From NCBI GenBank assembly GCA_944390145.1, contig CALXOY010000086.1, positions 41,865 to 105,864 on the forward strand: a DNA stretch of 64,000 bases, written 5' to 3'. Source of the stretch: an uncultured Duodenibacillus sp. (lineage in GTDB: Bacteria; Pseudomonadota; Gammaproteobacteria; Burkholderiales; Burkholderiaceae_F). Under the pieces are notes generated by a model. The model did not search any database. It was not told where the DNA came from and saw only the letters and a list, made by a program, of their open reading frames with translations. The translations under genes and the position numbers were made by a program. Shown one piece after another: positions 1 through 64,000 of the stretch (positions are counted from its first letter, which is position 1; each line of letters begins with the position of its first letter).

Positions 1-165
1 TTTCAGCTCGATTTCGTCGTCGCCCCAGGTGATGAGCTTGGTTTGAAAGAGCCCCGGGGGGCCGTCGTTTCCGTAGTAGCCGTTGGAGTTGGACGACGAG
101 CACCCCGCCGCGGCCGCCAGGGCACACAGCATGATGCATTGCAAAAAGAGCTTCGTCTTGGACAT
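1..165 (-). CDS. Outer-membrane lipoprotein, 5' part only (RlpA-like?)
   Basis: The gene runs off the left edge; only the first 55 codons are present, from an ATG at 165 reading leftwards. The peptide begins MSKTKLFLQC, has a hydrophobic stretch and then a lipobox ending LAAAAGC-SSS, so it should be processed by signal peptidase II and lipidated at Cys22. The following GYYGNDGPPG segment recalls the YY-x-x-DGP stretch just after the lipidated Cys in betaproteobacterial RlpA, a septal lytic transglycosylase/SPOR lipoprotein often encoded near mreBCD, which commonly lies beside gatCAB. That identification rests on a short motif and is tentative; the lipoprotein call is firm. It is divergent from gatC. 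Confidence 0.6.
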   Translation of the reverse strand, partial: MSKTKLFLQCIMLCALAAAAGCSSSNSNGYYGNDGPPGLFQTKLITWGDDEIELK

Positions 166-511
166 GGACGTCTGAGCAAGGAAAATCGTATGAATTCAAA
201 GGATCAGCCAACTATAGCGTATTGCATTCAAGGGATTTGCAACGGAATTTTTCGGGCTTTGCCGTCAAGCGGCGGGTGCTGCCGGCGCAGCCTTTTCCCG
301 GGAAGGCGGCTTGGGGGCTGACGCCTTGAAGCGCCGCAGGATGGGGCCTTCGGCGTCTTCAAATCAATTTGCCGGTACGTTAATATTCACAGATTGCCGC
401 GGAGCCCTCCCTGATGGATCTTTGAGGGGACGCCGCGGCGCGCTTTTGACGGCGGCACGCCGCTTGCCGCCCACACGAGATTTTCCGCCCGCTTTTTCAG
501 GATTTACAGAG
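166..511. promoter_or_regulatory. Divergent intergenic region, candidate gatCAB promoter
   Basis: This 346-bp spacer separates the lipoprotein gene (-) from gatC (+). The best sigma70-like pair for gatC is TTCAAA (358-363), a 17-bp spacer and TAATAT (381-386), which would give a leader of about 120 nt. A TATAGT (216-211, - strand) could serve the lipoprotein gene, but its -35 partner is poor. No convincing small gene was seen. Confidence 0.35.
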
Positions 512-799
512 ATGTCCCTTGATTTGGACGATGTTTATCGTATTGCGGAGCTTGCGCACGTCGGCATCAATGAGGATGCGGCAAAGCGCATGCAGGCCGA
601 ATTAAACGATATTTTCAAGATGATTGAGCGCATTCAGGCTGTCGACACCGAAGGCGTCGAGCCCATGATGCACCCCCACGACGGCGTCCAGCGCCTGCGC
701 GAAGACAAGGTGGTCTTTGGCAACGACCGTGCAGAAAACATGAAAAACGCCCCCGAGGAGTACGAGGGGTTGTTCCTGGTGCCGCAGGTGATTGAGTAA
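512..799 (+). CDS. gatC: Asp/Glu-tRNA amidotransferase subunit C
   Basis: A 95-aa protein beginning [19 protein letters not shown], the normal size and N-terminus for GatC. GatC wraps around and stabilises GatA and GatB in the GatCAB complex, which converts Glu-tRNA(Gln) and/or Asp-tRNA(Asn) to the amidated form in the cytoplasm. The ATG at 512 is chosen because family similarity begins exactly there; the frame is open further upstream but that extension looks like translated leader. It is the first gene of gatC-gatA-gatB, a standard order, and gatA starts 16 nt after its stop. Confidence 0.95.
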
Positions 800-815
800 A
801 AAGGACACCCGAAGA

Positions 816-2273
816 ATGCAACCGACAACTTTCAGCACTGTGGCCGAGCTCTCCCGCGCCCTGGCCGCACGCCAGGTGAGCGCCGTTGAACTTGCGCAGG
901 ACTATCTTGCAAAGATCGAGGCTCACAAGGAGCTCAACTGTTTCCTGGATGTCCGCCCCGACGTTACGCTCGAGCAGGCCCGCGAGGCCGACAAGCGCAT
1001 TGCCGAGGGGACGGCCACCCGGCTTACCGGCATTCCCATCGCCCACAAGGATATTTTCGTCACCCGCCGCTGGGCCTCCACGGCGGCCAGCCGCATGCTT
1101 GAGGGCTACATGAGCCCCTTTGACGCCGCCGTCGTCCGCAAGCTTGATCAGGCGGGCATGGTGACGCTGGGCAAGCTCAACTGCGATGAGTTCGCCATGG
1201 GCTCGGCCAATGAAAATTCCGCCTACGGCAAGGTTCTCAACCCTTGGGACGCCAACGCTGTTCCGGGCGGCAGCTCCGGCGGCTCCTCGGCCTGCGTTGC
1301 GGCAGGACTTGCGCCGATTGCCACGGCAACCGATACGGGCGGCTCGATTCGTGAACCGGCGGCTTTCTGCGGCGTCACGGGCTTGAAGCCCACGTACGGC
1401 CGTCCGAGCCGTCTGGGCATGATTGCCTTTGCGTCGTCATTGGACACGGCCGGCCTCATGGCGCACACCGCCGAAGACATCGCCTGGGTGCTGGGCGACA
1501 TGGTGGGCTTTGAACCCTGGGACTCCACGAGCGAAAACAAGCCTGCCGAGGACTTCACCCGTGATTTGAACAAGGGCGTCAAGGGGCTGAAAATCGGTGT
1601 GCCGCGCGCCTGGTTCGCCGACAAGCTCGACGGCGAATGCGCCGCGGCAATCGAATCGGTGATTGACTCCTACCGCAGCCAGGGCGCCGAAATCGTCGAC
1701 ATCGAACTGCCGACGGCCGACCTCGGCGTTCCCGTTTACTACGTTGTCGCCTGCGCCGAAGCCAGCTCAAACCTCTCGCGCTTTGACGGCGTGCGCTACG
1801 GCTACCGCGCCAAGGAGTACGAGGGCATCCAGGACATGATCAAGAGAAGCCGCGACGAAGGCTTTGGCGACGAACCCAAGCGCCGCATTCTGATCGGCAC
1901 CTATGTGCTGTCGCACGGCTACTACGACGCCTACTACATCAAGGCGCAGAAGGTGCGCCGCCTGATTGCCCGGGAGTTTGACCGTGCCTTTGAAAAGGTG
2001 GACGCCATCATCAGTCCGGTGACGACCTCCACGGCATACGACTTCGGCGCCAAGAGCGATCCGGTGTCGGCCTATCTGTGCGACCTCTACACCGTGCCGA
2101 TGTCGCTGGCAGGTCTTCCCTGCATGAGCATGCCTTGCGGCATTCACTCCAACGGCCGTCCGATCGGCGTACAGATCACCTGCGCGCGTTTTAACGAGGC
2201 CAAGATGCTCGGCATTGCGCATGCCTGGCAGCAGGCCACCGACTGGCATTTGCGTCACCCCGAAGGTTTTTAG
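816..2273 (+). CDS. gatA: Asp/Glu-tRNA amidotransferase subunit A
   Basis: 485 aa, amidase-signature family. It hydrolyses glutamine and delivers ammonia to GatB for transamidation of mischarged tRNA. The Ser-cisSer-Lys triad is visible: Lys78 in AHKDIF, Ser153/154 in the glycine-serine run GGSSGGSS, and Ser177 in [10 protein letters not shown]. The start is the ATG at 816, with AAGGA about 11 nt upstream; a TTG at 792 in the same frame overlaps the gatC stop but lacks a ribosome site. Co-transcribed with gatC and gatB (21-nt gap to gatB). Confidence 0.96.
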
Positions 2274-2294
2274 TCGAGGAGCTCGAGAAACATC

Positions 2295-3746
2295 ATGCAA
2301 TGGGAAGTTGTTATCGGACTGGAGACGCATGTCCAGCTCTCCACTGATTCGAAGATTTTTTCGGGCGCCAGCACGCACTTCGGAGCCGAGCCCAACACAC
2401 AGGCCTGCTACATCGACCTGGCGCTGCCGGGGGCGCTTCCGGTGCTAAACCGCGGCGCCGTGGAACGCGGCGCAAAGTTCGGTTTTGCCATCGGAGCCGA
2501 AGTGGCCAAGCGTTCCGTGTTTGACCGCAAGAATTACTTTTACCCCGATCTGCCCAAGGGCTATCAGATCAGCCAGTTCGAGCATCCGATCGTCAAGGGC
2601 GGCAAGGTGACCTTCCGCGTCGAACCCAAAGAGGGCGAACCGTATGTGAAGACCATCAATCTCACGCGCGCCCACCTTGAAGAGGACGCCGGAAAGAGCA
2701 ATCACGGCGTTGTGGCCTACAAGTCCGGCATGGACTTAAACCGTGCGGGCACCCCGCTGCTGGAGATTGTGACCGAACCGGAATTGAGAAGTTCCGCTGA
2801 AGCCGTCGGCTACGCCAAGGCGCTGCACGCGTTGGTGGTCTGGCTTGGCATTTCCCGCGGCAACATGCAGGAGGGCAATTTCCGCTGCGACGCCAACGTC
2901 TCCGTGCGCCCGATGGGCAGCACGGAATTCGGCACGCGCTGCGAAATCAAAAACCTCAACTCCTTCAAGTTCCTGCAGGAAGCTATCGACTACGAAGTCG
3001 CCCGTCAGATCGAACTCATTGAAAGCGGCGGAAAGGTGGTGCAGGCCACGCGACTGTACGACCCCGACACGGGCGAAACCCGGGAAATGCGCACCAAGGA
3101 AGACTCCATGGACTACCGCTACTTCCCGGATCCGGATCTGCTGCCCTGCGTGCTCACCGACGAGGACATGGAACGGATCCGCGCTGAAATGCCGGAGCTG
3201 CCGGACGCAATGCGTGAGCGCTTTGTTCGCGAGATGGGCTTGAGCGAATACGACGCAGCTGTGCTCACCTCGAGCAAGGACGTGGCCGACTACTTCTGCG
3301 CTTTGTCCGCAGTGGCGCCTGACAAGAAGATCGCCGCCAACTGGGTGATGGGCGAAGTGGCGGCAAACGTCAACGCCTGCGAGGGCATGACGTACGCGCA
3401 GGCCCCCGTCACGGCGGCAAAGCTTGCCGACATCCTCAAGCGTCTTGCTGACGGCACGATCAACGGCAAGGGCGCCAAGCGCATCTTCTCGCTGATCTGG
3501 GAAGGAGCGCAGGAGACGGTTGACGCGCTCATCGAGAAGGAGGGCTTGAAGCAGATTTCCGACAGCTCGGCCATCGAAGCGGTGATTGACGAGGTGCTGG
3601 CTAACAACGACAAGATGGTGCAAGAGTACAAGGCCGGCAAGCAGAAGGCCTTCAATGCACTCATCGGTCAGTGCATGAAGGCCACCCGCGGCAAGGCCAA
3701 CCCCAAACAGGTCAACGAAATCCTCTCCAAGAAACTCAACGGATGA
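2295..3746 (+). CDS. gatB: Asp/Glu-tRNA amidotransferase subunit B
   Basis: 483 aa, full length for GatB. It starts [15 protein letters not shown], the typical GatB opening, preceded by GAGGAG. The N-terminal catalytic domain phosphorylates the mischarged tRNA and transfers ammonia (motifs [19 protein letters not shown], cradle residues around 80-105), and the C-terminal helical and tail (YqeY-like) domain from about 330 to the end grips the tRNA. Its stop overlaps the start of the next gene by 4 nt (ATGA), so the DUF805 gene is translationally coupled. Confidence 0.96.
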
Positions 3747-4174
3747 GGCCGCTTCCGGCAAATAAAGTGCGCTTTCTGCAGGCTTTGCGGGAGGTGCACT
3801 TTTTTGACCTCACGCGTTTGGGCCGCCTTGGCCGGGCGGCTTTCTGGTCTGCGCTGCTTGCGCACTTCTTCTTTTTGTCCGTCCTTTTCATCGTGCCGTT
3901 TGAAACGGCCTACCAGCTGCAGCTGGCACCGGACTCGGGCTTTGTGCTTTTTTGGATGAACCTTTTTGCCGCCTCAGCGCTTGCCTCGCTGCTGCCCATC
4001 AAGCGGCTGGCGGTGAGACGGCTGCATGACGCCGGGTTTTCCGGCTGGTGGCTGTGGCTCATTGCGGTGCCCTATGTTGGCTGGGCTGCACTGCTTATCC
4101 TGCTCATTTTGCCGAGCTCCGCCTTTCCCAACCGGTTTGACCGCTTCGCCGATCCTGAAGTCAGACGGAGGTAG
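3743..4174 (+). CDS. DUF805 family inner-membrane protein
   Basis: 143 aa. The ATG at 3743 overlaps the gatB stop, so this start is preferred to an upstream one lying inside gatB. Three or four hydrophobic segments are visible: about 32-52, 65-85, and 100-125 split by [14 protein letters not shown]. The [10 protein letters not shown] entry motif and the RRLHDAGxSGWW motif are the DUF805 (YhaH/YhaI) hallmarks. No biochemical function is known for the family. It ends the gat transcription unit and is convergent with the cytochrome gene. Confidence 0.8.
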
Positions 4175-4178
4175 GAAA

Positions 4179-4209
4179 GCCGGCCTACCGGACGGTGCGG
4201 CAGGCCGGC
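4179..4209. terminator. Hairpin between convergent genes
   Basis: GCCGGCCT (4179-4186) pairs perfectly with AGGCCGGC (4202-4209) across a 15-nt loop. It lies between two convergent genes, where a terminator is expected, but neither side has a T-tract, so its activity as an intrinsic terminator is uncertain. Confidence 0.3.
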
Positions 4210-4224
4210 CTGAAGATCAATGCG

Positions 4225-4569
4225 CTACGGAACCTTCGGGAAGTCGAACTTGTGGCACTGGGCGCAGTAGTTGACCGTCGGTTCATGCATCATGTGGCAG
4301 AGCGTGCAGTCGCCGTTGTGCGGGGCGGCGTGGGGGTTGGGCTTCAGTTTTTCCGTCTTCTTGGCAACGGCGGCCTTCGGATGGCACTTGATGCAGGTGT
4401 TCTCATCCGGGTAGACGGGGTTGTTCATATCCGGCCCGTGGCACATCTGGCAGGAAACGCCGCGGGCGACGTGGCGGTCCGAGCCGAACTTCTCCGCTGC
4501 GCCGGCCGCGCCGCAGGCGATGAAGGATGCAAGGCCAAGCGAAATCAAAAGCGTCTTTGCAAAAGACAT
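4225..4569 (-). CDS. Periplasmic tetraheme cytochrome c (flavocytochrome heme partner)
   Basis: 114 aa with a Sec signal peptide (residues 1 to about 24, ending GAAGAA). Four CxxCH heme-binding motifs follow in a short mature chain: CQMCH, CIKCH, CTLCH and CAQCH. Size and spacing match the N-terminal heme domain of soluble flavocytochrome c fumarate reductases and the stand-alone small tetraheme cytochromes. An AGGAG ribosome site precedes the ATG at 4569. It lies 133 nt downstream of, and co-directional with, a flavin reductase that has no heme domain of its own, so it probably feeds that enzyme with electrons in the periplasm. Confidence 0.88.
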   Translation of the reverse strand: MSFAKTLLISLGLASFIACGAAGAAEKFGSDRHVARGVSCQMCHGPDMNNPVYPDENTCIKCHPKAAVAKKTEKLKPNPHAAPHNGDCTLCHMMHEPTVNYCAQCHKFDFPKVP

Positions 4570-4702
4570 TGGAAACTCCTGATTGTCTGGTTCTTTGAGT
4601 ATCGGGGCACACGCCTCCCCTGTCCGGCTTCTTGCAAAGCGGACCTGGGAAGCATGAATGGGAAAATGAGGGCTGGACGCCAGCCCTCGGGATGCCGCCG
4701 GA

Positions 4703-6217
4703 TTACTTGCCGGCAGCCGTACGAGCGGCCGTGCGGCCGAAGATGATGCAGTCGGCCACGGCCACGGTGCCCAGACGCACCATGCCGTGCACGCCGCCGG
4801 TGATTTCGCCGGCAGCGTAAAGGCCGGGGATGACCTCGCCGCGGGCGTTTTCAACCTGGGCCTTCTCGTTGATCACCAGACCGCCCATGCAGTGGTGCAC
4901 GCGCGGCCACAGGCGGCAGACATAGAAGGGGCCGTCGCCGTTGGGCACGGCATCCTTGAACATCATGCAGTTGAAGTCCGGATCCTTCTGCGCCTTGATG
5001 TAGCTGTCGAACTTCTCGTTGGTCTTCTTGAGCTCGTCGTACGGGACCTTGTAGGTGTCGGCAAGTTCCTTGAGGTTGGCGACCTTCTTCACGACGCCGC
5101 TCTTGAGAGCGCGTTCGAACATTTCCGGCGTCATGTTCTTGCCGATGATCTTGTTCTGGGCGTTCTTTTCGCCGATATAGATCAGGGTCGGATGGCCGAT
5201 GGCAACGATGGCGTCGGCGCGCACCTTGCGGTTGCCGGTTTCCTGAATGAAGCGCTTGCCGGTGGCCGGATCAACCATCAGGCCGTAGCCGACGGCAGGT
5301 TCCACGAAAAGCGGAGCCATGCCGAAGCCGGTTTCCTCGGGGCTGGTCCAGGGGCCAAGCTGAATCCAGTCCATCTGGATCGTGTTGGCGCCGATCATCT
5401 GGGCGGCCTGCAGGGCTTCGCCGGTGGCGCCCGGGTGGTTGGTGGAGCCGAACTTCTCGTTTAAGCGCGGATCGTGCTCCATGCGCATCTTGACGTTCTG
5501 GCTGAAGCCGCCGGCGGCAAGCAGCACGCCCTTGGTGGCGCGGTAGTAGGCAACCTTGCCGGACTTTTCACGGCCGAAGCGATAGTTTTCGCGGACCTTG
5601 ACGCCGAGCACGGCGCCCTTGTCGTCGACCACGAGATCGTCAACGATCGTGCGCAGCTGAACGGGAATGCCGTATTCCTGGCACTTCTTGTACATCGGGT
5701 TGATGAAGCCGGAGCCGGAGTTGTTCGTCACGGCATGGCTGCGGGGAACGGAGTGTCCGCCGTGGAAGGTCACGGCCTTGAACTTCACGCCGACCTTCTT
5801 GAGCCATTCGTAGTTTTCGACGCAGTTGTCGGCGATGTGACGGGCCAGTTCCGGATGAGCCAGACCACCGCCGGCTTTCACGATGTCTTTAAAGAGCAGG
5901 TCGGGGGAGTCCTTGATGCCGGCGGCCTTTTGCATATCGGTGCCGGCTGCGGCCACGGCGCCGCCGTTGATGATGGAGTTGCCGCCGTAGGTGGGCATCT
6001 TGTCGATCACAAGCACGTTCTTGATGCCCTGCTCGTGGGCTTCAATGGCTGCGCCCAGACCGGCAAAACCCGTGCCGACGATCAGAAAGTCCACCGTCTT
6101 GTTCCACTTTTCGGGGGCTTTCACCGTCTGTGCAAGAACGGGGGCGGATACAACACCGGCGGCGCCGGCGGCGGCCAGAGAGCCGAGGAAGCTGCGGCGG
6201 GAAAGTTGACTGGTCAC
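4703..6217 (-). CDS. Tat-exported FAD-dependent reductase, fumarate reductase/flavocytochrome c family
   Basis: 504 aa from a GTG at 6217, with AAGGAG 8 nt upstream. The N-terminus SRRSFLGSLAAAG with a cut near VLAQT is a Tat signal, consistent with export of a folded flavoprotein. The FAD dinucleotide-binding motif VGTGFAGLGAAIEA follows at about 47-60. C-terminal family motifs VHHCMGGL and HGMVRLG carry the catalytic His and Arg of fumarate-type reductases. There is no FMN-binding domain and no heme domain. The position that is His in fumarate reductases and Tyr in urocanate reductase reads as Gly here (IQLGPW), so the substrate is probably another unsaturated organic acid; it cannot be named from sequence. 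Operon with the tetraheme cytochrome. Confidence 0.85.
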   Translation of the reverse strand: MTSQLSRRSFLGSLAAAGAAGVVSAPVLAQTVKAPEKWNKTVDFLIVGTGFAGLGAAIEAHEQGIKNVLVIDKMPTYGGNSIINGGAVAAAGTDMQKAAGIKDSPDLLFKDIVKAGGGLAHPELARHIADNCVENYEWLKKVGVKFKAVTFHGGHSVPRSHAVTNNSGSGFINPMYKKCQEYGIPVQLRTIVDDLVVDDKGAVLGVKVRENYRFGREKSGKVAYYRATKGVLLAAGGFSQNVKMRMEHDPRLNEKFGSTNHPGATGEALQAAQMIGANTIQMDWIQLGPWTSPEETGFGMAPLFVEPAVGYGLMVDPATGKRFIQETGNRKVRADAIVAIGHPTLIYIGEKNAQNKIIGKNMTPEMFERALKSGVVKKVANLKELADTYKVPYDELKKTNEKFDSYIKAQKDPDFNCMMFKDAVPNGDGPFYVCRLWPRVHHCMGGLVINEKAQVENARGEVIPGLYAAGEITGGVHGMVRLGTVAVADCIIFGRTAARTAAGK

Positions 6218-6443
6218 TTTATTTCTCCTTCACTTTGAACGTTTTTTCTGGTTCATTCGGTCGGTTGGATATGCTTTTTTCTCAACTGTCGAAAAAAGTG
6301 TAGGACTAGTTAAAAATGATTGGTACCCGCGCATAAATAGGTGAGATCAGGGGTTTTTACTGAGTAAAAAACCGGAAACGGCATCTTTTTAAAAGAAAAT
6401 CTGTTCGGAAAGCTCGGTCGAGATACTTCTTTCGGGTTAGACG
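6218..6443. promoter_or_regulatory. Leader of the flavin reductase operon
   Basis: AT-rich spacer upstream of the GTG at 6217, between that operon and the porin terminator. It contains the ribosome site AAGGAG for the reductase and several T-rich runs on the + strand (around 6242 and 6277). No clear -35/-10 pair or operator palindrome was identified, and no gene is seen. Confidence 0.3.
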
Positions 6444-6482
6444 AAAAAAAACGCGCACTCCCCATCTGCAGGAAGTGCGCGC
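6444..6482 (-). terminator. Intrinsic terminator of the porin gene
   Basis: CGCGCACT (6452-6459) pairs with AGTGCGCG (6474-6481) over a 14-nt loop. On the - strand the stem is followed directly by eight T residues (complement of the A-run 6444-6451). It sits 36 nt past the porin stop. Confidence 0.85.
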
Positions 6483-6517
6483 TGCTGGCTAAACGCTTAA
6501 GGAAGCGGACCAGCCGG

Positions 6518-7723
6518 TTAGAAGCGGTGCACGATGCCGGCGGTGAATTCGTAGCCGCTCGGGGTTGCTTCACGCGTGGAGGACTCAACCTTTTCCTGGC
6601 TGTAGCCGGTCATGGCAAAGAAGCTCGTGCGCTTGGACATCGGGTAGTCGTAGCCCAGAGCTACGAACCAGCGCTTGAATTCCACATCGTCCTGGTTGTC
6701 CATGTCGCGATAGGCCACCTGGCCCTTCAGGGTGCCGCCGGCAACCGGGTAGTGTGCGCCCAGGCTGGCGCCCCAGCCGTCGACGTAGCCGTAGCCATTG
6801 CCATCGTTCCGGTTGTCGGGGTCGACGGCGGCGTTAGAGGAGGCCCACATCACGCCTTCCTGTGCAACGCCGGCGCGGGCGGTCGTGTTGAGGTACTGAT
6901 CCTTGAAGTACTGGCCAAAGGCAAGCAGCTTGAAGCCGTTGCTGAAGGCGTAGTTGCCGCCGAGGGTGACCGTGAGGCCGTCGTCGACTTCCTTGCTGTT
7001 GTTGTAGGTCGAAAAATTCCTCTGACTGTCAACGTCGCCGTAGAAGGTCATGTCGGCCACCATGATGGCCTCCAGACCGCCGTTCTGATAGCGCAGAGCC
7101 AGGGAGCCGTAGCGGTCGGCCGAGCCTTCGCTTTCTTCACCCTCGTAGGCATCCGTGCCGTCCTTCTTGAGTGAGTACATGGCATAGAACGTCAGACCGG
7201 CAAAGGTCGGGGAGACGTAACTGATGGCATTGTCGACGCGGGTCCAGTCGGAAGCCGTGACCGAGCCGGAGCCAAAGGCCACGGTGTAGTTGGCAAAGAG
7301 CGGATCGATGGCGCGGAACAGACCGTCGGCGCCGAGCACGCTGCCAAAGAGCGGCATGCGGCCGAAGGAGAACTTGCCGTAACTGGTGTGCAGGTCGAGG
7401 TGGGCTTCGCGGTCGAAAATGCGGCCGGTGTCGCGGGAGGCGCCCAGCGTACCGGTGTCAGAGCGGAAGCCGGATTCCAGCACGAAGCCGATCTTCAGGT
7501 CGGAGCTGATTTCCTCCATGCCGCGCAGACCCCAGCGGGAGCCGAATTCCTTGCCTTCTTCCATGGAGAAGGTGTTTTCGGTCTCAGAAAAAGGGGTGTC
7601 GCCGTCGCTGCTCACAAAGGTCAGAGCAGGATTGATCAGGCCGTACAGTTCAACATTGGCTGCGAAGGCGGAGCCGGCGGCAAAGGCACCGAACACCGAC
7701 ATCGCGATCAAGGATTTTTTCAT
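6518..7723 (-). CDS. General outer-membrane porin, 16-strand trimeric type
   Basis: 401 aa with a classical signal peptide (MKKSLIAMSVFGAFAAGSAFA, mature start ANVELYG), then alternating beta-strand sequence and a C-terminal Phe (GIVHRF), the recognition signature for outer-membrane insertion by BamA. Length, the NVELYG start and a loop-3-like segment match the OmpC/Omp32-type porins (Porin_4 family) of Burkholderiales. The ATG at 7723 follows GGAG at good spacing; the frame is open slightly upstream but the signal peptide fixes the start. It is expressed alone and ends at a strong terminator. It should allow diffusion of small, probably anionic, solutes into the periplasm. Confidence 0.92.
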   Translation of the reverse strand: MKKSLIAMSVFGAFAAGSAFAANVELYGLINPALTFVSSDGDTPFSETENTFSMEEGKEFGSRWGLRGMEEISSDLKIGFVLESGFRSDTGTLGASRDTGRIFDREAHLDLHTSYGKFSFGRMPLFGSVLGADGLFRAIDPLFANYTVAFGSGSVTASDWTRVDNAISYVSPTFAGLTFYAMYSLKKDGTDAYEGEESEGSADRYGSLALRYQNGGLEAIMVADMTFYGDVDSQRNFSTYNNSKEVDDGLTVTLGGNYAFSNGFKLLAFGQYFKDQYLNTTARAGVAQEGVMWASSNAAVDPDNRNDGNGYGYVDGWGASLGAHYPVAGGTLKGQVAYRDMDNQDDVEFKRWFVALGYDYPMSKRTSFFAMTGYSQEKVESSTREATPSGYEFTAGIVHRF

Positions 7724-7872
7724 TGTTTGTTTCTCCTTTGGTCGGTGAGTAAAACCCATGGTGCCGGAGTATATGCATCAAAGAGGCGCTAGAAAAGAAC
7801 CTCTGTAAGGGAGAAAAGTAAGTGTAAACCCTGAGTTTTAGGGAATATGTTTTAGATTTGCCCTCGCAAACC

Positions 7873-8712
7873 TCAGAGAGGTGCTGTGTCCGAGATGATT
7901 TTCTTCAGGGGGTCCCGGTAGAGGTCGCTTGAGCGTTCCTCAATGTTTCTGATCCATCGATGAACCGGCAGCAGGCAGGAAAGCTGGATGAGCGCCGTGT
8001 CGTTTTGCAGCACGAGCATGCCGGAGGATTTGAGGTTTCCCAGGGCGCGCTCCAGGGCTGCGGCCGAACAGTTGACGACAAACTGCAGCGCCTCCCCGCG
8101 CAGAGGGGCCGGCATGCGGATCCAGGAGACGCCGTCGATCACTTCCTCGCGGCCGAAGGCCACCGTCCAGGTGATGAAGTAGGAAAGAAGGCGCTCCTCG
8201 ACGCCGAGGATGGAATGGACGCCGAAGCCCAGTCGATCCGACAAATTCATCAGCTCAAACTCCTTTGCGATCAGCATCAGCAGTTCGGGATCCTTTTCGC
8301 ACAGGCTGTAGAGCAGGGATTGGGGCACCATTACGACGACGCTCGGCACCAGCGCGAAGTAGCTGCCGATGCAGGGGCGGTGTGAGAAAAAATTGAGGTT
8401 GCCGCAGGCCAGCCGTCCGGGGATGGAAAAGGCAATGGCCGGACGCGGAACGCTCAGTACCGAGCCGAAGCAGCGCGCGGTGATGCCGGATTTGACGAGA
8501 ACCAGCTTGTTAACCTTGTCGTTGACGGCGCCGAGCACCGGATCCTTGGGGGCAAGTTCTTTTTCCACGCCCCAGCGTTCAATCAAGGAGCGGATTTTGG
8601 AGTGCAGGGGAGGAGCAAGCCACGGATAGGTGGGAATGTCGTACGAGTCGTCGCTGCTGCGGTTTCGGAAAATTTCGATTTCTTTGAGCCAGTTGGCAGA
8701 AGGCGGACGCAT
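7873..8712 (-). CDS. Crp/Fnr-family transcriptional regulator, divergent
   Basis: 279 aa. An N-terminal cyclic-nucleotide-binding-like beta-roll (about 65-150, with VVVMVPQSLLYSL at the end of the roll) is followed by a long dimerisation helix and a C-terminal winged helix (about 205-255: LRGEALQFVVNCSAAALERALGN). The second HTH helix has SAAALERA where Crp has SRETVGRI, so the usual base-contacting Arg and Glu are absent and its DNA target cannot be predicted from Crp or FNR. It lacks the N-terminal Cys cluster of FNR. It is divergent from the urocanate-reductase-like gene, its most likely target. Confidence 0.7.
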   Translation of the reverse strand: MRPPSANWLKEIEIFRNRSSDDSYDIPTYPWLAPPLHSKIRSLIERWGVEKELAPKDPVLGAVNDKVNKLVLVKSGITARCFGSVLSVPRPAIAFSIPGRLACGNLNFFSHRPCIGSYFALVPSVVVMVPQSLLYSLCEKDPELLMLIAKEFELMNLSDRLGFGVHSILGVEERLLSYFITWTVAFGREEVIDGVSWIRMPAPLRGEALQFVVNCSAAALERALGNLKSSGMLVLQNDTALIQLSCLLPVHRWIRNIEERSSDLYRDPLKKIISDTAPL

Positions 8713-9147
8713 TCTTTTGTTCCTGTTGAAATCCCAAAAAACAACGCGGGGAAACGGCAGATGCCGTTCACATCTTGTTGAAATTTTTAATTCCGTAGGT
8801 TGTCATAAAACCGGCGGATTCTCAAGACGGGAAAACACACAGACCTATACGGATTCCTGAGGCGCGTGCGCGCAATGGGCGACGCATAACCTCTGCAAGC
8901 GTTGTGATTTCACGCGTTTTGCCGCGTCTTTTTTCTGGATTCCGGACTGTCCTTTGCGCATTCGAGAGATGCTGTGTCTGCGGTGCGCAGAGGAAATTTC
9001 CTACAATGCTTGCAGCTGAAATGGCGCCGGCACATGATTGCGGCGCTGTTTCAACACGAAGCATCGATTGCAAGCCCGGATGGGGCAGGCAGAAGGGATT
9101 TCTTGAGCCTCCGGCGTTTGCAACAGAGAACATTGAGGAGAGAAAAA
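8713..9147. promoter_or_regulatory. 435-bp divergent control region of the regulator and urdA-like gene
   Basis: No gene is seen here. A TACAAT at 9002-9007 could be the -10 of the flavoprotein gene (the -35 is weak), giving a leader of about 135 nt. GTGATTTCAC (8904-8913) is an inverted repeat that could be an operator. TGTTGAAAT occurs twice as a direct repeat (8724-8732 and 8776-8784, 52 bp apart), near the regulator start. These are candidates only. Confidence 0.35.
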
Positions 9148-10905
9148 ATGCATTTGACCCGCGCATTAGTGGCCGGTCTGGTTTGCTCGGTTTTTGCCGC
9201 TGCGGCTAGCGCTGCGCCGGTGATCACGCAGGGCACCGGCGTCGGTAAACATGGCGACATCACCGTTTCCGTGACGTTTGACCAGGGAAAAATCAAGGAC
9301 ATCAAGGTTGTCAAGCAGCAGGAAAACCAGGTGCTGGCAGCCAAGGTCTTTACGGATCTCAAGCAGCAGGTGATTGACACCAATTCCGTGCAGCTCGATG
9401 TGATTTCCGGCGCGACCTTCTCGTCGAAGGGCTTTTTGGATGCTGTTGCCGATGCCGCCAAGAAGGCGGGCGTCACGCTGGGCAAGGCCGACAAGAAGGC
9501 CATCAAGAAGGTGGTCAAGGCCATCCCGAAGAACTCAACCTATGACGTTGTGGTGGTCGGCGCGGGCGGCGCAGGTTTTTCGGCCGCCATTGAAGCTAAA
9601 AATGCCGGCGCCAATGTCGTGCTGCTCGAAAAGATGCCCGCTGTCGGCGGCAACTCCCTGAGTTCGGGCGCTGAAATGAATGCCGCCCGCAATTGGGTCC
9701 AGCCGAAGCTCGGCATCACGGACGACTCTCCGGAACTGCACGCCCAGGATACGTACAAGGGCGGCGACATGAAGGGCGACATGAAGGTCATCCGCGTGAT
9801 GACCAACAACGCGCTTGACGCTGCAAAGTGGTGCCGCGACTATCTGGGCGTTCGCTTTGAAGACGACAACCTCTTTTTCTTCGGCGGACACTCCCGCAAG
9901 CGCGCGCTCATTCCCTATGGTCACACCGGCACGGAATTCATCACCAAGTTCCAGGCCAAGGCCGATGAGCTCGGCATCCCCATCATCACCAACATGAAGG
10001 CCGAGGAACTCATCAAGGATAAGAGCGGCCGCGTGGTCGGCGTCAAGGCCACCATGAACGGGGACAGCTACACGTTCAACGCCAAGGGCGGCGTGGTGCT
10101 TGCCACCGGCGGCTTCGGCGCCAATCCGGAAATGGTCAAGAAGTACAACCCCAAGATTGATGAACGCTTCAAGACCACGGATGCGCCGGGCACGACCGGC
10201 GAGGCGCTCTACATGGCCGAACGCGCCGGCGCCCAGCTGGTCAACATGCAGTACATCCAGACCTATCCGATCTGCGACCCGATTTCCGGCGTGATTGAGC
10301 TCATTGCCGACGCCCGCTTTGACGGCGCCATCATGCTCAATCAGGAGGGCAAGCGCTTTGTCGAGGAACTCGACCGCCGCGACGTGCTCTCCGAGGCGAT
10401 TCTCAAGCAGACCGGCGGCTACTGCTGGGTGCTGTGGAACGACAAGATCGGCGCAATCTCCAACACGGTGAAGGCGCATCCGACCGAGTATGAAGCCTTC
10501 ACCAAGCAGGGCATCATGAAGACCTGCCCGGATTTGAAGTGCATCGCCGACTTCACCAAGATCCCCTACAAGAGCTTGAAGGGAACGGTGGATCGTGTGA
10601 CCTCGATGGCCGGTCCGGGCAACGACAAAGACTTCCATCACCGCGGCGGCCTGATGGATATGAGCCAGGGCAAGTACTATGTCATCAAGGCCGTGCCGAG
10701 CGTGCATCACACCATGGGCGGCGTGCGCATCAATGAAAAGGCTCAGGCGCTCACCGCCGACGGCAAGGTGATTCCGGGGCTTTGGGCCGCTGGTGAAGTG
10801 ACGGGCGTCACGCATGGCACGAACCGCCTGGGCGGCAATGCCTACGCCGACATCATCGTGTTCGGCCGCATCGCCGGCAAGGAGGCCGCTGCCGCCGCGA
10901 AGTAG
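9148..10905 (+). CDS. urdA: Urocanate reductase-like exported flavoprotein (FMN-bind + FAD)
   Basis: 585 aa with a Sec signal (1 to about 22, ASAAP). An FMN-binding domain (about 24-110) carries DVISGAT, in which Thr90 is the expected site of covalent FMN attachment by ApbE. The FAD domain starts with VVVGAGGAGFSAA (135-147). In the catalytic domain, Tyr373 (IQTYP), Asp388, Arg411, His520 (VHHTMGG) and Arg560 (NRLGGN) occupy the positions I recall for Shewanella UrdA, which reduces urocanate to imidazole propionate; fumarate reductases have His at the Tyr373 position. The ATG at 9148 follows GAGGAGAGAAAAA; the frame is open upstream but lacks a signal peptide there. It stands alone, divergent from a Crp-like regulator. 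Confidence 0.78.
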   Translation: MHLTRALVAGLVCSVFAAAASAAPVITQGTGVGKHGDITVSVTFDQGKIKDIKVVKQQENQVLAAKVFTDLKQQVIDTNSVQLDVISGATFSSKGFLDAVADAAKKAGVTLGKADKKAIKKVVKAIPKNSTYDVVVVGAGGAGFSAAIEAKNAGANVVLLEKMPAVGGNSLSSGAEMNAARNWVQPKLGITDDSPELHAQDTYKGGDMKGDMKVIRVMTNNALDAAKWCRDYLGVRFEDDNLFFFGGHSRKRALIPYGHTGTEFITKFQAKADELGIPIITNMKAEELIKDKSGRVVGVKATMNGDSYTFNAKGGVVLATGGFGANPEMVKKYNPKIDERFKTTDAPGTTGEALYMAERAGAQLVNMQYIQTYPICDPISGVIELIADARFDGAIMLNQEGKRFVEELDRRDVLSEAILKQTGGYCWVLWNDKIGAISNTVKAHPTEYEAFTKQGIMKTCPDLKCIADFTKIPYKSLKGTVDRVTSMAGPGNDKDFHHRGGLMDMSQGKYYVIKAVPSVHHTMGGVRINEKAQALTADGKVIPGLWAAGEVTGVTHGTNRLGGNAYADIIVFGRIAGKEAAAAAK

Positions 10906-10928
10906 GAAAACGACGGCTTCATAAACAA

Positions 10929-10958
10929 CGCCCCGCAGGAATGATTTTCTGCGGGGCG
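10929..10958. terminator. Bidirectional-position terminator between urdA-like gene and pyrE
   Basis: CGCCCCGCAG (10929-10938) pairs perfectly with CTGCGGGGCG (10949-10958) over a 10-nt loop. It is followed by an AT-rich CAAATTATTT, and lies between two convergent genes. Confidence 0.75.
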
Positions 10959-10984
10959 CAAATTATTTAGCCGGCTCAAAAAAA

Positions 10985-11662
10985 TCAGGCGCCGTACTTT
11001 TCGCGATAAGCCTTCACGGCTTCACGGTATTCGGCGGCCGCCCTGGCTGCAGGCGAGTCGCCGTCCATGAAGCTCAGCAGATCCTTAAGGTTTGCAATGC
11101 TCACCACGGGCATCTGGAAGGTTTTTTCCACATCTTGCGCGGCGGAGGTCTCCGTCATGTTGACGGCGTCGCCCCCTTTTTCCATGCGGTCGAGCGCGAT
11201 CAACACACCCGCAGGAACGGCGTTGTTGGCCTGGATGAGCGCCACAGACTCGCGCACCGAGGTGCCGGCGCTGATCACGTCGTCAATGATGACCACGCGG
11301 CCCTTCAACGGCGCGCCGATCACCGTGCCGCCTTCGCCGTGATCCTTGGCTTCCTTGCGGTTGAAGGCATAGGGGCAGTTGCACCCCATGCGGGCCAGAT
11401 TGATCGCGACCGTGCTCACAAGCGGAATGCCTTTGTAGGCGGGGCCAAAAAGCATGTCGAACTCGATGCGCCCAGCCTCGCGCGCCGCAAGGAGCGCCTG
11501 GGCATAGAAGTGCCCCAGGGTGTCGAGCATTTGCCCGGTGGAAAAAAGGCCTGCGTTGAAGAAGTAGGGGCTCATGCGGCCGGCTTTGGTTTTGAAGCTG
11601 CCAAAGCGCAGGACGTCGGAGGTAAGGGCGAATTCAATGAACTGGGACTGAATGCTGGACAT
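10985..11662 (-). CDS. pyrE: Orotate phosphoribosyltransferase
   Basis: 225 aa. Converts orotate and PRPP to OMP in pyrimidine synthesis. The PRPP-binding signature is visible as VVIIDDVISAGTSVRES, and FGPAYKGIPLVS lies in the expected N-terminal half. The ATG at 11662 is used because similarity begins MSSIQSQFIEFAL; a TTG eight codons upstream is possible but unlikely. Monocistronic, divergent from xth. Confidence 0.93.
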   Translation of the reverse strand: MSSIQSQFIEFALTSDVLRFGSFKTKAGRMSPYFFNAGLFSTGQMLDTLGHFYAQALLAAREAGRIEFDMLFGPAYKGIPLVSTVAINLARMGCNCPYAFNRKEAKDHGEGGTVIGAPLKGRVVIIDDVISAGTSVRESVALIQANNAVPAGVLIALDRMEKGGDAVNMTETSAAQDVEKTFQMPVVSIANLKDLLSFMDGDSPAARAAAEYREAVKAYREKYGA

Positions 11663-11783
11663 GATGGGCTGCTGAAAGATGGTCAATCAAAAAGCGTCGT
11701 GCACGGGGCTTGCGGCAGACGCAAGCTAAAATTCTAAGCCATCACCGCTTGTTTGCCTTTTCTTTGTGAGGAGCTGAATCTGC

Positions 11784-12560
11784 ATGCTTCGCGTCGTGAC
11801 TTTCAATGCCAACGGCATTCGTTCTGCAGCCAAAAAGGGGTTCTGGAACTGGTTTGAACAAACCGGGGCCCAGGTGTTGTGCGTGCAGGAGCTCAAGGCC
11901 CAGGAGCCGGATCTGCAGGGAGATGTCCGCGAGCGCAACGGCTACTTCTCCTGGGTGCATTGTGCGCAAAAGAAGGGCTACTCGGGCGTGGGGCTTTGGT
12001 CGAGCGTCGAGCCCGAAAATGTCATCACAGGATTTGACGGCGGCGAGTTCGACGCCGAAGGCCGCTACGTGCAGGCCGATTTCAAGGATCTTTCCATCGT
12101 GTCGGTTTATTTTCCGTCGGGCAGTTCAAGCGACGACCGGCAGCTTGCGAAATACCGGTTTCTGGACGCCTTTGAAAAGCACATGGCAAAGCTGCAGGCA
12201 AGCGGCCGCGACATCCTCATCTGCGGCGACGTCAATATCGCGCACAAGGAAATCGATCTCAAAAACTGGAAGGGCAATCTGCAGAATTCCGGTTTTCTGC
12301 CCGAAGAGAGGCAGTGGGTCACCGACAGGCTTGAATGCGACGGCTGGCACGACATTTTCCGTGAACTTGAGCCGGCTGCAGAGCAGTACACCTGGTGGAG
12401 CCAGCGCGGACAGGCGCGCGCCAAGAACGTCGGCTGGCGCATCGACTACATGTTCGGCACGGACGGCATCGCCCGCGACGCCCGCAGCACGTTCATCTAC
12501 AAGGATGAAAAATTCTCCGATCACGCGCCGCTGGTGATTGACTTCGAGCGGGATCTTTGA
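11784..12560 (+). CDS. xth: Exodeoxyribonuclease III, AP endonuclease family
   Basis: 258 aa of the Mg-dependent EEP endonuclease fold. Visible signatures are TFNANGIRSA at the N-terminus, QELKAQ (catalytic Glu), GDVNIAHKEID, and the terminal SDHAPLVIDF (catalytic Asp-His). It cuts 5' of abasic sites and has 3'-5' exonuclease activity in base-excision repair. Its stop overlaps the next start by one base (TGATG), making it the first gene of xth-rsuA-ampG. Confidence 0.92.
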   Translation: MLRVVTFNANGIRSAAKKGFWNWFEQTGAQVLCVQELKAQEPDLQGDVRERNGYFSWVHCAQKKGYSGVGLWSSVEPENVITGFDGGEFDAEGRYVQADFKDLSIVSVYFPSGSSSDDRQLAKYRFLDAFEKHMAKLQASGRDILICGDVNIAHKEIDLKNWKGNLQNSGFLPEERQWVTDRLECDGWHDIFRELEPAAEQYTWWSQRGQARAKNVGWRIDYMFGTDGIARDARSTFIYKDEKFSDHAPLVIDFERDL

Positions 12561-13261
12561 TGCGTCTTGAGCAGATTCTTTTTTCCCAGGGCTTCGGCAC
12601 CCGGCATGAGTGCAGGGGACGCATTGCGCGGGGAGACGTTGTCATTGATGGCCGCATCTGCCGTGATCCGGATGAAGAGTTTGACGTGACGGGGCTTATG
12701 TTTGCCGTTGACGGGCAGCCGTGGCCTTACTATGAAAAGGCGCTTTTGATGATGAATAAGCCCGCGGGCTACGAGTGCTCGCAAAAGCCGCTGCACCATC
12801 CAAGCGTCATGCAGCTTCTGCCGCCCGTGCTGCGCTGCCGCGGGGTGCAGCCCGTGGGAAGACTGGATGCAGACACCACGGGCCTGTTGATTTTCACTGA
12901 CGACGGCGCCCTTGCGCATCGCCTGACGCACCCCAAGCGGCATGTTCCGAAGCGCTACCGCGTCACCTGCCGGCACGCCCCTGACGAGAGGATGCTCAAG
13001 GCGCTGGCCAGCGGCGTTCAATTGAAGGACGAAAAGCAGAAGCTTGCTGCAGCAGACATCGAGTGCGTCGATGACAACACCATCGACATGACGATTACAA
13101 GCGGCAAATACCATCAGGTCAAGCGCATGGTGGCTGCAGCTGGCAACCGCGTTGAATCACTGCAGCGCATTGCCTTTGGCGCACTGCGCCTGCCCGGGGA
13201 TCTTGAGCCGGGAAAATGGCGCTGGCTTTCCGGTCCGGAACTGTTTTTTGAGTCGAAATGA
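12560..13261 (+). CDS. rsuA: 16S rRNA pseudouridine synthase, RsuA type
   Basis: 233 aa. An S4-like RNA-binding domain (about 1-60, MRLEQILFSQGFGTR) precedes the catalytic domain. The catalytic Asp lies in GRLDADTTGLLIFTDDG, the RsuA/RluB/E/F signature. RsuA isomerises U516 of 16S rRNA; the small size and the RxEQ start favour RsuA over RluE/F. The ATG at 12560 overlaps the xth stop; a TTG one codon earlier is possible. Its own stop overlaps the ampG start (ATGA). Confidence 0.88.
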   Translation: MRLEQILFSQGFGTRHECRGRIARGDVVIDGRICRDPDEEFDVTGLMFAVDGQPWPYYEKALLMMNKPAGYECSQKPLHHPSVMQLLPPVLRCRGVQPVGRLDADTTGLLIFTDDGALAHRLTHPKRHVPKRYRVTCRHAPDERMLKALASGVQLKDEKQKLAAADIECVDDNTIDMTITSGKYHQVKRMVAAAGNRVESLQRIAFGALRLPGDLEPGKWRWLSGPELFFESK

Positions 13262-14577
13262 TGGAAACCGGACAGTCCGGCAAGGCGCGCAAACCCTCCT
13301 GGCTTTCGATTTATCGGGAGCCTGCCGTTTTGCGCATGCTTTTTCTGGGATTTAGCTCCGGTCTGCCGCTGCTGCTTGTTTTCGGAACGCTCTCGTTTTG
13401 GCTGCGTGAAGCCGGCGTGGATCTCAAAAGCATCGGCTTCATGAGTTGGGTGGGATTGTGCTGGGCGATGAAGTGGGCGTGGGCGCCGCTTGTCGATCAG
13501 ATGGCCATTCCATTTTTGTCTTCCCGGCTCGGACAGCGCCGGGCGTGGCTGCTTGCCGCACAGATCGGCTTGATGGTCTCGTTGAGCCTGATGGCGTTTT
13601 CCGACCCGGCGCAAAGCCTTGCGGCGACGGCTGCTTTGGCGCTTGTCATCGCTTTTTTCGGCGCCACGCAGGATGTTGCGCTCGACGCCTTTCGCATCGA
13701 AAGCGGTTCGGAGAAAATGCAGGCCGCGTTTGCTGCCGCCTATCAGGCGGGCTACAGGCTCGCCATGATCTGGTCGGGAGCCGGAGCACTTGCCATTGCA
13801 GCGGCCTTTGAAACGGCAGATAGCGTGACTGCGGGCTGGCGCATCGCCTATCTTGTGATGGCGGCAAGCGTTCTTGTCGGCGTTGCGGCGGTGCTTCTGA
13901 GCCCCGAACCCGAGGCAAGCCGCACCCGCAGAAGGCTTGCCTTTGAAAATCCGGGCAAGTGGCTTTACGAAGCCGTCTGCAGGCCTTTTCTGGATTTCTT
14001 CTCCCGCTACGGGCGAAGTGCCGTGTTGATTCTGGCGCTGATTGCCACCTACAGGATCAGCGATGTCGTCATGGGAGTGATGGCCAACCCCTTCTATGCG
14101 GATCTTGGCTTCAGCAAGGAGGAGGTGGCGGCCGTGAGCAAGGTCTTCGGCCTCATCATGACGCTGGCGGGGGCGTTTGCGGGCGGCGCAGTCGCAGCGC
14201 GCATCGGCGTGATGCGCACGCTGTTTCTGGGAGGGCTGCTTTCTGCGGCCACCAACCTGCTTTTTAGCGCACTGGCCGTGCGCGGCCACGACATGATCTT
14301 TCTGGTGTTCACCGTGAGCGCCGACAATTTTGCGGGGGGACTTGCCTCTGCCGCTTTCGTGGCCTATCTGTCGGGGTTGACAAGCGCCGCTTACACCGCC
14401 ACGCAGTACGCCATCTTTTCCTCCGTGATGCTTCTGCTGCCCAAGTTTCTTGCCGGATTCTCCGGCATGGCGGTGCAGGCGGCGGGCTACGCGGGCTTTT
14501 TCACCGCGACGGCCGCTGTCGGCGTGCCGGTGCTTGTTCTGGTGCTTCTGGCGTCCCGCATCAAGCAGCCGGCATAG
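13258..14577 (+). CDS. ampG: AmpG-family muropeptide permease (MFS)
   Basis: 439 aa, about 12 transmembrane segments, major facilitator superfamily. The opening FLGFSSGLPLLLVFGTLSFWL and LCWAMKWAWAPLVDQ are characteristic of AmpG, which imports GlcNAc-anhydro-muropeptides from the periplasm for cell-wall recycling. The ATG overlaps the rsuA stop. It ends 9 nt from the convergent YecA-family gene. Confidence 0.9.
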   Translation: MMETGQSGKARKPSWLSIYREPAVLRMLFLGFSSGLPLLLVFGTLSFWLREAGVDLKSIGFMSWVGLCWAMKWAWAPLVDQMAIPFLSSRLGQRRAWLLAAQIGLMVSLSLMAFSDPAQSLAATAALALVIAFFGATQDVALDAFRIESGSEKMQAAFAAAYQAGYRLAMIWSGAGALAIAAAFETADSVTAGWRIAYLVMAASVLVGVAAVLLSPEPEASRTRRRLAFENPGKWLYEAVCRPFLDFFSRYGRSAVLILALIATYRISDVVMGVMANPFYADLGFSKEEVAAVSKVFGLIMTLAGAFAGGAVAARIGVMRTLFLGGLLSAATNLLFSALAVRGHDMIFLVFTVSADNFAGGLASAAFVAYLSGLTSAAYTATQYAIFSSVMLLLPKFLAGFSGMAVQAAGYAGFFTATAAVGVPVLVLVLLASRIKQPA

Positions 14578-14586
14578 ACAACGCGC

Positions 14587-15234
14587 CTAGCGGCGGCGCC
14601 TTGCCGCCGGCCGCGGGGCGGAGGCTGCACGGATGTCCTCCCTGCGCGTGACCTCCGCGATTTCCTGCACGCACGCCTCCACGTCTTCGAGCGCTTCATC
14701 GAGGCTTGCAAAGCGGATTTCCTGCGCCACGGCATTGGCGTCATCCGTTTTTTCATCGCCGGGCTCTTCGTCAGCGGAAGCGTGGCGCAGAATGCCCACG
14801 AGAGCCGCCTGCACGGCTTTATCCTTGGACTGAAGAAGTTCCGGCCACAAGCTGCAGGCAAAGGAAAAGCCGTCGGCAAAGGGGCGCAGCGCGGCGAGCT
14901 CCCCGTCCGGGTCGTCTGCGTCGACGTCCTCGTCGTAGATGATCGGATCCACAGGCTTTTCGTGCAGGATGCGGTCTTCAATTTCAGAGCCGCGGGCAAG
15001 CACCAGGCGCCGCAGCTCGGCTTGACGGGCCGGATCGGCGAGTTTTGCACGCCGGTTTCCGGCGGCGTCGAGCACATAGATGAACCAGTCGTCGATGGCG
15101 GGCGGCACCCTGAGCAGGCTCAGGGCTGTGAGAAATCCGTCGAGCTCATCGGGCTCCATCGGGATGAAGGGGTCCGGCACGGAGGCGATCAGTTCGCCCA
15201 GACGTTCAATTTCCTGGAGAGTGAGCGGCTTCAT
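14587..15234 (-). CDS. UPF0149/YecA family protein
   Basis: 215 aa, acidic with a basic Arg/Ala-rich tail (PRPAARRRR). The N-terminal half (PMEPDELDGFLTALSLLRVPP) matches the UPF0149 helical domain seen in YgfB and YecA. No C-terminal SEC-C zinc motif is present. Function unknown. The ATG at 15234 overlaps the EI gene stop by 4 nt, so it is the last gene of the PTS operon and translationally coupled; longer starts lie inside the EI gene. Confidence 0.7.
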   Translation of the reverse strand: MKPLTLQEIERLGELIASVPDPFIPMEPDELDGFLTALSLLRVPPAIDDWFIYVLDAAGNRRAKLADPARQAELRRLVLARGSEIEDRILHEKPVDPIIYDEDVDADDPDGELAALRPFADGFSFACSLWPELLQSKDKAVQAALVGILRHASADEEPGDEKTDDANAVAQEIRFASLDEALEDVEACVQEIAEVTRREDIRAASAPRPAARRRR

Positions 15235-17192
15235 GACTCTGCTCCCTTGACGTTCTGCCACGGCGAGGCGCACGGCACCTGGCTCACGGCAAAGCCGTCA
15301 GCTAGCTCCTCGTGGTCGGCAAAGTATTCAAGAATGTGTTTGCGGATGTCCTGGATGGTGGAGGCGCGGTGAATGCGGCGCATGAGGCCGGCGGCCTCCT
15401 TGGCGCTGCTTGCGAGCATGAATTCCTTGATGCTGAGAATCCGGGCGCTTTCCATGGAAAAGTGCCGCAGTCCCATGCCAAGCAGCAGGAAGGCAAACAC
15501 GGGGTCGGCCGCCACCTCGCCGCAGACGCTGATTTCCTTGCCGGCGCGGTGAGCCGTGTTGATGCAGTTGTAGAGCGTGGATAAAACGGCCGGATGCAGC
15601 GGATCGTACAGGTAGCTCACATCAGGATCCTCGCGATCCACGGCAAGCAGGTACTGGATCAAGTCGTTGGTGCCCACGGAGACGAAATCCAGGCGCTTGA
15701 GGAACTGTTTCAGGCAAAGCGCAGCCGAGGGAACCTCCACCATGCCGCCGATCTGGATGTTTTCCGCGTACGGCACCCCCTGATCCTTGAGTTCCTCCTG
15801 CGCGCGGCGCACGTAGCTTTGCACGATGTCGGCCTCGGACACCCAGGCGAGCATCGGCACCATGAGTCTGACGCGGCCCGTGGCGCCGGCTCTGAGAATG
15901 GCCTTGAGCTGGGTGAGAAAAAGGTCCGTGTGCTTGAGGCAGAAGCGGATCGCCCTGTTGCCGAGCGCCGGATTGTTGATGGGCTTGTCCGGATCGATGC
16001 CGATGGATTCCATTGCCTCGCGCGAGGGAAGCTTGTCGCCGCCGAGATCCATGGTGCGGATGGTGACGATCTTGCCCTTCATGGTCTTCACAACGCCCGC
16101 GTAGGTCTCAAACTGCTCGTCTTCGCTCGGGAAGTCCGGCCGGTTCATGAACAGGAACTCCGAGCGGAAGAGCCCCACGCCGTCGGCGCCGTTGGTCATT
16201 GCCTCCTTGGCGTCTTCGGGCAGGGCGAGGTTGGCCATCAGACTGACTGCGCAGCCGTCGGCTGTGACGCAGTGCGCCGAGCGCAGCCTGCGCTGACGCA
16301 GTCGGGAGGTGCTGCTCTTGCTCATGCGCTTGGAGATGAGCGGCAGATTTTCCTGAACGGGGTTGACGGTGACGATGCCCTTGTCGGCGTCCATCAGCAG
16401 CACGTCGTCCGTCTTGATGTGTTCACAGGCGCCGTTGACGTGCACAAGCGTCGGAATTTCCAGCGACCGGGCAAGAATGGAGGAGTGCGAAGTCGTTGCA
16501 CCCTTTTCGATGATGAGCCCGGTGATGGAGAGATCCCTGCGCCGCTTCAAAATCAGAATGTCGGCGGGACTGAAGTCTTCGGCCACCAAAATGACGGAGC
16601 TCTCGCTCATCATGCGGGAAACGGTGTCGGCCGGGCGCCGGCGGCCGCTTAAAACGCGCTGTACGCGTTCAATCACCTGCGCAATGTCTTCAATGCGGTC
16701 TGCCAGATAGTCGTCTTCGATCTCTTCAAAGCTGCGGCGGGTTTCTTCAAGCTTCAGAGATAGCGCCCACTCCGCATTGATCAGCTTTTCGCGAATGATG
16801 TCCTGGGTTTCCGTGATGACGGATTCGTCGTTGAGAAGCTGCCGGTGCAGTTCCAGAAACGCGATGGCTTCCGGCGGCACGTCCTCTTCCTGCCGCAAGT
16901 CCGCGAGAAGTTCCTCAAACTCTTTGTCCACCGTGTGAACGGCGGCGCGAAGACGCGTGAATTCGGAGCGGGTCTGCGTCTTCTCAATGGAAAAGTGGGG
17001 GATTCCCAGATCGCCCTCGGCAAACATCTGGGCGTGTCCGAGCGCGGCTCCGGGGCTCACGACGGTGCCCGTGAGCACGACGGGTTCGCAAGCTTCTTCC
17101 TGGCCGCAGGCACTGTCGTGCTGTTCGGCTTCAACGGCAGGGGGTGTGGGTTCCTGGGAGGCGGTGCTGGCGGTTTTCTGCAGTTCGTCCAT
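15231..17192 (-). CDS. ptsI: PTS Enzyme I (phosphoenolpyruvate-protein phosphotransferase)
   Basis: 653 aa. Takes phosphate from PEP and passes it to HPr. The phosphorylated His is His236 in GATTSHSSILARS. The PEP-binding C-terminal domain shows VGTNDLIQYLLAVDR and ISVCGEVAADP, which includes the catalytic Cys. It is longer than the usual 575 aa because of an extra N-terminal stretch of about 38 Glu/Ala/Pro-rich residues and a C-terminal tail past the catalytic domain. The start overlaps the ptsH stop by 1 nt. With HPr and EIIA(Man) it forms a regulatory PTS; no EIIB or EIIC gene lies alongside. Confidence 0.92.
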   Translation of the reverse strand: MDELQKTASTASQEPTPPAVEAEQHDSACGQEEACEPVVLTGTVVSPGAALGHAQMFAEGDLGIPHFSIEKTQTRSEFTRLRAAVHTVDKEFEELLADLRQEEDVPPEAIAFLELHRQLLNDESVITETQDIIREKLINAEWALSLKLEETRRSFEEIEDDYLADRIEDIAQVIERVQRVLSGRRRPADTVSRMMSESSVILVAEDFSPADILILKRRRDLSITGLIIEKGATTSHSSILARSLEIPTLVHVNGACEHIKTDDVLLMDADKGIVTVNPVQENLPLISKRMSKSSTSRLRQRRLRSAHCVTADGCAVSLMANLALPEDAKEAMTNGADGVGLFRSEFLFMNRPDFPSEDEQFETYAGVVKTMKGKIVTIRTMDLGGDKLPSREAMESIGIDPDKPINNPALGNRAIRFCLKHTDLFLTQLKAILRAGATGRVRLMVPMLAWVSEADIVQSYVRRAQEELKDQGVPYAENIQIGGMVEVPSAALCLKQFLKRLDFVSVGTNDLIQYLLAVDREDPDVSYLYDPLHPAVLSTLYNCINTAHRAGKEISVCGEVAADPVFAFLLLGMGLRHFSMESARILSIKEFMLASSAKEAAGLMRRIHRASTIQDIRKHILEYFADHEELADGFAVSQVPCASPWQNVKGAES

Positions 17193-17461
17193 TACTCATC
17201 CTCACCGAACTTGGATAGGAACAGTGCGGCAGTCGCCTCAAGCGCCTCCTTGTCGTTGTGTCCGCTCGTGATGATCCGGATTTCATCGCCGCATTTGGCG
17301 GCCATGGTCATGACGGCGAGGATGGATTTTGCATCCACCCGCTTGCCGCCCTTTTCAAGAATGACGGAGCAATCAAAGAGGCTGGCGGTTTTGGTGAGCA
17401 GGCCGGCCGGTCTGGCATGAACGCCCAGTTTGTTGGTGACAGTGATGGTTCTGGACTGCAT
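17192..17461 (-). CDS. ptsH: Phosphocarrier protein HPr
   Basis: 89 aa. His15 in LGVHARPAG is the EI-dependent phosphorylation site, and Ser46 in DAKSILAVMTM is the site that HPr kinase would modify. No hprK lies in this window, but the conserved Ser46 segment suggests one elsewhere. It sits 18 nt after the EIIA gene and overlaps ptsI by 1 nt. Confidence 0.95.
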   Translation of the reverse strand: MQSRTITVTNKLGVHARPAGLLTKTASLFDCSVILEKGGKRVDAKSILAVMTMAAKCGDEIRIITSGHNDKEALEATAALFLSKFGEDE

Positions 17462-17479
17462 GTTTGCGGTGCTGTCGGT

Positions 17480-17881
17480 TTATTCCTTCTTGAGAATGGG
17501 TTTTGCTGCAGAGGTCAGTCCCGCTTCGCTGACGTGCCGCACAACCTCTGAAAGGGATTCCTCCCTGTGCACAACGGCGGTGAGCACCATGGGCAGGTTG
17601 ACGCCCGCAAGGACGGCGGTGTTGCCGGCAGCGAGCATGGACTCGGCGATGTTGGCGGGGGTGGCTCCCACAATGTCGGTGAGAACCAGGCAGCCGTCGG
17701 GCGCTTCCGGAAGATTGGCCGCTATCTGTTTGCGCAGCTCGTCGGCATCGGCGTCGGCCGGGATGTCGAAAGCCTCAATGCGCTCGGCAACGCGTTTGTC
17801 GTGCGAGAAGACATGCTCGGCACATTGCTTGAGTGCTCCCGCAAGAGGGGCATGAGCGATAATGAACAGGTAGGTGGTCAC
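17480..17881 (-). CDS. PTS EIIA component, mannose (fructose/sorbose) family
   Basis: 133 aa from a GTG at 17881. The phospho-accepting residue is His10 in FIIAHAPLA, and the LTDIVGATPAN segment is typical of EIIA(Man). In betaproteobacteria this stand-alone EIIA with HPr and EI is usually regulatory, reporting the PEP state or nitrogen/carbon status instead of moving sugar; here too the transport subunits are missing. First gene of EIIA-ptsH-ptsI-YecA. Confidence 0.9.
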   Translation of the reverse strand: MTTYLFIIAHAPLAGALKQCAEHVFSHDKRVAERIEAFDIPADADADELRKQIAANLPEAPDGCLVLTDIVGATPANIAESMLAAGNTAVLAGVNLPMVLTAVVHREESLSEVVRHVSEAGLTSAAKPILKKE

Positions 17882-18032
17882 AATAAGCGCCCGAAAGAGT
17901 CAAAAGAGACTGAAGTCTAGCGCAGGTTGGGAGAAAACCTCTTTTTGCCCAGCCGGCGCGGCGACGTCCGGATTCATTGTAAGGCCGGGCATGTGACAGA
18001 AGACGGAAAGAATTTAATTTTTGAGGAAAATC

Positions 18033-18404
18033 ATGGCTTTATTGGAGTTTCGCTCCCCCGCAAGCGGGGGCTTTTTCATGATGCCGGAAACGTTTCAGGG
18101 CATCTGTGAAGTGCTCGAGCGCCTTTATTCCGAGTCGGGCTGCTGGCTGCCGGAGGATCTTCCCGGGGTGATTGAAAAGCTGGAGGCGGCTGTGCGGCGT
18201 GAAAAGGAAATGATTGCCGAGGCAAAGGCGCGGCAGCGTGAGCAAAACCTCAAGGGGGCCCCCGGCGCAAACCCCTGGCCCGATGAAGAGGAAGAGCGCA
18301 AGGAGCAGGAAAGGGTGACGTTTTCCATGCGCGTTTATCCGCTGCTGGAGATGCTGCACGCGGCTCAGAAAAAAAACGTCAAGGTGATGTGGGGCGTGCC
18401 GTAA
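18033..18404 (+). CDS. DUF1840 family protein
   Basis: 123 aa, soluble, acidic and helical. MALLEFRSPASGGFFMMPETFQ and LPEDLPGVIEKLEAA match the DUF1840 pattern found mainly in betaproteobacteria; function unknown. The ATG at 18033 follows GAGGA; an ATG four codons upstream lacks a ribosome site. Monocistronic, convergent with trkH. Confidence 0.75.
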   Translation: MALLEFRSPASGGFFMMPETFQGICEVLERLYSESGCWLPEDLPGVIEKLEAAVRREKEMIAEAKARQREQNLKGAPGANPWPDEEEERKEQERVTFSMRVYPLLEMLHAAQKKNVKVMWGVP

Positions 18405-18410
18405 GGTGCC

Positions 18411-19883
18411 TCATGCCTTCCAGAAGGACCGCGTAAAGAGAACAAAGACGGTCACAAGCTCCAGACGTCCGAGCAGCATGCAGAAGATGCACAGCCAGAG
18501 CTGGGCGTCGGTGAGAAGCGAGAAGTTGGAATTCGGCCCGACGGCGCCAAGCCCCGGGCCGATGTTGCAGATGCAGCCCAAAACGGCGCCGAAGGCGGTG
18601 GTGGGGTCAAGGCCGCTGATCACCAGCGCCATAAAGGCGATGAAGGTGGTGGCAATCCACAGCAGCATGAAGTTCAAGGCCGAAAGAACGGTTTTGTCGT
18701 CGAGCACCATGCCGTTGAGCACCATGGGACGGACGACTCTGGGCTGAACGGTGGTGATGAGCTGCAGGCCGCAGTACTTGACGAGCATCACCATGCGCAG
18801 CATCTTCATGCCGCCGCCCGTGCTGCCGCCGCTGGTGCAAAAACAGGCCGCCACAAACATCAGAATGCAGATGGAGGCCGGCCAAAGTGCATAGTCCTGG
18901 CTCGCATAACCGGTTGTGGAGATGGTGCTCACAACGTTGAAGGCGGCCATGCGAAGCGCCTGCACGAGTTCCAGGGACGGGTCCCAGGCCATCAGAAGCG
19001 CCGTGGCGCAGGCCGTGATGAAGGCCGCCATGCCGAGCCAGCACAGACACTCGACGTTGGTGAGGTAGGCGACGATCGAGCGCTTTTTCCAGGCAAGGAA
19101 ATGCAGCGAGAAGCTGATGCCGCACACGAGCATGAAGACGATGGCTACCGATTCAATGGCAGGGTTGTTCCAGTGGGCGAAGCTGTTGTCGTAGGAGGAA
19201 AAGCCCCCGAGGCTCACCGTGGTGAACATGTGGATAATGCTCTCGAACCCGGTCATTCCCGCCATGCGGTAGCTCAGCATGCAGGCTAGCGACAGCACCA
19301 GATAAATCCCCCAGAGCCCCTTGGCGGTGTCGGCGATGCGCGGCGTAAGGCGGGACTCCTTCATAGGGCCGGAGAATTCCGCCCGGAACATCTGCGAGCC
19401 GCCCACGCCGAGCATGGGGAGAATCGCTACGGCCAGAACCAGAATCCCCATGCCGCCCAGCCAGCTCATAAAGCAGCGCCAGAAGTTGAGCGACTCCGGC
19501 AGTTCACTCAGTCCCGAGAGAACCGTTGCGCACGTCGTCGTGATGCCGCTCATGGATTCGAAGTAGGCGTGCGTAAAGGAAATGCCGGGGATTTCCACCA
19601 GAAGCGGAATGGCGCCGAAAAGCGGCGTGACGGTCCAGATGATGGTCGCCAGCAGAAACCCGTCGCGCGGCAGCAGCTCCCTGCGGTGCCGTTTGGAGAA
19701 GGCGTGCAGCGCAAATCCGGTGATCAGGCACAGAACAAAGGCGATGACAAAGCCCGCTGCGGCGCCGTCTTCGTACAGAAACGAAACGAGAAGCGGAATG
19801 AGCAGCAAAAACGCGAAGGCGACCAGCACGGGGCCCGTGATGTTGAGAACCGGCAGCAGGAAGTAGCGCAAGTTGGCAAACAT
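18411..19883 (-). CDS. trkH: Trk potassium uptake channel subunit
   Basis: 490 aa with many transmembrane helices arranged as four pore repeats; selectivity-filter-like segments include SGITTTCATV and TSGGSTGGGMKM. TrkH forms the K+ channel, gated by the cytoplasmic TrkA ring. The start is 11 nt after the trkA stop, so the two subunits are made together. Last gene of the fmt to trkH operon. Confidence 0.93.
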   Translation of the reverse strand: MFANLRYFLLPVLNITGPVLVAFAFLLLIPLLVSFLYEDGAAAGFVIAFVLCLITGFALHAFSKRHRRELLPRDGFLLATIIWTVTPLFGAIPLLVEIPGISFTHAYFESMSGITTTCATVLSGLSELPESLNFWRCFMSWLGGMGILVLAVAILPMLGVGGSQMFRAEFSGPMKESRLTPRIADTAKGLWGIYLVLSLACMLSYRMAGMTGFESIIHMFTTVSLGGFSSYDNSFAHWNNPAIESVAIVFMLVCGISFSLHFLAWKKRSIVAYLTNVECLCWLGMAAFITACATALLMAWDPSLELVQALRMAAFNVVSTISTTGYASQDYALWPASICILMFVAACFCTSGGSTGGGMKMLRMVMLVKYCGLQLITTVQPRVVRPMVLNGMVLDDKTVLSALNFMLLWIATTFIAFMALVISGLDPTTAFGAVLGCICNIGPGLGAVGPNSNFSLLTDAQLWLCIFCMLLGRLELVTVFVLFTRSFWKA

Positions 19884-19894
19884 GAGGCGCTCCG

Positions 19895-21304
19895 TCAGAA
19901 GAAGCCGACGTCGACCGTAAAGAGCTTTTCCACCTGTGCGATGACGCGCTTGCTCGGGACAAACACGATGACGCGGTCTTCGGGCTCGACGACAATGTCG
20001 TTTCTGGCGATCAGCACTTCCGGTTCATCAATATCCTCCGTCTCACGCACCAGTGCGGCAATTTCCACGCCCTCGGGCAGGTCGATGGAGCCGATGCGCT
20101 TTCCCACCACCTTGGAGTTTCTCTGATTGCCGTGCGCCACGATTTCCAGGGCCTCCGCGACGCCGCGCCGCAGACTGTGCGCGGCAAGCACGTCGCCGCG
20201 GCGCACGTGGCGCAGCAGCTCGCCGATGGTCGCCTGCGTGGAGGACACCGTCACGTCGATCTGCGTGCCCTGCATCAGGGCGCTGAACGTATCGCTGTCG
20301 GTGAGCGCAATGACGCGCCGCGCCCCGAGCTTTTTTGCCAGAAGCGCCCCCATGATGTTGCTTTCGTCGTGTGCGGAAAGCGAGATGAAGAGATCACACC
20401 GGTCGATGCAAAGTTCGGTGAGCGCCTCCTCGTCGGTGAGGCTGGCCGTCACCAGGTCGGTGTCCTTTGGCACGGACGCGGCAAGCGACGTGCACAGCCC
20501 GGCGTTTTCATCGAGAACCGTGATCGTGTAGCCGCCGCGGCCTTCGGGGCCGTTCAAAAGACTGGCGAGCTGAACGGCCAGACGGGCGTTGCCGGCGATC
20601 ATGATGCGCCGGATGCGCTCTTCGTGCTGGCGCAGTTCGCTGATGACGCGGCGGACATCGCGGCCGGAGGACAGGGCGATCACTTCATCCCCGCTCTCAA
20701 TGACGGTGTCGGCCGAAAGATCGAGGCGGCGGTTGCGCCGGAACACGGAGACGATGCGCGCCGGCACGCGCGGCAGGTGCACGGACAGGTCGCTTACCGG
20801 ACGTCCGACAAGGGGGCTGCCGGCAACGGCGCGCACGCAGAAGAGAACGGCCTTGCCTTCGGCAAAGTCGATGATCTGCAGCGCTTCAGGGAATTCAATT
20901 AAACGGAGCAGGCTTTCATTTAATGCCTGCTCCGGCCAGATGGTGCTGGTGACTTGAAAACCCTCTTCGGCAAGCAGACGCGGGTATTGCCGCAGCTCCT
21001 GATTGCGCACGCGTGCAATGCGCGTGGGGACGTTGTAGAGCTGCGAAGCCAGCAGACAGACGGATAAATTGGTCTCATCATTGGCCGTCACCGCAAGCAC
21101 CATGTCGGCGTCGTTGGCGCCGGCGCTTTCCAGTACGGAGGGGGAAAGCGCATTGCCGGTCACCCCGCGCAGATCGAGTCGTGTTTCGAGCGCACTCACC
21201 CGGGCGGCATCCTGATCGACGACAGTGATGTCGTTGGACTCATTGACAAGATTTTCGGCCACCGATCTTCCGATGCGGCCGGCTCCGATGATGAGAATGT
21301 GCAT
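19895..21304 (-). CDS. trkA: Trk potassium transporter NAD-binding subunit
   Basis: 469 aa with two tandem RCK modules. The first NAD-binding motif is MHILIIGAGRIGRSVAENL at the N-terminus, and the second half begins near RRIMIAGNARLAVQLA (about 235); each is followed by a TrkA_C domain. It binds NAD(H) or nucleotides and gates TrkH. It lies between ntrX (31-nt gap) and trkH (11-nt gap). Placement of trk genes behind ntrYX is seen in other Burkholderiales. Confidence 0.94.
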   Translation of the reverse strand: MHILIIGAGRIGRSVAENLVNESNDITVVDQDAARVSALETRLDLRGVTGNALSPSVLESAGANDADMVLAVTANDETNLSVCLLASQLYNVPTRIARVRNQELRQYPRLLAEEGFQVTSTIWPEQALNESLLRLIEFPEALQIIDFAEGKAVLFCVRAVAGSPLVGRPVSDLSVHLPRVPARIVSVFRRNRRLDLSADTVIESGDEVIALSSGRDVRRVISELRQHEERIRRIMIAGNARLAVQLASLLNGPEGRGGYTITVLDENAGLCTSLAASVPKDTDLVTASLTDEEALTELCIDRCDLFISLSAHDESNIMGALLAKKLGARRVIALTDSDTFSALMQGTQIDVTVSSTQATIGELLRHVRRGDVLAAHSLRRGVAEALEIVAHGNQRNSKVVGKRIGSIDLPEGVEIAALVRETEDIDEPEVLIARNDIVVEPEDRVIVFVPSKRVIAQVEKLFTVDVGFF

Positions 21305-21335
21305 AAGCGATGGAGCGAAAGGCTACATCCCCGGC

Positions 21336-22040
21336 TCAGGTCGATTCGCTGTTTTTGGTGCTGTGCCGGTTTTCGGCGCTCTGACGCGGAATGCCCAGAT
21401 TCAGCAGCTTGAGCTTGCGGTAAAGATGCGTGCGTTCGAGCCCTGCGTGGCGTGCAACTTTCGTCATCTGGCAGTTTTCGTGCGACATCAGGCAGGAAAG
21501 ATAGGCTTTTTCGAAATCGTCCCGAAGTTCTTTGAGCGGCCGGTTGAAGTCGAGCGTGAAGTTTGTGCCGGGAACCTGCAGCACCGGCAGCTTGTCGATG
21601 TGCTGCAGCACGGGCGTTGCCGACTCCGGCTCTTCTTCCTTGTGCACCTGGTAGCGGGCAAGGGTGTTCTGGCGCTGACCGACCACCAGGGCGTGCTCCA
21701 CGGTGCTGAGGAGCTTTTGCATGGAAATGGGTTTTTCCAGGAAGGACAGTGCGCCGAAGCGCGTCGCTTCCACTGCATTTTCGATGGTGCCGTGTCCGCT
21801 CATCATGACGATGGGGCAGTGCAGCATCTTGCGCTGTCCCCATTCCTTGAGCAGGGTGATGCCGTCGGTGTCGGGCATCCAGATGTCCAGCAGGATCAAA
21901 TCGAACTTTTCCTGCAGCACAAACACCCGGGCGGCTTCGGCGCTGTCAGCGGCGTAGACGGTATGCCCCTCGTCCGAGAGAATGTCCGAGAGCATTTCCC
22001 TGATACCAAGTTCGTCATCGACAATAAGAATCTTTGACAT
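21336..22040 (-). CDS. ntrX: NtrX-type response regulator lacking the AAA+ domain
   Basis: 234 aa. A receiver domain (1-120) has the phospho-acceptor Asp52 (LILLDIWMPD), the Asp8/Asp9 pair and Lys in LEKPIS. It is followed by a linker and a C-terminal Fis-type helix-turn-helix (about 180-222: CQMTKVARHAGLERTHLYRKL). The sigma54-activating AAA+ domain with its Walker motifs, present in classical NtrX (about 450 aa), is absent, so it cannot remodel sigma54 holoenzyme and probably acts as a sigma70-level regulator. Partner of ntrY directly upstream. Confidence 0.85.
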   Translation of the reverse strand: MSKILIVDDELGIREMLSDILSDEGHTVYAADSAEAARVFVLQEKFDLILLDIWMPDTDGITLLKEWGQRKMLHCPIVMMSGHGTIENAVEATRFGALSFLEKPISMQKLLSTVEHALVVGQRQNTLARYQVHKEEEPESATPVLQHIDKLPVLQVPGTNFTLDFNRPLKELRDDFEKAYLSCLMSHENCQMTKVARHAGLERTHLYRKLKLLNLGIPRQSAENRHSTKNSEST

Positions 22041-22091
22041 ACGGCGAGCTTTTTACAAACTTCTTAAAAATAGAGAGCCTTTTGAAAGACT

Positions 22092-24377
22092 TCAGGAGGG
22101 CGATCCCCCAATGTTACGCACCTTTTCTTCCGAGGGCATGGTTTGGGAATCATCGTTTGCCTTAGTCGGAGGCGATTCCCCGGAGGCGGCGGCGCTGTTT
22201 GCGCCGGTCTGCGCAGCCTGACGCACGACCGGAAAGACCAGTGTAATCTGGGCGCCGACGACGCGGCCGTTGATCTCCGTGCGGTTGCCCAGCGTGATGC
22301 GGGCATGATGTTCATCAATGATCTTCTTGACCATCGGCAGCCCCAGTCCGGTGCCGGTCGGCTTGGTCGTAATGTAGGGTTCGAAGGCTTTGGCAAGCAC
22401 CGAGGGCGTAAAGCCGCTGCCGTTGTCGGTGAGGGTGATGCGCACGCCTGTGACGGCGCCGTTTTGCATCTGTGCGGCCGCCGTCAGTCCGATGAAGGGC
22501 TCGGGATTGTTCTCGCCGATGGCCTCCAGCGAATTGCTGATCAGATTGTGGAAAACCTGGCGAAGCTGGTTGGCGTCGCCGGCAATTTCAGGCAGATCGC
22601 CCTGGCAGAAAAGCTCGATGCGGGTGCCCGAGCTTTGGTAGAACTCGGCGAGCTGCTCGAGAAACGCCTTGAGGTCGAGCGGCTGCAGGACAGCCTCCGG
22701 CAGCTTGGCGTAGTCGCGGAAATCGTTGACCATCTGCTTCATGGCGTCCACCTGCGTGACGATGGTCCGGGTGGTGCGGTGCAGCAGCGCTTCGTTTTTC
22801 TCGTCGAGTCTGCCGGTGAGCTTCATTTCCAGACGCTCTGCAGCCAGCCGGATCGGCGTGAGGGGATTTTTGATTTCGTGGGCCAGACGGCGGGCCACTT
22901 CACCCCAGGCGACGGCCCGCTGTGCGTCGAGCACCCGCGTAATGTCGTCAAAGATGATGACAAACCCCGGCCCCTTGCGCAGCTGGATGCGCGAGGCGCG
23001 CACAAAGAGCGTCACATCGCCCTGCGCCTCAGTGGCCGGCAGCGGCAGCTCAAAGGAAGTCGGGGCGTCGTCATCGGTGAGTGCAAGCTTTGCCGTGAGT
23101 TCCCGGGCAAGCGTCGGGGAGGCGTCCTGCACGGTTGAGCCGGGCTTGATTTCGTCGACGTGCAGGATGGCAAGGGCCGCTGCATTGTGCATGTTGATGC
23201 GCAGGTTCTCATCGGTGACCAGAACGCCCGAGGAGAGGTTCGACAAAATGAGCTCAAGCTGCGAGCGCGCCTGTTCGGCCTCCAGGCGTCTGCGCTCCAC
23301 ATTCTTGCGCGCCTCGGCCACCTGATAGATCATGGTGTTGAAGGACTTTGTAAGCGCGTTGATTTCGCTGTTGCCGGCAAATTCCTTGATGGGGCGCAGG
23401 TCGCCCTCGGCCACCTTGCGGGTGCCGCGCGCGAGCTGCAGCACGGGGGCCGTGGTGGAGCTTGCAAAGACGAGAGCCACGGCGACGGCGCCCAAAACGG
23501 CAAGCAGCATCGTAAGCGTGAGCGTGATGGTGTAGATGTCGCGCAGGGCAGAGCGCGAGAGCACCAGCTCCTGATAGTTTCGATAGCCCTCCACGAGGTC
23601 GATGGTGTGGCCCGCCATTTCCTTGGGCACGATGTGCGTGAGCTGCAGATAGGTTGCAGGCTGCAGCGCCGCGTAGGCGTCCATCGGCACAAGGCTGCGG
23701 ATGCGCAGCGACCCTTCGGATTCGGGCTGCTCGCCTTCGAGCATGTAGATGCCGTACTCGGCGCGCGCCTTCTGCAACTGCGACGGCGTCGGGCGGTCGA
23801 TGATGACGGCCACCGTGGGGGAAAACGAACTCAGAAGAATCTCCCCGGAGGCCGAAAAGACGATGGCCGATGCTGCATCCGAGGTTTCGCGCATGCGGTC
23901 AAGGGTGAGCGCCCGCTCTCCGCTGGGCGTGGCGTTCAGGATGCTGGCAATGCGGCGGGCGGTCTGCAGCAGCTGGTGCTGCTCGCGCACGATCACTTCG
24001 CTGGAAAGCGCCACGCCGGAATCAAGCGCCTGTTCGACGCGCACGTCAAACCAGCTGTCAATTGAGCGGCCGATGAACTGGCTCGAAACAAGATAGATGA
24101 GCAGGCACGGAATGACGGCGGCTAGCGACAGGACAACCGAGAGGTTGATTGTCATGCGTGCGCCGAAGGCATGATTGCGCCGTTGTTTGACAAGGCGGTA
24201 GACAATCGCGCCGATCACGGCGAGAAGCGCGATTGTGGCAAAGGAGTTGATGATCAGCAGGATCGGGAAGTACCGCTCAAAGGCCGCGGAGTTTGCGCCG
24301 CCCGCGACCAGCACGATCAGAAGCGCCGCCGCCAGGATGATGGCGACGATAAACGGGATGCGAAGCCAGCGCGACAT
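22092..24377 (-). CDS. ntrY: NtrY-type sensor histidine kinase
   Basis: 761 aa. Four N-terminal membrane segments and a periplasmic loop, then HAMP (about 310-365), PAS (about 385-485), HisKA with phospho-acceptor His500 in LAHEIKNPLTP, and HATPase with N and G boxes (FHNLISNSLEAI, DNGSGF, GTGLGLPMVKKI). NtrY family kinases respond to nitrogen or redox state and phosphorylate NtrX. The C-terminal tail is low-complexity. It starts 12 nt after the DUF4390 gene. Confidence 0.92.
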   Translation of the reverse strand: MSRWLRIPFIVAIILAAALLIVLVAGGANSAAFERYFPILLIINSFATIALLAVIGAIVYRLVKQRRNHAFGARMTINLSVVLSLAAVIPCLLIYLVSSQFIGRSIDSWFDVRVEQALDSGVALSSEVIVREQHQLLQTARRIASILNATPSGERALTLDRMRETSDAASAIVFSASGEILLSSFSPTVAVIIDRPTPSQLQKARAEYGIYMLEGEQPESEGSLRIRSLVPMDAYAALQPATYLQLTHIVPKEMAGHTIDLVEGYRNYQELVLSRSALRDIYTITLTLTMLLAVLGAVAVALVFASSTTAPVLQLARGTRKVAEGDLRPIKEFAGNSEINALTKSFNTMIYQVAEARKNVERRRLEAEQARSQLELILSNLSSGVLVTDENLRINMHNAAALAILHVDEIKPGSTVQDASPTLARELTAKLALTDDDAPTSFELPLPATEAQGDVTLFVRASRIQLRKGPGFVIIFDDITRVLDAQRAVAWGEVARRLAHEIKNPLTPIRLAAERLEMKLTGRLDEKNEALLHRTTRTIVTQVDAMKQMVNDFRDYAKLPEAVLQPLDLKAFLEQLAEFYQSSGTRIELFCQGDLPEIAGDANQLRQVFHNLISNSLEAIGENNPEPFIGLTAAAQMQNGAVTGVRITLTDNGSGFTPSVLAKAFEPYITTKPTGTGLGLPMVKKIIDEHHARITLGNRTEINGRVVGAQITLVFPVVRQAAQTGANSAAASGESPPTKANDDSQTMPSEEKVRNIGGSPS

Positions 24378-24389
24378 GATGCGTGAAAC

Positions 24390-24977
24390 TCAAAAGAGCT
24401 TGGCCTGCAGCGCCTGCTCGATGTCCACCGGAACCCAGTCGCTGTCAAGCTCCCAGTCGGAATTGCCGCCGACAACAACTTGAAGGGGCTTGGGCAGCCG
24501 CGACAGATCGAGCCGCATGCGCACTTCTAGCTCCAGCGATGAGGAGTCCAGCACGGAACTGTCGGCAATGCGCCAGCCGATCAGATGGCGCGTAATCGGC
24601 AGAATTTGCTCGAGCTTGTCATAGGTTTGCGAAAGGCCTCCCCGCGAAAATCGGTATTGGCGCGTGAGCGGACTGAAGCTGATGCGCTGCACCAACTCCT
24701 GGTAGGCCAGATCCTTGTCCGTCCAGTACCAGCGCTTTTGCTGCAGACGCACTTCGCAGACAAAGTAGAGGGCAATGCCGCGCCGCAGGCTGTCGATCAG
24801 CGTCTCGGGAAGGTCGTACTCCCAGCTCAGCGACAGGTAGAGGTCCTTGCCTTGGGGCTCCAGCACGGCCTGCATGAGCTGCATGTTGTTGCCTTCGGCG
24901 TGCGCCGTGCACGGAACAAGCGCCGCAAGCGGAGCAGCTGCGGCGGCTGTGCAGAGTGTACGGCGGCTCAATGGCAT
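24390..24977 (-). CDS. DUF4390 family exported protein
   Basis: 195 aa with a signal peptide containing RRTLCTAAAAAPLAALVPCTAHA. The body (WYWTDKDLAYQELVQRIS and QYRFSRGGLSQ) matches DUF4390, a periplasmic family nearly always encoded between rsmB and ntrY in betaproteobacteria. Function is unknown; its position suggests a link to NtrY sensing, as inference only. It starts 5 nt after the rsmB stop. Confidence 0.8.
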   Translation of the reverse strand: MPLSRRTLCTAAAAAPLAALVPCTAHAEGNNMQLMQAVLEPQGKDLYLSLSWEYDLPETLIDSLRRGIALYFVCEVRLQQKRWYWTDKDLAYQELVQRISFSPLTRQYRFSRGGLSQTYDKLEQILPITRHLIGWRIADSSVLDSSSLELEVRMRLDLSRLPKPLQVVVGGNSDWELDSDWVPVDIEQALQAKLF

Positions 24978-24982
24978 AAAAA

Positions 24983-26293
24983 TCAGGCCTTTTGCAGGAG
25001 TGAATAAAAGAACCCGTCATGCGGGCCGTCGATCCAGCCCGCCATGTCGGGATTCTCGCACGGCATCAGGCGCAATTGCGACGGCAGTCCGTCGGCAAGC
25101 GCAATGGCGCGGGCATCCTTGTGCGTCTCAAGAAATGAGCGGATCTGCATTTCGCCTTCTTCATGAAAGACCGAGCAGACAACATACAGAAGCCGGCCGC
25201 CGGGCTTGACGACAGGCCAGAGCGACTGCAGCAGACGCTTTTGTTGTTGCGCCAGGGCAACAATGTCCTGAGGCCGTCTGGAAAAGACGATTTCGGGGTG
25301 CCGCCGGACGATGCCGCTTGCCGTGCACGGGGCGTCAAGGAGAACGGCGTCAAAGAGTTCCGTGCCGTTGCGCCACTTCTCAAGGTCGGCCGCGTCGCAG
25401 ACGTGAATCTGTGCGTGCAGCCCGAGACGCTTGAGATTGTCTTCAATGCGCGTTGCCCGTTCAGGATCCGCTTCAAGCGCCGTGACCGAGCAGTCCGCCA
25501 TTTCCAGAAGGTGGGCGGTTTTGCCTCCCGGAGCGGCGCAGGCGTCCAGAATCCGCTCTCCATTTTTGGGTGCCAGAAAAAGAGCCGCAAGCTGGGCTCC
25601 TGCATCCTGCACGCTGACAAGGCCGTCTGCAAAGCCCGGGATGCGCTCGACCGGGCAGGGCTTTTGCAGCACCGCCGCCGCGTTTCCCAGCGCCCGGGCG
25701 GGGCACCCTTCGTCTGCGGCGAAACGCAGCCAGTCTTCAACGGAAATTTTGCGCGTGTTGACGCGAAGCGTCAGCGGGGGCCTCTTGTGCAGCGTTTCAA
25801 AAAGCGCTTCGAGCCTGTCGTCGCCAAACTCCCCGCGCATGCGCTCGATCCACCAGGCCGGTGCATTAAAGCGCACGACGGGATCGGATAAAAGCGCGGC
25901 GTCGAGATCGCCCTTTTCACGCTGGTAGCGGCGCAAACAGGCGTTGACAAGGCCTGCGGCCCTCTCGGTGGAAGGCTTCATGCGCGCCGCCTTGATGGCT
26001 TCATTGACGACGGCATAGGCTTTTTGCGGCTCTTCAATGAGTTCGGAAAGCGCAACGGCCAGCAGTGCGGCAACATCCGGCGCAGGCTTGCGGTTTGTCA
26101 AACGCAAGACGAGCCGCTCTAGAAAGACGGCGCGGCGCAGCGCGTTGTAGAGGATGGATCGGACGGCGGAGCGCTCCTCGGGGTCGGCCTGACGGCAATG
26201 CGCCTCCAGGGTGCGGTCAAAGGAGGCTTGTTCCGAGAGATTCTTCCAGCAGGCCGCCGCAAGCAGCAGCGAGCGTTTGATCGAGGCGCTCAT
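24983..26293 (-). CDS. rsmB: 16S rRNA m5C967 methyltransferase
   Basis: 436 aa. An N-terminal NusB-like RNA-binding domain (about 1-145) is followed by a SAM-dependent methyltransferase domain (ILDACAAPGGKTAHLLE as SAM motif I; DAPCTASGIVRRHPEI with one of the two Cys; and VVCSVFHEEGE with the other). The ATG at 26293 overlaps the fmt stop by 4 nt, so it is translationally coupled; longer starts lie within fmt. Confidence 0.93.
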   Translation of the reverse strand: MSASIKRSLLLAAACWKNLSEQASFDRTLEAHCRQADPEERSAVRSILYNALRRAVFLERLVLRLTNRKPAPDVAALLAVALSELIEEPQKAYAVVNEAIKAARMKPSTERAAGLVNACLRRYQREKGDLDAALLSDPVVRFNAPAWWIERMRGEFGDDRLEALFETLHKRPPLTLRVNTRKISVEDWLRFAADEGCPARALGNAAAVLQKPCPVERIPGFADGLVSVQDAGAQLAALFLAPKNGERILDACAAPGGKTAHLLEMADCSVTALEADPERATRIEDNLKRLGLHAQIHVCDAADLEKWRNGTELFDAVLLDAPCTASGIVRRHPEIVFSRRPQDIVALAQQQKRLLQSLWPVVKPGGRLLYVVCSVFHEEGEMQIRSFLETHKDARAIALADGLPSQLRLMPCENPDMAGWIDGPHDGFFYSLLQKA

Positions 26294-27246
26294 TGCAGCA
26301 CGTCTCCGGCCTGCATTCCCGTGCTTTGCACGAAGGCTGCGGCGGGCATGGCGGGCTTGCCCGGTCGCTGCAGCTCGGTGCATTGGATCGCTCCTTCGGC
26401 GCAGGCGATGACAAGCTCGCGGCCGGCGCAGAGCACCTCTCCGGGGCGCCCGGTTCCTTCAACGGCCCGGGCAAAACGGATCTTGATCGTCTCGCCCTTG
26501 TATTGCGCCGTTGCAAAGGGGAAGGGATTGAAGGCGCGGATGCGGCGGGCCACAACTTCAGCGGGCTGATGCCAATCGACGGGAGCCTCCGTCTTGAGAA
26601 TCTTTTCGGCATAGGTGACGCCTTCGGCGGGCTGCTCAACCCATTGCAGGGTTTCGGGGTGCGCAAGCGCGCTCACAATGAGTTCGGCGCCCATGGCCGT
26701 CATGCGCTCAAAAAGCGTCGCCGAGGTGTCCTGCGGCGTGATTTCCGTTTCGGACTTGACGATCATCGGACCGGTGTCAAGCCCCGCCTCCATTTTCATC
26801 AATGTGATGCCGGTGACGGCGTCTCCGGCTTCGATGGCGCGCTGCACCGGGGCGGCGCCTCGCCAGCGCGGAAGCAGGGAGCCGTGGATGTTGATGCTCT
26901 TGATGTCGCCCGACTTGCCGATCCCGCGAGCCGCTTCAAGCGCCCGGACGGGCAGAATGAGGCCGTAGGCGGCAACAACCAGAACGTCGATGCCGGCGGA
27001 CTCCAGTGCGCTTAACGCCTCTTCGGCCTGCTGCGACTGCCGTTTGACCGACAGCGTGGAGGGGGTGAGAGTCGGGATGTTGTGCGCCAGTGCGACTTCC
27101 TTGACGGCGCTGGGCTTGAGCTTCATGCCGCGTCCGCTCGGGCGGTCGGGCTGCGTGAGCACGAGACTTACGTCGTGGCCGGCCTGAATCAGTGCAGTCA
27201 AGGCGGCTGCGGCAAAAGGCGGGGTTCCGGCAAAGGCGATGCGCAT
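26290..27246 (-). CDS. fmt: Methionyl-tRNA formyltransferase
   Basis: 318 aa. It formylates initiator Met-tRNA using 10-formyl-THF. The N-terminus MRIAFAGTPPFAAAAL and the catalytic INIHGSLLPRWRGAAPVQ (with Asn and His) plus a downstream Asp in GLDTGP are visible. The ATG at 27246 begins family similarity; the frame is open upstream without homology. First gene of fmt-rsmB-DUF4390-ntrY-ntrX-trkA-trkH. Confidence 0.95.
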   Translation of the reverse strand: MRIAFAGTPPFAAAALTALIQAGHDVSLVLTQPDRPSGRGMKLKPSAVKEVALAHNIPTLTPSTLSVKRQSQQAEEALSALESAGIDVLVVAAYGLILPVRALEAARGIGKSGDIKSINIHGSLLPRWRGAAPVQRAIEAGDAVTGITLMKMEAGLDTGPMIVKSETEITPQDTSATLFERMTAMGAELIVSALAHPETLQWVEQPAEGVTYAEKILKTEAPVDWHQPAEVVARRIRAFNPFPFATAQYKGETIKIRFARAVEGTGRPGEVLCAGRELVIACAEGAIQCTELQRPGKPAMPAAAFVQSTGMQAGDVLQ

Positions 27247-27378
27247 AAAAACTCCGGACAAAGGCGGGAAAAACATTGTGCTGCGCGGTATTGTAGCGGC
27301 TTGACAAAAGGCAGACAGTACAATGCCTGACAGGCGCCGGACTCGCACCGGCGGCAGGAACTCAACCGGATCTCAAAC

Positions 27379-28281
27379 ATGCAGAAGATGCTTTTTACAC
27401 GCCGCGGGCGCTTCGGATGCAATCTCTACGGCGACCCTTCGATGCCTCCCCTGGTTCTCATTATGGGACTCGGGATGAACTCGGCATCCTGGCCGGAGCC
27501 TTTTTTAACGCATCTGGTTCGCAAGGGGCTCTACCTCATCGCCCCGGACAACCGAGACAGCGGCGCGAGCATGTTGGGCACCGAATCGGTGAGCAAAGCG
27601 CGCATGTTTGCAAGCATCGCCAAATATATTGCGGGCGGCACGGTGCACGCCGATTACCGGCTTGAGGACATGGCCTATGACATCGAGCTCATTCTCGACG
27701 AGCTCGGCATTGAGCGGGCCCACATCGCCGGCATCTCCATGGGCGGGATGATCGCCCAGGTTTTCGCCTGCAGGGCGCCGCACCGGACGGTGAGCCTCAC
27801 CAGCATCTCGTCGGCCACAGGCAATGTGCTCACGGGCGTGGGCAATCCCGCGGCCATCCGCAAAGCGCTGCAGCCGGCGCCTGTGACCAAGGACCGTCTG
27901 GCCTGGCGCAACTATCTGCGCAACGTGATGTCGGCAATCGGAACGAAAAACGAGGTCTACAGCGACGAAGCTCTCGACAAAATCATCGACGTGGAGTTTG
28001 AGTACGAAGTGCCGCCGCAGGCCAAAATGCGCCAGTTGATGGCAATTCTGGCCTCCGGGGACCGCAGGGCCCAGCTGCGCCAGCTGGTCATGCCGACGCT
28101 GGTCATCCACGGCACGGCCGATCCTCTGCTGCCCTTTAGAGCGGGGAAGGAAACCGCAGAGTGCATTGAGGGGGCAAGGTTGATTGCAATGGAGGGGATG
28201 GGACACGACCTGGCGGCCTCCCGTCAGCAGGAGATCGCCGAGGCCATCGCCGCACACTGCTACGCAACGCGGCTGCGCTGA
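27379..28281 (+). CDS. Alpha/beta hydrolase
   Basis: 300 aa single-domain hydrolase. The nucleophile elbow is GISMGG (Ser near 118), the acid is Asp in HGTADPLLPF, and the base is His in GMGHDLA near the C-terminus; the oxyanion segment is IMGLGMNSASW. No signal peptide, so probably cytoplasmic. The substrate cannot be inferred; the family includes esterases and lactone hydrolases. It sits on the + strand between def and fmt, genes that are adjacent in many relatives, and so appears inserted there. Confidence 0.85.
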   Translation: MQKMLFTRRGRFGCNLYGDPSMPPLVLIMGLGMNSASWPEPFLTHLVRKGLYLIAPDNRDSGASMLGTESVSKARMFASIAKYIAGGTVHADYRLEDMAYDIELILDELGIERAHIAGISMGGMIAQVFACRAPHRTVSLTSISSATGNVLTGVGNPAAIRKALQPAPVTKDRLAWRNYLRNVMSAIGTKNEVYSDEALDKIIDVEFEYEVPPQAKMRQLMAILASGDRRAQLRQLVMPTLVIHGTADPLLPFRAGKETAECIEGARLIAMEGMGHDLAASRQQEIAEAIAAHCYATRLR

Positions 28282-28282
28282 T

Positions 28283-28822
28283 TTACCGGCGGTGTTCGCG
28301 TCCTTCCTTTTCTTCGCGGGCCTTCTCCCGGCGGCGCTTGGCCAGACGAACAATTGCCCGGGACTTTTTGAGCTGGCTTAAGTGGTCGATGAAGACAACG
28401 CCGTCGAGGTGATCGAGCTCGTGCTGCACGCAGACGCTCATGAGCTCGTCGCACTGCATTTCAAAGAAGTTGCCCTGCAGATCCTGCGCCTTCACCGTGA
28501 CGAAGGCCGGACGCTTGACCTTTTCATAGAGGCCGGGAAGCGACAGACAGCCCTCTTCGCACTCCTTGATTTCTTCGGACCGGAACGTGATCACGGGGTT
28601 GACGAAGACGTGCAGGTCGTTTTTTTCCTCGGAGATGTCGATGACAACCATCCGGATCAGTTTGCCGACCTGTGTTGCGGCTAGCCCAACGCCGGGGGCT
28701 GCGTACATGGTTTCGGCCATGTCCGCAGCAAGCTGCTTGAGAGAGTCGTCGAAGTCGGCGACAGGCTCGGCTTTGGCGGCAAGACGGGGATCGGGGTACT
28801 GAACGATGGGCAAAAGAGCCAC
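28283..28822 (-). CDS. def: Peptide deformylase
   Basis: 179 aa. Removes the N-formyl group from nascent proteins; Fe(II) or Zn enzyme. The three signature motifs are GVGLAATQVG, EGCLSLPG (metal ligand Cys92) and QHELDHLDG (ligands His134 and His138, catalytic Glu135). The start is set at the GTG at 28822 because a perfect GGAGG (28835-28831) lies 8 nt upstream and the product then starts MALLPIVQYPDPRL as in relatives; a GTG three codons earlier overlaps that ribosome site. Convergent with the hydrolase (1-nt gap). Confidence 0.94.
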   Translation of the reverse strand: MALLPIVQYPDPRLAAKAEPVADFDDSLKQLAADMAETMYAAPGVGLAATQVGKLIRMVVIDISEEKNDLHVFVNPVITFRSEEIKECEEGCLSLPGLYEKVKRPAFVTVKAQDLQGNFFEMQCDELMSVCVQHELDHLDGVVFIDHLSQLKKSRAIVRLAKRRREKAREEKEGREHRR

Positions 28823-29110
28823 TGTGACCACCTCCGGTAGGTGTGCTGGTTAAAAGCGGGCGTCGCCCGCCGTGTTGTTGAGTATGTGGGTGAACGCGGA
28901 ATTTACGGGAAATTTTGAGGAAAAACAAGGCGTTAGGCAAAAGCTTGTTTGGTGAAAAAATGCTTGTTTTTCGAGGCCAGTATGCGAAAAGCTGCAAAAA
29001 ACGGCTGAAATTCCGGTTGCAATCAGACAGAATTAGCGGCTATTCTGAAAAAGAAAAAAACGCGGGCCGGTGGACTTCCGGGCTGCGCCGAGTGTCAATT
29101 AGGTTTGGAC

Positions 29111-31612
29111 ATGAAAACACTGATTATTGCGGAGAAGCCATCCGTTGCCGTCGATATCGCGAAAGTTATCGGCGGATTAAAGAAAACCGGCGATTTCTAC
29201 GAGGGCGATGACTATATTGTAGGCAACGCCCTCGGCCATCTTTTGGAGCTTGCTTGTCCGGAGCAGTATGAGGTCAAGCGCGGCAAGTGGACGTTTGCGC
29301 ATCTGCCGGTGCTGCCTCCTTATTTTGATTTGAAGCCCATTGCAAAGGCTCACGACAAACTCAAGAGCCTCAACAAGCTCATTCATCGAAAGGATGTCGG
29401 CTGCATCATCAACGCATGCGACGCGGGACGAGAGGGTGAACTGATTTTCCGCTACATCATGCAGGCGACGAAGAACACCAAGCCCATCAAGCGCCTGTGG
29501 CTGCAGTCGATGACCAAGGCTGCCATCGCCGATGCGCTTTCGCACCTGCGCACGGATGAAGAAATGCAGACGCTTGCCGACGCCGCACGCAGCCGCTCGG
29601 AGGCCGACTGGCTGGTCGGCATCAACGGCACGCGCGCGATGACCGCCTTCAACAGCATGGACGGCGGTTTTTTCCTGACGACGGTGGGCCGCGTGCAGAC
29701 GCCCACGCTCACGATTGTGGTGCGCCGCGAAAATGAAATCCGCGCCTTCCGCCCCCGCGACTTCTGGGAGGTGAAAGCCCGCTTTGAAGTGGCTTCGGGC
29801 ACCTATGAGGGCCGCTGGTTCGATCCTAAGTTCAAGAAGAACCCGGAAGACAATGCGCTCAAAGCCGAACGCATTTTTGATGAAGAAAAGGCCCGGGCCA
29901 TCGCTGCCCGCGTCAAGGGGCAGAGGGCCGAAGTCAAGGAAACGGCCAAGCGCTCGTTGCAGTTTTCGCCCCAGCTTTTTGACCTGACGAGCCTGCAGCG
30001 GGAAGCCAACAACAAGTTCGGCTTTTCGGCCAAGACGACGCTTGCGATTGCCCAGGCGCTCTATGAAAAGCACAAGGTGCTCACCTATCCGCGTACGGAT
30101 TCACGGGCTCTGCCGGAGGACTACATCGCCACGGTGGTGCAGACGCTGGAACTTCTGGCCGGCACCGAGGCCTATGCGCCCTTTGCCGGCACCATCGTGC
30201 AGAACAAGTGGGTCAAGCCCAACCGCAGGATCTTTGACAACAGCAAGATCAGCGACCACTTTGCCATCATCCCGACGCTGCAGCCGGTCAAGACGGTCTT
30301 GAGCGAAGCTGAGCTCAAGATCTACGATCTGGTGGTGCGCCGCTTCATGGCGGTTTTCTATCCTGCCGCCCAGTTTGATGTGACCACCCGCATTTCCAAG
30401 GTGGGCGAGGATCACTTCAAGACGGAGGGCAAGGTGTTGGTGGAGCCGGGCTGGATGGCCGTCTACGGCCGTCAGTCCGCACAGGACGCTGCGCTGGTGC
30501 CCTTAAACGGCGCCGCGACGGCTGACGTTGTTGACGCCGCGATGGAAAAGCTGCAGACCAGACCGCCGGCCCGCTACAACGAAGCGACGCTTCTGTCGGC
30601 AATGGAGGGCGCAGGAAAGCTGGTTGAGGACGGCGAATTGCGCGAAGCCATGGCCGAGAAGGGACTCGGTACGCCGGCAACGCGTGCGGCGATCATTGAA
30701 AACCTGATTGACCAGAAGTATCTGCAGCGCGACGGACGTGAACTGCGCGCGACGGCCAAGGCCCAGCAGCTGCTCTGTCTGATCGAAGGGCTCAAGATCA
30801 ATGCGCTTTCGGATCCGGCGCTCACCGGCGAATGGGAGTTCAAGCTGGCGCAGATTGCCAAGGGCAACCTCTCGCGCGACGAGTTCATGCGCGAAATCCG
30901 TGAACTCACCAACGTGATTGTGGAGGCAGCTAAAAATTACGGCAGCGACACGGTTCCGCTGGAAAATCCGCTGCACTTCAAAACCCCCTGCCCGAAATGC
31001 GGCGGAGAAGTGGTTGAAAACTACCGCCGGTATGCGTGCACAAGGCCCGGGTGCGATTTCAGCATCACAAAGCATCCTGCCGGGCGCATGTTTGAGCCCG
31101 CAGAAGTCGAAGAGCTTCTGGCAACGCGCCACGTCGGGCCGCTCACCGGATTCATCAGCAAGATGGGGCGTCCCTTTGAGGCCGAGCTCAAGCTCAACGA
31201 TGAATGCAAGCTGGAGTTTGACTTCGGCGAGCGCAGCGATGAGTCTGCGGCCGAGCAGGATCTTTCTTCACTGGAAGTGGTTGGCGTCTGCCCGAAGTGC
31301 GGAGGCCGGGTGCTGGTCGGATCGACGACCTATTTCTGTGAAAACTCCGTGGGCGAGAAGAAGTGCGACTTCCGCATCGGTCGCACGATTTTGCAGCAGA
31401 AGATTGATGAAGAGCAGATCCGTCTGATTCTGGAGCAGGGTAGAAGCGGCTTGCTGACCGACTTTGTTTCGGCCCGCAACAAGCGCAAGTTCAAGGCTTT
31501 CCTTGTGTGGGACTGCAAGACGCAGAAGCTTGGCTTTGAATTTCCGCCGCGTGCTGAGCCTGCGGCCAGGAAGACGGCCTCGACCAAAAAGACGGCGGCC
31601 AAGGCCAAGTAA
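29111..31612 (+). CDS. topB: DNA topoisomerase III
   Basis: 833 aa, type IA. The Toprim domain starts MKTLIIAEKPSVA with the Asp pair in NACDAGREGEL. The catalytic Tyr326 is in VLTYPRTDSR. Two C-terminal four-Cys zinc-ribbon motifs follow (CPKCGGEV near 627 and CPKCGGRV near 727), then a Lys/Ala-rich tail (KTAAKAK). It decatenates DNA and resolves recombination intermediates. The ATG at 29111 follows TAGG; a TTG two codons earlier is less likely. Chromosomal rather than plasmid-type from its setting beside def and fmt. Confidence 0.93.
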   Translation: MKTLIIAEKPSVAVDIAKVIGGLKKTGDFYEGDDYIVGNALGHLLELACPEQYEVKRGKWTFAHLPVLPPYFDLKPIAKAHDKLKSLNKLIHRKDVGCIINACDAGREGELIFRYIMQATKNTKPIKRLWLQSMTKAAIADALSHLRTDEEMQTLADAARSRSEADWLVGINGTRAMTAFNSMDGGFFLTTVGRVQTPTLTIVVRRENEIRAFRPRDFWEVKARFEVASGTYEGRWFDPKFKKNPEDNALKAERIFDEEKARAIAARVKGQRAEVKETAKRSLQFSPQLFDLTSLQREANNKFGFSAKTTLAIAQALYEKHKVLTYPRTDSRALPEDYIATVVQTLELLAGTEAYAPFAGTIVQNKWVKPNRRIFDNSKISDHFAIIPTLQPVKTVLSEAELKIYDLVVRRFMAVFYPAAQFDVTTRISKVGEDHFKTEGKVLVEPGWMAVYGRQSAQDAALVPLNGAATADVVDAAMEKLQTRPPARYNEATLLSAMEGAGKLVEDGELREAMAEKGLGTPATRAAIIENLIDQKYLQRDGRELRATAKAQQLLCLIEGLKINALSDPALTGEWEFKLAQIAKGNLSRDEFMREIRELTNVIVEAAKNYGSDTVPLENPLHFKTPCPKCGGEVVENYRRYACTRPGCDFSITKHPAGRMFEPAEVEELLATRHVGPLTGFISKMGRPFEAELKLNDECKLEFDFGERSDESAAEQDLSSLEVVGVCPKCGGRVLVGSTTYFCENSVGEKKCDFRIGRTILQQKIDEEQIRLILEQGRSGLLTDFVSARNKRKFKAFLVWDCKTQKLGFEFPPRAEPAARKTASTKKTAAKAK

Positions 31613-31643
31613 GGCGCTTGGCTGAAGCTTTTTCCTCAAGCAC

Positions 31644-31680
31644 AGACGCCTTTTCGGCATGACCGGAGGGCGTCTTTTTT
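31644..31680 (+). terminator. Intrinsic terminator of topB
   Basis: AGACGCC (31644-31650) pairs with GGCGTCT (31669-31675), with a further internal pairing in the loop, followed by a run of T to 31680. It lies 32 nt past the topB stop. Confidence 0.85.
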
Positions 31681-31690
31681 CTGGAGAATT

Positions 31691-31738
31691 GTTCGCCGTC
31701 GAACGAAAATGGTGCTACTATATCGTTCGATATCGAAC
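31691..31738. promoter_or_regulatory. Twin operator-like palindromes upstream of the MarR gene
   Basis: Two copies of the pattern GTTCG-N4-CGAAC: GTTCGCCGTCGAAC (31691-31704) and GTTCGATATCGAAC (31725-31738, a perfect 14-bp palindrome). They start 34 bp apart, and their outer flanks also mirror each other (AATTGTTCG and CGAACAATT). The second overlaps the TACTATAT region that could be the -10. This is the layout expected for autorepression by the MarR protein starting at 31759. Confidence 0.7.
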
Positions 31739-31758
31739 AATTCGCGTGAGGGATTCAG

Positions 31759-32235
31759 ATGAGAAGCGTCAAACAAACTCTGGTGCCGTTTTTTGCAGGG
31801 CTGCTGCTGGCTGGCACAAGCACTTTTGTTTCCGCGGAGATGAAAAAGCGCGGCATTGAAGGATTGGTTCCTTCGCATGGGAATCTGCTCGTGCAGCTCT
31901 TCGGGGGCAATGCGCTCACGGTGACCGAACTCGCCCAGCGCACCGGCCGCACCAAATCGACCGTGTCCGTTCTGGCGGGCAAGCTTGAGCAGGCGGGCTA
32001 CCTGGTGCGCGAGCCGGACCCCTCTGACGGCCGGCTGCTGCGGCTGAGGCTGACAGAAAAGGGGGAGGCGGTGGAAGAGGCTTTCGCTGAAGTCACCCGG
32101 GCGATGCAGGACAAATTCCGCGAAGGACTCACGGAGGAGGAGCTTGATCTTTTGGAGGCGCTTTTGATCAAAAGCGTCCGGGTGTTTACGACGCTGCCGG
32201 AGGGCGTTTATCGCGGACCGGTTGCCACTGCTTGA
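31759..32235 (+). CDS. MarR-family transcriptional regulator
   Basis: 158 aa. The winged helix lies at about 50-100: LTVTELAQRTGRTKSTVSVLAGKL is the helix-turn-helix and REPDPSDGRLLRLRLT the wing. N- and C-terminal helices would make the dimer. The hydrophobic N-terminus (FFAGLLLAGTSTF) resembles a signal peptide but corresponds to the MarR dimerisation helix. The start follows GAGGGA. It lies downstream of two matching palindromes and 15 nt upstream of a cupin gene, suggesting a small self-regulated operon; the ligand is unknown. Confidence 0.85.
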   Translation: MRSVKQTLVPFFAGLLLAGTSTFVSAEMKKRGIEGLVPSHGNLLVQLFGGNALTVTELAQRTGRTKSTVSVLAGKLEQAGYLVREPDPSDGRLLRLRLTEKGEAVEEAFAEVTRAMQDKFREGLTEEELDLLEALLIKSVRVFTTLPEGVYRGPVATA

Positions 32236-32250
32236 AAAAAGGAGAATGAA

Positions 32251-32631
32251 ATGTCGGAAAATTTCAAACTGGTGTCTGTGGATGCCTCTGCAGGCCGTAC
32301 GGAACTGCATGACCAGCTGGGCCTGACCGGCTGCGAGGTGTCCGTCAATACGCTGCCGCCGGCGGCAGCGGTGCCCTTTGTGCACATGCACAAACAAAAC
32401 GAAGAGCTCTACGGCGTGCTTGCGGGCCGCGGCGAGATTTGGATCGACGGTGAAGTCGTGCCGCTCAAGGCCGGAGACTGGTTTCGCGTCAGTCCCGCCG
32501 GCAAACGCGCCATCCGGGCCGCTCAGGATGAGGCGATGACCTTCATCTGCGTGCAGACCAAGGCGGGCAGTCTTGAGGGCTTTACGATGACCGACGGCGT
32601 CATGTGCGAGGAAAAGGCCCCCTGGCTGTAG
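32251..32631 (+). CDS. Small cupin-fold protein
   Basis: 126 aa, one cupin_2 domain. The first metal motif is FVHMHKQNEELYGVLAG (two His and a Glu), and the second is weak: the usual His is not evident around AGDWFRVSPAGKRAI. It could bind a metal and a small molecule as an enzyme or sensor; no substrate can be named. Preceded by AAAAAAGGAGAATGAA, a strong ribosome site. Probably co-transcribed with the MarR gene, which may control it in response to the cupin's ligand or product (inference). Confidence 0.8.
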   Translation: MSENFKLVSVDASAGRTELHDQLGLTGCEVSVNTLPPAAAVPFVHMHKQNEELYGVLAGRGEIWIDGEVVPLKAGDWFRVSPAGKRAIRAAQDEAMTFICVQTKAGSLEGFTMTDGVMCEEKAPWL

Positions 32632-32656
32632 CCGCGGAGCTTTAACCGGCAGGAAG

Positions 32657-32686
32657 GCGGAGCGCCCGTGCACTCCGCTTTTTTTT
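32657..32686 (+). terminator. Intrinsic terminator of the MarR-cupin operon
   Basis: GCGGAG (32657-32662) pairs with CTCCGC (32673-32678), followed by eight T residues. It serves the + strand. Confidence 0.85.
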
Positions 32687-32692
32687 ATGGGG

Positions 32693-34000
32693 TCAGACTG
32701 GCTTGGCGTCGGCATCCGACAGGCGGCTCACCAGGACCTGGTCGATTTTGTTGGCGTCGACGTCGATCACTTCGAACCGGTAGCCGCCCCAGTCGAAACG
32801 GTCCGTGCGCTTGGGGATCTTGCGCAGCATGTACATCATGAAGCCCGCCACGGTTTCGTAGTTCTGCGAATCCGGCAGTTCGTCAAGATCAAGCGTGTAG
32901 ACCAGATCCACCGTGGGGGTTGCTCCGTCGACAAGCCAGCTGTGGTTGTCGCGTTCAATGATCTGGCTTTCGTCGGGCGTCAGAACCAGCTCGCCCATCA
33001 CCGTGCTCATGACGTCCTTGAGCGTCACGATGCCGACCACAAGCGCGTATTCATTGAGAACCACTGCAAAGTCGCCGCGCGTGCGCTGAAATGTCTCGAG
33101 CAGCTCGGAAAGCGTGAGCGTATCGGGCACGAATTGCACCTGCTGCACGAGCCCCTGCTCGGTGATGGAGATGGGCTTGCCCTCCAGAAGCCTGCGCAGC
33201 ACGTTCTTGCTGTCGATGAAGCCGATCACGTGGTCGATGTCGCCGTCGCACACCAGAAAGTAATTGTGCGGATTCTGGCTGATCTGTTTGCGGATCTCCG
33301 TTTCGTTTTGATCGAGCGTGAAGTAGACGATGGACTCACGGGCCGTCATTGCCGTGGTGACGGGGCGGTTGTCCAGGTTGAAGACGTTTTCAATGACAGC
33401 CTGCTCGTTGGGATTGATGACCCCCTGGGCGCTTCCCGCATTCACCGTGGCGAGGATGTCGTCGGAGGTGAGTTTGTCCTTGGGTGCAAGAGGAATGTGA
33501 AAAAGCTTGAGAACGGCGTTGGCCAGGTTGTCGAAGAACCAGACAAGGGGCCGGATGATCATGCCGAACAGATGCATCGGCATGGACACCAGGATGGCGT
33601 TTCGCTCGGGGTTGTTCATTGCCAGACGCTTGGGCAGCAGATCCGAGAACAGCACCACGGCGCAGGTGATGAGCAGAAACGAGCACAAAAAGCCGAGCTG
33701 GGCGGAAACCTCCGGTGAGAAGAAATAGCGGAATGCCGCGGAAAAGTAGGGCGAAAAGGCGGATTCACCGACGATGCCGCCCATGATGGCCGCCATGTTG
33801 TTGCCGATCTGGATGACGGAAAAATACCGGCCGGGATTTTCTTTGGTTTTGAGCGTTCGCGCTGCGCCGCGCACCTTTTCCTCCGACATGCCCCTCAATC
33901 TGAGCTTGCGGGCGGCGGCAAGGCTGATCTCGGAAAAGGAGAAAAATCCGCCGATGCACACCAGGAGAAAAAGACAGAGAATCTGAACGCTTAACGACAT
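32693..34000 (-). CDS. CNNM/CorC-type membrane protein with CBS domains (HlyC/CorC family)
   Basis: 435 aa. A DUF21/CNNM membrane domain (about 1-190, with LFSDLLPKRLA) is followed by a CBS pair (about 205-335, GFIDSKNVLRRLL and VVGIVTLKDVMSTVMGEL) and a C-terminal CorC_HlyC domain (about 350-430, VDGATPTVDLV). The family is linked to Mg2+/Co2+ efflux or tolerance; the old name hemolysin is misleading. It resembles the YtfL/YfjD group. AGGA precedes the ATG at 34000. Confidence 0.88.
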   Translation of the reverse strand: MSLSVQILCLFLLVCIGGFFSFSEISLAAARKLRLRGMSEEKVRGAARTLKTKENPGRYFSVIQIGNNMAAIMGGIVGESAFSPYFSAAFRYFFSPEVSAQLGFLCSFLLITCAVVLFSDLLPKRLAMNNPERNAILVSMPMHLFGMIIRPLVWFFDNLANAVLKLFHIPLAPKDKLTSDDILATVNAGSAQGVINPNEQAVIENVFNLDNRPVTTAMTARESIVYFTLDQNETEIRKQISQNPHNYFLVCDGDIDHVIGFIDSKNVLRRLLEGKPISITEQGLVQQVQFVPDTLTLSELLETFQRTRGDFAVVLNEYALVVGIVTLKDVMSTVMGELVLTPDESQIIERDNHSWLVDGATPTVDLVYTLDLDELPDSQNYETVAGFMMYMLRKIPKRTDRFDWGGYRFEVIDVDANKIDQVLVSRLSDADAKPV

Positions 34001-34357
34001 AAAAATCCTTAATAATCAACACATTTGCGCATTTTACCAGTACCGGTGTGCGCGCTGAGCGCACCGGCGGAGGGTTCTGGTTTGATGCGTTTTTTGCAGT
34101 TCGAAATTGCTCAGGGGCGGCCGGCTGCACCGTTCTTCATCTCCGAGAAACTGCTCAGACGGATTGATATGAGCCAAGAGTTGGGGAAAACAAAGTCCGG
34201 CGATTTGGAGAAGAAGTGCCGGCCGGATAAACTCTTTCGGATGCAAAAGTGCGTGCGGTGCACTTTTGCAGCCTTAAAAGACAATTCGAACGAAAACAAG
34301 GCGGCTTCAGCCCGACTGACGCATCAAGGTTGAAGGGCCGCAAAAGGGAAAGAAAAA
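34001..34357 (+). promoter_or_regulatory. Control region of the amino-acid ABC operon, with a perfect inverted repeat
   Basis: 357-bp spacer between the CorC-type gene (-) and the ABC operon (+), with no credible gene. TGCAAAAGTGC (34242-34252) is repeated as its exact reverse complement GCACTTTTGCA (34260-34270) around a 7-nt centre, ending 87 nt before the aapJ start. The 11-bp arms are long for chance. It could be an operator or a leader hairpin; there is no T-tract behind it. Confidence 0.5.
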
Positions 34358-35374
34358 ATGAACGTCAAGACAGTTTGCGCAATGGGAGCCCTGCTCGGAC
34401 TTTGTTCGGCCGCAAGCGCCGGTCCGGTTCTCGACGCCGTCAAAGCCCGCGGGCAGGTGATCTGCGGCGTGAATACGGCTGCCCCGGGGTTTGCCAGCGC
34501 CGACAGCAAGGGGGAGTGGACCGGGCTTGACGTGGACACCTGCCGCGCCGTTGCCGCTGCCGTTCTGGGCGACGCCAAGAAGGTGAAGTTTGTGCCGCTT
34601 TCCTCGCCCCAGCGTTTTACCGCGCTGCAGTCCGGCGAAATCGACATCCTGGCGCGCAACACCACCTGGACGCTTACGCGCGACGCCTCCCAGGGCGCTG
34701 TCTTTGCGGCGATCAACTACTACGACGGCCAGGGCTTCATGGTTCCCAAGAAGCTCGGCGTCAAGAGCGCCAAGCAGCTCAACGGCGCAACGGTGTGCCT
34801 TCAGTCGGGCACGAGCTCCGTGCAGGCGGTGGCCGACTACTTTGCCGCCAACAACATGAAGTACAAGCCTGTCATGTTTGATACGACGGAAGCCACGCAG
34901 GGCGCCTTTATTTCCGGCCGCTGCCAGGTGTATACAACCGACATGAGCGACCTCGCGGGCGCCCGCACCCGCGCCCGCAATCCGGATGACTTTGAGATTC
35001 TGCCGGAAATCATTTCCAAGGAGCCCCTCGGCCCGTCCGTGCGCCGCGGCGACGATGAATGGTTCCAGATTGTCCGCTGGTCCTTCTACGCCATGGTCGA
35101 AGCCGAGGAAAACGGCATCACCAAGGCCAATGTGGATCAGCTTCGTGCCACAAGCAAGATCCCGCAGGTGATGCGGCTGGTGGGCACGGGCGACGACACG
35201 GGCAATCTGCTTGGCTTGGACAAGGACTGGTCCTATCGCATCATCAAGCAGGTCGGTAATTACGGCGAGAGCTGGATGGCGAATTTCGGCCCCGGCACCA
35301 AACTCAACCTGCCCCGCGGCCTCAACAATCTGTGGACCAAGGGCGGTGTGATGTACGTGCCCCCGATTCGCTGA
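34358..35374 (+). CDS. aapJ: Amino-acid ABC transporter periplasmic binding protein (AapJ/BztA type)
   Basis: 338 aa with a signal peptide (1 to about 21, SAASAG). The SBP_bac_3 fold opens VLDAVKARGQVICGVNTAAPGFA and contains GLDVDTCRAVAAAVLG and the ligand-pocket segment LARNTTWTLTRD, all characteristic of the general L-amino-acid binding proteins AapJ/BztA. It binds polar or acidic amino acids in the periplasm. It is separated from the permease genes by a hairpin that may raise its expression above theirs. Confidence 0.9.
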   Translation: MNVKTVCAMGALLGLCSAASAGPVLDAVKARGQVICGVNTAAPGFASADSKGEWTGLDVDTCRAVAAAVLGDAKKVKFVPLSSPQRFTALQSGEIDILARNTTWTLTRDASQGAVFAAINYYDGQGFMVPKKLGVKSAKQLNGATVCLQSGTSSVQAVADYFAANNMKYKPVMFDTTEATQGAFISGRCQVYTTDMSDLAGARTRARNPDDFEILPEIISKEPLGPSVRRGDDEWFQIVRWSFYAMVEAEENGITKANVDQLRATSKIPQVMRLVGTGDDTGNLLGLDKDWSYRIIKQVGNYGESWMANFGPGTKLNLPRGLNNLWTKGGVMYVPPIR

Positions 35375-35435
35375 TGAAGAATGCGCCGGCTTCAACCGGC
35401 GCAGCCTGCGGCGGACAGAGGCCGTTGCCGGGCAA

Positions 35436-35484
35436 AAAAGCCGCGGAGAAGTTCTGCTTCAGGACTACCGCGGCTTTTCTCTTT
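35436..35484 (+). terminator. Internal terminator/attenuator between aapJ and aapQ
   Basis: AAAAGCCGCGG (35436-35446) pairs perfectly with CCGCGGCTTTT (35468-35478) over a 21-nt loop, and the T-rich CTCTTT follows. It lies in the 160-nt gap between the binding-protein gene and the first permease gene, a common way to make more binding protein than permease. Confidence 0.75.
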
Positions 35485-35534
35485 AGAATGCGGATCTTGT
35501 CAAAAGAAATACACGAAGCGGAAGACCTCAGGAT

Positions 35535-36701
35535 ATGAGTCAGCAAGAGCAGCGCGGAGATGCTGCCTATCAACGAAGGGAGAGTGCCAGGCGCCGGCGC
35601 CAGTGGAGCATCCAGATTGCGGTGCTCGCGGCTCTGTGCGTTGTTGTGTGGCTTCTGGTGCGCAATGTCTCCGGCAATTTGGACGAACGCGGCATCCGTA
35701 GCGGCTTTGAGTTCTTGAAGGGAGCGGCGAACTTTGAAATCGGCGAGGTGCTGATTCCCTTTGATTCCAGCAAGCCCGTCTGGCTTGCCTTCCTCAACGG
35801 CGTTCTCAATACGATCCGCGTGGCCGTCTGCGCCATCGTCACTTCCATGCTGCTTGGAACCGTGGTCGGCCTGATGCGGCTTTCCCATCACCCGATTCTG
35901 CGATTGCTAGGCACGGCGCACGTCGAGGTGTACCGCAACATTCCGCTCATCATCCAGCTTTTTGCGGTCTACATGGTGCTCACCGAACTGCTTCCGGCCA
36001 GCATCGAACCGCTGCGCGCCGGATCTTGGGCGCTGCTTTCCAAGGCGGGACTGCAGTTTGCCGTGCCCGAGCAGACCGGTCTTGCGGCCATGGCGGCTCT
36101 CATCGCCGGCGTGCTCACAGCCCTTTTGGTGCGTGAAGTCCAGAGAAGGCGCGTCACCGATCTGGTGGCGGGCCTTTTCGGCCTTGGCGCCGGCGTTGCG
36201 GCGGCGCTGCTCGTGTGGGTGGTCTTTGGCTTTTACAGCGGCTGGAGCAAACCGGAAATCTCGGGCTTCATGATCATCGGGGGCGCATCGATTTCTCCGG
36301 AATTTCTGGCGCTTTGGGCGGGACTGACCTTTTTTACGTCGGCCGCCATTGCAGAAATTGTCCGCGCCGGCGTGCTTGCGGTCCGGCAGGGACAGTGGAA
36401 TGCGGGTCTTGCCCTGGGGCTCACGCGCTCACAGGTGGTGAGCTACATTGTCTTTCCGCAGTCCATGCGCCTGGCCATCCCGCCGCTCACCAGCCAGTTC
36501 ATGAATCTCACCAAGAATTCGTCGCTTGCGGTGGTGATCGGCTACCCCGACATTGTGGCCGTGGGCAACTCCTCGATCAACATCACGGGACAGGCGCTGG
36601 AAGTGATCGTGATCATCATGGCCGTGTACCTTTTCCTGAACCTCATCATCAGCGTGTTCATGAACGCGCTCAACAGCCGCGTCATGCGCGCCCCGCGATA
36701 A
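35535..36701 (+). CDS. aapQ: Amino-acid ABC permease (AapQ/BztB type)
   Basis: 388 aa, about 8 transmembrane segments. The N-terminal segment and the long insertion between the first conserved region (FLNGVLNTIRVAVCAIV) and the second half are typical of AapQ/BztB. The permease loop that meets the ATPase is visible as AGLALGLTRSQVVSYIVFPQSMRLAIPPL (EAA-like region). It pairs with AapM as a heterodimeric pore. AGGAT precedes the ATG at a short distance. Confidence 0.9.
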   Translation: MSQQEQRGDAAYQRRESARRRRQWSIQIAVLAALCVVVWLLVRNVSGNLDERGIRSGFEFLKGAANFEIGEVLIPFDSSKPVWLAFLNGVLNTIRVAVCAIVTSMLLGTVVGLMRLSHHPILRLLGTAHVEVYRNIPLIIQLFAVYMVLTELLPASIEPLRAGSWALLSKAGLQFAVPEQTGLAAMAALIAGVLTALLVREVQRRRVTDLVAGLFGLGAGVAAALLVWVVFGFYSGWSKPEISGFMIIGGASISPEFLALWAGLTFFTSAAIAEIVRAGVLAVRQGQWNAGLALGLTRSQVVSYIVFPQSMRLAIPPLTSQFMNLTKNSSLAVVIGYPDIVAVGNSSINITGQALEVIVIIMAVYLFLNLIISVFMNALNSRVMRAPR

Positions 36702-36713
36702 AGGAGAACCAAG

Positions 36714-37799
36714 ATGACGATTTCTCCTGCGGGGCTCAACAAAACCTTCCTGGACAGGATCCGCGAGCGATTCTTTTATTCCAGCCAGGCAACGGGCATC
36801 ACCGTGGTCTCCTGCTTTGTGCTCGCTTTGGTGCTGTGGCATCTGGTCGACTGGGGACTGGTGGACGCGGTGTTCAGAGCCGACCCGGAGGCCTGCTACA
36901 AGGCAAGCGGCGCGTGCTGGGGCTTTGTGACGGAAAAGTGGCGCTTGATCATCTTCGGGCGCTTTCCCTATGCCGAGCAATGGCGTCCTGCCGTGGCCAC
37001 CTGCGCCATCGTTTTGATGCTGGTCGTCTCGGCCTGCCCGCGGTTTTGGACGCGCAAGGGCTCGCGGCTGCTTTTGTGGGGCTGGGTGCTGGGCTTTGCC
37101 GTTTTCTTCGGCTTGATGTACGGCGGCTTTGCCGGCCTGACGCCCGTTTCCACGGACAGCTGGGGCGGCCTACCGCTGACCGTGATTCTCACGCTGCTCG
37201 GCATCGGCGTCTCCACCCCGATCGGCATCGTGCTTGCCCTCGGGCGCCGCAGCAAGCTTGCCCTGGTGCGGGTGCTGTCGACCGGCTACATTGAGCTTGT
37301 GCGCGGCGTTCCTCTGATCACCGTGCTCTTTGTGGCAAGCTTCATCTTTCCGCTGCTGCTGCCCAGCGGCGTGCGCATTGATCCGTTCTGGCGTGTGGCG
37401 GGCGGCATCATCCTCTTTCAGGCGGCCTATATGGCCGAAACCGTCCGCGGAGGACTGCAGACGGTTCCCGCCGGGCAGTTTCTGGCGGCCGACTCGCTGG
37501 GCCTCAAGCCCTATCAATGCTATCTGTACGTGATCCTGCCGCAGGCCTTGGTGGCGGTGATTCCGGCTTTTGTCAACAATCTGCTTTCGATGTTCATGGA
37601 CACATCGCTTGTGACGGTGGTGTCGATGTTCGACCTGACGGGCAGCCTGCAGCTTGCCCTCGGCGACGCGGCCTGGCGCGACTTCTTCCGCGAAGGCTAC
37701 ATCTTTGTGGCGGCCATTTACTTTGTGAGCTCCTTTGTGATGAGCCGCTACAGCCAGTGGCTTGAAAAACGGATCGGAGCCGGCGCAAAGGTGCGCTGA
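36714..37799 (+). CDS. aapM: Amino-acid ABC permease (AapM/BztC type)
   Basis: 361 aa, about 8 transmembrane segments. The EAA-like coupling loop is AADSLGLKPYQCYLYVILPQALVAVIP, and the preceding YIELVRGVPLITVLF segment is the conserved entry of polar amino-acid permeases. Ribosome site AAAGGAG precedes the start, 12 nt after aapQ. In standard aap/bzt operons the ATPase gene aapP comes next; here the next gene is a DUF1857 protein. Confidence 0.9.
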   Translation: MTISPAGLNKTFLDRIRERFFYSSQATGITVVSCFVLALVLWHLVDWGLVDAVFRADPEACYKASGACWGFVTEKWRLIIFGRFPYAEQWRPAVATCAIVLMLVVSACPRFWTRKGSRLLLWGWVLGFAVFFGLMYGGFAGLTPVSTDSWGGLPLTVILTLLGIGVSTPIGIVLALGRRSKLALVRVLSTGYIELVRGVPLITVLFVASFIFPLLLPSGVRIDPFWRVAGGIILFQAAYMAETVRGGLQTVPAGQFLAADSLGLKPYQCYLYVILPQALVAVIPAFVNNLLSMFMDTSLVTVVSMFDLTGSLQLALGDAAWRDFFREGYIFVAAIYFVSSFVMSRYSQWLEKRIGAGAKVR

Positions 37800-37821
37800 A
37801 GCGAATTTGTAAGGAGTGTCC

Positions 37822-38316
37822 ATGCCGCAGAGCTGCGAAAAACTGCTGAAGCTTCACGAGCATACTCTTGCCGTGCCCGCAGAGGCCGCCGGCGACGTTG
37901 ATGAGGCGGCGCTTTGGGATGGACTCAAGCAGTTTGTGCGCACGCCGGAACGCTTCAACGAGCAGGTTGTCAGAAGCAGCGTCACGGCCGGCGCAAGCGA
38001 CATGCCGCAGGCTGTGTTTGAACGCACGTTGGACTTTGGCTCTCACCGGGTTGCAGACACGGTGTACCTGAACCCGCAGACGCTTACGGTGCGCTTTGAC
38101 GTGCACCCGACGCAGCTTTATCCGCGCTCCGTTCTCAGCATGCAGGTTCACCGCACGCCTGAGGGGAATGCCGCCGTGACTTTCACCTATCAGGCCGAAC
38201 GCAGACCGGATGCCCCGGAGACGGTGCGCGCTTTGATCGTTCGCGCCTGGGAGCAGAAGGATGCGGCCATTCTCAAACGCATCATCGCCGACAAAACCGG
38301 CTTCGGCCGTCCTTGA
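37822..38316 (+). CDS. DUF1857 (SRPBCC-fold, AtaL-like) protein
   Basis: 164 aa. HTLAVPAEAAGDVDEAALWDGL, the central ERTLDFGSHRVADTVYL and FTYQAER near the C-terminus fit DUF1857, a START/SRPBCC-type hydrophobic-pocket fold of unknown function. The ATG at 37822 is chosen because AAGGAG (37811-37816) is 5 nt upstream; a GTG two codons earlier overlaps it. It occupies the position where the ABC ATPase gene is expected, 22 nt after aapM, and ends before a terminator. Confidence 0.7.
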   Translation: MPQSCEKLLKLHEHTLAVPAEAAGDVDEAALWDGLKQFVRTPERFNEQVVRSSVTAGASDMPQAVFERTLDFGSHRVADTVYLNPQTLTVRFDVHPTQLYPRSVLSMQVHRTPEGNAAVTFTYQAERRPDAPETVRALIVRAWEQKDAAILKRIIADKTGFGRP

Positions 38317-38330
38317 TTTTTTCTGAACCC

Positions 38331-38378
38331 CTCCGCCGGCTGACAGAAAGCCTTGGCGGAGACTCTTTTCTTCTTTTC
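38331..38378 (+). terminator. Terminator of the aap operon
   Basis: CTCCGCC (38331-38337) pairs with GGCGGAG (38355-38361), extended by an inner GGCT/AGCC pairing, followed by a pyrimidine-rich stretch (TCTTTTCTTCTTTTC). The stretch runs into the tex start. Confidence 0.75.
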
Positions 38379-38380
38379 TC

Positions 38381-40705
38381 ATGACAGAACTCACCCAAGA
38401 CGTTTGTTTAGACATTGAGTCCCGCATTGCCAAAGCAATCGGCGCACGCGCCGGGCAGGTTCATGCCGCCGTGGCGCTGCTCGATGAAGGCGCCACCGTT
38501 CCCTTTATTGCACGCTACCGCAAAGAAGCCACCGGAGGGCTTGACGACACGCAGCTGCGCAATCTCGAGGAGCAGCTCATCTACCAGCGTGAACTCGAAG
38601 AGCGGCGCGCCGCCATTTTGAGCAGCCTTGAGCAGGCCGGAAAACTCACCGAAGCGCTTGAAAAGGAGCTTCGCGCAGCCGACACAAAGCAGCGCCTGGA
38701 GGATCTTTATCTGCCCTACAAGCCCAAGCGCCGCACCCGCGCCCAGATCGCCCGCGAGGCTGGTCTTGAGCCGCTGGCGCAGCTGCTGCGCGAGGATCCG
38801 ACCCGCGACCCGGAAACGGAGGCGGCGGCCTTTGTGAACGCTGAAAAGGGCGTCAACGACGTGCGCGCGGCGCTCGACGGCGCCCGCGACATCCTGGCGG
38901 AGGTGTTTTTTGAAAACGCCGACATGCTCGAAGAGCTGCGTGCCTTCCTCTGGAAAAACGCCTATCTGGTGAGCAAGGTGGTCGAAGACAAGCAGGACGA
39001 TCCGCAGGCGGCCAAGTACCGGGACTATTTCGACTACGACGAGCCGATTGAAACGGTTCCGTCGCACCGGGCGCTGGCCGTTTTCCGCGGCCGCCATGAA
39101 GGCTTTCTCACCGTGAAGGTGCTTCTGAGCGAAGAGGAGGAGGCGCTGCCCGTTCATCCCTGCCAGAACATCATCGCCCGCAGCCACGGCATTGAAAATC
39201 TGGGGCGGGCCGCTGACGCCTGGCTTGCCGGCGTGGTGCGCTGGTGCTGGCGCGTCAAGTGTCTGGCAAGCGTTGAAAGCGATCTGCTGATGCGTCTGCG
39301 TGAACGTGCGGAAAACGAGGCGATCGGCGTCTTCGGCACCAATTTGAAGGATCTGCTGCTTGCCGCCCCCGCCGGCCACAAGGGGGTGATCGGCCTGGAT
39401 CCGGGCATCCGCACAGGCGTCAAGGTGGCGGTGATTTCCGACACCGGAGCTGTGCTCGACACCACGGTCATCTACCCGCATGAGCCCCGCCGCGACTGGG
39501 ATGGATCGATTGAAACGCTGGCGCGCCTTGCCCGCAGGCACGGCTCCAAGCTCATCTCCATTGGAAACGGCACCGCAAGCCGTGAGACTGACAAGCTGGC
39601 CGGCGATCTGATTGCACGGCACCCCGAGCTCGGACTCACCAAGGTTGTCGTGAGCGAAGCCGGCGCCTCGGTTTATTCCGCTTCGGCCGCCGCCGCAGCC
39701 GAGCTGCCCGATCTCGACGTGAGCTACCGCGGCGCTGTGTCCATTGCGCGCCGCCTGCAGGATCCGTTGGCAGAGCTTGTCAAGATCGATCCCAAGGCAA
39801 TCGGCGTGGGACAGTATCAGCACGACGTGAATCAGGCTGAACTTGCGCGCAAGCTCGACGCCGTGGTCGAAGACTGCGTCAACGCCGTCGGCGTGGACGT
39901 CAACACAGCCTCGGCCGCACTGCTGATGCGTGTTTCGGGACTCACGTCGCTGCAGGCGCGCTCCATCGTGAGCTGGCGTGAACAAAACGGTGCATTTGCC
40001 GAACGCAAGGCGCTTTTGAATGTGCCGCGCCTGGGGCCCAAGACGTTTGAGCAGGCCGCAGGCTTTCTGCGCATTCCGGGGGCGGCCGATCCGCTTGACG
40101 CCTCCGGCGTGCACCCCGAGGCCTATCCCGTGGTGCAGAAAATCGTTGCCAAGACGGGGCTTGCGGTGCAAAAGCTCATTGGCAACCACGAAGTGCTCGC
40201 CAGACTCAAGCCCGTGGACTTCACCGACGAGAAGTTCGGCATTCCCACGGTGACTGACATTCTGCGTGAGCTGGAAAAGCCGTGGCGCGACCCGCGTCCG
40301 GAATTCAAGACGGCGCGCTTTGAAGAGGGCGTGCACGAGATCGCCGATTTAAAGCCCGGCATGGTGCTCGAGGGGGTCGTCTCCAACGTGGCCGCCTTCG
40401 GTGCTTTTGTCGACGTCGGCGTGCATCAGGACGGTCTGGTGCATGTCTCGGAGCTTGCCGACAGGTTTGTCCGCGATCCCCGGGAAGTGGTGAAGGTGGG
40501 CGACATTGTGCGCGTACGCGTGCTTGACGTCGACGCTGCACGCCGCCGCATCAGCCTTTCGATGCGCACCCGTGAAAAGGGCGCTGCAGCCAGGCCTACC
40601 GGTGCAGGCCGCACGCCGCACGCCGCTGCTCGGCCGCATCAAGCCGGAAAGGCTCCCGCAGGCGCCATGGCGGCGGCCTTTGCAGGGCTCAAGCTCGGCC
40701 GCTGA
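38381..40705 (+). CDS. tex: Tex family RNA-binding transcription accessory protein
   Basis: 774 aa. Domains in order are an N-terminal helical Tex domain ([26 protein letters not shown] near 28-53), a YqgF/RNase H-like domain ([15 protein letters not shown] near 337), helix-hairpin-helix motifs ([18 protein letters not shown]) and a C-terminal S1 domain (about 657-730, [21 protein letters not shown]), then an Ala/Pro-rich tail. Related to eukaryotic Spt6. No Shine-Dalgarno is seen before the ATG, only the pyrimidine-rich tail of the preceding terminator, which is odd but leaves no better start. Confidence 0.92.
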
Positions 40706-40764
40706 CCGCAGCGCATCTGCGCTACAGTAAGACAATCGTCAACTTGAAAAGTGGAGTAACAACG

Positions 40765-42033
40765 ATGGATCCGAAAGAACTGGCTCCGGTGCTTGCCAAT
40801 GTGACGCAGGCCGCCGCAAAGCTCACCGCCTGCGCGGACGTCAAGGATGCTCTGGCCGCCATCCGCAGGGATGAGAAGCTTACGCTTGCCGATCAGATTG
40901 CCATCACGGAAATCGAGGCGCCCCCCTTTCATGAAGAGACCCGCGGCAAGGATCTTGTGCGGCGCTTCAAGGAATTGGGTCTTGTGGACGTGAGGGTTGA
41001 CAGCGAGGGCAATGTGCTTGCCCGCCGCCCCGGCTCCGGCAGCGGCCCTGTGCTGGTGCTGGCCGCACACCAGGACACGGTGTTTCCGGCGGGCACCGAC
41101 GTCAAGGTGCGCGAGGAAAACGGCGTCTATCACGCCCCCGGCATCAGCGACGATGCGCGCGGGTTGGCGGTGATTCTGCAGGTGCTGCGCACGATGCAGG
41201 AAAAGAACATCCAAACGGTGGGCGACGTGCTTTTCGTCTGCACGGTGGGCGAGGAGGGCAACGGCGACCTGCGCGGCTCCAAGTACCTGTTCTTTAAGTC
41301 CGGCGTGCATGTCGACGGCTTCATCTCCGTTGACGGCGTCGATGTCGGCAGACTGCTTTATGCAGCCACCGGCTCCAAGCGCTACCGCGTGCATTTTGAC
41401 GGCCCGGGCGGCCATTCCTGGAAGAACTTCGGCACCGCCTCGGCCATTCACGCCATGGGGCGCGCCATCGCCAAGATCGCCGACGTGCGGCCCTGCGAGG
41501 ATCCGAAGACGACCTTCACCTGCGGCACGATCAAGGGCGGCACCACCGTCAACTCCATTGCCGCGCACTGCGAGATGGAACTTGACATGCGCAGTGCGGG
41601 CGCCAAGGAGCTCGATGCTCTTGAAGAAGAGATCCTGCCCTTGATCAAGCAGGCCTGTGCGGAGGAAAACGCCTGTTGGGGCGCTGAGGGCGACAACGCC
41701 GTCAAGCTGACGCTTGAACCCATCGGACACCGCCCCGGCGGCCAGCAGTCCGGAGAGGTGAGCGTGCTGCAGGCCGCACGCGCTGCAATGGGCGAGCTTG
41801 GCATTGAACTGAAAAAGTACGATGCGGCCTCCACCGACCACAACATCGCCATCTACTGCGGCGTGCCCGCCACGACGCTTGGCGGCGGCGGAGCCGAAGG
41901 GTTCAACCACAACGTCAAGGAGTGGTACGACCCCAAGGACGGGTATCTGGGTGCGCAGCTCGCCTTCCTCACCTCTTTGCTGCTGGTGGGGATGCAGGGC
42001 GTGACCGAACCCCTGCTTGAAAAGCGTCCCTGA
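40765..42033 (+). CDS. M20-family metallopeptidase
   Basis: 422 aa. The first metal motif is VLAAHQDTVFPAG, the bridging Asp is in PGISDDARG, and the Glu pair is in CTVGEEGNGDLRGSK; a His further on is in STDHNIAIYCG. The dimerisation lid inserts at about 195-320. M20 enzymes remove single amino acids or split dipeptides; the tripeptidase (PepT) and acetylornithine deacetylase groups are alternatives. The ATG at 40765 has GGAG 8 nt upstream; a TTG seven codons earlier does not. Confidence 0.85.
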   Translation: MDPKELAPVLANVTQAAAKLTACADVKDALAAIRRDEKLTLADQIAITEIEAPPFHEETRGKDLVRRFKELGLVDVRVDSEGNVLARRPGSGSGPVLVLAAHQDTVFPAGTDVKVREENGVYHAPGISDDARGLAVILQVLRTMQEKNIQTVGDVLFVCTVGEEGNGDLRGSKYLFFKSGVHVDGFISVDGVDVGRLLYAATGSKRYRVHFDGPGGHSWKNFGTASAIHAMGRAIAKIADVRPCEDPKTTFTCGTIKGGTTVNSIAAHCEMELDMRSAGAKELDALEEEILPLIKQACAEENACWGAEGDNAVKLTLEPIGHRPGGQQSGEVSVLQAARAAMGELGIELKKYDAASTDHNIAIYCGVPATTLGGGGAEGFNHNVKEWYDPKDGYLGAQLAFLTSLLLVGMQGVTEPLLEKRP

Positions 42034-42238
42034 TTTTCGCTGAGTCCTGCCGGACGCCCTGCCTGGAAAATGAAAAGCGCGGGGCGTCTGTTTGGCAGGG
42101 AAGGCGGAAATAGGCGAAAATAGCGCACCATTTTTTCCCGCATGCGGCCCGCACGGGGATTCTGAGCAATCCTTACCCGGCGGGCCGTTGTTTCGCGCCT
42201 GCTGATTCAACGCAGCGCTTTTTCCTCGAAACCAATCC

Positions 42239-43837
42239 ATGTCCAAGCAAGCGCTTTTACGAGAAGTGCGCCGACGCCGCACCTTTGCCATCATTTCCCA
42301 CCCTGACGCAGGCAAGACGACCCTGACCGAAAAGCTTCTTTTGTTCGGCGGCGCCATCCAGATGGCCGGCGCTGTGAAGGGACGCAAGGCGGCCCGCCAC
42401 GCCACAAGCGACTGGATGGAGGTGGAAAAGCAGCGCGGCATTTCGGTGACAAGTTCGGTGATGCAGTTCGAGTACAAGGATCACATCATCAATCTGCTTG
42501 ACACCCCCGGGCACGAAGACTTTTCCGAGGACACCTATCGCGTGCTCACGGCAGTGGATGCGGCGGTGATGGTGATTGACGCGGCCAAGGGCGTGGAGGC
42601 GCAGACGATCAAGCTCTTAAACGTCTGCCGCATGCGCAATACGCCGATCATCACCTTCATCAACAAGCTTGATCGCGAAGTGCGTGATCCGCTGGATCTG
42701 CTCGGCGAAATCGAGTCCGTGCTCAAGCTGCAGTGCGTGCCGATCACCTGGCCCATCGGCATGGGCAAAACCTTCCGCGGCGTTTTCAATCTGCACAAGA
42801 ACCATCTGGTGCGCTTTGAGCCGGGAACGCAAAAGCTTGCGGCTGAAACCGAATGCATTGAAGGTCTGGACAATCCGCGCCTCGATGAGCTTTTCCCGAT
42901 GGAGATGCCGTCCGTGCGCGAGGCCGTGGAGCTGGTGCAGGGGGCGACCGAACCGTTCTCCCTGCAGGCATTTTTAAACGGCGAGCAGAGTCCGGTGTTT
43001 TTCGGCTCCGGCGTCAACAACTTCGGCGTTGAGGATGTGCTTGAGGCGCTCCTGCAGTGGGCGCCGCAGCCGCAGCCGCGCGACGCCGGATCCCGCACCG
43101 TGGATCCCCTGGAAGAACCCTTTACGGGTTTTGTCTTCAAGATTCAGGCCAATATGGATCCCCGCCACCGCGACCGCATCGCCTTTTTCCGGGTTTGCTC
43201 GGGGATGTATCAGCCCGGCATGAAGGTTCACCATGTGCGCGAAGGCCGTGAAATGAAGATCGCCAACGCGCTCACCTTCATGGCCAATGAACGCGTGCAC
43301 ATGCAGGAAGCCTATGCGGGCGACATCATCGGCATTTACAACCACGGCCAGCTGCACATCGGCGACACGCTCACCGAAGGCGAGGAGCTGGGCTTCACCG
43401 GTATTCCCTATTTTGCGCCGGAGCTCTTCCGTTCCGCCCGCGCCCGCGACCCCTTGAAGGGAAAGCAGCTGCACCAGGGTCTGAAAGAGCTCGGTGAAGA
43501 GGGCGCCATTCAGGTCTTTGAAGGAGAATTCGGCAATCTGATGCTGGGCGCCGTCGGCCAGCTGCAGTTTGAAATCGTGGCGCAGCGCCTGGCAACCGAG
43601 TACAAGGTTGACGCCATCTACGAGGGCACCGATGTGTCGACAGCCCGCTGGCTGGTGTTTCCCGATGAAAAGACCAAGAAGGATTTTTGTCAGGAGCAGG
43701 CGGCGCGCCTGGCCCGGGACAGCGAGGGCAACCTCTGCTATATGGCAACGAGCATCTACAATCTGATGACCACGCAGAAGCACTGGCCGCAGGTGCAGTT
43801 TCTGACCACCCGCGAGCAGGGGCAGAAGTTCGAGTAA
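42239..43837 (+). CDS. prfC: Peptide chain release factor 3
   Basis: 532 aa translational GTPase that removes RF1/RF2 from the ribosome. G1 is [14 protein letters not shown]2 lies near [11 protein letters not shown]3 is [14 protein letters not shown] and G4 is NKLDRE. The RF3-specific C-terminal domain ends [18 protein letters not shown] and [10 protein letters not shown]. No clear ribosome site precedes the ATG, but similarity begins there ([22 protein letters not shown]). The next gene begins 14 nt after its stop. Confidence 0.95.
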
Positions 43838-43851
43838 GGATGCAGTCGACG

Positions 43852-45063
43852 ATGCAGCAGGAACAGATCACGATCCGCAAGGCGACCCCCGCCGATGCGG
43901 CGCTTTTGACAAACATTGAGGCGGCATGCTTTCCGCCGGCCGAGGCGGCAAGCCGGGAGCGCTTTGACGGCAGGCTTGCCGTCTTTGCCGATCATTTCTT
44001 CATTTTGCAGGTCGACGGCCGTCCCGTGGGCTTTATCAACGGCATGGTGACCGAGGAGCTCTACATTGAGGACGTGATGTTTGAAAAGGCGCAGATGCAC
44101 CGGCCCGACGGCGCCTGGCAGAGCATTTTCGGCCTTGACGTGCTGCCGCAGTACCGCCGCCGCGGCTATGCGGCTCGCCTCATGGACGCCATGATTGAGT
44201 TGGCGCGCAGCCAGGGACGCCGCGGCGTGACGCTCACCTGCAAGGAGCACATGCTGCACTACTACGCCAAGTTCGGCTTTGTGCCGCTTGGCGCTTCCGC
44301 TTCACAGCACGGCGGCGCCCGGTGGTTTGACATGGTGCTCGAATTCACGCCGCAGCTGAAGCTGCCCGACCCCGTCAAGGCCGTCTTCTTCGACCTGGAC
44401 GGCACGCTGGTCGACTCGGTGCCGATGATTGCCGAATCCATCAACCGCATCATGCGGGCCAAGGGCCTGCGGGAGTTTTCCAGAGAGGAGATCGCCGGCA
44501 TGGTCGGCAAGGGAGCGCGTGTCCTGATTGAACGCGTGTGCGAGGCGCAGGGGGTGGCTCCCACGCTGGAAAACGTGCAGGCGCTGGTGCAGGGCTATGC
44601 AGCGGAAATGCTCGGTCCGGGGCTGCCGCAGGAGACCTTCTACCCGGGCACCCGCGAGGCTCTGGAGGATCTGCATGCCGCCGGCCTCAAGATTGCGCTT
44701 GTCACCAACAAGATGCGCATCGCCACCGAGCACTTTGTCAAGCATTCGGGGCTTGATTCAATTCTGGACGTCATTGTGGCGGGCGACGACACCGATCATC
44801 CCAAGCCCGAACCCGACATGCTGCTTTTGGCCTGCCGGAAGACGGGCGTTTCTCCTTCGGAGGCGGTTATGGTGGGCGATTCGGAAAACGATGCCTACGC
44901 CGCCCGTGCAGCAGGCATCCGCGCGATGCTTGTTACCACGGGGTACAACGGCGCCGTTCCGATGGACCGCTGGGCTGCCGTGCACGGGTTTGACTATGTC
45001 TTCAAGGGAGTGCCCGGCATCCGCGACTATCTGTTTGCCTGTCAGGGGCGCTTTCAGCGCTGA
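43852..45063 (+). CDS. Fusion of GNAT acetyltransferase and HAD phosphatase (phosphoglycolate phosphatase-like)
   Basis: 403 aa. Residues 1-165 form a GNAT domain (acetyl-CoA loop QYRRRGYAARL at 100-110, and HYYAKFGFVPLG, a typical GNAT end). Residues 173-400 form a HAD hydrolase: nucleophile Asp181 and Asp183 in FFDLDGTLVDS, Thr/Ser motif II in LVTNKM, Lys in HPKPEPD and acid motif in VMVGDSENDAYAARAAG, closest to phosphoglycolate phosphatase (Gph). There is no stop or frameshift between them. AAGGA (43836-43840) supports the ATG at 43852; the ATG at 43840 overlaps it. Substrates unknown. Closely follows prfC. Confidence 0.85.
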   Translation: MQQEQITIRKATPADAALLTNIEAACFPPAEAASRERFDGRLAVFADHFFILQVDGRPVGFINGMVTEELYIEDVMFEKAQMHRPDGAWQSIFGLDVLPQYRRRGYAARLMDAMIELARSQGRRGVTLTCKEHMLHYYAKFGFVPLGASASQHGGARWFDMVLEFTPQLKLPDPVKAVFFDLDGTLVDSVPMIAESINRIMRAKGLREFSREEIAGMVGKGARVLIERVCEAQGVAPTLENVQALVQGYAAEMLGPGLPQETFYPGTREALEDLHAAGLKIALVTNKMRIATEHFVKHSGLDSILDVIVAGDDTDHPKPEPDMLLLACRKTGVSPSEAVMVGDSENDAYAARAAGIRAMLVTTGYNGAVPMDRWAAVHGFDYVFKGVPGIRDYLFACQGRFQR

Positions 45064-45067
45064 GCCT

Positions 45068-46198
45068 TCAGGCCGCAGGCAGTCCGCGGCGGCTGCGAAA
45101 GTGCAGTGAAGAGCCGTAGCGGTGCCGGCCGATCTCGCGGCCGGTCACTGCCACGAGTTCTTTTTCGAGCTCGACATTGCTGTCGGGCTCTGCCTCCGTC
45201 CCCTGTTTATTGTCATAGAGCTGGTAGCTTGCCCGCGTGCGCTGGGGCGTGACGTTGGGCATCATCACGTTGCAGCCCGAGAGAACGCCGAGCGACCGAC
45301 CTCCGGGCACCAGCGTCTCAAGCGCCGTTGCGGCGGCGATGTTGACCGTGGGAAGCGCCAAGCGCGTGGCGGCAAGCATGTTGCGGGTGAGCGTCAGGAG
45401 CACGTCTTTCTGCATCATGCCGTCTTCAACCATGGCCCCGCCGTGGCTTACAAGATAGGGCCCCATGCCGAGCATGTCGACGTCCAGGGACTCAAAGGTG
45501 CGGATGTCGCGCACAAGATCCGCAAGGCTTTGCCCGGGGATGCCGATCATCACGCCGGTGCCGACTTGGTAGCCGAGCTTTCGGAGCAGCGCCAGGGACT
45601 GCAGGCGGGCTTCCCAGGTTTTTTGTGCCCCGCCTTGGCCTGAGTGCAGATAGCGGAAAAGCGGTAGGTTGCTTGTTTCAATGCGCAGCAGATAGCGCAG
45701 GGCATTGCGGTTGCCGCTTGCCTGCGCCCAGCGCTCATAAGTCTCCTCGGTTTGCTCGCCAAAGCTCAGCGTCATGCCGCAGCCTTCGGCAATGCCTTCC
45801 TCCACGCTCATGCGGTGAATGCGCACAAGCGCCTCCTCGACAAACGACACGAACTTTTCATCGGTGCGCTCTCCGGCCTGAAGCGCCACGGAGCCGTAGC
45901 CGGCGCGCACGGCGTAGCGGGCGGCCTCCACGATTTCGTCGAGCGTGAGCGTGTAGCGCTGGGCGGCGTGGTTGCCCTTGCGGATGCCGCAGTAGCGGCA
46001 GTCGTAGATGCAGTAGTTGCTGATTTCAATGAGGCCGCGAAACCACAATGCATTGCCGTGCACCCGTGTTGTGCGGTCGTAGGCTTCCCGCCACAGCCGC
46101 GAGCAAAGGGCGGGCTCTGTCAAGGACAGAAACGCCAGCAGATCCTCGTCGCTGAAGGTTTCCTGAGAGAGTGTGTTTTCAAGGGTCTGAAGGTTCAT
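45068..46198 (-). CDS. hydE: [FeFe] hydrogenase maturase, radical SAM HydE
   Basis: 376 aa. The radical-SAM cluster motif is ISNYCIYDCRYCGI (CxxxCxxC), followed by the HydE/BioB-like TIM-barrel (YGSVALQAGER, IGIPGQSLADLVRDI). HydE works with HydG and HydF to build the diiron subcluster of the H-cluster. The ATG at 46198 is where similarity starts (MNLQTLENTL); upstream codons lack homology. It lies 20 nt downstream of hydF on the same strand and is convergent, 4 nt away, with the fusion gene. Confidence 0.92.
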   Translation of the reverse strand: MNLQTLENTLSQETFSDEDLLAFLSLTEPALCSRLWREAYDRTTRVHGNALWFRGLIEISNYCIYDCRYCGIRKGNHAAQRYTLTLDEIVEAARYAVRAGYGSVALQAGERTDEKFVSFVEEALVRIHRMSVEEGIAEGCGMTLSFGEQTEETYERWAQASGNRNALRYLLRIETSNLPLFRYLHSGQGGAQKTWEARLQSLALLRKLGYQVGTGVMIGIPGQSLADLVRDIRTFESLDVDMLGMGPYLVSHGGAMVEDGMMQKDVLLTLTRNMLAATRLALPTVNIAAATALETLVPGGRSLGVLSGCNVMMPNVTPQRTRASYQLYDNKQGTEAEPDSNVELEKELVAVTGREIGRHRYGSSLHFRSRRGLPAA

Positions 46199-46218
46199 TG
46201 GCCTGGCTCTTTGCAGTT

Positions 46219-47508
46219 TTAACGACGGTCTTTTCGGGCGTATTTCTTGTGCGCTTCGCGAAATGCTGCAAGAGCCTCGGGGTGCAGCTCGAGAGCGCGT
46301 TCGAGCACGCCTTGCAGGTGGCTGATGGCAACGCCGTAGTTGGTCATGGGGACGTTCTGGCGGCAAGCCTGCGCCAGGCGCGTGAGCATGTGCCTGCGGG
46401 TGACCACGCAGCCGCCGCACTGCAAAATGAGCTTGTAGGGCGTCAAATCCACGGGGAAATCCTTGCCGACCACGACCGTGATGTCCAGCTCGCCGCCCAC
46501 TTTTCTGGCCAGCCAGCGCGGCAGCTTCTTGCGGCCGATGTCGTCGGGCTGCGGATGATGCGAGCAGGTTTCGCAGATCATCACCTTGTCGCCGGGCTTG
46601 AGAAAGTCGATCATGGCTGCGCCGCGGGCCATTTCCGTGAGGTTGGACTTGCAGGCTGCCATCTGAATGGAAAAGGTGGTGACCGGAATGCCGGGCGGCG
46701 TTTGACGGGCCACCGACTCCACGACCTGGCTGTCGGTGATGACGAAGGCCGGAGGCTCTTTTTCATTGGCAATGGCTTCGGCCAGCCGGTTTTCCCGCAC
46801 GACGATGCACTTGGCGTCGGCGTCGAGCACTTCGCGGATGGCCTGCACCTGCGGCAGGATGAGGCGTCCCTTGGGCGCTCCGGTGTCAATCGGGGTCACC
46901 AGAAGGACGGTGTCGCCCGGGTGCACAAGACTGCCCATCAACGGCAGGTCCGGCTCCACGGACTTCTGCACCAGATTGACGATGGCTTTGCGCAGTTCGT
47001 CAATGCCCTCCCGGCGGCTGGCGCAGACGCTCACCGGTTCAAAACCGAGCGTGCGGACCTTTTCAACGGCTGCGGCATGCTCGGACGCAGAGGCAAGATC
47101 AACTTTATTGAGAACAATGACGGCGGGCGTGGCGGTTTTGGAAACCGTGTCAATCAGCTCGAGTTCGTCGGCCTGCAGCCCCTTGGCGTCGCAGACGATG
47201 AGCGCGACATCCACCCAGCCCAGCACGGAAAGCGTGCGTTCGGTGCGCAGACTGCCGAGTTCGCCCACATCGTCGACGCCAGCGGTGTCGATAAAGACAA
47301 CGGGGCCGATCGGAGCCAGTTCACAGGCTTTTTCCACCGGGTCGGTCGTGGTGCCGGGGATGTCGCTCACGATGGCGATTCTCTGATTGGTCAGAGCATT
47401 GATGAGCGAACTTTTTCCGGCATTGCGGCGGCCGAAAAGACCGATGTGCAGCCGCAATCCCTTGGGGGTTTGAGTGCGAGAGGCAATGCCTGTAACCGGA
47501 GCTGACAT
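46219..47508 (-). CDS. hydF: [FeFe] hydrogenase maturation GTPase HydF
   Basis: 429 aa. The N-terminal Era/MnmE-like GTPase domain has G1 FGRRNAGKSSLI, G3 DTAGVDD and G4 NKVD. It is followed by a dimerisation domain and a C-terminal cluster-binding domain with the conserved Cys set (CETCSHHP and ILQCGGCVVTRRHM). It is the scaffold that delivers the 2Fe subcluster to HydA. The ATG at 47508 matches the family N-terminus (RTQTPKGLRLHIGLFGRRN). A separate transcription unit from hydA is suggested by the terminator at 47588-47625. Confidence 0.93.
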   Translation of the reverse strand: MSAPVTGIASRTQTPKGLRLHIGLFGRRNAGKSSLINALTNQRIAIVSDIPGTTTDPVEKACELAPIGPVVFIDTAGVDDVGELGSLRTERTLSVLGWVDVALIVCDAKGLQADELELIDTVSKTATPAVIVLNKVDLASASEHAAAVEKVRTLGFEPVSVCASRREGIDELRKAIVNLVQKSVEPDLPLMGSLVHPGDTVLLVTPIDTGAPKGRLILPQVQAIREVLDADAKCIVVRENRLAEAIANEKEPPAFVITDSQVVESVARQTPPGIPVTTFSIQMAACKSNLTEMARGAAMIDFLKPGDKVMICETCSHHPQPDDIGRKKLPRWLARKVGGELDITVVVGKDFPVDLTPYKLILQCGGCVVTRRHMLTRLAQACRQNVPMTNYGVAISHLQGVLERALELHPEALAAFREAHKKYARKDRR

Positions 47509-47587
47509 AGTGTTCTTTGCTGAAAAATTGAAATTGAAAGGACGGGGAAGGAATGGACGGCTCAAGATTGTAGAGCCGCCGGACAGC

Positions 47588-47625
47588 AAAATCCCGCCCG
47601 AAGCGGTTTTCTGCAGCGGGCGGGA
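47588..47625 (-). terminator. Terminator of the hydA-hydB-cytochrome b operon
   Basis: TCCCGCCCG (47592-47600) pairs with CGGGCGGGA (47617-47625) over a 16-nt loop, and on the - strand four T residues follow. It separates the structural genes from hydF-hydE. Confidence 0.7.
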
Positions 47626-47679
47626 CTTCGGGGACGCGGCAGACCCGGAAAACCGGGCCTGCGGCATGCGCGGGGAGAA

Positions 47680-48354
47680 TTACTTCTCGATGTTGGTGCG
47701 CACGACGTCCTTTTCAAGCCACACGGGCGAGTGGTGCTCGGCAGCCTCCCAGCTGATGTCGCCGGTGCCGATGCGCCAGATGCCGAGGAAGTGCGACATC
47801 GACAGCAGGGCGAGCGGGATGTGGGCGCAAACCACCAGCACGGTGATGAAGAGCGAACCCCAGACGTGCAGGTGCCACATCGTGAGGAAGGCGTCCTTGC
47901 CGATGGACGGAGCGAAGACCCACAGCAGCCAGCCGGTGACGATGAGCATCACGATGGCAGCCATGAAGAGCAGGTAGGAAGCCTTCTGACCGGCGTTGTA
48001 GCGGCCCTGCGGGGTGACTTCAACAGGTCCCAGCGGGATGTGGAAGAAACGGCGCGGATAGCCGCCGAAGTTGCGGAACCAGAGGATCGTGTTCTTGTCC
48101 CAGGTCAGGCAGGCGTTCATCATCAGCGCAAAGCGCTCGGGGGCGAACATCAGGAAGCCCACGAGGTTGAGCGTAAAGACAATGCCCAGGCCGATGTGCC
48201 AGGCCATGAGATTTTCACCCGTGGCGGCTTCCGGCTCGCACAGGTAGACGATGCCGCCGGTGATGACGAGCGCAAACCAAAGAATCGCGTTGAGTCCGTG
48301 GAAGACCTTGTCGGCGACGTGGAAGCGCAAGATGCGGTCGTTGTTATTGGCCAT
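47680..48354 (-). CDS. Membrane b-type cytochrome of the hydrogenase
   Basis: 224 aa with four transmembrane helices (about 20-40, 52-72, 120-140, 160-185) and His residues in HVADKVFHGLNAILW, NLMAWHIGLG and MWHLHVWGS, which fit the diheme cytochrome b fold of Ni,Fe-hydrogenases and formate dehydrogenase-N gamma subunits. It should anchor the periplasmic hydrogenase and pass electrons to or from quinone. It starts 18 nt after hydB. Pairing this membrane anchor with a HydAB-type [FeFe] enzyme differs from the soluble Desulfovibrio enzyme. Confidence 0.87.
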   Translation of the reverse strand: MANNNDRILRFHVADKVFHGLNAILWFALVITGGIVYLCEPEAATGENLMAWHIGLGIVFTLNLVGFLMFAPERFALMMNACLTWDKNTILWFRNFGGYPRRFFHIPLGPVEVTPQGRYNAGQKASYLLFMAAIVMLIVTGWLLWVFAPSIGKDAFLTMWHLHVWGSLFITVLVVCAHIPLALLSMSHFLGIWRIGTGDISWEAAEHHSPVWLEKDVVRTNIEK

Positions 48355-48372
48355 GATTGCGACCTCCTTACA

Positions 48373-48708
48373 TTAGTGGTGAGCGGCAAGCTGCGTACGC
48401 TGGAAGTAGTGCGTGTGCAGCAGACCGTACATGGTGTTGTCCATCGGGGCGGCGCCGAGATCAACGTAGATCTGGCGGACGACGGGGTTCTGATGCGAGC
48501 TCGTCAGGTTCATGGCCTGGCAGAGCTTGTCGTCGGCGTACAGGCCCTTCTGGCGGGCAAGCAGAACGCTGTTGCGGTTTGCGAGCAGATCGCCGACGGC
48601 CCAGCCGGTGGCACCGGCGGCGACAGCGCAAAGACCCACAACCTTAAACAGACCGCGGCGGCCGAGGATGACACTGGCCGGGCGTTCTTCAAACTGGTAA
48701 TTGGACAT
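48373..48708 (-). CDS. hydB: [FeFe] hydrogenase small subunit with Tat signal
   Basis: 111 aa. The N-terminal Tat signal RRGLFKVVG is followed by a hydrophobic stretch (CAVAAGATGWAVG). The mature part (RQKGLYADDKL, HQNPVVRQIYVDL, HYFQRT) matches the iron-hydrogenase small-subunit domain that wraps around HydA. HydA has no signal of its own, so it should be carried to the periplasm with this subunit. It starts 29 nt after hydA. Confidence 0.9.
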   Translation of the reverse strand: MSNYQFEERPASVILGRRGLFKVVGLCAVAAGATGWAVGDLLANRNSVLLARQKGLYADDKLCQAMNLTSSHQNPVVRQIYVDLGAAPMDNTMYGLLHTHYFQRTQLAAHH

Positions 48709-48737
48709 TTGTGTGTTCCTTTCAATCGGCTAAGAGG

Positions 48738-50096
48738 TTAGAGGCTCACGGGAAGCGGGAACAGGGGCTTGAGCCAGCCCGTGCCGGTGCCCTGAACAGG
48801 CTGACCGCCGCCGTTGACGCAGCCGCCCGGGCAGTTCATCACTTCGATGAAGTGCCAGCGGTTGGGGTTGCCGCGCAGCTGATCGAGCACGTATTTGAGG
48901 GACTGGCCGGCGCCGTTCACCACGCAGACGCGCAGCTCAAAGGTCTTGCCGTTGAGTTCGGGCAGGGCGAGCGGAATCTTGGCTTCGACGTAGGAGTTGT
49001 CGAGGCCTCGCACCGGAATGATGTCGGCGTTGTCGAGCTCCTTGCCCATCAGCACGCGGTAGGCCGTGCGCAGGGCGGCTTCCATCACGCCGCCGGAGCA
49101 GCCGAAGATGGTGCCGGCGCCCGTGTAGACGTCGAGGTTTTCACGCTTGCGCTCCTTGGGAAGCGTGAGCGGATTGATGTTGTGGCGGCGCAGCAGGTCG
49201 GCGATGTCGCGGGCCGTCAGAACGGCGTCGATGTCCGGGAAGCGCGGAGTGTCCGCGGGGATCGTGCCGGCTTTGATGTGATGACGCCAGGCGGTGTCCA
49301 TTTCCGGACGGCTTGCCTCAAAGATCTTGGCGGTGCAGGGCGTGACGGCCACAACCTTTACGTTGCGCGGATCGGTGTTGTAGAGGTGCTTCGGAGCCCA
49401 GACCTTGGCGAGCACGCCGCCCATCTGAATCGGGCTCTTGGCGGTGGAAAGGTGCGGGATGAAGTCGGCGTTGAAGGTTTCGCAGTTGCGGACCCAGGCC
49501 GGGCAGCAGCTCGTGAAGTGCGGCAGCGGGTGATGGGAGGCGCGTTCGAATTCGGGGCCGCGCTTGCCGAGCACCCAGTACTGGACCTTGCGGACGAACT
49601 CGGTGCCTTCCTCCATGATGGTCTGGTCGGCCGAGCTGTTGACGTCGTAGGTCTTGAAGCCGAGCTTCTCGAAGGCGTTCATCATCTGATCGGTCGAGAG
49701 GTCGCCGGGCTTGCCGCCGAACTCTTCGGCAATCGAGACGCGGACGGCCGGAGACGGATGGGCCACGACCACGTTGTTCTTGTCGGCGAGCATTTCGTCG
49801 ACGATGTCAACGAAGCTCATCTGCTCGATGGCGTTGAACGGGCAGCTGATCAGGCACTGGCCGCAGGTCAGGCAGCGCTGGTCGTCGATCTTGTGCTTGG
49901 AGCCGAGGTGGCCCTGGATGGCGTCGACCGGGCAGACCTTGCGGCAGGTGTCGCAGGCCTCGCACTTGTCTTCATTGATTTTGATGATGCCGCGCAACTC
50001 GCCTTTGCGGATGTTGCCGACAAAATCGGGACCGTTCAGACCGAAGGAATCAGCCGTCGGCTTGAAGGTCGTGATCTTGATGGTTTTTGCACTCAT
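48738..50096 (-). CDS. hydA: Periplasmic [FeFe] hydrogenase large subunit
   Basis: 452 aa. Two [4Fe-4S] ferredoxin motifs (Cys45/48/51/55 and Cys75/78/81/85) precede the H-cluster domain. The three H-cluster motifs are TSCCPAWV (Cys197, Cys198), TPCTAKIFE (Cys254) and EVMNCPGGCVNGGGQP (Cys422, Cys426). All cluster Cys are kept, but the Met usual before PC is Thr and the Ala usual after M in the third motif is Asn. Two-cluster architecture plus a separate small subunit matches Desulfovibrio HydAB. AGGAG lies 10 nt before the ATG. It catalyses reversible H2 oxidation; with the b cytochrome, quinone-linked uptake is likely (inference). Confidence 0.94.
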   Translation of the reverse strand: MSAKTIKITTFKPTADSFGLNGPDFVGNIRKGELRGIIKINEDKCEACDTCRKVCPVDAIQGHLGSKHKIDDQRCLTCGQCLISCPFNAIEQMSFVDIVDEMLADKNNVVVAHPSPAVRVSIAEEFGGKPGDLSTDQMMNAFEKLGFKTYDVNSSADQTIMEEGTEFVRKVQYWVLGKRGPEFERASHHPLPHFTSCCPAWVRNCETFNADFIPHLSTAKSPIQMGGVLAKVWAPKHLYNTDPRNVKVVAVTPCTAKIFEASRPEMDTAWRHHIKAGTIPADTPRFPDIDAVLTARDIADLLRRHNINPLTLPKERKRENLDVYTGAGTIFGCSGGVMEAALRTAYRVLMGKELDNADIIPVRGLDNSYVEAKIPLALPELNGKTFELRVCVVNGAGQSLKYVLDQLRGNPNRWHFIEVMNCPGGCVNGGGQPVQGTGTGWLKPLFPLPVSL

Positions 50097-50366
50097 CTTA
50101 AGGGATCTCCTGTTTTCTTATAAAGGGCGTCCGCTCTGATGCAGAGGTTTGGGAGCGCCTCTTCGGCCGATGCCTCAAGCCGAAACAGACCCGTCCGCGG
50201 CAGTTCGAAAGACTGTCCCGGACAAAATGCGTATTAACGAAGAGTGGGGTCGTGCGGCCATGGATGAGAGCTCAAATAGACGGCTTCGAGCTCCGGCACC
50301 CGCGCGGGGACGATTTTATAGGCAACAGTCCGGAAAAACTAGGCATTTCAGGGGGTAATGCGCAGG
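50097..50366 (-). promoter_or_regulatory. Near leader of the hydA operon
   Basis: No gene is seen in this stretch. On the - strand a TATAAAAT (about 50320-50313) could be a -10 element for a leader of about 210 nt, and a TATAAG near 50122 is another option; neither has a good -35. The ribosome site of hydA (AGGAG) lies at its end. Confidence 0.3.
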
Positions 50367-50403
50367 AAAAAGGATGGACTCGAACCCCCGAATGGTCTCA
50401 TCC
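50367..50403 (-). terminator. Terminator-like hairpin in the hydA upstream region
   Basis: On the - strand GGATG-A-GAC pairs with GTC-CATCC (one bulged A), stem between 50403 and 50372, and five T residues follow at 50371-50367. It could end a short transcript begun near 50563. The inner GGTTCGAGTCC resembles a tRNA T-arm, but no tRNA fold is possible. Confidence 0.45.
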
Positions 50404-50547
50404 GAATTTTTTGATCCAACGCAAACCCTTAACTCTTTTGGGGGAGGAAAGATGTAAAAATCCTTTGAAAACAAAGAGATACGGTTTTCTGAGGAGGTTG
50501 GGATGCAAAATGCAGCATCAAAAGCCGTGCCGGACAGAAACGGTTGA

Positions 50548-50563
50548 TACTCCTTAGGGAGTA
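50548..50563. promoter_or_regulatory. NarL/NarP-like 7-2-7 palindrome
   Basis: TACTCCTTAGGGAGTA is an inverted repeat of the NarL/NarP heptamer type (consensus TACYYMT, two copies head to head, 2-bp spacer). The first heptamer matches fully and the second at six of seven positions. It lies near the start point of a possible - strand promoter. No NarL-type regulator is in the window. Confidence 0.35.
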
Positions 50564-50619
50564 AATTGGATTAAGACGAAAGTATTGGTTGGCACAATCA
50601 GGGACAACTCTGCAGAAGT

Positions 50620-50633
50620 TTGATCAAAGTCAA
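50620..50633. promoter_or_regulatory. FNR-like box
   Basis: TTGATCAAAGTCAA matches the FNR consensus TTGAT-N4-ATCAA at nine of ten defined positions. It lies 524 bp upstream of hydA and about 63 bp before a possible start point (weak -10 CTTAAT at 50575-50570 on the - strand). Anaerobic control of the hydrogenase region is plausible. Confidence 0.5.
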
Positions 50634-50694
50634 ATTCAGTGCAAAGTCCTGCAAGGAGGGACCCGGACGGCCGCCCGGAGAAAAGAGTCTGCAA

Positions 50695-52035
50695 TCAGCA
50701 GTCGATGTCGCGCAGGGGCTTTCTTAATTCCGCACGTACATTGTCCATGCCGGAGTAAAAGGCCTTCATCATGACCAAGCCGAGGAATTTGCCCGCATCG
50801 GTGACGATCAGGTTGTCTGGGTCGTCCGGATTTTCCTTGATGGCGCCTGCCAGGCGCAGGCCGAGCATTTCCTTGAAGAGCGCGCGGTCGAGATTGACGC
50901 CGTACACGTCGCGGAAGTATTTGCGCGAAAGGCGCGCCGAGAAGATGCCCAGCAGCAGCCGGTACTGCAGCACGGCATGCTTGTCGAACGTTCTGCGGCG
51001 TTCGACGCCGGTCTTGCCCTCGTTGATGCGCTCGTGATAACGCCTCAAGCTGAAGGTGTTGACATAAAGGTTGTTGCCCAAAAACGAGAACGCACCGGAG
51101 CCGACGCCGAGATACTCGTCATGGTCGACCACGTATTCATCAAAACCTTCGTCGTGCGTGCGGCCAAAGGTCCAGCTGGTGAGCTGACGGTAGTGGCTGC
51201 CGAGCGTATTCATGATGATGGAGTACTGGTCGGCAAGCTCAATGCCCTTGGCAGCGATCGTCTGCTTGACGCTCTTGCGCGTCTGACTGGTGACCATCAG
51301 CGGATAGGTCGTGATCTGGCGCGGATTGAGTTTGACAATCAGGTCCATGTCGCGCTGCAGCATGTCGAGATCCTGCCCGCGGAATCCAAACATCATGTCG
51401 ACGTTGGTGGTGGGAAAGAGCTCGATGGCTTCCTGCAGACGCTCATAGATGAGCGCGCCCGAACCGAATTTGTCGTAGCGGTCGGTGAGCTTGAGGATGT
51501 CGTCGTTAAAGCTCTGCACACCGATGCTCATGCGGTCGACCAGTCCCTTGAGATTGCGGAAGGTGGGCGTGGCGATCTGCAGCGGATCGGTTTCGCAAGA
51601 CACCTCCTTGATGCCGGGAAAGAGCTTGCGGGCGTGTTCAATTGTCTGAATCAGCTCTTCTTCAATGATCGTGGTGGTGCCGCCGCCGATGTACATGCTG
51701 GTGAAGTCGTAGCCCAGCGCCTTGACGTAGTCCATCTCCTTGCGCAGGTTGACGAAGTACTCGCGCGCCTTGTGCTCCTTGAAAAGGAACCGGTGGAAGG
51801 TGCAGTACGTGCAAAGTGTCTTGCAGAACGGGATGTGGGCGTAAAGCAGGTACTGATGCCCGGGCTGCGGTTCGGGCGGACGGTCCAGAACCACGGGGTC
51901 GCAGTTGAGGTACCTGTCGATGTAGTACTGCATGATCCGGTCGGTGCAGTGGATCATCCAGTTGGGCATCAACTTGCCGATTCGGGCCTGAGGCTGTTCA
52001 TTCATAGATTTGAAGAAAGCGAAAATAGACTGCAT
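50695..52035 (-). CDS. HemN/HemW-like radical SAM protein
   Basis: 446 aa. The radical-SAM motif is HIPFCKTLCTYCTF (CxxxCxxC) and the GGG motif MYIGGGTTT follows, as in coproporphyrinogen III dehydrogenase relatives; the C-terminal HemN domain is present (YLGVGSGAFSFLGN). Family members include HemN (heme synthesis), HemW (heme chaperone) and heme-degrading ChuW/HutW; which applies here is not decided by the sequence. It is next to the hydrogenase genes but ends 600 bp upstream of them. The first ATG overlaps a 25-bp inverted repeat; an ATG ten codons later is an alternative start. Confidence 0.8.
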   Translation of the reverse strand: MQSIFAFFKSMNEQPQARIGKLMPNWMIHCTDRIMQYYIDRYLNCDPVVLDRPPEPQPGHQYLLYAHIPFCKTLCTYCTFHRFLFKEHKAREYFVNLRKEMDYVKALGYDFTSMYIGGGTTTIIEEELIQTIEHARKLFPGIKEVSCETDPLQIATPTFRNLKGLVDRMSIGVQSFNDDILKLTDRYDKFGSGALIYERLQEAIELFPTTNVDMMFGFRGQDLDMLQRDMDLIVKLNPRQITTYPLMVTSQTRKSVKQTIAAKGIELADQYSIIMNTLGSHYRQLTSWTFGRTHDEGFDEYVVDHDEYLGVGSGAFSFLGNNLYVNTFSLRRYHERINEGKTGVERRRTFDKHAVLQYRLLLGIFSARLSRKYFRDVYGVNLDRALFKEMLGLRLAGAIKENPDDPDNLIVTDAGKFLGLVMMKAFYSGMDNVRAELRKPLRDIDC

Positions 52036-52052
52036 GCGTGCATCATGCAGTC
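52028..52052. repeat. Inverted repeat over the HemN-like start codon
   Basis: GACTGCATG (52028-52036) and CATGCAGTC (52044-52052) are exact reverse complements around a 7-nt centre. The ATG of the HemN-like gene (52035-52033) lies inside the left arm, so the repeat could be an operator or, in RNA, a hairpin masking the start. Confidence 0.55.
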
Positions 52053-52116
52053 AGGAACGAAAAAATGTGCGTGCAATTGTACGGACAAACGATTCAACCG
52101 TGCTTAAGGTGGGATT

Positions 52117-53991
52117 TCAAGCCCTGCCGTGGGAGAGGTACATCTCTTCAATCTGCGCGGCAAAGCGCTCGCTCAGGGGCTTGCGCTTGAGCTTCAAGGT
52201 GGGCGTGAGAAGTCCGTTTTCAATGGTCCAGGGCTGCAGCGTGAGCGCGACGCTGCGCGGCAGCGCATAGTGCGGGAAGTCCGCTGCAGCGGCTCTGGCG
52301 CGCTTGAGCACGGCCGAACGGACGGCGGTGCTTTGCAGTGCCGTCGGATCCTTCGGATCGACGCCGAGCTTGGAGGCAAATTTTTCCCATTCATTGGGGT
52401 TGAGAACGGCGATGAATGAAATGAAGGGCCTTGCCTCGCCCACCACGAAGGTTTGGGCAAACAAGGGGTCGGTTTCAAGCGCCAGCTCTAGATCCACCGG
52501 CGGTACTTTCTCACCGGTGCTCGTCACCAGAATCTCCTTGATGCGGCCGCGGATTCGCAGCAGACCCAATTCATTGAATTCCCCCACATCGCCCGTGGAC
52601 AGCCACCCGTCGGGCGAGAGCACGCGCGCTGTATCCTCGGGCCGGTTCCAATAGCCCTTCATCACGGAGGGGGCGCGGATCTGGATTTCACGCGTTTCGG
52701 GCGCCAGCCGCAGCTCCACATTCGGGAAGGGACGCCCGACCGTGTCGGGCTGATTGAGCTTCAAGCTGTTGCCGGCGATGATGGGGGAGGCCTCGGTCAT
52801 GCCGTAGCCTTGAATCGGTGCTATGCCCAGACCGCAGAACATGCGTGCGACCTTGTGGTTGAGCGCTGCGCCGCCCGCAATGGCGATCTTGAGCCTTCCG
52901 CCGAACTGCAGGGCAACCTTGTTGGCGACAAGCTTCTTGAGAAGCGGCCAGACAAAGGGATCGAGCCAGGAGAAGCTGCTCTCCGGCGCCTTCATCTGAT
53001 TGGCTTTGCAAAAGCGCCGCCAGCCGACGGTAACGCAGGCGTTGAAAAGAAAGCGCACGAGGCCGCTTTGCTTGCTCAAGCGGTCGAGAATGCGGGCGTA
53101 GATGCGCTCATAGATGCGCGGCACGGAAATCAGCACATCCGGCCGGATGGTGCGGAAGTCCTCGCTCAACAGCATGATCGAGCGGTTGTAGGCGATCGTG
53201 CAGCCCATGCCGAGGGCAAGGTAGTAGCCGGCCGTGCGCTCGAAGGTGTGCGAGAGCGGCAGAAACGACAGAAACACATAGCCCGGGTGCGGTGCCGGAG
53301 CAATATGGTCGAGCGTGGCAATGATGTTGGAGACGATGTTGGCGTGCGTGAGCATGACCCCCTTGGGCTTGCCTGTGGTGCCCGAGGTGTACACGATGGC
53401 GGCCAGATCCTCCGGATGCGGCCCTTCGGGCAGCTCGACTGTCTTGTGGCCGAGAGCCAGGAAATCGTCGATGCCGTAAATCTTCGGGCCGCCCCGCTTT
53501 TGCTTGGCCGGCGTCACTTCGTCCGTAAGCACCACGGTTTTCAGCGCAGGGAGTTTTTCGCTGACAGCCTCTATGGCAAGCCATCGCTCCAGCTTGTTTG
53601 TGATCAAGCACTCCGCACCGCTGTCGGCAAGGATGTAGGCCTGCGAGCCCGCCGTGTCGATGGCGTGAAGCGGCACGGGGATGCAGGCATTGGCAAGCGT
53701 CGACTGGTCGGCCAGAACATGGTCGACGGAGTTGTTGAGCAGGATGCTCACGCGTGAACCCCGGGAAAGCTTGAGGGCGGCAAGCGCTTTGCGCCACTCA
53801 AGAATGCGGTCGTTGAGTTCCAAATAGCTCAGCGGCACCCAGGTGTTGGTGGTGCGGTCAAACTGCTTGAGAGCGATTTCCCCGCCTGTGAGAGATGCCC
53901 GCAGGGGAACGAACTGGTCAAGCGTGGTGCACTTTTTCAGCGCGGCAAGACGCTGTGCGGAGTTGTCAACGTTTCTTTGATTGTTGGACAT
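52117..53991 (-). CDS. Long-chain acyl-CoA synthetase (AMP-forming)
   Basis: 624 aa, adenylate-forming family. The P-loop is YTSGTTGKPKGVMLTH, the A5 motif YGMTEASPII, and the A8 hinge GWLSTGDVGEFNELGLLRIRGR with the A10 Lys region near the C-terminus. The length and the RIKEILVTSTGEKVPPVDLE segment fit long-chain acyl-CoA synthetases of the FAA1/FadD15 type; it activates fatty acids to acyl-CoA at the membrane. No Shine-Dalgarno was seen before the ATG at 53991. It follows cysK on the same strand after 126 nt. Confidence 0.88.
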   Translation of the reverse strand: MSNNQRNVDNSAQRLAALKKCTTLDQFVPLRASLTGGEIALKQFDRTTNTWVPLSYLELNDRILEWRKALAALKLSRGSRVSILLNNSVDHVLADQSTLANACIPVPLHAIDTAGSQAYILADSGAECLITNKLERWLAIEAVSEKLPALKTVVLTDEVTPAKQKRGGPKIYGIDDFLALGHKTVELPEGPHPEDLAAIVYTSGTTGKPKGVMLTHANIVSNIIATLDHIAPAPHPGYVFLSFLPLSHTFERTAGYYLALGMGCTIAYNRSIMLLSEDFRTIRPDVLISVPRIYERIYARILDRLSKQSGLVRFLFNACVTVGWRRFCKANQMKAPESSFSWLDPFVWPLLKKLVANKVALQFGGRLKIAIAGGAALNHKVARMFCGLGIAPIQGYGMTEASPIIAGNSLKLNQPDTVGRPFPNVELRLAPETREIQIRAPSVMKGYWNRPEDTARVLSPDGWLSTGDVGEFNELGLLRIRGRIKEILVTSTGEKVPPVDLELALETDPLFAQTFVVGEARPFISFIAVLNPNEWEKFASKLGVDPKDPTALQSTAVRSAVLKRARAAAADFPHYALPRSVALTLQPWTIENGLLTPTLKLKRKPLSERFAAQIEEMYLSHGRA

Positions 53992-54117
53992 GTGGTGTCA
54001 GAGGGAGAAAGGCGCGGTTAAACGCCGGTCTTTCTCCCTGCCAGGTTTTGATGCGAGCCATTTTACAGTGGCCGTATTTGATGAAGATGACACGATTTTC
54101 GCGAATGTTAAGCGAAA

Positions 54118-55047
54118 TTAGCTGTTAAAGATGCCGGTTGAGAGGTATCTTTCGCCAGAATCGGGGAATATCACGACAATGCGCGCCTTGCTGAACTGCG
54201 GTCGGGCCGCCACCTCAATGGCTGCCTTCAAGGCGCTTCCCGAACTGATGCCGGCAAAAACGCTGTCGCAGGCAAGCACCCGGCAGGTTGCTTCAATGGC
54301 GTCATCGTCACTGACGGCGATCACTTCATCGTAAACGGATTGATCCAGTGTTCCGGGGATAAAGCCCGCCCCAATGCCCTGAATCTTGTGCGGGCCGGCC
54401 TTGCCGCCGGAGAGCACGGGGGAACCCGCAGGCTCAACGGCAATCACGCGGATGCCGGGGTTGCAGCGCTTGAGAAAGCGCCCGGCTCCGGTGATGGTGC
54501 CGCCCGAGCCGACAGCGCTGATGAAGACGTCAACGTCGCCCTGCGCATCAGCCCAGATTTCCGGACCGGAGGTCTCGAAATGAGCCCGAGCGTTGTCCGG
54601 GTTGTTGAATTGATCCGGCATGAAGGCGCCGGCGGTGGAGGCCACAATCTCGCGGGCCTTGTCAACAGCGCCCTTCATGCCGTCGGCAGCCGGCGTGAGT
54701 ACAAGTTCCGCGCCGTAGGCCTTTAAAAGATTGCGCCGCTCCAGACTCATTGATTCAGGCATGGTGAGCACGGCGCGGTATCCGCGGGCTCGGGCTGCCA
54801 GCGCCAGTCCGATGCCCGTATTGCCGCTGGTGGGCTCCACGATGAGGCCGCCCGGCTTGAGCAGTCCCTTCTCTTCGGCGGCCTTCACCATGTAGAGAGC
54901 CGCCCGGTCCTTGATGCTGCCGCCCGGATTGAAGCTCTCCAGCTTGGCAAGAATGGTGGCTTGCAGGCCGTACGCCTTTTGAATTCCCTTGAGTTCAAGA
55001 AGCGGCGTGCGGCCGATGGTTTCCGTGATGCTGTTGCAGATGTTCAT
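54118..55047 (-). CDS. cysK: Cysteine synthase A (O-acetylserine sulfhydrylase)
   Basis: 309 aa PLP enzyme making cysteine from O-acetylserine and sulfide. The PLP Lys46 lies in NPGGSIKDRAA, the substrate loop is EPTSGNTGIGLA (71-82), and the phosphate loop GSGGTITGAGRFLK is present. GAGGA lies 8 nt before the ATG. 39 nt downstream of slt on the same strand, so possibly co-transcribed with it. Confidence 0.94.
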   Translation of the reverse strand: MNICNSITETIGRTPLLELKGIQKAYGLQATILAKLESFNPGGSIKDRAALYMVKAAEEKGLLKPGGLIVEPTSGNTGIGLALAARARGYRAVLTMPESMSLERRNLLKAYGAELVLTPAADGMKGAVDKAREIVASTAGAFMPDQFNNPDNARAHFETSGPEIWADAQGDVDVFISAVGSGGTITGAGRFLKRCNPGIRVIAVEPAGSPVLSGGKAGPHKIQGIGAGFIPGTLDQSVYDEVIAVSDDDAIEATCRVLACDSVFAGISSGSALKAAIEVAARPQFSKARIVVIFPDSGERYLSTGIFNS

Positions 55048-55086
55048 GCAGATGTCCTCATGAAGTGGCCGGCAGCCGGGCCGGAC

Positions 55087-57777
55087 TCAAGGAATGATAT
55101 TGCCCGAAAGCGGCTGTGGCGCAATGCGGCCGAGAAGATCGGTAAGCCGCCGCGGGTTGTCTGTGTAGCGGGAATACTGAACCGTGTTGGCTGTGACGCG
55201 CATGACGTAGTCGCGGGTTTCCGTAAAGGGGATGGTTTCGGCAAAAAGCGCGCCCTCGACTTCGCGTGTGAGCGTCGAACGCCAGGCGGCCCCCCGCGAC
55301 GGCCCGGCGTTGTAGCTTGCCGTTGCCAGCGTGACGTTGGGACTCACGTTCTCACGCACCAGCCGCAGGTATTGGGTTCCCAGAAAGAGATTGGTCTCAA
55401 TGTCCGAGATCTGACTGTTTTTGTAGTTTTGCAGGCCGGTCTGCTTGGCCACCCAGCGGGCTGTGGCGGGCATGACCTGCATGAGGCCGCGTGCATCGGC
55501 CGAACTGCGCGCAACGCGGGTAAAGCGCGACTCCTGGCGGATGAGGCCGTAAACCCAGTCTTCGGGCAGCTGGGCGGCTTCAGCCGCTTTCCTGATTTCT
55601 TCGAGCAGGGGCTTGGGGTAGAGCTGGTTGAAGGCTGCGGCGCGTCCCGTGCTGGCCGCGGTGTTGATGCGGCGGTGATCCAGGCCGAGCGCTGCGGCAT
55701 ATTCGGCGATTTCAAGCCGCTGCCGGCTCTTCATGCCTCTGAGCGCCCAGTTCCACTCGCGGTGTCCTTCATGAGGAAGACCCAGGGCGTAAAAACGCAC
55801 GGCGCGCAGGACTGAGCCGTTGTGTGCGAAACGATTGAAGCTTTCTTTGGAAGGAGGCGGCGTCACCGATTCCGGTCCCTTGTAGTAGGGCTTGTTCAAA
55901 AAGTCGGCGGCCAGCAGGTTGTAGAACTCATAGCCCCGTGTGAGCGACTGCAGAAGCTTTTCGGCCTCGGCGCGTTTTCCGGTTTCGGCAAGCATGCGGG
56001 CCTTCCAATAAACCCAGTTGTCGGACTTTTTGACCGAAGGCGAAAGATCGTTGATGGCGGCAAGCACCTGCTGGGGCGTGCCGCTGCGAAGCGCCGTCCG
56101 GGCCTGCCAGACGAGAACGGTGGCGCCGTTCACAATCAGTGTGGAGGAGGCGGCGTTTTTCAATCCGCTGCCGGCAAGCTTGTAGTAGCGCAGGCTTGCG
56201 GCGTCCTGATCAACGGCGGCCTCATAGGCCAGGCGCCCCCACAAGAGAGCCTTCGTCGAGGCGTTGATGCGGCCGTCGGTGGCGTGCGCAATCTGCACGG
56301 CTGCCCCCAGATCCTTTTGCACGATGCGCAGACTGGCGGCAATCAGCATGCGCACGGGCTTGCGCTTGAGCGACTTGCGGTTGCGCTGCAGCCAGCGGCT
56401 GGGATTGGAGAGCATGCTCGAGAGCTCGCGCTTGTTGACCGGAAGCGCCTTGGCGGGGGTGTCTTTAACAAGCTGGGCGGCAAGCGCATAGCGCTTTTTC
56501 TGCAGCAGAATCAAGAGGTATTGCCAGGTCCAGCTCCGGTCGGCGGCAAGCGTTTTTTCGGCCAGCTTCCTGCAGGCGTCGATTTGCGGAACGCTGGTGC
56601 GCAGCAAAAGCCGTTTGGCCGCGGCAACCGCCTGAGACGAGGGCTTGGCTTTATCCAAGGCAAAGAAACTGCGCATGCACAGAATGTCGCGCTCTTCCTG
56701 ATTCCATTTCAACTTGGGGTAGAGCGAGGCAAAGCGCTTGGCGTCGTTTGCCCGAAACGCGTAGCGCGTCCAGTCGGTGCGCGCACGTTCAGCGAGATAC
56801 TCGGCGTCGTGCGCCTTGATGAACTGTGTGTAGCGCTTTTCGGTTGCAGCCGATAGTTTTTTTTCTGATTTGAGGTCGGCTTCGGCCTGGGCGTTGATGG
56901 CCCACAGTTCAACATAGCCCGCAAGCGGATGGCCTTTGACGCGGCCGGCAAGCGCCTGCAGCGTCTTGACGTCATTTTTTTGCATCGCCTGCTGCGCAGC
57001 AAGGATGTCGTCGTCGCCTGCAATTGCCTGGTCAAAGTCGGGCGGCAGCAGGGAGTCGGGAAGTGCAGGCGGCGCAATCAGGCGGTAGTCGGCTTTCCTA
57101 ACGGGCTCAATCACAAAGCCCTGCCCGGGTTTTTCTTGAACGGGTTCAGCCTGCGGCTGCTTTGGTGATTCTGCTGCCTGCGGGGCGCTTTCCTGGGGAG
57201 CTCCAACAACGCCGGGGTCGGCGTCAATCACCTCCACCGGTTTGGTCTGCTCGACGATTTGCGCGGAATTTCCTGCTGCGGCCGGCTCTTTTGCTGCAGG
57301 CGCAGGACTTTGAGCCGGCGTTGCGCCGGCAGGCAGCGCCAGCGTCTTGCCACTGAAGGTGGAGGTCGTCTCACGGATGCCTTCCGGGGATTGCGTGACC
57401 GTTGTTTCCCGGATGCCTGTTGCTGCGGGCGGAATCGAAACGTCGGGAATGGCCGCAGGGGCGACTTCCGTGGGATAGGCGTCAGGAGCTGCGGAGGGAA
57501 CCGTGACCAGCGCCTTTTCTTCGGCTTGCGCGGCGGCTTCAAGTGCTTCGGGGGTCTCGGTGCCGTCAAATTGAGATTGAATGCGTCCGATGCGGTTTTC
57601 TTCCATCTGGGCCGCAATTTCCTCTTCGGAAAGCTCACGCTGACGGATGGCCGTGAGTTCTTCGATGGCAGGCGTGGTGACTGCCGAAGAGGCGAGCAAA
57701 AGCGAATAGACTGTAGCAGCAAACGGCATTGGAAAAACTCGCAAAAGACGCTTGCCGCAAGGAAATGGCAGGCGCAC
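55087..57777 (-). CDS. slt: Soluble lytic murein transglycosylase with extended N-terminus
   Basis: 896 aa. The C-terminal lysozyme-like SLT domain (about 725-890) has the catalytic Glu in LIRQESRFTRVARSSADARG and GLMQVMPATARWVA. A long helical superhelix (U-domain, about 240-700) precedes it as in Slt70. Between the signal peptide and the U-domain lies an extra Ala/Pro/Glu-rich stretch of about 200 residues, making it longer than Slt70 (645 aa). The GTG at 57777 is chosen since it supplies the basic n-region (GKRLLR) of the signal peptide; the ATG at 57729 lacks one. Cleaves peptidoglycan to anhydro-muropeptides, the AmpG substrate. Confidence 0.85.
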   Translation of the reverse strand: MRLPFPCGKRLLRVFPMPFAATVYSLLLASSAVTTPAIEELTAIRQRELSEEEIAAQMEENRIGRIQSQFDGTETPEALEAAAQAEEKALVTVPSAAPDAYPTEVAPAAIPDVSIPPAATGIRETTVTQSPEGIRETTSTFSGKTLALPAGATPAQSPAPAAKEPAAAGNSAQIVEQTKPVEVIDADPGVVGAPQESAPQAAESPKQPQAEPVQEKPGQGFVIEPVRKADYRLIAPPALPDSLLPPDFDQAIAGDDDILAAQQAMQKNDVKTLQALAGRVKGHPLAGYVELWAINAQAEADLKSEKKLSAATEKRYTQFIKAHDAEYLAERARTDWTRYAFRANDAKRFASLYPKLKWNQEERDILCMRSFFALDKAKPSSQAVAAAKRLLLRTSVPQIDACRKLAEKTLAADRSWTWQYLLILLQKKRYALAAQLVKDTPAKALPVNKRELSSMLSNPSRWLQRNRKSLKRKPVRMLIAASLRIVQKDLGAAVQIAHATDGRINASTKALLWGRLAYEAAVDQDAASLRYYKLAGSGLKNAASSTLIVNGATVLVWQARTALRSGTPQQVLAAINDLSPSVKKSDNWVYWKARMLAETGKRAEAEKLLQSLTRGYEFYNLLAADFLNKPYYKGPESVTPPPSKESFNRFAHNGSVLRAVRFYALGLPHEGHREWNWALRGMKSRQRLEIAEYAAALGLDHRRINTAASTGRAAAFNQLYPKPLLEEIRKAAEAAQLPEDWVYGLIRQESRFTRVARSSADARGLMQVMPATARWVAKQTGLQNYKNSQISDIETNLFLGTQYLRLVRENVSPNVTLATASYNAGPSRGAAWRSTLTREVEGALFAETIPFTETRDYVMRVTANTVQYSRYTDNPRRLTDLLGRIAPQPLSGNIIP

Positions 57778-57788
57778 AACCTGACTCT

Positions 57789-58412
57789 ATGATAACGGCA
57801 AAAAACGGCATCGAACCCGACGGCGGGAACCGCAAAGAGCTGCGCAGAACGCTTTTGAAAGAGCGCAGGAAAGTGCAGCTGGACGTTCCCGATGTTGTCG
57901 GCAGGCTCGCAGCCTGCGCCGCACATTGGCTCGACGGGCAGGACTGCATGAGGGTCGGGTTCTACCGGCCGGTTCGCGGTGAACCGGATCTCACCGACGT
58001 GTTCTCCCGGTGGGTGAAGGCTGCCCCCGGACGCAGCCTGTGCGTACCTGTGGTGGATGACCTTGAGCGCAAAAGCATGCACTATGCGCTCTGGACTCCG
58101 CAGGCGGTGCGGGCGGGGGCCTACGGCATTGAAGAGCCGGCCTTTGATGCGCCGGTGGTGCCGCAGGTGATTTTTGTACCCTGCGTCGGGGTGACGCGGC
58201 AGGGATACCGGCTTGGCAACGGCGGCGGGTTCTTTGACCGGTGGCTTGCCGAGCAGAGCCGGCGAGGCAGACGCCCTGTCACGGTGGCTGCGGCTTTCGA
58301 CTGCCTGGTGACGGATCGCTTCGTGCCCGAGGATCATGATGAGCCGCTTGACTGGATTCTCACCGAATCGGGCTGCCGGCGTGCATTTTCCAGCAAAAAG
58401 CCGCAGCGCTGA
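57789..58412 (+). CDS. 5-formyltetrahydrofolate cyclo-ligase
   Basis: 207 aa from the ATG at 57789. Converts 5-formyl-THF to 5,10-methenyl-THF using ATP. The N-terminal RKELRRTLLKERRKV and the GNGGGFFDRWL motif near the C-terminus (nucleotide site GxGGGxYDR) identify the family (YgfA/FAU1). No clear ribosome site, so the start is uncertain by some codons. Divergent from slt (11 nt) and convergent with ahcY; the terminator of ahcY overlaps its last codons. Confidence 0.87.
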   Translation: MITAKNGIEPDGGNRKELRRTLLKERRKVQLDVPDVVGRLAACAAHWLDGQDCMRVGFYRPVRGEPDLTDVFSRWVKAAPGRSLCVPVVDDLERKSMHYALWTPQAVRAGAYGIEEPAFDAPVVPQVIFVPCVGVTRQGYRLGNGGGFFDRWLAEQSRRGRRPVTVAAAFDCLVTDRFVPEDHDEPLDWILTESGCRRAFSSKKPQR

Positions 58413-58425
58413 CAGGCTGCGGCTT
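58395..58425 (-). terminator. Terminator of ahcY
   Basis: AAGCCGCAGC (58398-58407) pairs with GCTGCGGCTT (58416-58425), and on the - strand five T residues follow (58399-58395). It overlaps the 3' end of the cyclo-ligase gene on the other strand. Confidence 0.8.
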
Positions 58426-58459
58426 CTGGCTGGAACGCCCCGAAAACGGGACCTTCGTG

Positions 58460-59860
58460 TTAGTAGCGGTAGTTTTCGCTCTTATAGGGCCCTTCGACCT
58501 TGACGCCGATGTAGTCGGCCTGTTTCTGCGTGAGCACCGAAAGTTCGGCATTTAAGCGCGTCAGCTGCAGACGGGCGACCTTTTCATCCAGGATCTTGGG
58601 CAGGATGTAGACGCCGACCGGATACTTGTCGGTGTTGTTGAAAAGTTCGATTTGCGCCAGAACCTGATTGGCAAAGGAGCTCGACATCACGTAGGAGGGA
58701 TGCCCGGTGGCGCAGCCGAGGTTGACCAGACGGCCTTCGGCAAGCAGGATGATCCGGTTGCCCGAGGGCAGCACGATGTGATCGACCTGGGGCTTGATGT
58801 TTTCCCACTTGTACTGCCGCATGGAGGCGACGTCGATTTCGCTGTCGAAGTGGCCGATGTTGCAGACGATGGCCTGATCCTTCATGCGCAGCATGTGCTC
58901 GTGCGTGATGACGTGGTAGTTGCCGGTGGCCGTGACGAAGATGTCGGCCTTGTCGGCCGCCCAGTCCATCGTGACGACGCGATAGCCTTCCATGGCGGCC
59001 TGCAGGGCGCAGATCGGATCCACCTCGGTGACCCAAACCTGGGCCGACAGGGCGCGCAGAGCCTGGGCGCAGCCCTTGCCCACGTCGCCGTAGCCGCAGA
59101 CGACAGCGATCTTGCCCGCCACCATCACATCGGTGGCGCGCTTGATGCCGTCAACGAGGGACTCGCGGCAGCCGTAAAGATTGTCGAACTTGCTCTTGGT
59201 GACGGAGTCGTTGACGTTGATCGCCGGAATTTTGAGTTCGCCCTTGGCTGACATCTGGTAGAGGCGGTGCACGCCGGTGGTGGTTTCTTCGCTCACGCCC
59301 TTGATGTGCGCAAGGCGCTTGGAATACCAATGCGGATCCTGCTGCAGATGACTGCGGATGGCGGCAAAAAGAACCTTTTCCTCTTCACTTTCAGGCTTGT
59401 CCAGTACGGAGATGTCGCTTTCGGCCTTGGTGCCCAGATGCAGCAGGAGCGTTGCGTCGCCGCCGTCGTCGAGAATCATGTTGGAGAAGCCGCCGTCGTC
59501 CCACTCGAAAATCTTGTGCGTGTAATTCCAGTAGTCGGCGACGCTTTCTCCCTTAACGGCAAAAACGGAAACACCGTCGGCGGCGATGGCTGCCGCCGCA
59601 TGGTCCTGCGTGGAGAAGATGTTGCAGGATGCCCAGCGGACTTCCGCTCCCAGGGCGGTGAGCGTTTCGATGAGAACCGCCGTCTGAATGGTCATGTGAA
59701 GGCTGCCGGAAATGCGGGCCCCCTTGAGCGGCTGGGCAGCGGCGTACTCCTTGCGGATGGCCATTAGCCCGGGCATTTCGGTTTCAGCAATGCGGATTTC
59801 CTTGCGGCCCCAGTCTGCGAGGCCGATGTCGGCGATGATGTAGTTTTGGGTTGCGCTCAT
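58460..59860 (-). CDS. ahcY: S-adenosylhomocysteinase
   Basis: 466 aa. It cleaves S-adenosylhomocysteine (SAH) to adenosine and homocysteine and so clears the product inhibitor of methyltransferases. The NAD-binding segment [15 protein letters not shown] and the substrate motifs [23 protein letters not shown] and [11 protein letters not shown] are all present. The ATG at 59860 has a perfect AAAGGAGGT 7 nt upstream; a GTG three codons earlier overlaps that site. It is controlled by an SAH riboswitch in its leader and ends at a strong terminator, as a single gene. Confidence 0.97.
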
Positions 59861-59907
59861 CTCGCGCACCTCCTTTAATGAATGGAAAAATGAAAAAGGA
59901 TGGAAAA

Positions 59908-60027
59908 CGCGAGCGCCGTTTGGAATGCGCAGCTGGTTGTATCAGCGCGGCGGAATCTTCCTCGAGCCTGGACGCACAAAGGGGCGCAATGAACCCCCAG
60001 CGCGCTTGCAGCGCTCCTCGAGAAAAG
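59908..60027 (-). promoter_or_regulatory. SAH riboswitch upstream of ahcY
   Basis: On the - strand the leader contains the conserved core of the S-adenosylhomocysteine riboswitch. P1 pairs CUUUUCUCGAG (60027-60017) with CUCGAGGAAG (59966-59957), ten base pairs including wobbles. The conserved GAGCGCUGCAA (60016-60006) follows the 5' arm, and CCAGG precedes the 3' arm. The 3' AACGGCGCUC (59920-59911) supplies the pseudoknot partner GCGCUC for GAGCGC. P2 and a variable hairpin fill the rest. The gene it controls, ahcY, is the classical target; SAH binding normally turns expression on. Confidence 0.93.
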
Positions 60028-60035
60028 CCATGCGC

Positions 60036-60041
60036 ATTATA
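60036..60041 (-). promoter_or_regulatory. -10 element of the ahcY promoter
   Basis: A consensus TATAAT on the - strand (60041-60036) places transcription start at about 60029, just before the riboswitch. The -35 region is weak. Confidence 0.6.
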
Positions 60042-60173
60042 AGTGTGCCCGGCGCAGCTCGTGGATTTTCCCGGCAAGTTGTTGAATTTCAAGGCTTTTT
60101 ATCCTGCAGTGCGCTCTGATCCGGGACGGCCGTAATGCGTTATCCTGCACACATTGCAGAAGGCGAATCAAAC

Positions 60174-60746
60174 ATGAAGGAAAAAGAACCCACCTCTATT
60201 TTTTTGGTCGGAATGATGGCCAGCGGCAAAACCACGATCGGACGCCATCTGGCCGAGCGCCTTGGCTGGCGTTTTTATGATGCCGACCATGAAATCGAAG
60301 CCCGCAGCGGCGTTTCCATTCCCTACATTTTCGAGCAGGAGGGCGAAGCGGGGTTCCGTGCGCGGGAAACGCAGATGCTTGCTGAACTGACAAGTCTTGA
60401 CGGCGTGGTGGTGGCGACCGGCGGCGGCGCTCCGATGTTTGAGATCAATCGCAGACTTCTGGCAAGAGGTCTGGTGATTCAGCTTGCCTCCAGCATTTCC
60501 GACATCATTGAACGCACCCGGCATGACACGGGCCGTCCTCTGTTGGCGGGCGAAGACCGGGTGGATCGGATCCGAAAAATCATGTTGGAAAGAGGACCGG
60601 TTTACGATGAGGTGTGCGATGAAAAAGTGACGACATCCCGCAAAGCCGTAGAAACAATTGTCGATAAACTGCTTGCGCTCGATAGTGTTCGTGCCGTGCG
60701 GGCCCGCTGTGAGGCGCGCCGGAAAACGCAAGGAGAAGGGAATTGA
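60174..60746 (+). CDS. aroK: Shikimate kinase
   Basis: 190 aa. Phosphorylates shikimate in aromatic amino-acid synthesis. The Walker A is GMMASGKT (13-20); the shikimate-binding Asp is in DADHEIE, Arg in GFRARE and the GGG in ATGGGAP; the LID has RTRHDTGRPLL. The ATG at 60174 begins family similarity and has AAGG upstream; an earlier ATG at 60135 is unlikely. Its stop overlaps the aroB start. Confidence 0.94.
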   Translation: MKEKEPTSIFLVGMMASGKTTIGRHLAERLGWRFYDADHEIEARSGVSIPYIFEQEGEAGFRARETQMLAELTSLDGVVVATGGGAPMFEINRRLLARGLVIQLASSISDIIERTRHDTGRPLLAGEDRVDRIRKIMLERGPVYDEVCDEKVTTSRKAVETIVDKLLALDSVRAVRARCEARRKTQGEGN

Positions 60747-61831
60747 TTGAATTGACTGTGGATCTGGCAGGCCGTGCGTATCCGATTCATATCGGCGCAG
60801 GTGCAATGAAGCTGCTCGGAAGCGAATTAAAGAGGCTTGGCGCCACCAAAGTGCTGGTGGTGACCAACGCTACGGTCGGGCCGCTCTATGAGCAGGCCGC
60901 TTTGCAGAGCATCCGCGCGCAGCTGCCGGAGCTTGCCGTTTCAGTTGTCACCCTTCCCGACGGAGAGTGCTACAAGGATCTGCATCACATCGAGCAGATT
61001 CTGTCGGCGGCAGTGGACGCCGGGCTTGACCGCAAGAGCTATATGGTGGCCCTCGGCGGCGGCGTCATCGGCGACATGACCGGATTTGCGGCGAGCATGT
61101 GGATGCGCGGCATTGACTTCATTCAGGTGCCGACAACGCTGCTTGCCCAGGTCGACAGCAGCGTGGGCGGCAAGACGGGGGTGAATCTGCCCTCAGGAAA
61201 GAATTTGATCGGAGCCTTTCATCAGCCCCGCTCCGTGATTGCCGACACCGCTGTTCTGAAGACGCTGCCCGCGCGCGAAATAAGTGCGGGCATTGCCGAA
61301 GTGATCAAGTATGGACTGCTCGGCGATGCGGCGTTTTTCTCCTACCTAGAGGAAAACATGTCCCGGCTGCGCGCGCTCGATGAAGAGGTTCTCAAAAAGG
61401 TTGTGGCGCACTGCTGCGAAATGAAAAAGGAAATCGTGCGAGAGGATGAGCGTGAGTCGGGGGTGCGCGCCAAGCTCAATCTCGGGCACACGTTCGGGCA
61501 CGCCATTGAAAAGCTCACGGGATATTCGGCGTGGCTGCATGGCGAAGCGGTGGCGGCTGGCTGCGTCATGGCCGCCATGCTGTCCGAGGAAACCGGCAGG
61601 CTTCAGCGAGAGGATGTCGACAGGATAAAAAAGCTGATCCTTGCAGCCGGACTGCCCGCCGGCATCGCCGGCCTTTCCAAGCAGGCCGCCCTGCGGGCCA
61701 TGGCGAGCGACAAGAAGTCGGTTGCAGGCGTCATCCGCTTTGTTCTGATGCAGGGCATTGGAACAAGCCTTGTATCCACGGTGGACGCCGAAGCGCTTGA
61801 CTCCGTGATGAGCCGCAGCGGCTGGATTTAG
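60743..61831 (+). CDS. aroB: 3-dehydroquinate synthase
   Basis: 362 aa. NAD- and metal-dependent second step of the shikimate pathway. Motifs include DGECYKDL, ALGGGVIGDMTGFAAS, PTTLLAQVDSSVGGKTG, and metal ligands Glu in GIAEVIKYG and His in NLGHTFGHAIE. It starts at a TTG (60743) overlapping the aroK stop, with AGGAG 7 nt upstream; no ATG lies near. Operon aroK-aroB, the usual proteobacterial order. Confidence 0.95.
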   Translation: MIELTVDLAGRAYPIHIGAGAMKLLGSELKRLGATKVLVVTNATVGPLYEQAALQSIRAQLPELAVSVVTLPDGECYKDLHHIEQILSAAVDAGLDRKSYMVALGGGVIGDMTGFAASMWMRGIDFIQVPTTLLAQVDSSVGGKTGVNLPSGKNLIGAFHQPRSVIADTAVLKTLPAREISAGIAEVIKYGLLGDAAFFSYLEENMSRLRALDEEVLKKVVAHCCEMKKEIVREDERESGVRAKLNLGHTFGHAIEKLTGYSAWLHGEAVAAGCVMAAMLSEETGRLQREDVDRIKKLILAAGLPAGIAGLSKQAALRAMASDKKSVAGVIRFVLMQGIGTSLVSTVDAEALDSVMSRSGWI

Positions 61832-61840
61832 AAAGAGTCG

Positions 61841-61863
61841 GGAGTCCGCCGCCGACGGACTCC
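61841..61863. terminator. Hairpin between aroB and the M61 peptidase gene
   Basis: GGAGTCCG (61841-61848) pairs with CGGACTCC (61856-61863) over a 7-nt loop, between convergent genes. It lacks a T-tract, so termination strength is unknown. Confidence 0.45.
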
Positions 61864-61878
61864 AGGCTCAGAGCAGGC

Positions 61879-63663
61879 TTAAGAAAGCCACTTTTTGCCG
61901 AGTTTTGTCGGCTTGATGACGACTTTGCTCTTAAAGCTCGCGGGCTTGCCAAGAAGCACCGCCCAGGCAAGAAGGGAATCGTCCCGGAAGGCGTGAACGA
62001 GAATTTCATCGCCTTCTGCATAGCGCGACAGCAGCTCGGACAGGTTGTTGTTTTTCACGCGCACGCCGTCGAGCGCAACGATCAGGTCGCCGGGAGCCAG
62101 CCCGATCCACTGGGCGGTTTCCTTGTCGTAGACGTTCTGCACGGTAAAGCCCGCTTCCGATCCACGGCCGCTGATGCCGAGCAGCCTGCGTTCGGCAGGC
62201 GCATCAGACTCCTCAAGCGTCACGCCCAGGGGCTTGAGAAGGCGTTCGTAGTCCACCGGCATGGCCGTTTGCGTCAGACCGGAAATCAGCTCCGTTAAAT
62301 CGAGTCCCGTGGCCCGGTTGACAATCTCCGGCACGTCGTCGGAGGTGATGCCGCTGTAGTCGCTGCCGGCTGCCTTGAAGTCTTCCCAGAGCAGACGAAG
62401 AACGTCGTCAAGCGACTTCTCGGATTTGGTTTTGCGCCGGATTTCGGCGTCGAGAACCCAGGCGGCCATGGCGCCCTGCCTGTAGTAGGAAACATGTGCG
62501 TTGACGCTGTTGGCGCTGGGTTTGTAGAACTTGATCCAGGCATCAAAACTTGCCTGGGAGAGGCTTTGGTTCAGGTGGGCGGGGGTTTCCAGAACGGACT
62601 TGAGGTCTTTCGAGAGCCGTGCTGCGAATTCCTCCGTGTCCATCAGCCCGGCCCGCAGAACCATCAGGTTTTCGTAGTAGCTGGTAAAGCCTTCAAAAAG
62701 CCACAGCAGGGACGAGTAGGTTTCCTGCGAGAAGTCGGCCCCCACAAATGCGGCGGGCTTGATGCGCTTGACAAGCCAGGTGTGGAAGTATTCGTGCGCA
62801 AAGAGGGTCAGCAGATCAAGATATCCCTTCGTCGGCTTGCTGTCGTGCGTGCAGGGGAGCCATTTGCGCGGTGCGGCAAGCGCCGTGCTGTTGCAGTGTT
62901 CGAGACCGCCCGCACTGTTTCCCGTGACATTGAGAAGGAATGTGTAGGTGTCGCCCGCAGGGCATTTTCCTTTCTTGGGCTCAAAAAAGGAAATGATGGT
63001 CTCCGTGATTTTCCGGACGTCATCGGAAAGCTTTTTGCCGTCAAAGTTCACGGGCGTCTCATTGATGATGATCCGGTGCTCGGTCCCCCTTGACTTGAAG
63101 GAGATCTGTTCGAAATCGGAAAGTTCAATGGGGCAGTCGCAGAGCTCTTCATAGTTGGTAGCCTCATAGAGGCCCCATCCGAAGGCTTCAGTCGAAGCCG
63201 CGGGCTTCAAGCCGGTGGCAATTTTCCAAGTGTCGGCGGCGCGGTGCATTTCGTCAACGGGCGGCGTCAGACAGACGGAGATTTTTCCGTCGGTGCTGCC
63301 CAGAACCTCCATCAGTCCTGCTCCAGGATTAAAAAATCCCCGGCAGTTGTCGAGATAGCATCCCCGCACGGAAGGATCAAACGCCCAGAGCTGGTAGTAG
63401 ACGAAAAGCTCTTCATCCTTTTTGCGGCCGACGGTGCTCACGCGCCAGGTTGTTTTGTCAACCTTTGTGATGGGGACGGGTGTCTCACCGAGAAAAGCTT
63501 GTTCTGCTTGAATTGTGGCGGCGAAGTCGCGAATCAGATAGGAGCCGGAAATCCAGGTGGGGAGACGAAGGAATTGCTCCTGCGGCGTGGGATCGTCAAT
63601 CGTGATGCCGATGATGAAAAGGTGCGCTTCGGGGTCGAGCGGACTGATGTCGTAGCGGATCAT
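61879..63663 (-). CDS. M61 family metallopeptidase with PDZ domain
   Basis: 594 aa. An N-terminal beta domain (PTWISGSYLIRDFA) is followed by the catalytic domain with the zinc motif HEYFH (290-294) and downstream Glu ligand in LFEGFTSYYEN, then a C-terminal PDZ domain (about 490-580, LAPGDLIVALDGVRV). M61 enzymes are glycyl aminopeptidases. No signal peptide from the ATG at 63663, so probably cytoplasmic; an open upstream stretch in this frame has no homology. Single gene. Confidence 0.9.
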   Translation of the reverse strand: MIRYDISPLDPEAHLFIIGITIDDPTPQEQFLRLPTWISGSYLIRDFAATIQAEQAFLGETPVPITKVDKTTWRVSTVGRKKDEELFVYYQLWAFDPSVRGCYLDNCRGFFNPGAGLMEVLGSTDGKISVCLTPPVDEMHRAADTWKIATGLKPAASTEAFGWGLYEATNYEELCDCPIELSDFEQISFKSRGTEHRIIINETPVNFDGKKLSDDVRKITETIISFFEPKKGKCPAGDTYTFLLNVTGNSAGGLEHCNSTALAAPRKWLPCTHDSKPTKGYLDLLTLFAHEYFHTWLVKRIKPAAFVGADFSQETYSSLLWLFEGFTSYYENLMVLRAGLMDTEEFAARLSKDLKSVLETPAHLNQSLSQASFDAWIKFYKPSANSVNAHVSYYRQGAMAAWVLDAEIRRKTKSEKSLDDVLRLLWEDFKAAGSDYSGITSDDVPEIVNRATGLDLTELISGLTQTAMPVDYERLLKPLGVTLEESDAPAERRLLGISGRGSEAGFTVQNVYDKETAQWIGLAPGDLIVALDGVRVKNNNLSELLSRYAEGDEILVHAFRDDSLLAWAVLLGKPASFKSKVVIKPTKLGKKWLS

Positions 63664-63753
63664 GAAAGTCTCGGAAAAGCAATGAAATAAGAGGATTGAG
63701 CTCCATTCTAAAGGGCGCGCGGCGCTTGTCAGAGAACTTTTTTGCAAAAGCAC

Positions 63754-63782
63754 TTGACAAGCGGATTTTTCATGTTCATAAT
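63754..63782 (+). promoter_or_regulatory. Upstream rRNA-type promoter P1
   Basis: TTGACA (63754-63759), a 17-bp spacer and CATAAT (63777-63782). Near consensus, start expected at about 63789. It lies upstream of the presumed rRNA operon leader and is followed by a terminator-like hairpin. Confidence 0.75.
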
Positions 63783-63815
63783 TCACGACCTCGCTTGAGG
63801 GAAGCGACAAAAAAA

Positions 63816-63840
63816 CGAGTCGATCAAACGACTCTTTTTT
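63816..63840 (+). terminator. Terminator-like hairpin between the two rRNA promoters
   Basis: GAGTCG (63817-63822) pairs with CGACTC (63829-63834) over ATCAAA, followed by six T residues; seven A residues precede it, so it could act on both strands. A second small hairpin (CGCTT-GAGGG-AAGCG, 63792-63806) lies just before. Confidence 0.7.
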
Positions 63841-63893
63841 ATGGCCTGAAAGCGTGAAAGAGTGAAGCGAAGAAAAAAAATTTCGAAGAGCTC

Positions 63894-63923
63894 TTGACAA
63901 GACGAAATAAAGTTTTATAGAAT
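63894..63923 (+). promoter_or_regulatory. Downstream rRNA-type promoter P2
   Basis: TTGACA (63894-63899) with TATAGA (63916-63921, 16-bp spacer) or TAGAAT (63918-63923, 18-bp spacer). An A-rich run just upstream (around 63873-63880) could be an UP element. Start at about 63930. Confidence 0.75.
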
Positions 63924-63929
63924 TTCAGT

Positions 63930-64000
63930 CTTGTCGCTGCTCGATGAGCAGCACGAAAGTTCTTTAAAAACTAGGCAACGAACCGATAAGCGTGAGCGCG
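63930..64000 (+). other. rRNA operon leader (16S gene expected just beyond the window)
   Basis: A 7-bp hairpin GCTGCTC-GAT-GAGCAGC (63936-63952) is followed by a boxA-like GTTCTTTAAAAACT and then ACCGATAAGCGTGAGCGCG, which resembles the leader found before 16S rRNA in Burkholderiales (CCGATAAGTGTGGGCG type). The rRNA gene itself is not in the window. Confidence 0.7.

Follow-up and report, generated by a model that had tools for sequence, protein, structure and literature searches.

The gut metabolite imidazole propionate (ImP) has been linked to diabetes and impaired glucose tolerance. Predicting its producers requires knowledge of the species that possess a true urocanate reductase (UrdA). 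In the structure paper on Shewanella UrdA (PMC7921117), Asp388 (or Asn or Gln), Arg411, His520 and Arg560 are assigned roles in binding the imidazole and carboxylate groups and in proton transfer. The D388A, R411A and R560A variants are reported there as inactive, and Tyr373 is described as making no contact with urocanate, its replacement by His (Y373H) conferring only low activity on fumarate, an activity absent from Shewanella UrdA itself.

Among gut bacteria, a 2026 preprint (PMC13320830) reports that all urdA-encoding strains tested, Parasutterella excrementihominis included, converted urocanate to ImP, that P. excrementihominis converts 13C6-histidine to 13C6-ImP, and that histidine promotes its growth. 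The preprint ties the histidine-to-ImP conversion to possession of hutH together with urdA, the two being co-located in Burkholderiaceae. A third described system is ergothionase, an enzyme without MIO that yields trimethylamine and thiourocanic acid; according to the same source (PMC13405746), MIO-less enzymes of the HAL/PAL fold act on ergothioneine. Here, we compare a urdA locus of Duodenibacillus, a genus placed in Sutterellaceae, with these systems.

The reductase gene and its assignment to UrdA

The locus lies in a 64,000-nt stretch of DNA, referred to as the window (G000:C86:41865-105864), from an assembly of 2.09 Mb in 98 contigs that is 88% complete. On the plus strand of the window, a reading frame extending from an ATG at 9148 to a stop at 10905 (9148..10905) encodes a 585-aa protein, predicted to be an exported FMN/FAD urocanate reductase from its identity to the solved structure 6t85, 11 active-site residues and a match to TIGR01813. 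While a GTG at 8974 is a mechanically possible longer start, we favoured 9148 because it combines a signal peptide with a Shine-Dalgarno-like GAGGAG, read directly in the sequence at 9135..9140. The putative signal peptide (approximately residues 1-23; 9148..9216), already proposed in the initial annotation, is of the Sec type as judged by eye from the translation. It is followed by an FMN_bind domain (residues 33-104; 9244..9459; Pfam PF04205, E 4.8e-15), within which the SGAT motif earlier read as a covalent-FMN site indeed places a Thr at position 90 (codon 9415-9417). With this domain and an ApbE gene in the genome, Thr90 is the expected flavinylation site, and the protein thus has the FMN_bind domain with a flavinylatable Thr that UrdA membership requires. 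The FAD and clamp domains occupy 9544..10839, as delimited by PF00890 and residue mapping, with the FAD_binding_2 match spanning residues 133-564 (E 6.6e-81), and the protein scores 483 bits against the TIGR01813 flavo_cyto_c model, whose cut-off is 285.

The best solved relative of the protein is Shewanella UrdA (6t85; E 7.9e-173, 579 bits), followed by flavocytochrome c3 fumarate reductases (306 bits, E 4.4e-90). Across the FAD/clamp module, 263 of 451 residues are identical to 6t85 (58%), a figure that covers the part of Shewanella UrdA present in 6t85, a structure lacking the FMN domain. The 11 residues that PMC7921117 names (E177, F243, Y373, D388, R390, F391, R411, H520, H521, R560 and G563) can all be placed on 6t85 with a single numbering offset. 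In the resulting alignment, the window protein keeps all 11, ten of them at the identical number: numbering agrees from F243 onward, and E177 of UrdA corresponds to E176. The window protein thus keeps this Glu, although the position is not conserved in the gut UrdAs aligned in the structure paper (PMC7921117). Positions 90, 373, 388, 411, 520 and 560 read T, Y, D, R, H and R, the codons for Tyr373, Asp388 and Arg411 lying at 10264-10266, 10309-10311 and 10378-10380, and those for His520 and Arg560 at 10705-10707 and 10825-10827, all on the plus strand. The initial annotation had described the last five of these residues as sharing their numbers with the Shewanella enzyme, which the alignment to 6t85 confirms; it puts Tyr373 and Asp388 in the catalytic columns of UrdA, and the assignment stands. 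Its further statement that Tyr in place of His is the key switch holds as regards the presence of Tyr373, but not as regards its sufficiency, given the mutants described in PMC7921117 and the existence of paralogues with Tyr at this position.

These paralogues come from the same genome, which contains 28 PF00890 matches: one is urdA, 18 belong to the 17 ORFs that we examined (including one fragment), and nine short ones were left out. The UrdA residue set is carried by none of the 17. Column 373 holds His in five and Tyr in three, and the combination of Tyr with Asp388 occurs in none, with the remotest alignments being uncertain. Residue 373 alone was consequently rejected as a UrdA diagnostic, three of 17 paralogues having Tyr there without Asp388. 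A separate observation concerns a 720-aa flavoprotein encoded at G000:C12:78516-80678, which has Thr in column 90, Tyr in column 373 and Ala in column 388; it is likely a reductase of another acrylate that a rule based on residue 373 would miscall as UrdA.

A midpoint-rooted tree built from 50 sequences places the window protein in a clade of Sutterellaceae proteins to which Shewanella UrdA is sister (support 0.964); the 16 other flavoproteins of its own genome that were included lie outside the UrdA group. We also retained 80 loci of 104 matches, chosen by two peptide patterns, one of which includes Tyr373; the presence of Tyr373 in 82 of 82 aligned rows (the window protein and 6t85 included) is therefore partly a product of selection and carries no weight as support. 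Taken together, the window gene is predicted to encode a genuine urocanate reductase, an ordinary member of the known UrdA family.

Electron supply and the source of urocanate

The genes upstream of urdA lie on the minus strand and form no operon with it. Nearest is a divergent gene for a 279-aa protein (7873..8712) that by eye is a possible Crp/Fnr-type regulator and matched neither Pfam nor NCBIfam models at E 0.001. Next come a porin (6518..7759; Pfam Porin_4, E 8.6e-35), a second, FAD-only flavin reductase with a Tat-like signal (4703..6217; TIGR01813, 464 bits) and a small tetraheme cytochrome c (4225..4569; Cytochrom_c3_2, E 4.5e-13), in whose frame, with an inner Met chosen as the start, four CXXCH motifs and a signal peptide are visible. 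The initial annotation had noted the absence of an adjacent cytochrome; this is true of the immediate neighbours, but not of the wider surroundings, as 4225-6217 on the opposite strand holds the genes for the tetraheme cytochrome and the second flavoprotein. The second flavoprotein was rejected as a further UrdA, having neither Tyr in column 373 nor Asp388. Elsewhere in the genome, a single ApbE match (G000:C14) and a single NapC/NrfH-type cytochrome match (G000:C15) were found. The electron route from NapC to UrdA is established for Shewanella-type respiration.

From these parts a mechanism can be proposed. The enzyme would be exported and act in the periplasm after ApbE has attached FMN to Thr90; electrons from menaquinol would reach this FMN, probably through the NapC/NrfH-type cytochrome, and pass on to FAD, from whose N5 a hydride would be transferred to the presumed substrate urocanate, with Arg411 donating a proton, to give imidazole propionate. 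We hold it very probable that this explanation applies as a whole, i.e. an exported, ApbE-flavinylated and menaquinol-fed UrdA that reduces urocanate made by others to imidazole propionate. The organism would then respire urocanate and release the product, as the initial annotation had suggested. Still, the native substrate could be broader than, or different from, urocanate.

Where the urocanate comes from is a question of lyases. That no hutH adjoins the gene, as stated in the initial annotation, is correct for the window and holds for the rest of the assembly (88% complete) too, where we found no aromatic-amino-acid lyase, with zero matches to PF00221 (HAL/PAL/TAL) and zero to the HutH model TIGR01225. 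Nor did a tblastn search of the window with three lyases reveal a lyase remnant; the one match, of 43 residues (26449-26577, E 0.032), lies away from urdA and was taken as chance. Among the 61 genomes searched, 12 (the window's own included) encode a product at least 72% identical to the window UrdA, these matches being free of internal stops, and PF00221 matches are present in six of the 12 and absent from the other six. The latter comprise three near-complete relatives (G003, 96% complete; G008, 100%; G027, 98%), so that the presence of urdA in genomes lacking a lyase is a real feature of this group. Most likely, then, the window species takes up urocanate made by others, which we regard as plausible. 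Given an assembly completeness of 88%, a lyase could be missing from the assembly; with this caution, we take scavenging as the simplest explanation for the window species. The gene adds a likely Duodenibacillus species to the predicted imidazole propionate producers, one whose urocanate is probably supplied by other organisms.

MIO-less lyases beside urdA in relatives

The wider interest of this UrdA lies in its pairing elsewhere in the clade. In five of the 12 urdA-bearing genomes (G009, G010, G014, G033 and G034), a lyase gene is found 0.1-0.4 kb from urdA, downstream of it in G014 and divergent in the other four. A lyase-family ORF lies near urdA in nine of the 80 retained loci (eight from Sutterellaceae, one from a Brevinema MAG); those of L084 and L094 are partial, and several of the nine loci probably belong to the genomes just named. 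The 15 PF00221 matches of the urdA-bearing genomes, all of which were examined, comprise five A-type, six B-type and four C-type lyases, with the A-type lyases beside urdA located at 10485-12137 in L069, 10778-12493 in L070, 10212-11852 in L074, 10170-11816 in L076 and 9864-11507 in L078. None of these 15 has the Ala-Ser-Gly triad that forms MIO. The triad site reads GDA-D in the A type, GEA-D in the B type and GAN-D (three cases) or GVN-D (one case) in the C type, versus ASGD in 15 of 15 full-length lyases from urdA-free relatives, a control for which three fragments (L057, L058 and L066) were set aside and one match from G043 was left out. In genome-wide searches, DNA coding for G-S-V-G-A-S-G-D, a pattern that Ile-for-Val variants would escape, was absent from 11 of the 12 urdA-bearing genomes; the sole match, found in G034, has no lyase next to it, and two control genomes gave one match each. 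A strong N-terminal hydrophobic stretch is present in 14 of the 15 MIO-less lyases (best 11-residue mean 1.89-2.78, compared with at most 1.55 in eight canonical lyases); the fifteenth, from L194, reaches 1.48, its start being uncertain.

The HutH model TIGR01225 gave matches in six of the 12 urdA-bearing genomes and reached its cut-off in none. The A-type lyase of L069, the one that was searched against solved structures, matches ergothionase (6s7j) best, at E 3.1e-83; tyrosine aminomutase (3.4e-45) and HAL (3.1e-43) follow. The four lyases scanned against NCBIfam score highest on histidine ammonia-lyase models, at values far below the cut-offs, and no ergothionase model is among the matches listed. 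In a midpoint-rooted tree, 12 of the 15 MIO-less lyases (five A, six B and one C), together with those of L102 and L147, lie on the ergothionase side, apart from four canonical lyases (support 0.99-1.0). As read from these features, the neighbour of urdA in the relatives is not a classical HutH: it is predicted to be an exported, MIO-less lyase. Among the open-access titles and abstract openings listed on urdA or imidazole propionate in Sutterellaceae, or on MIO-less lyases, none describes a lyase next to urdA that is exported or lacks MIO. Two further loci merit mention. In a water-deer Sutterella MAG (L094, 6068-7342), the A-type lyase beside urdA consists of two partial ORFs, which may stem either from gene decay or from faulty assembly. 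The Brevinema MAG (L147) provides a lyase-reductase pair from a different phylum: a MIO-less lyase (192-1817) stands directly upstream of a UrdA-like protein (1873-3621) whose columns 388 and 176 hold Asn and Gly, respectively.

The pairing of lyase and reductase extends beyond UrdA. While A-type lyases pair with UrdA, an FAD-only flavin reductase adjoins the B-type lyase in all six B-type loci (L191, L193, L195, L196, L198 and L083), each of which also has a tetraheme cytochrome frame, and a reductase and a cytochrome accompany the C-type lyase in two of three loci (L192 and L197), neither being next to the lyase in L194. The second flavoprotein of the window (4703-6217) was considered as an orphaned partner of a B-type lyase and rejected: it is 41-45% identical to the six B partners, and has closer orthologues in relatives (67-84% identical). 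That A, B and mostly C lyases recurrently pair with a reductase of their own speaks strongly for the lyase as the source of the reductase's substrate. One may thus picture the UrdA of gut Sutterellaceae as one of several second halves of periplasmic cassettes, in which an exported lyase devoid of MIO produces an acrylate for respiration by a dedicated flavin reductase. The lyase subfamilies A, B and C would imply several substrates; the lyases would act on trimethylated betaines (ergothioneine, hercynine and others) with release of trimethylamine, or, in view of the P. excrementihominis results, deaminate free histidine without MIO; and the window species would have kept the reductase only, scavenging its substrate. 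We consider this broader proposal evenly balanced between right and wrong. The trimethylammonium group of ergothioneine is the better leaving group. Should the lyases act on ergothioneine or hercynine, one cassette would turn dietary compounds into trimethylamine plus (thio)imidazole propionate; should they act on histidine, they would be MIO-free histidine lyases, and such deamination without MIO would be new enzymology.

P. excrementihominis, the closest tested relative, bears on this choice. The UrdA of strain YIT 11859 (L103 and L078) is 71% identical to the window protein and has the same 11 residues, and the PF00221 matches of its genome (99% complete) are one A-type, one B-type and one C-type lyase, all of them MIO-less. 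The hutH of the preprint is, judging by its co-location with urdA, probably this A-type lyase, so that PMC13320830 appears to count as hutH a lyase unlike HutH; a word search of the preprint's main text returned no occurrence of periplasm, signal peptide, ergothion, MIO or knockout. In P. excrementihominis, either one of these three lyases deaminates histidine without MIO, or there is another route, or the tested strain differs, or the cassettes use betaines such as ergothioneine.

Alternative readings and relation to known systems

The lyases raise the possibility that the reductase serves mainly thiourocanate or another imidazole acrylate, supplied from a betaine such as ergothioneine or hercynine by an exported MIO-less lyase. 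The adjacent lyase genes without the MIO triad in five of 12 urdA-bearing genomes, the ergothionase match of the L069 lyase and the formation of thiourocanic acid and trimethylamine by MIO-free ergothionase (PMC13405746) all speak for it. However, the window protein matches, in 11 of 11 residues, an enzyme proven on urocanate, P. excrementihominis, which has the lyase-urdA pair, is reported to make ImP from both histidine and urocanate (PMC13320830), and the window organism's assembly contains no such lyase, and we consider this reading unlikely.

The preferred assignment, a urocanate reductase that supports respiration, also has to be weighed against two readings that concern function more generally. 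An enzyme reducing urocanate for redox balance only, without net energy gain, or one silent in the gut, would fit with the window urdA standing outside any operon with respiratory partners; orthologues at least 72% identical and free of internal stops in 12 of 61 genomes, together with the histidine-promoted growth of P. excrementihominis (PMC13320830), argue against this reading and make it distinctly improbable. Most improbable of all is a flavocytochrome c-type fumarate reductase, despite the common fold family and the flavocytochrome c3 match noted above: column 373 of the protein holds Tyr instead of His, a heme motif (CXXCH) is lacking, five of the 17 other flavoproteins of its genome do have His in this column, and Shewanella UrdA is without fumarate activity (PMC7921117).

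Compared with the known systems, the urocanate reductase of the window is closest to UrdA of Shewanella oneidensis MR-1 (PDB 6t85-6t88), with which it shares the FMN-FAD architecture, a signal peptide and the 11 residues, in a different organism and genomic setting. With the flavocytochrome c3 fumarate reductases (1qjd, 1d4d), it has in common the FAD and clamp domains and the carboxylate-binding and proton-donor residues, but these enzymes have His where the window protein has Tyr373. Flavocytochrome c3 carries an N-terminal tetraheme domain in place of FMN. The lyases beside urdA in the relatives resemble the ergothionase of Treponema denticola (6s7j, 6s7q), likewise a MIO-less protein of the HAL/PAL fold, the triad site reading SIGEG-DIT in ergothionase and SIGDA-DIT in these lyases as against GSVGASGDL; they differ from ergothionase in their predicted signal peptides and in grouping as a separate clade. 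Finally, P. excrementihominis YIT 11859 has an exported MIO-less lyase 0.1 kb downstream of urdA, whereas the assembly of the window organism has the reductase without one.
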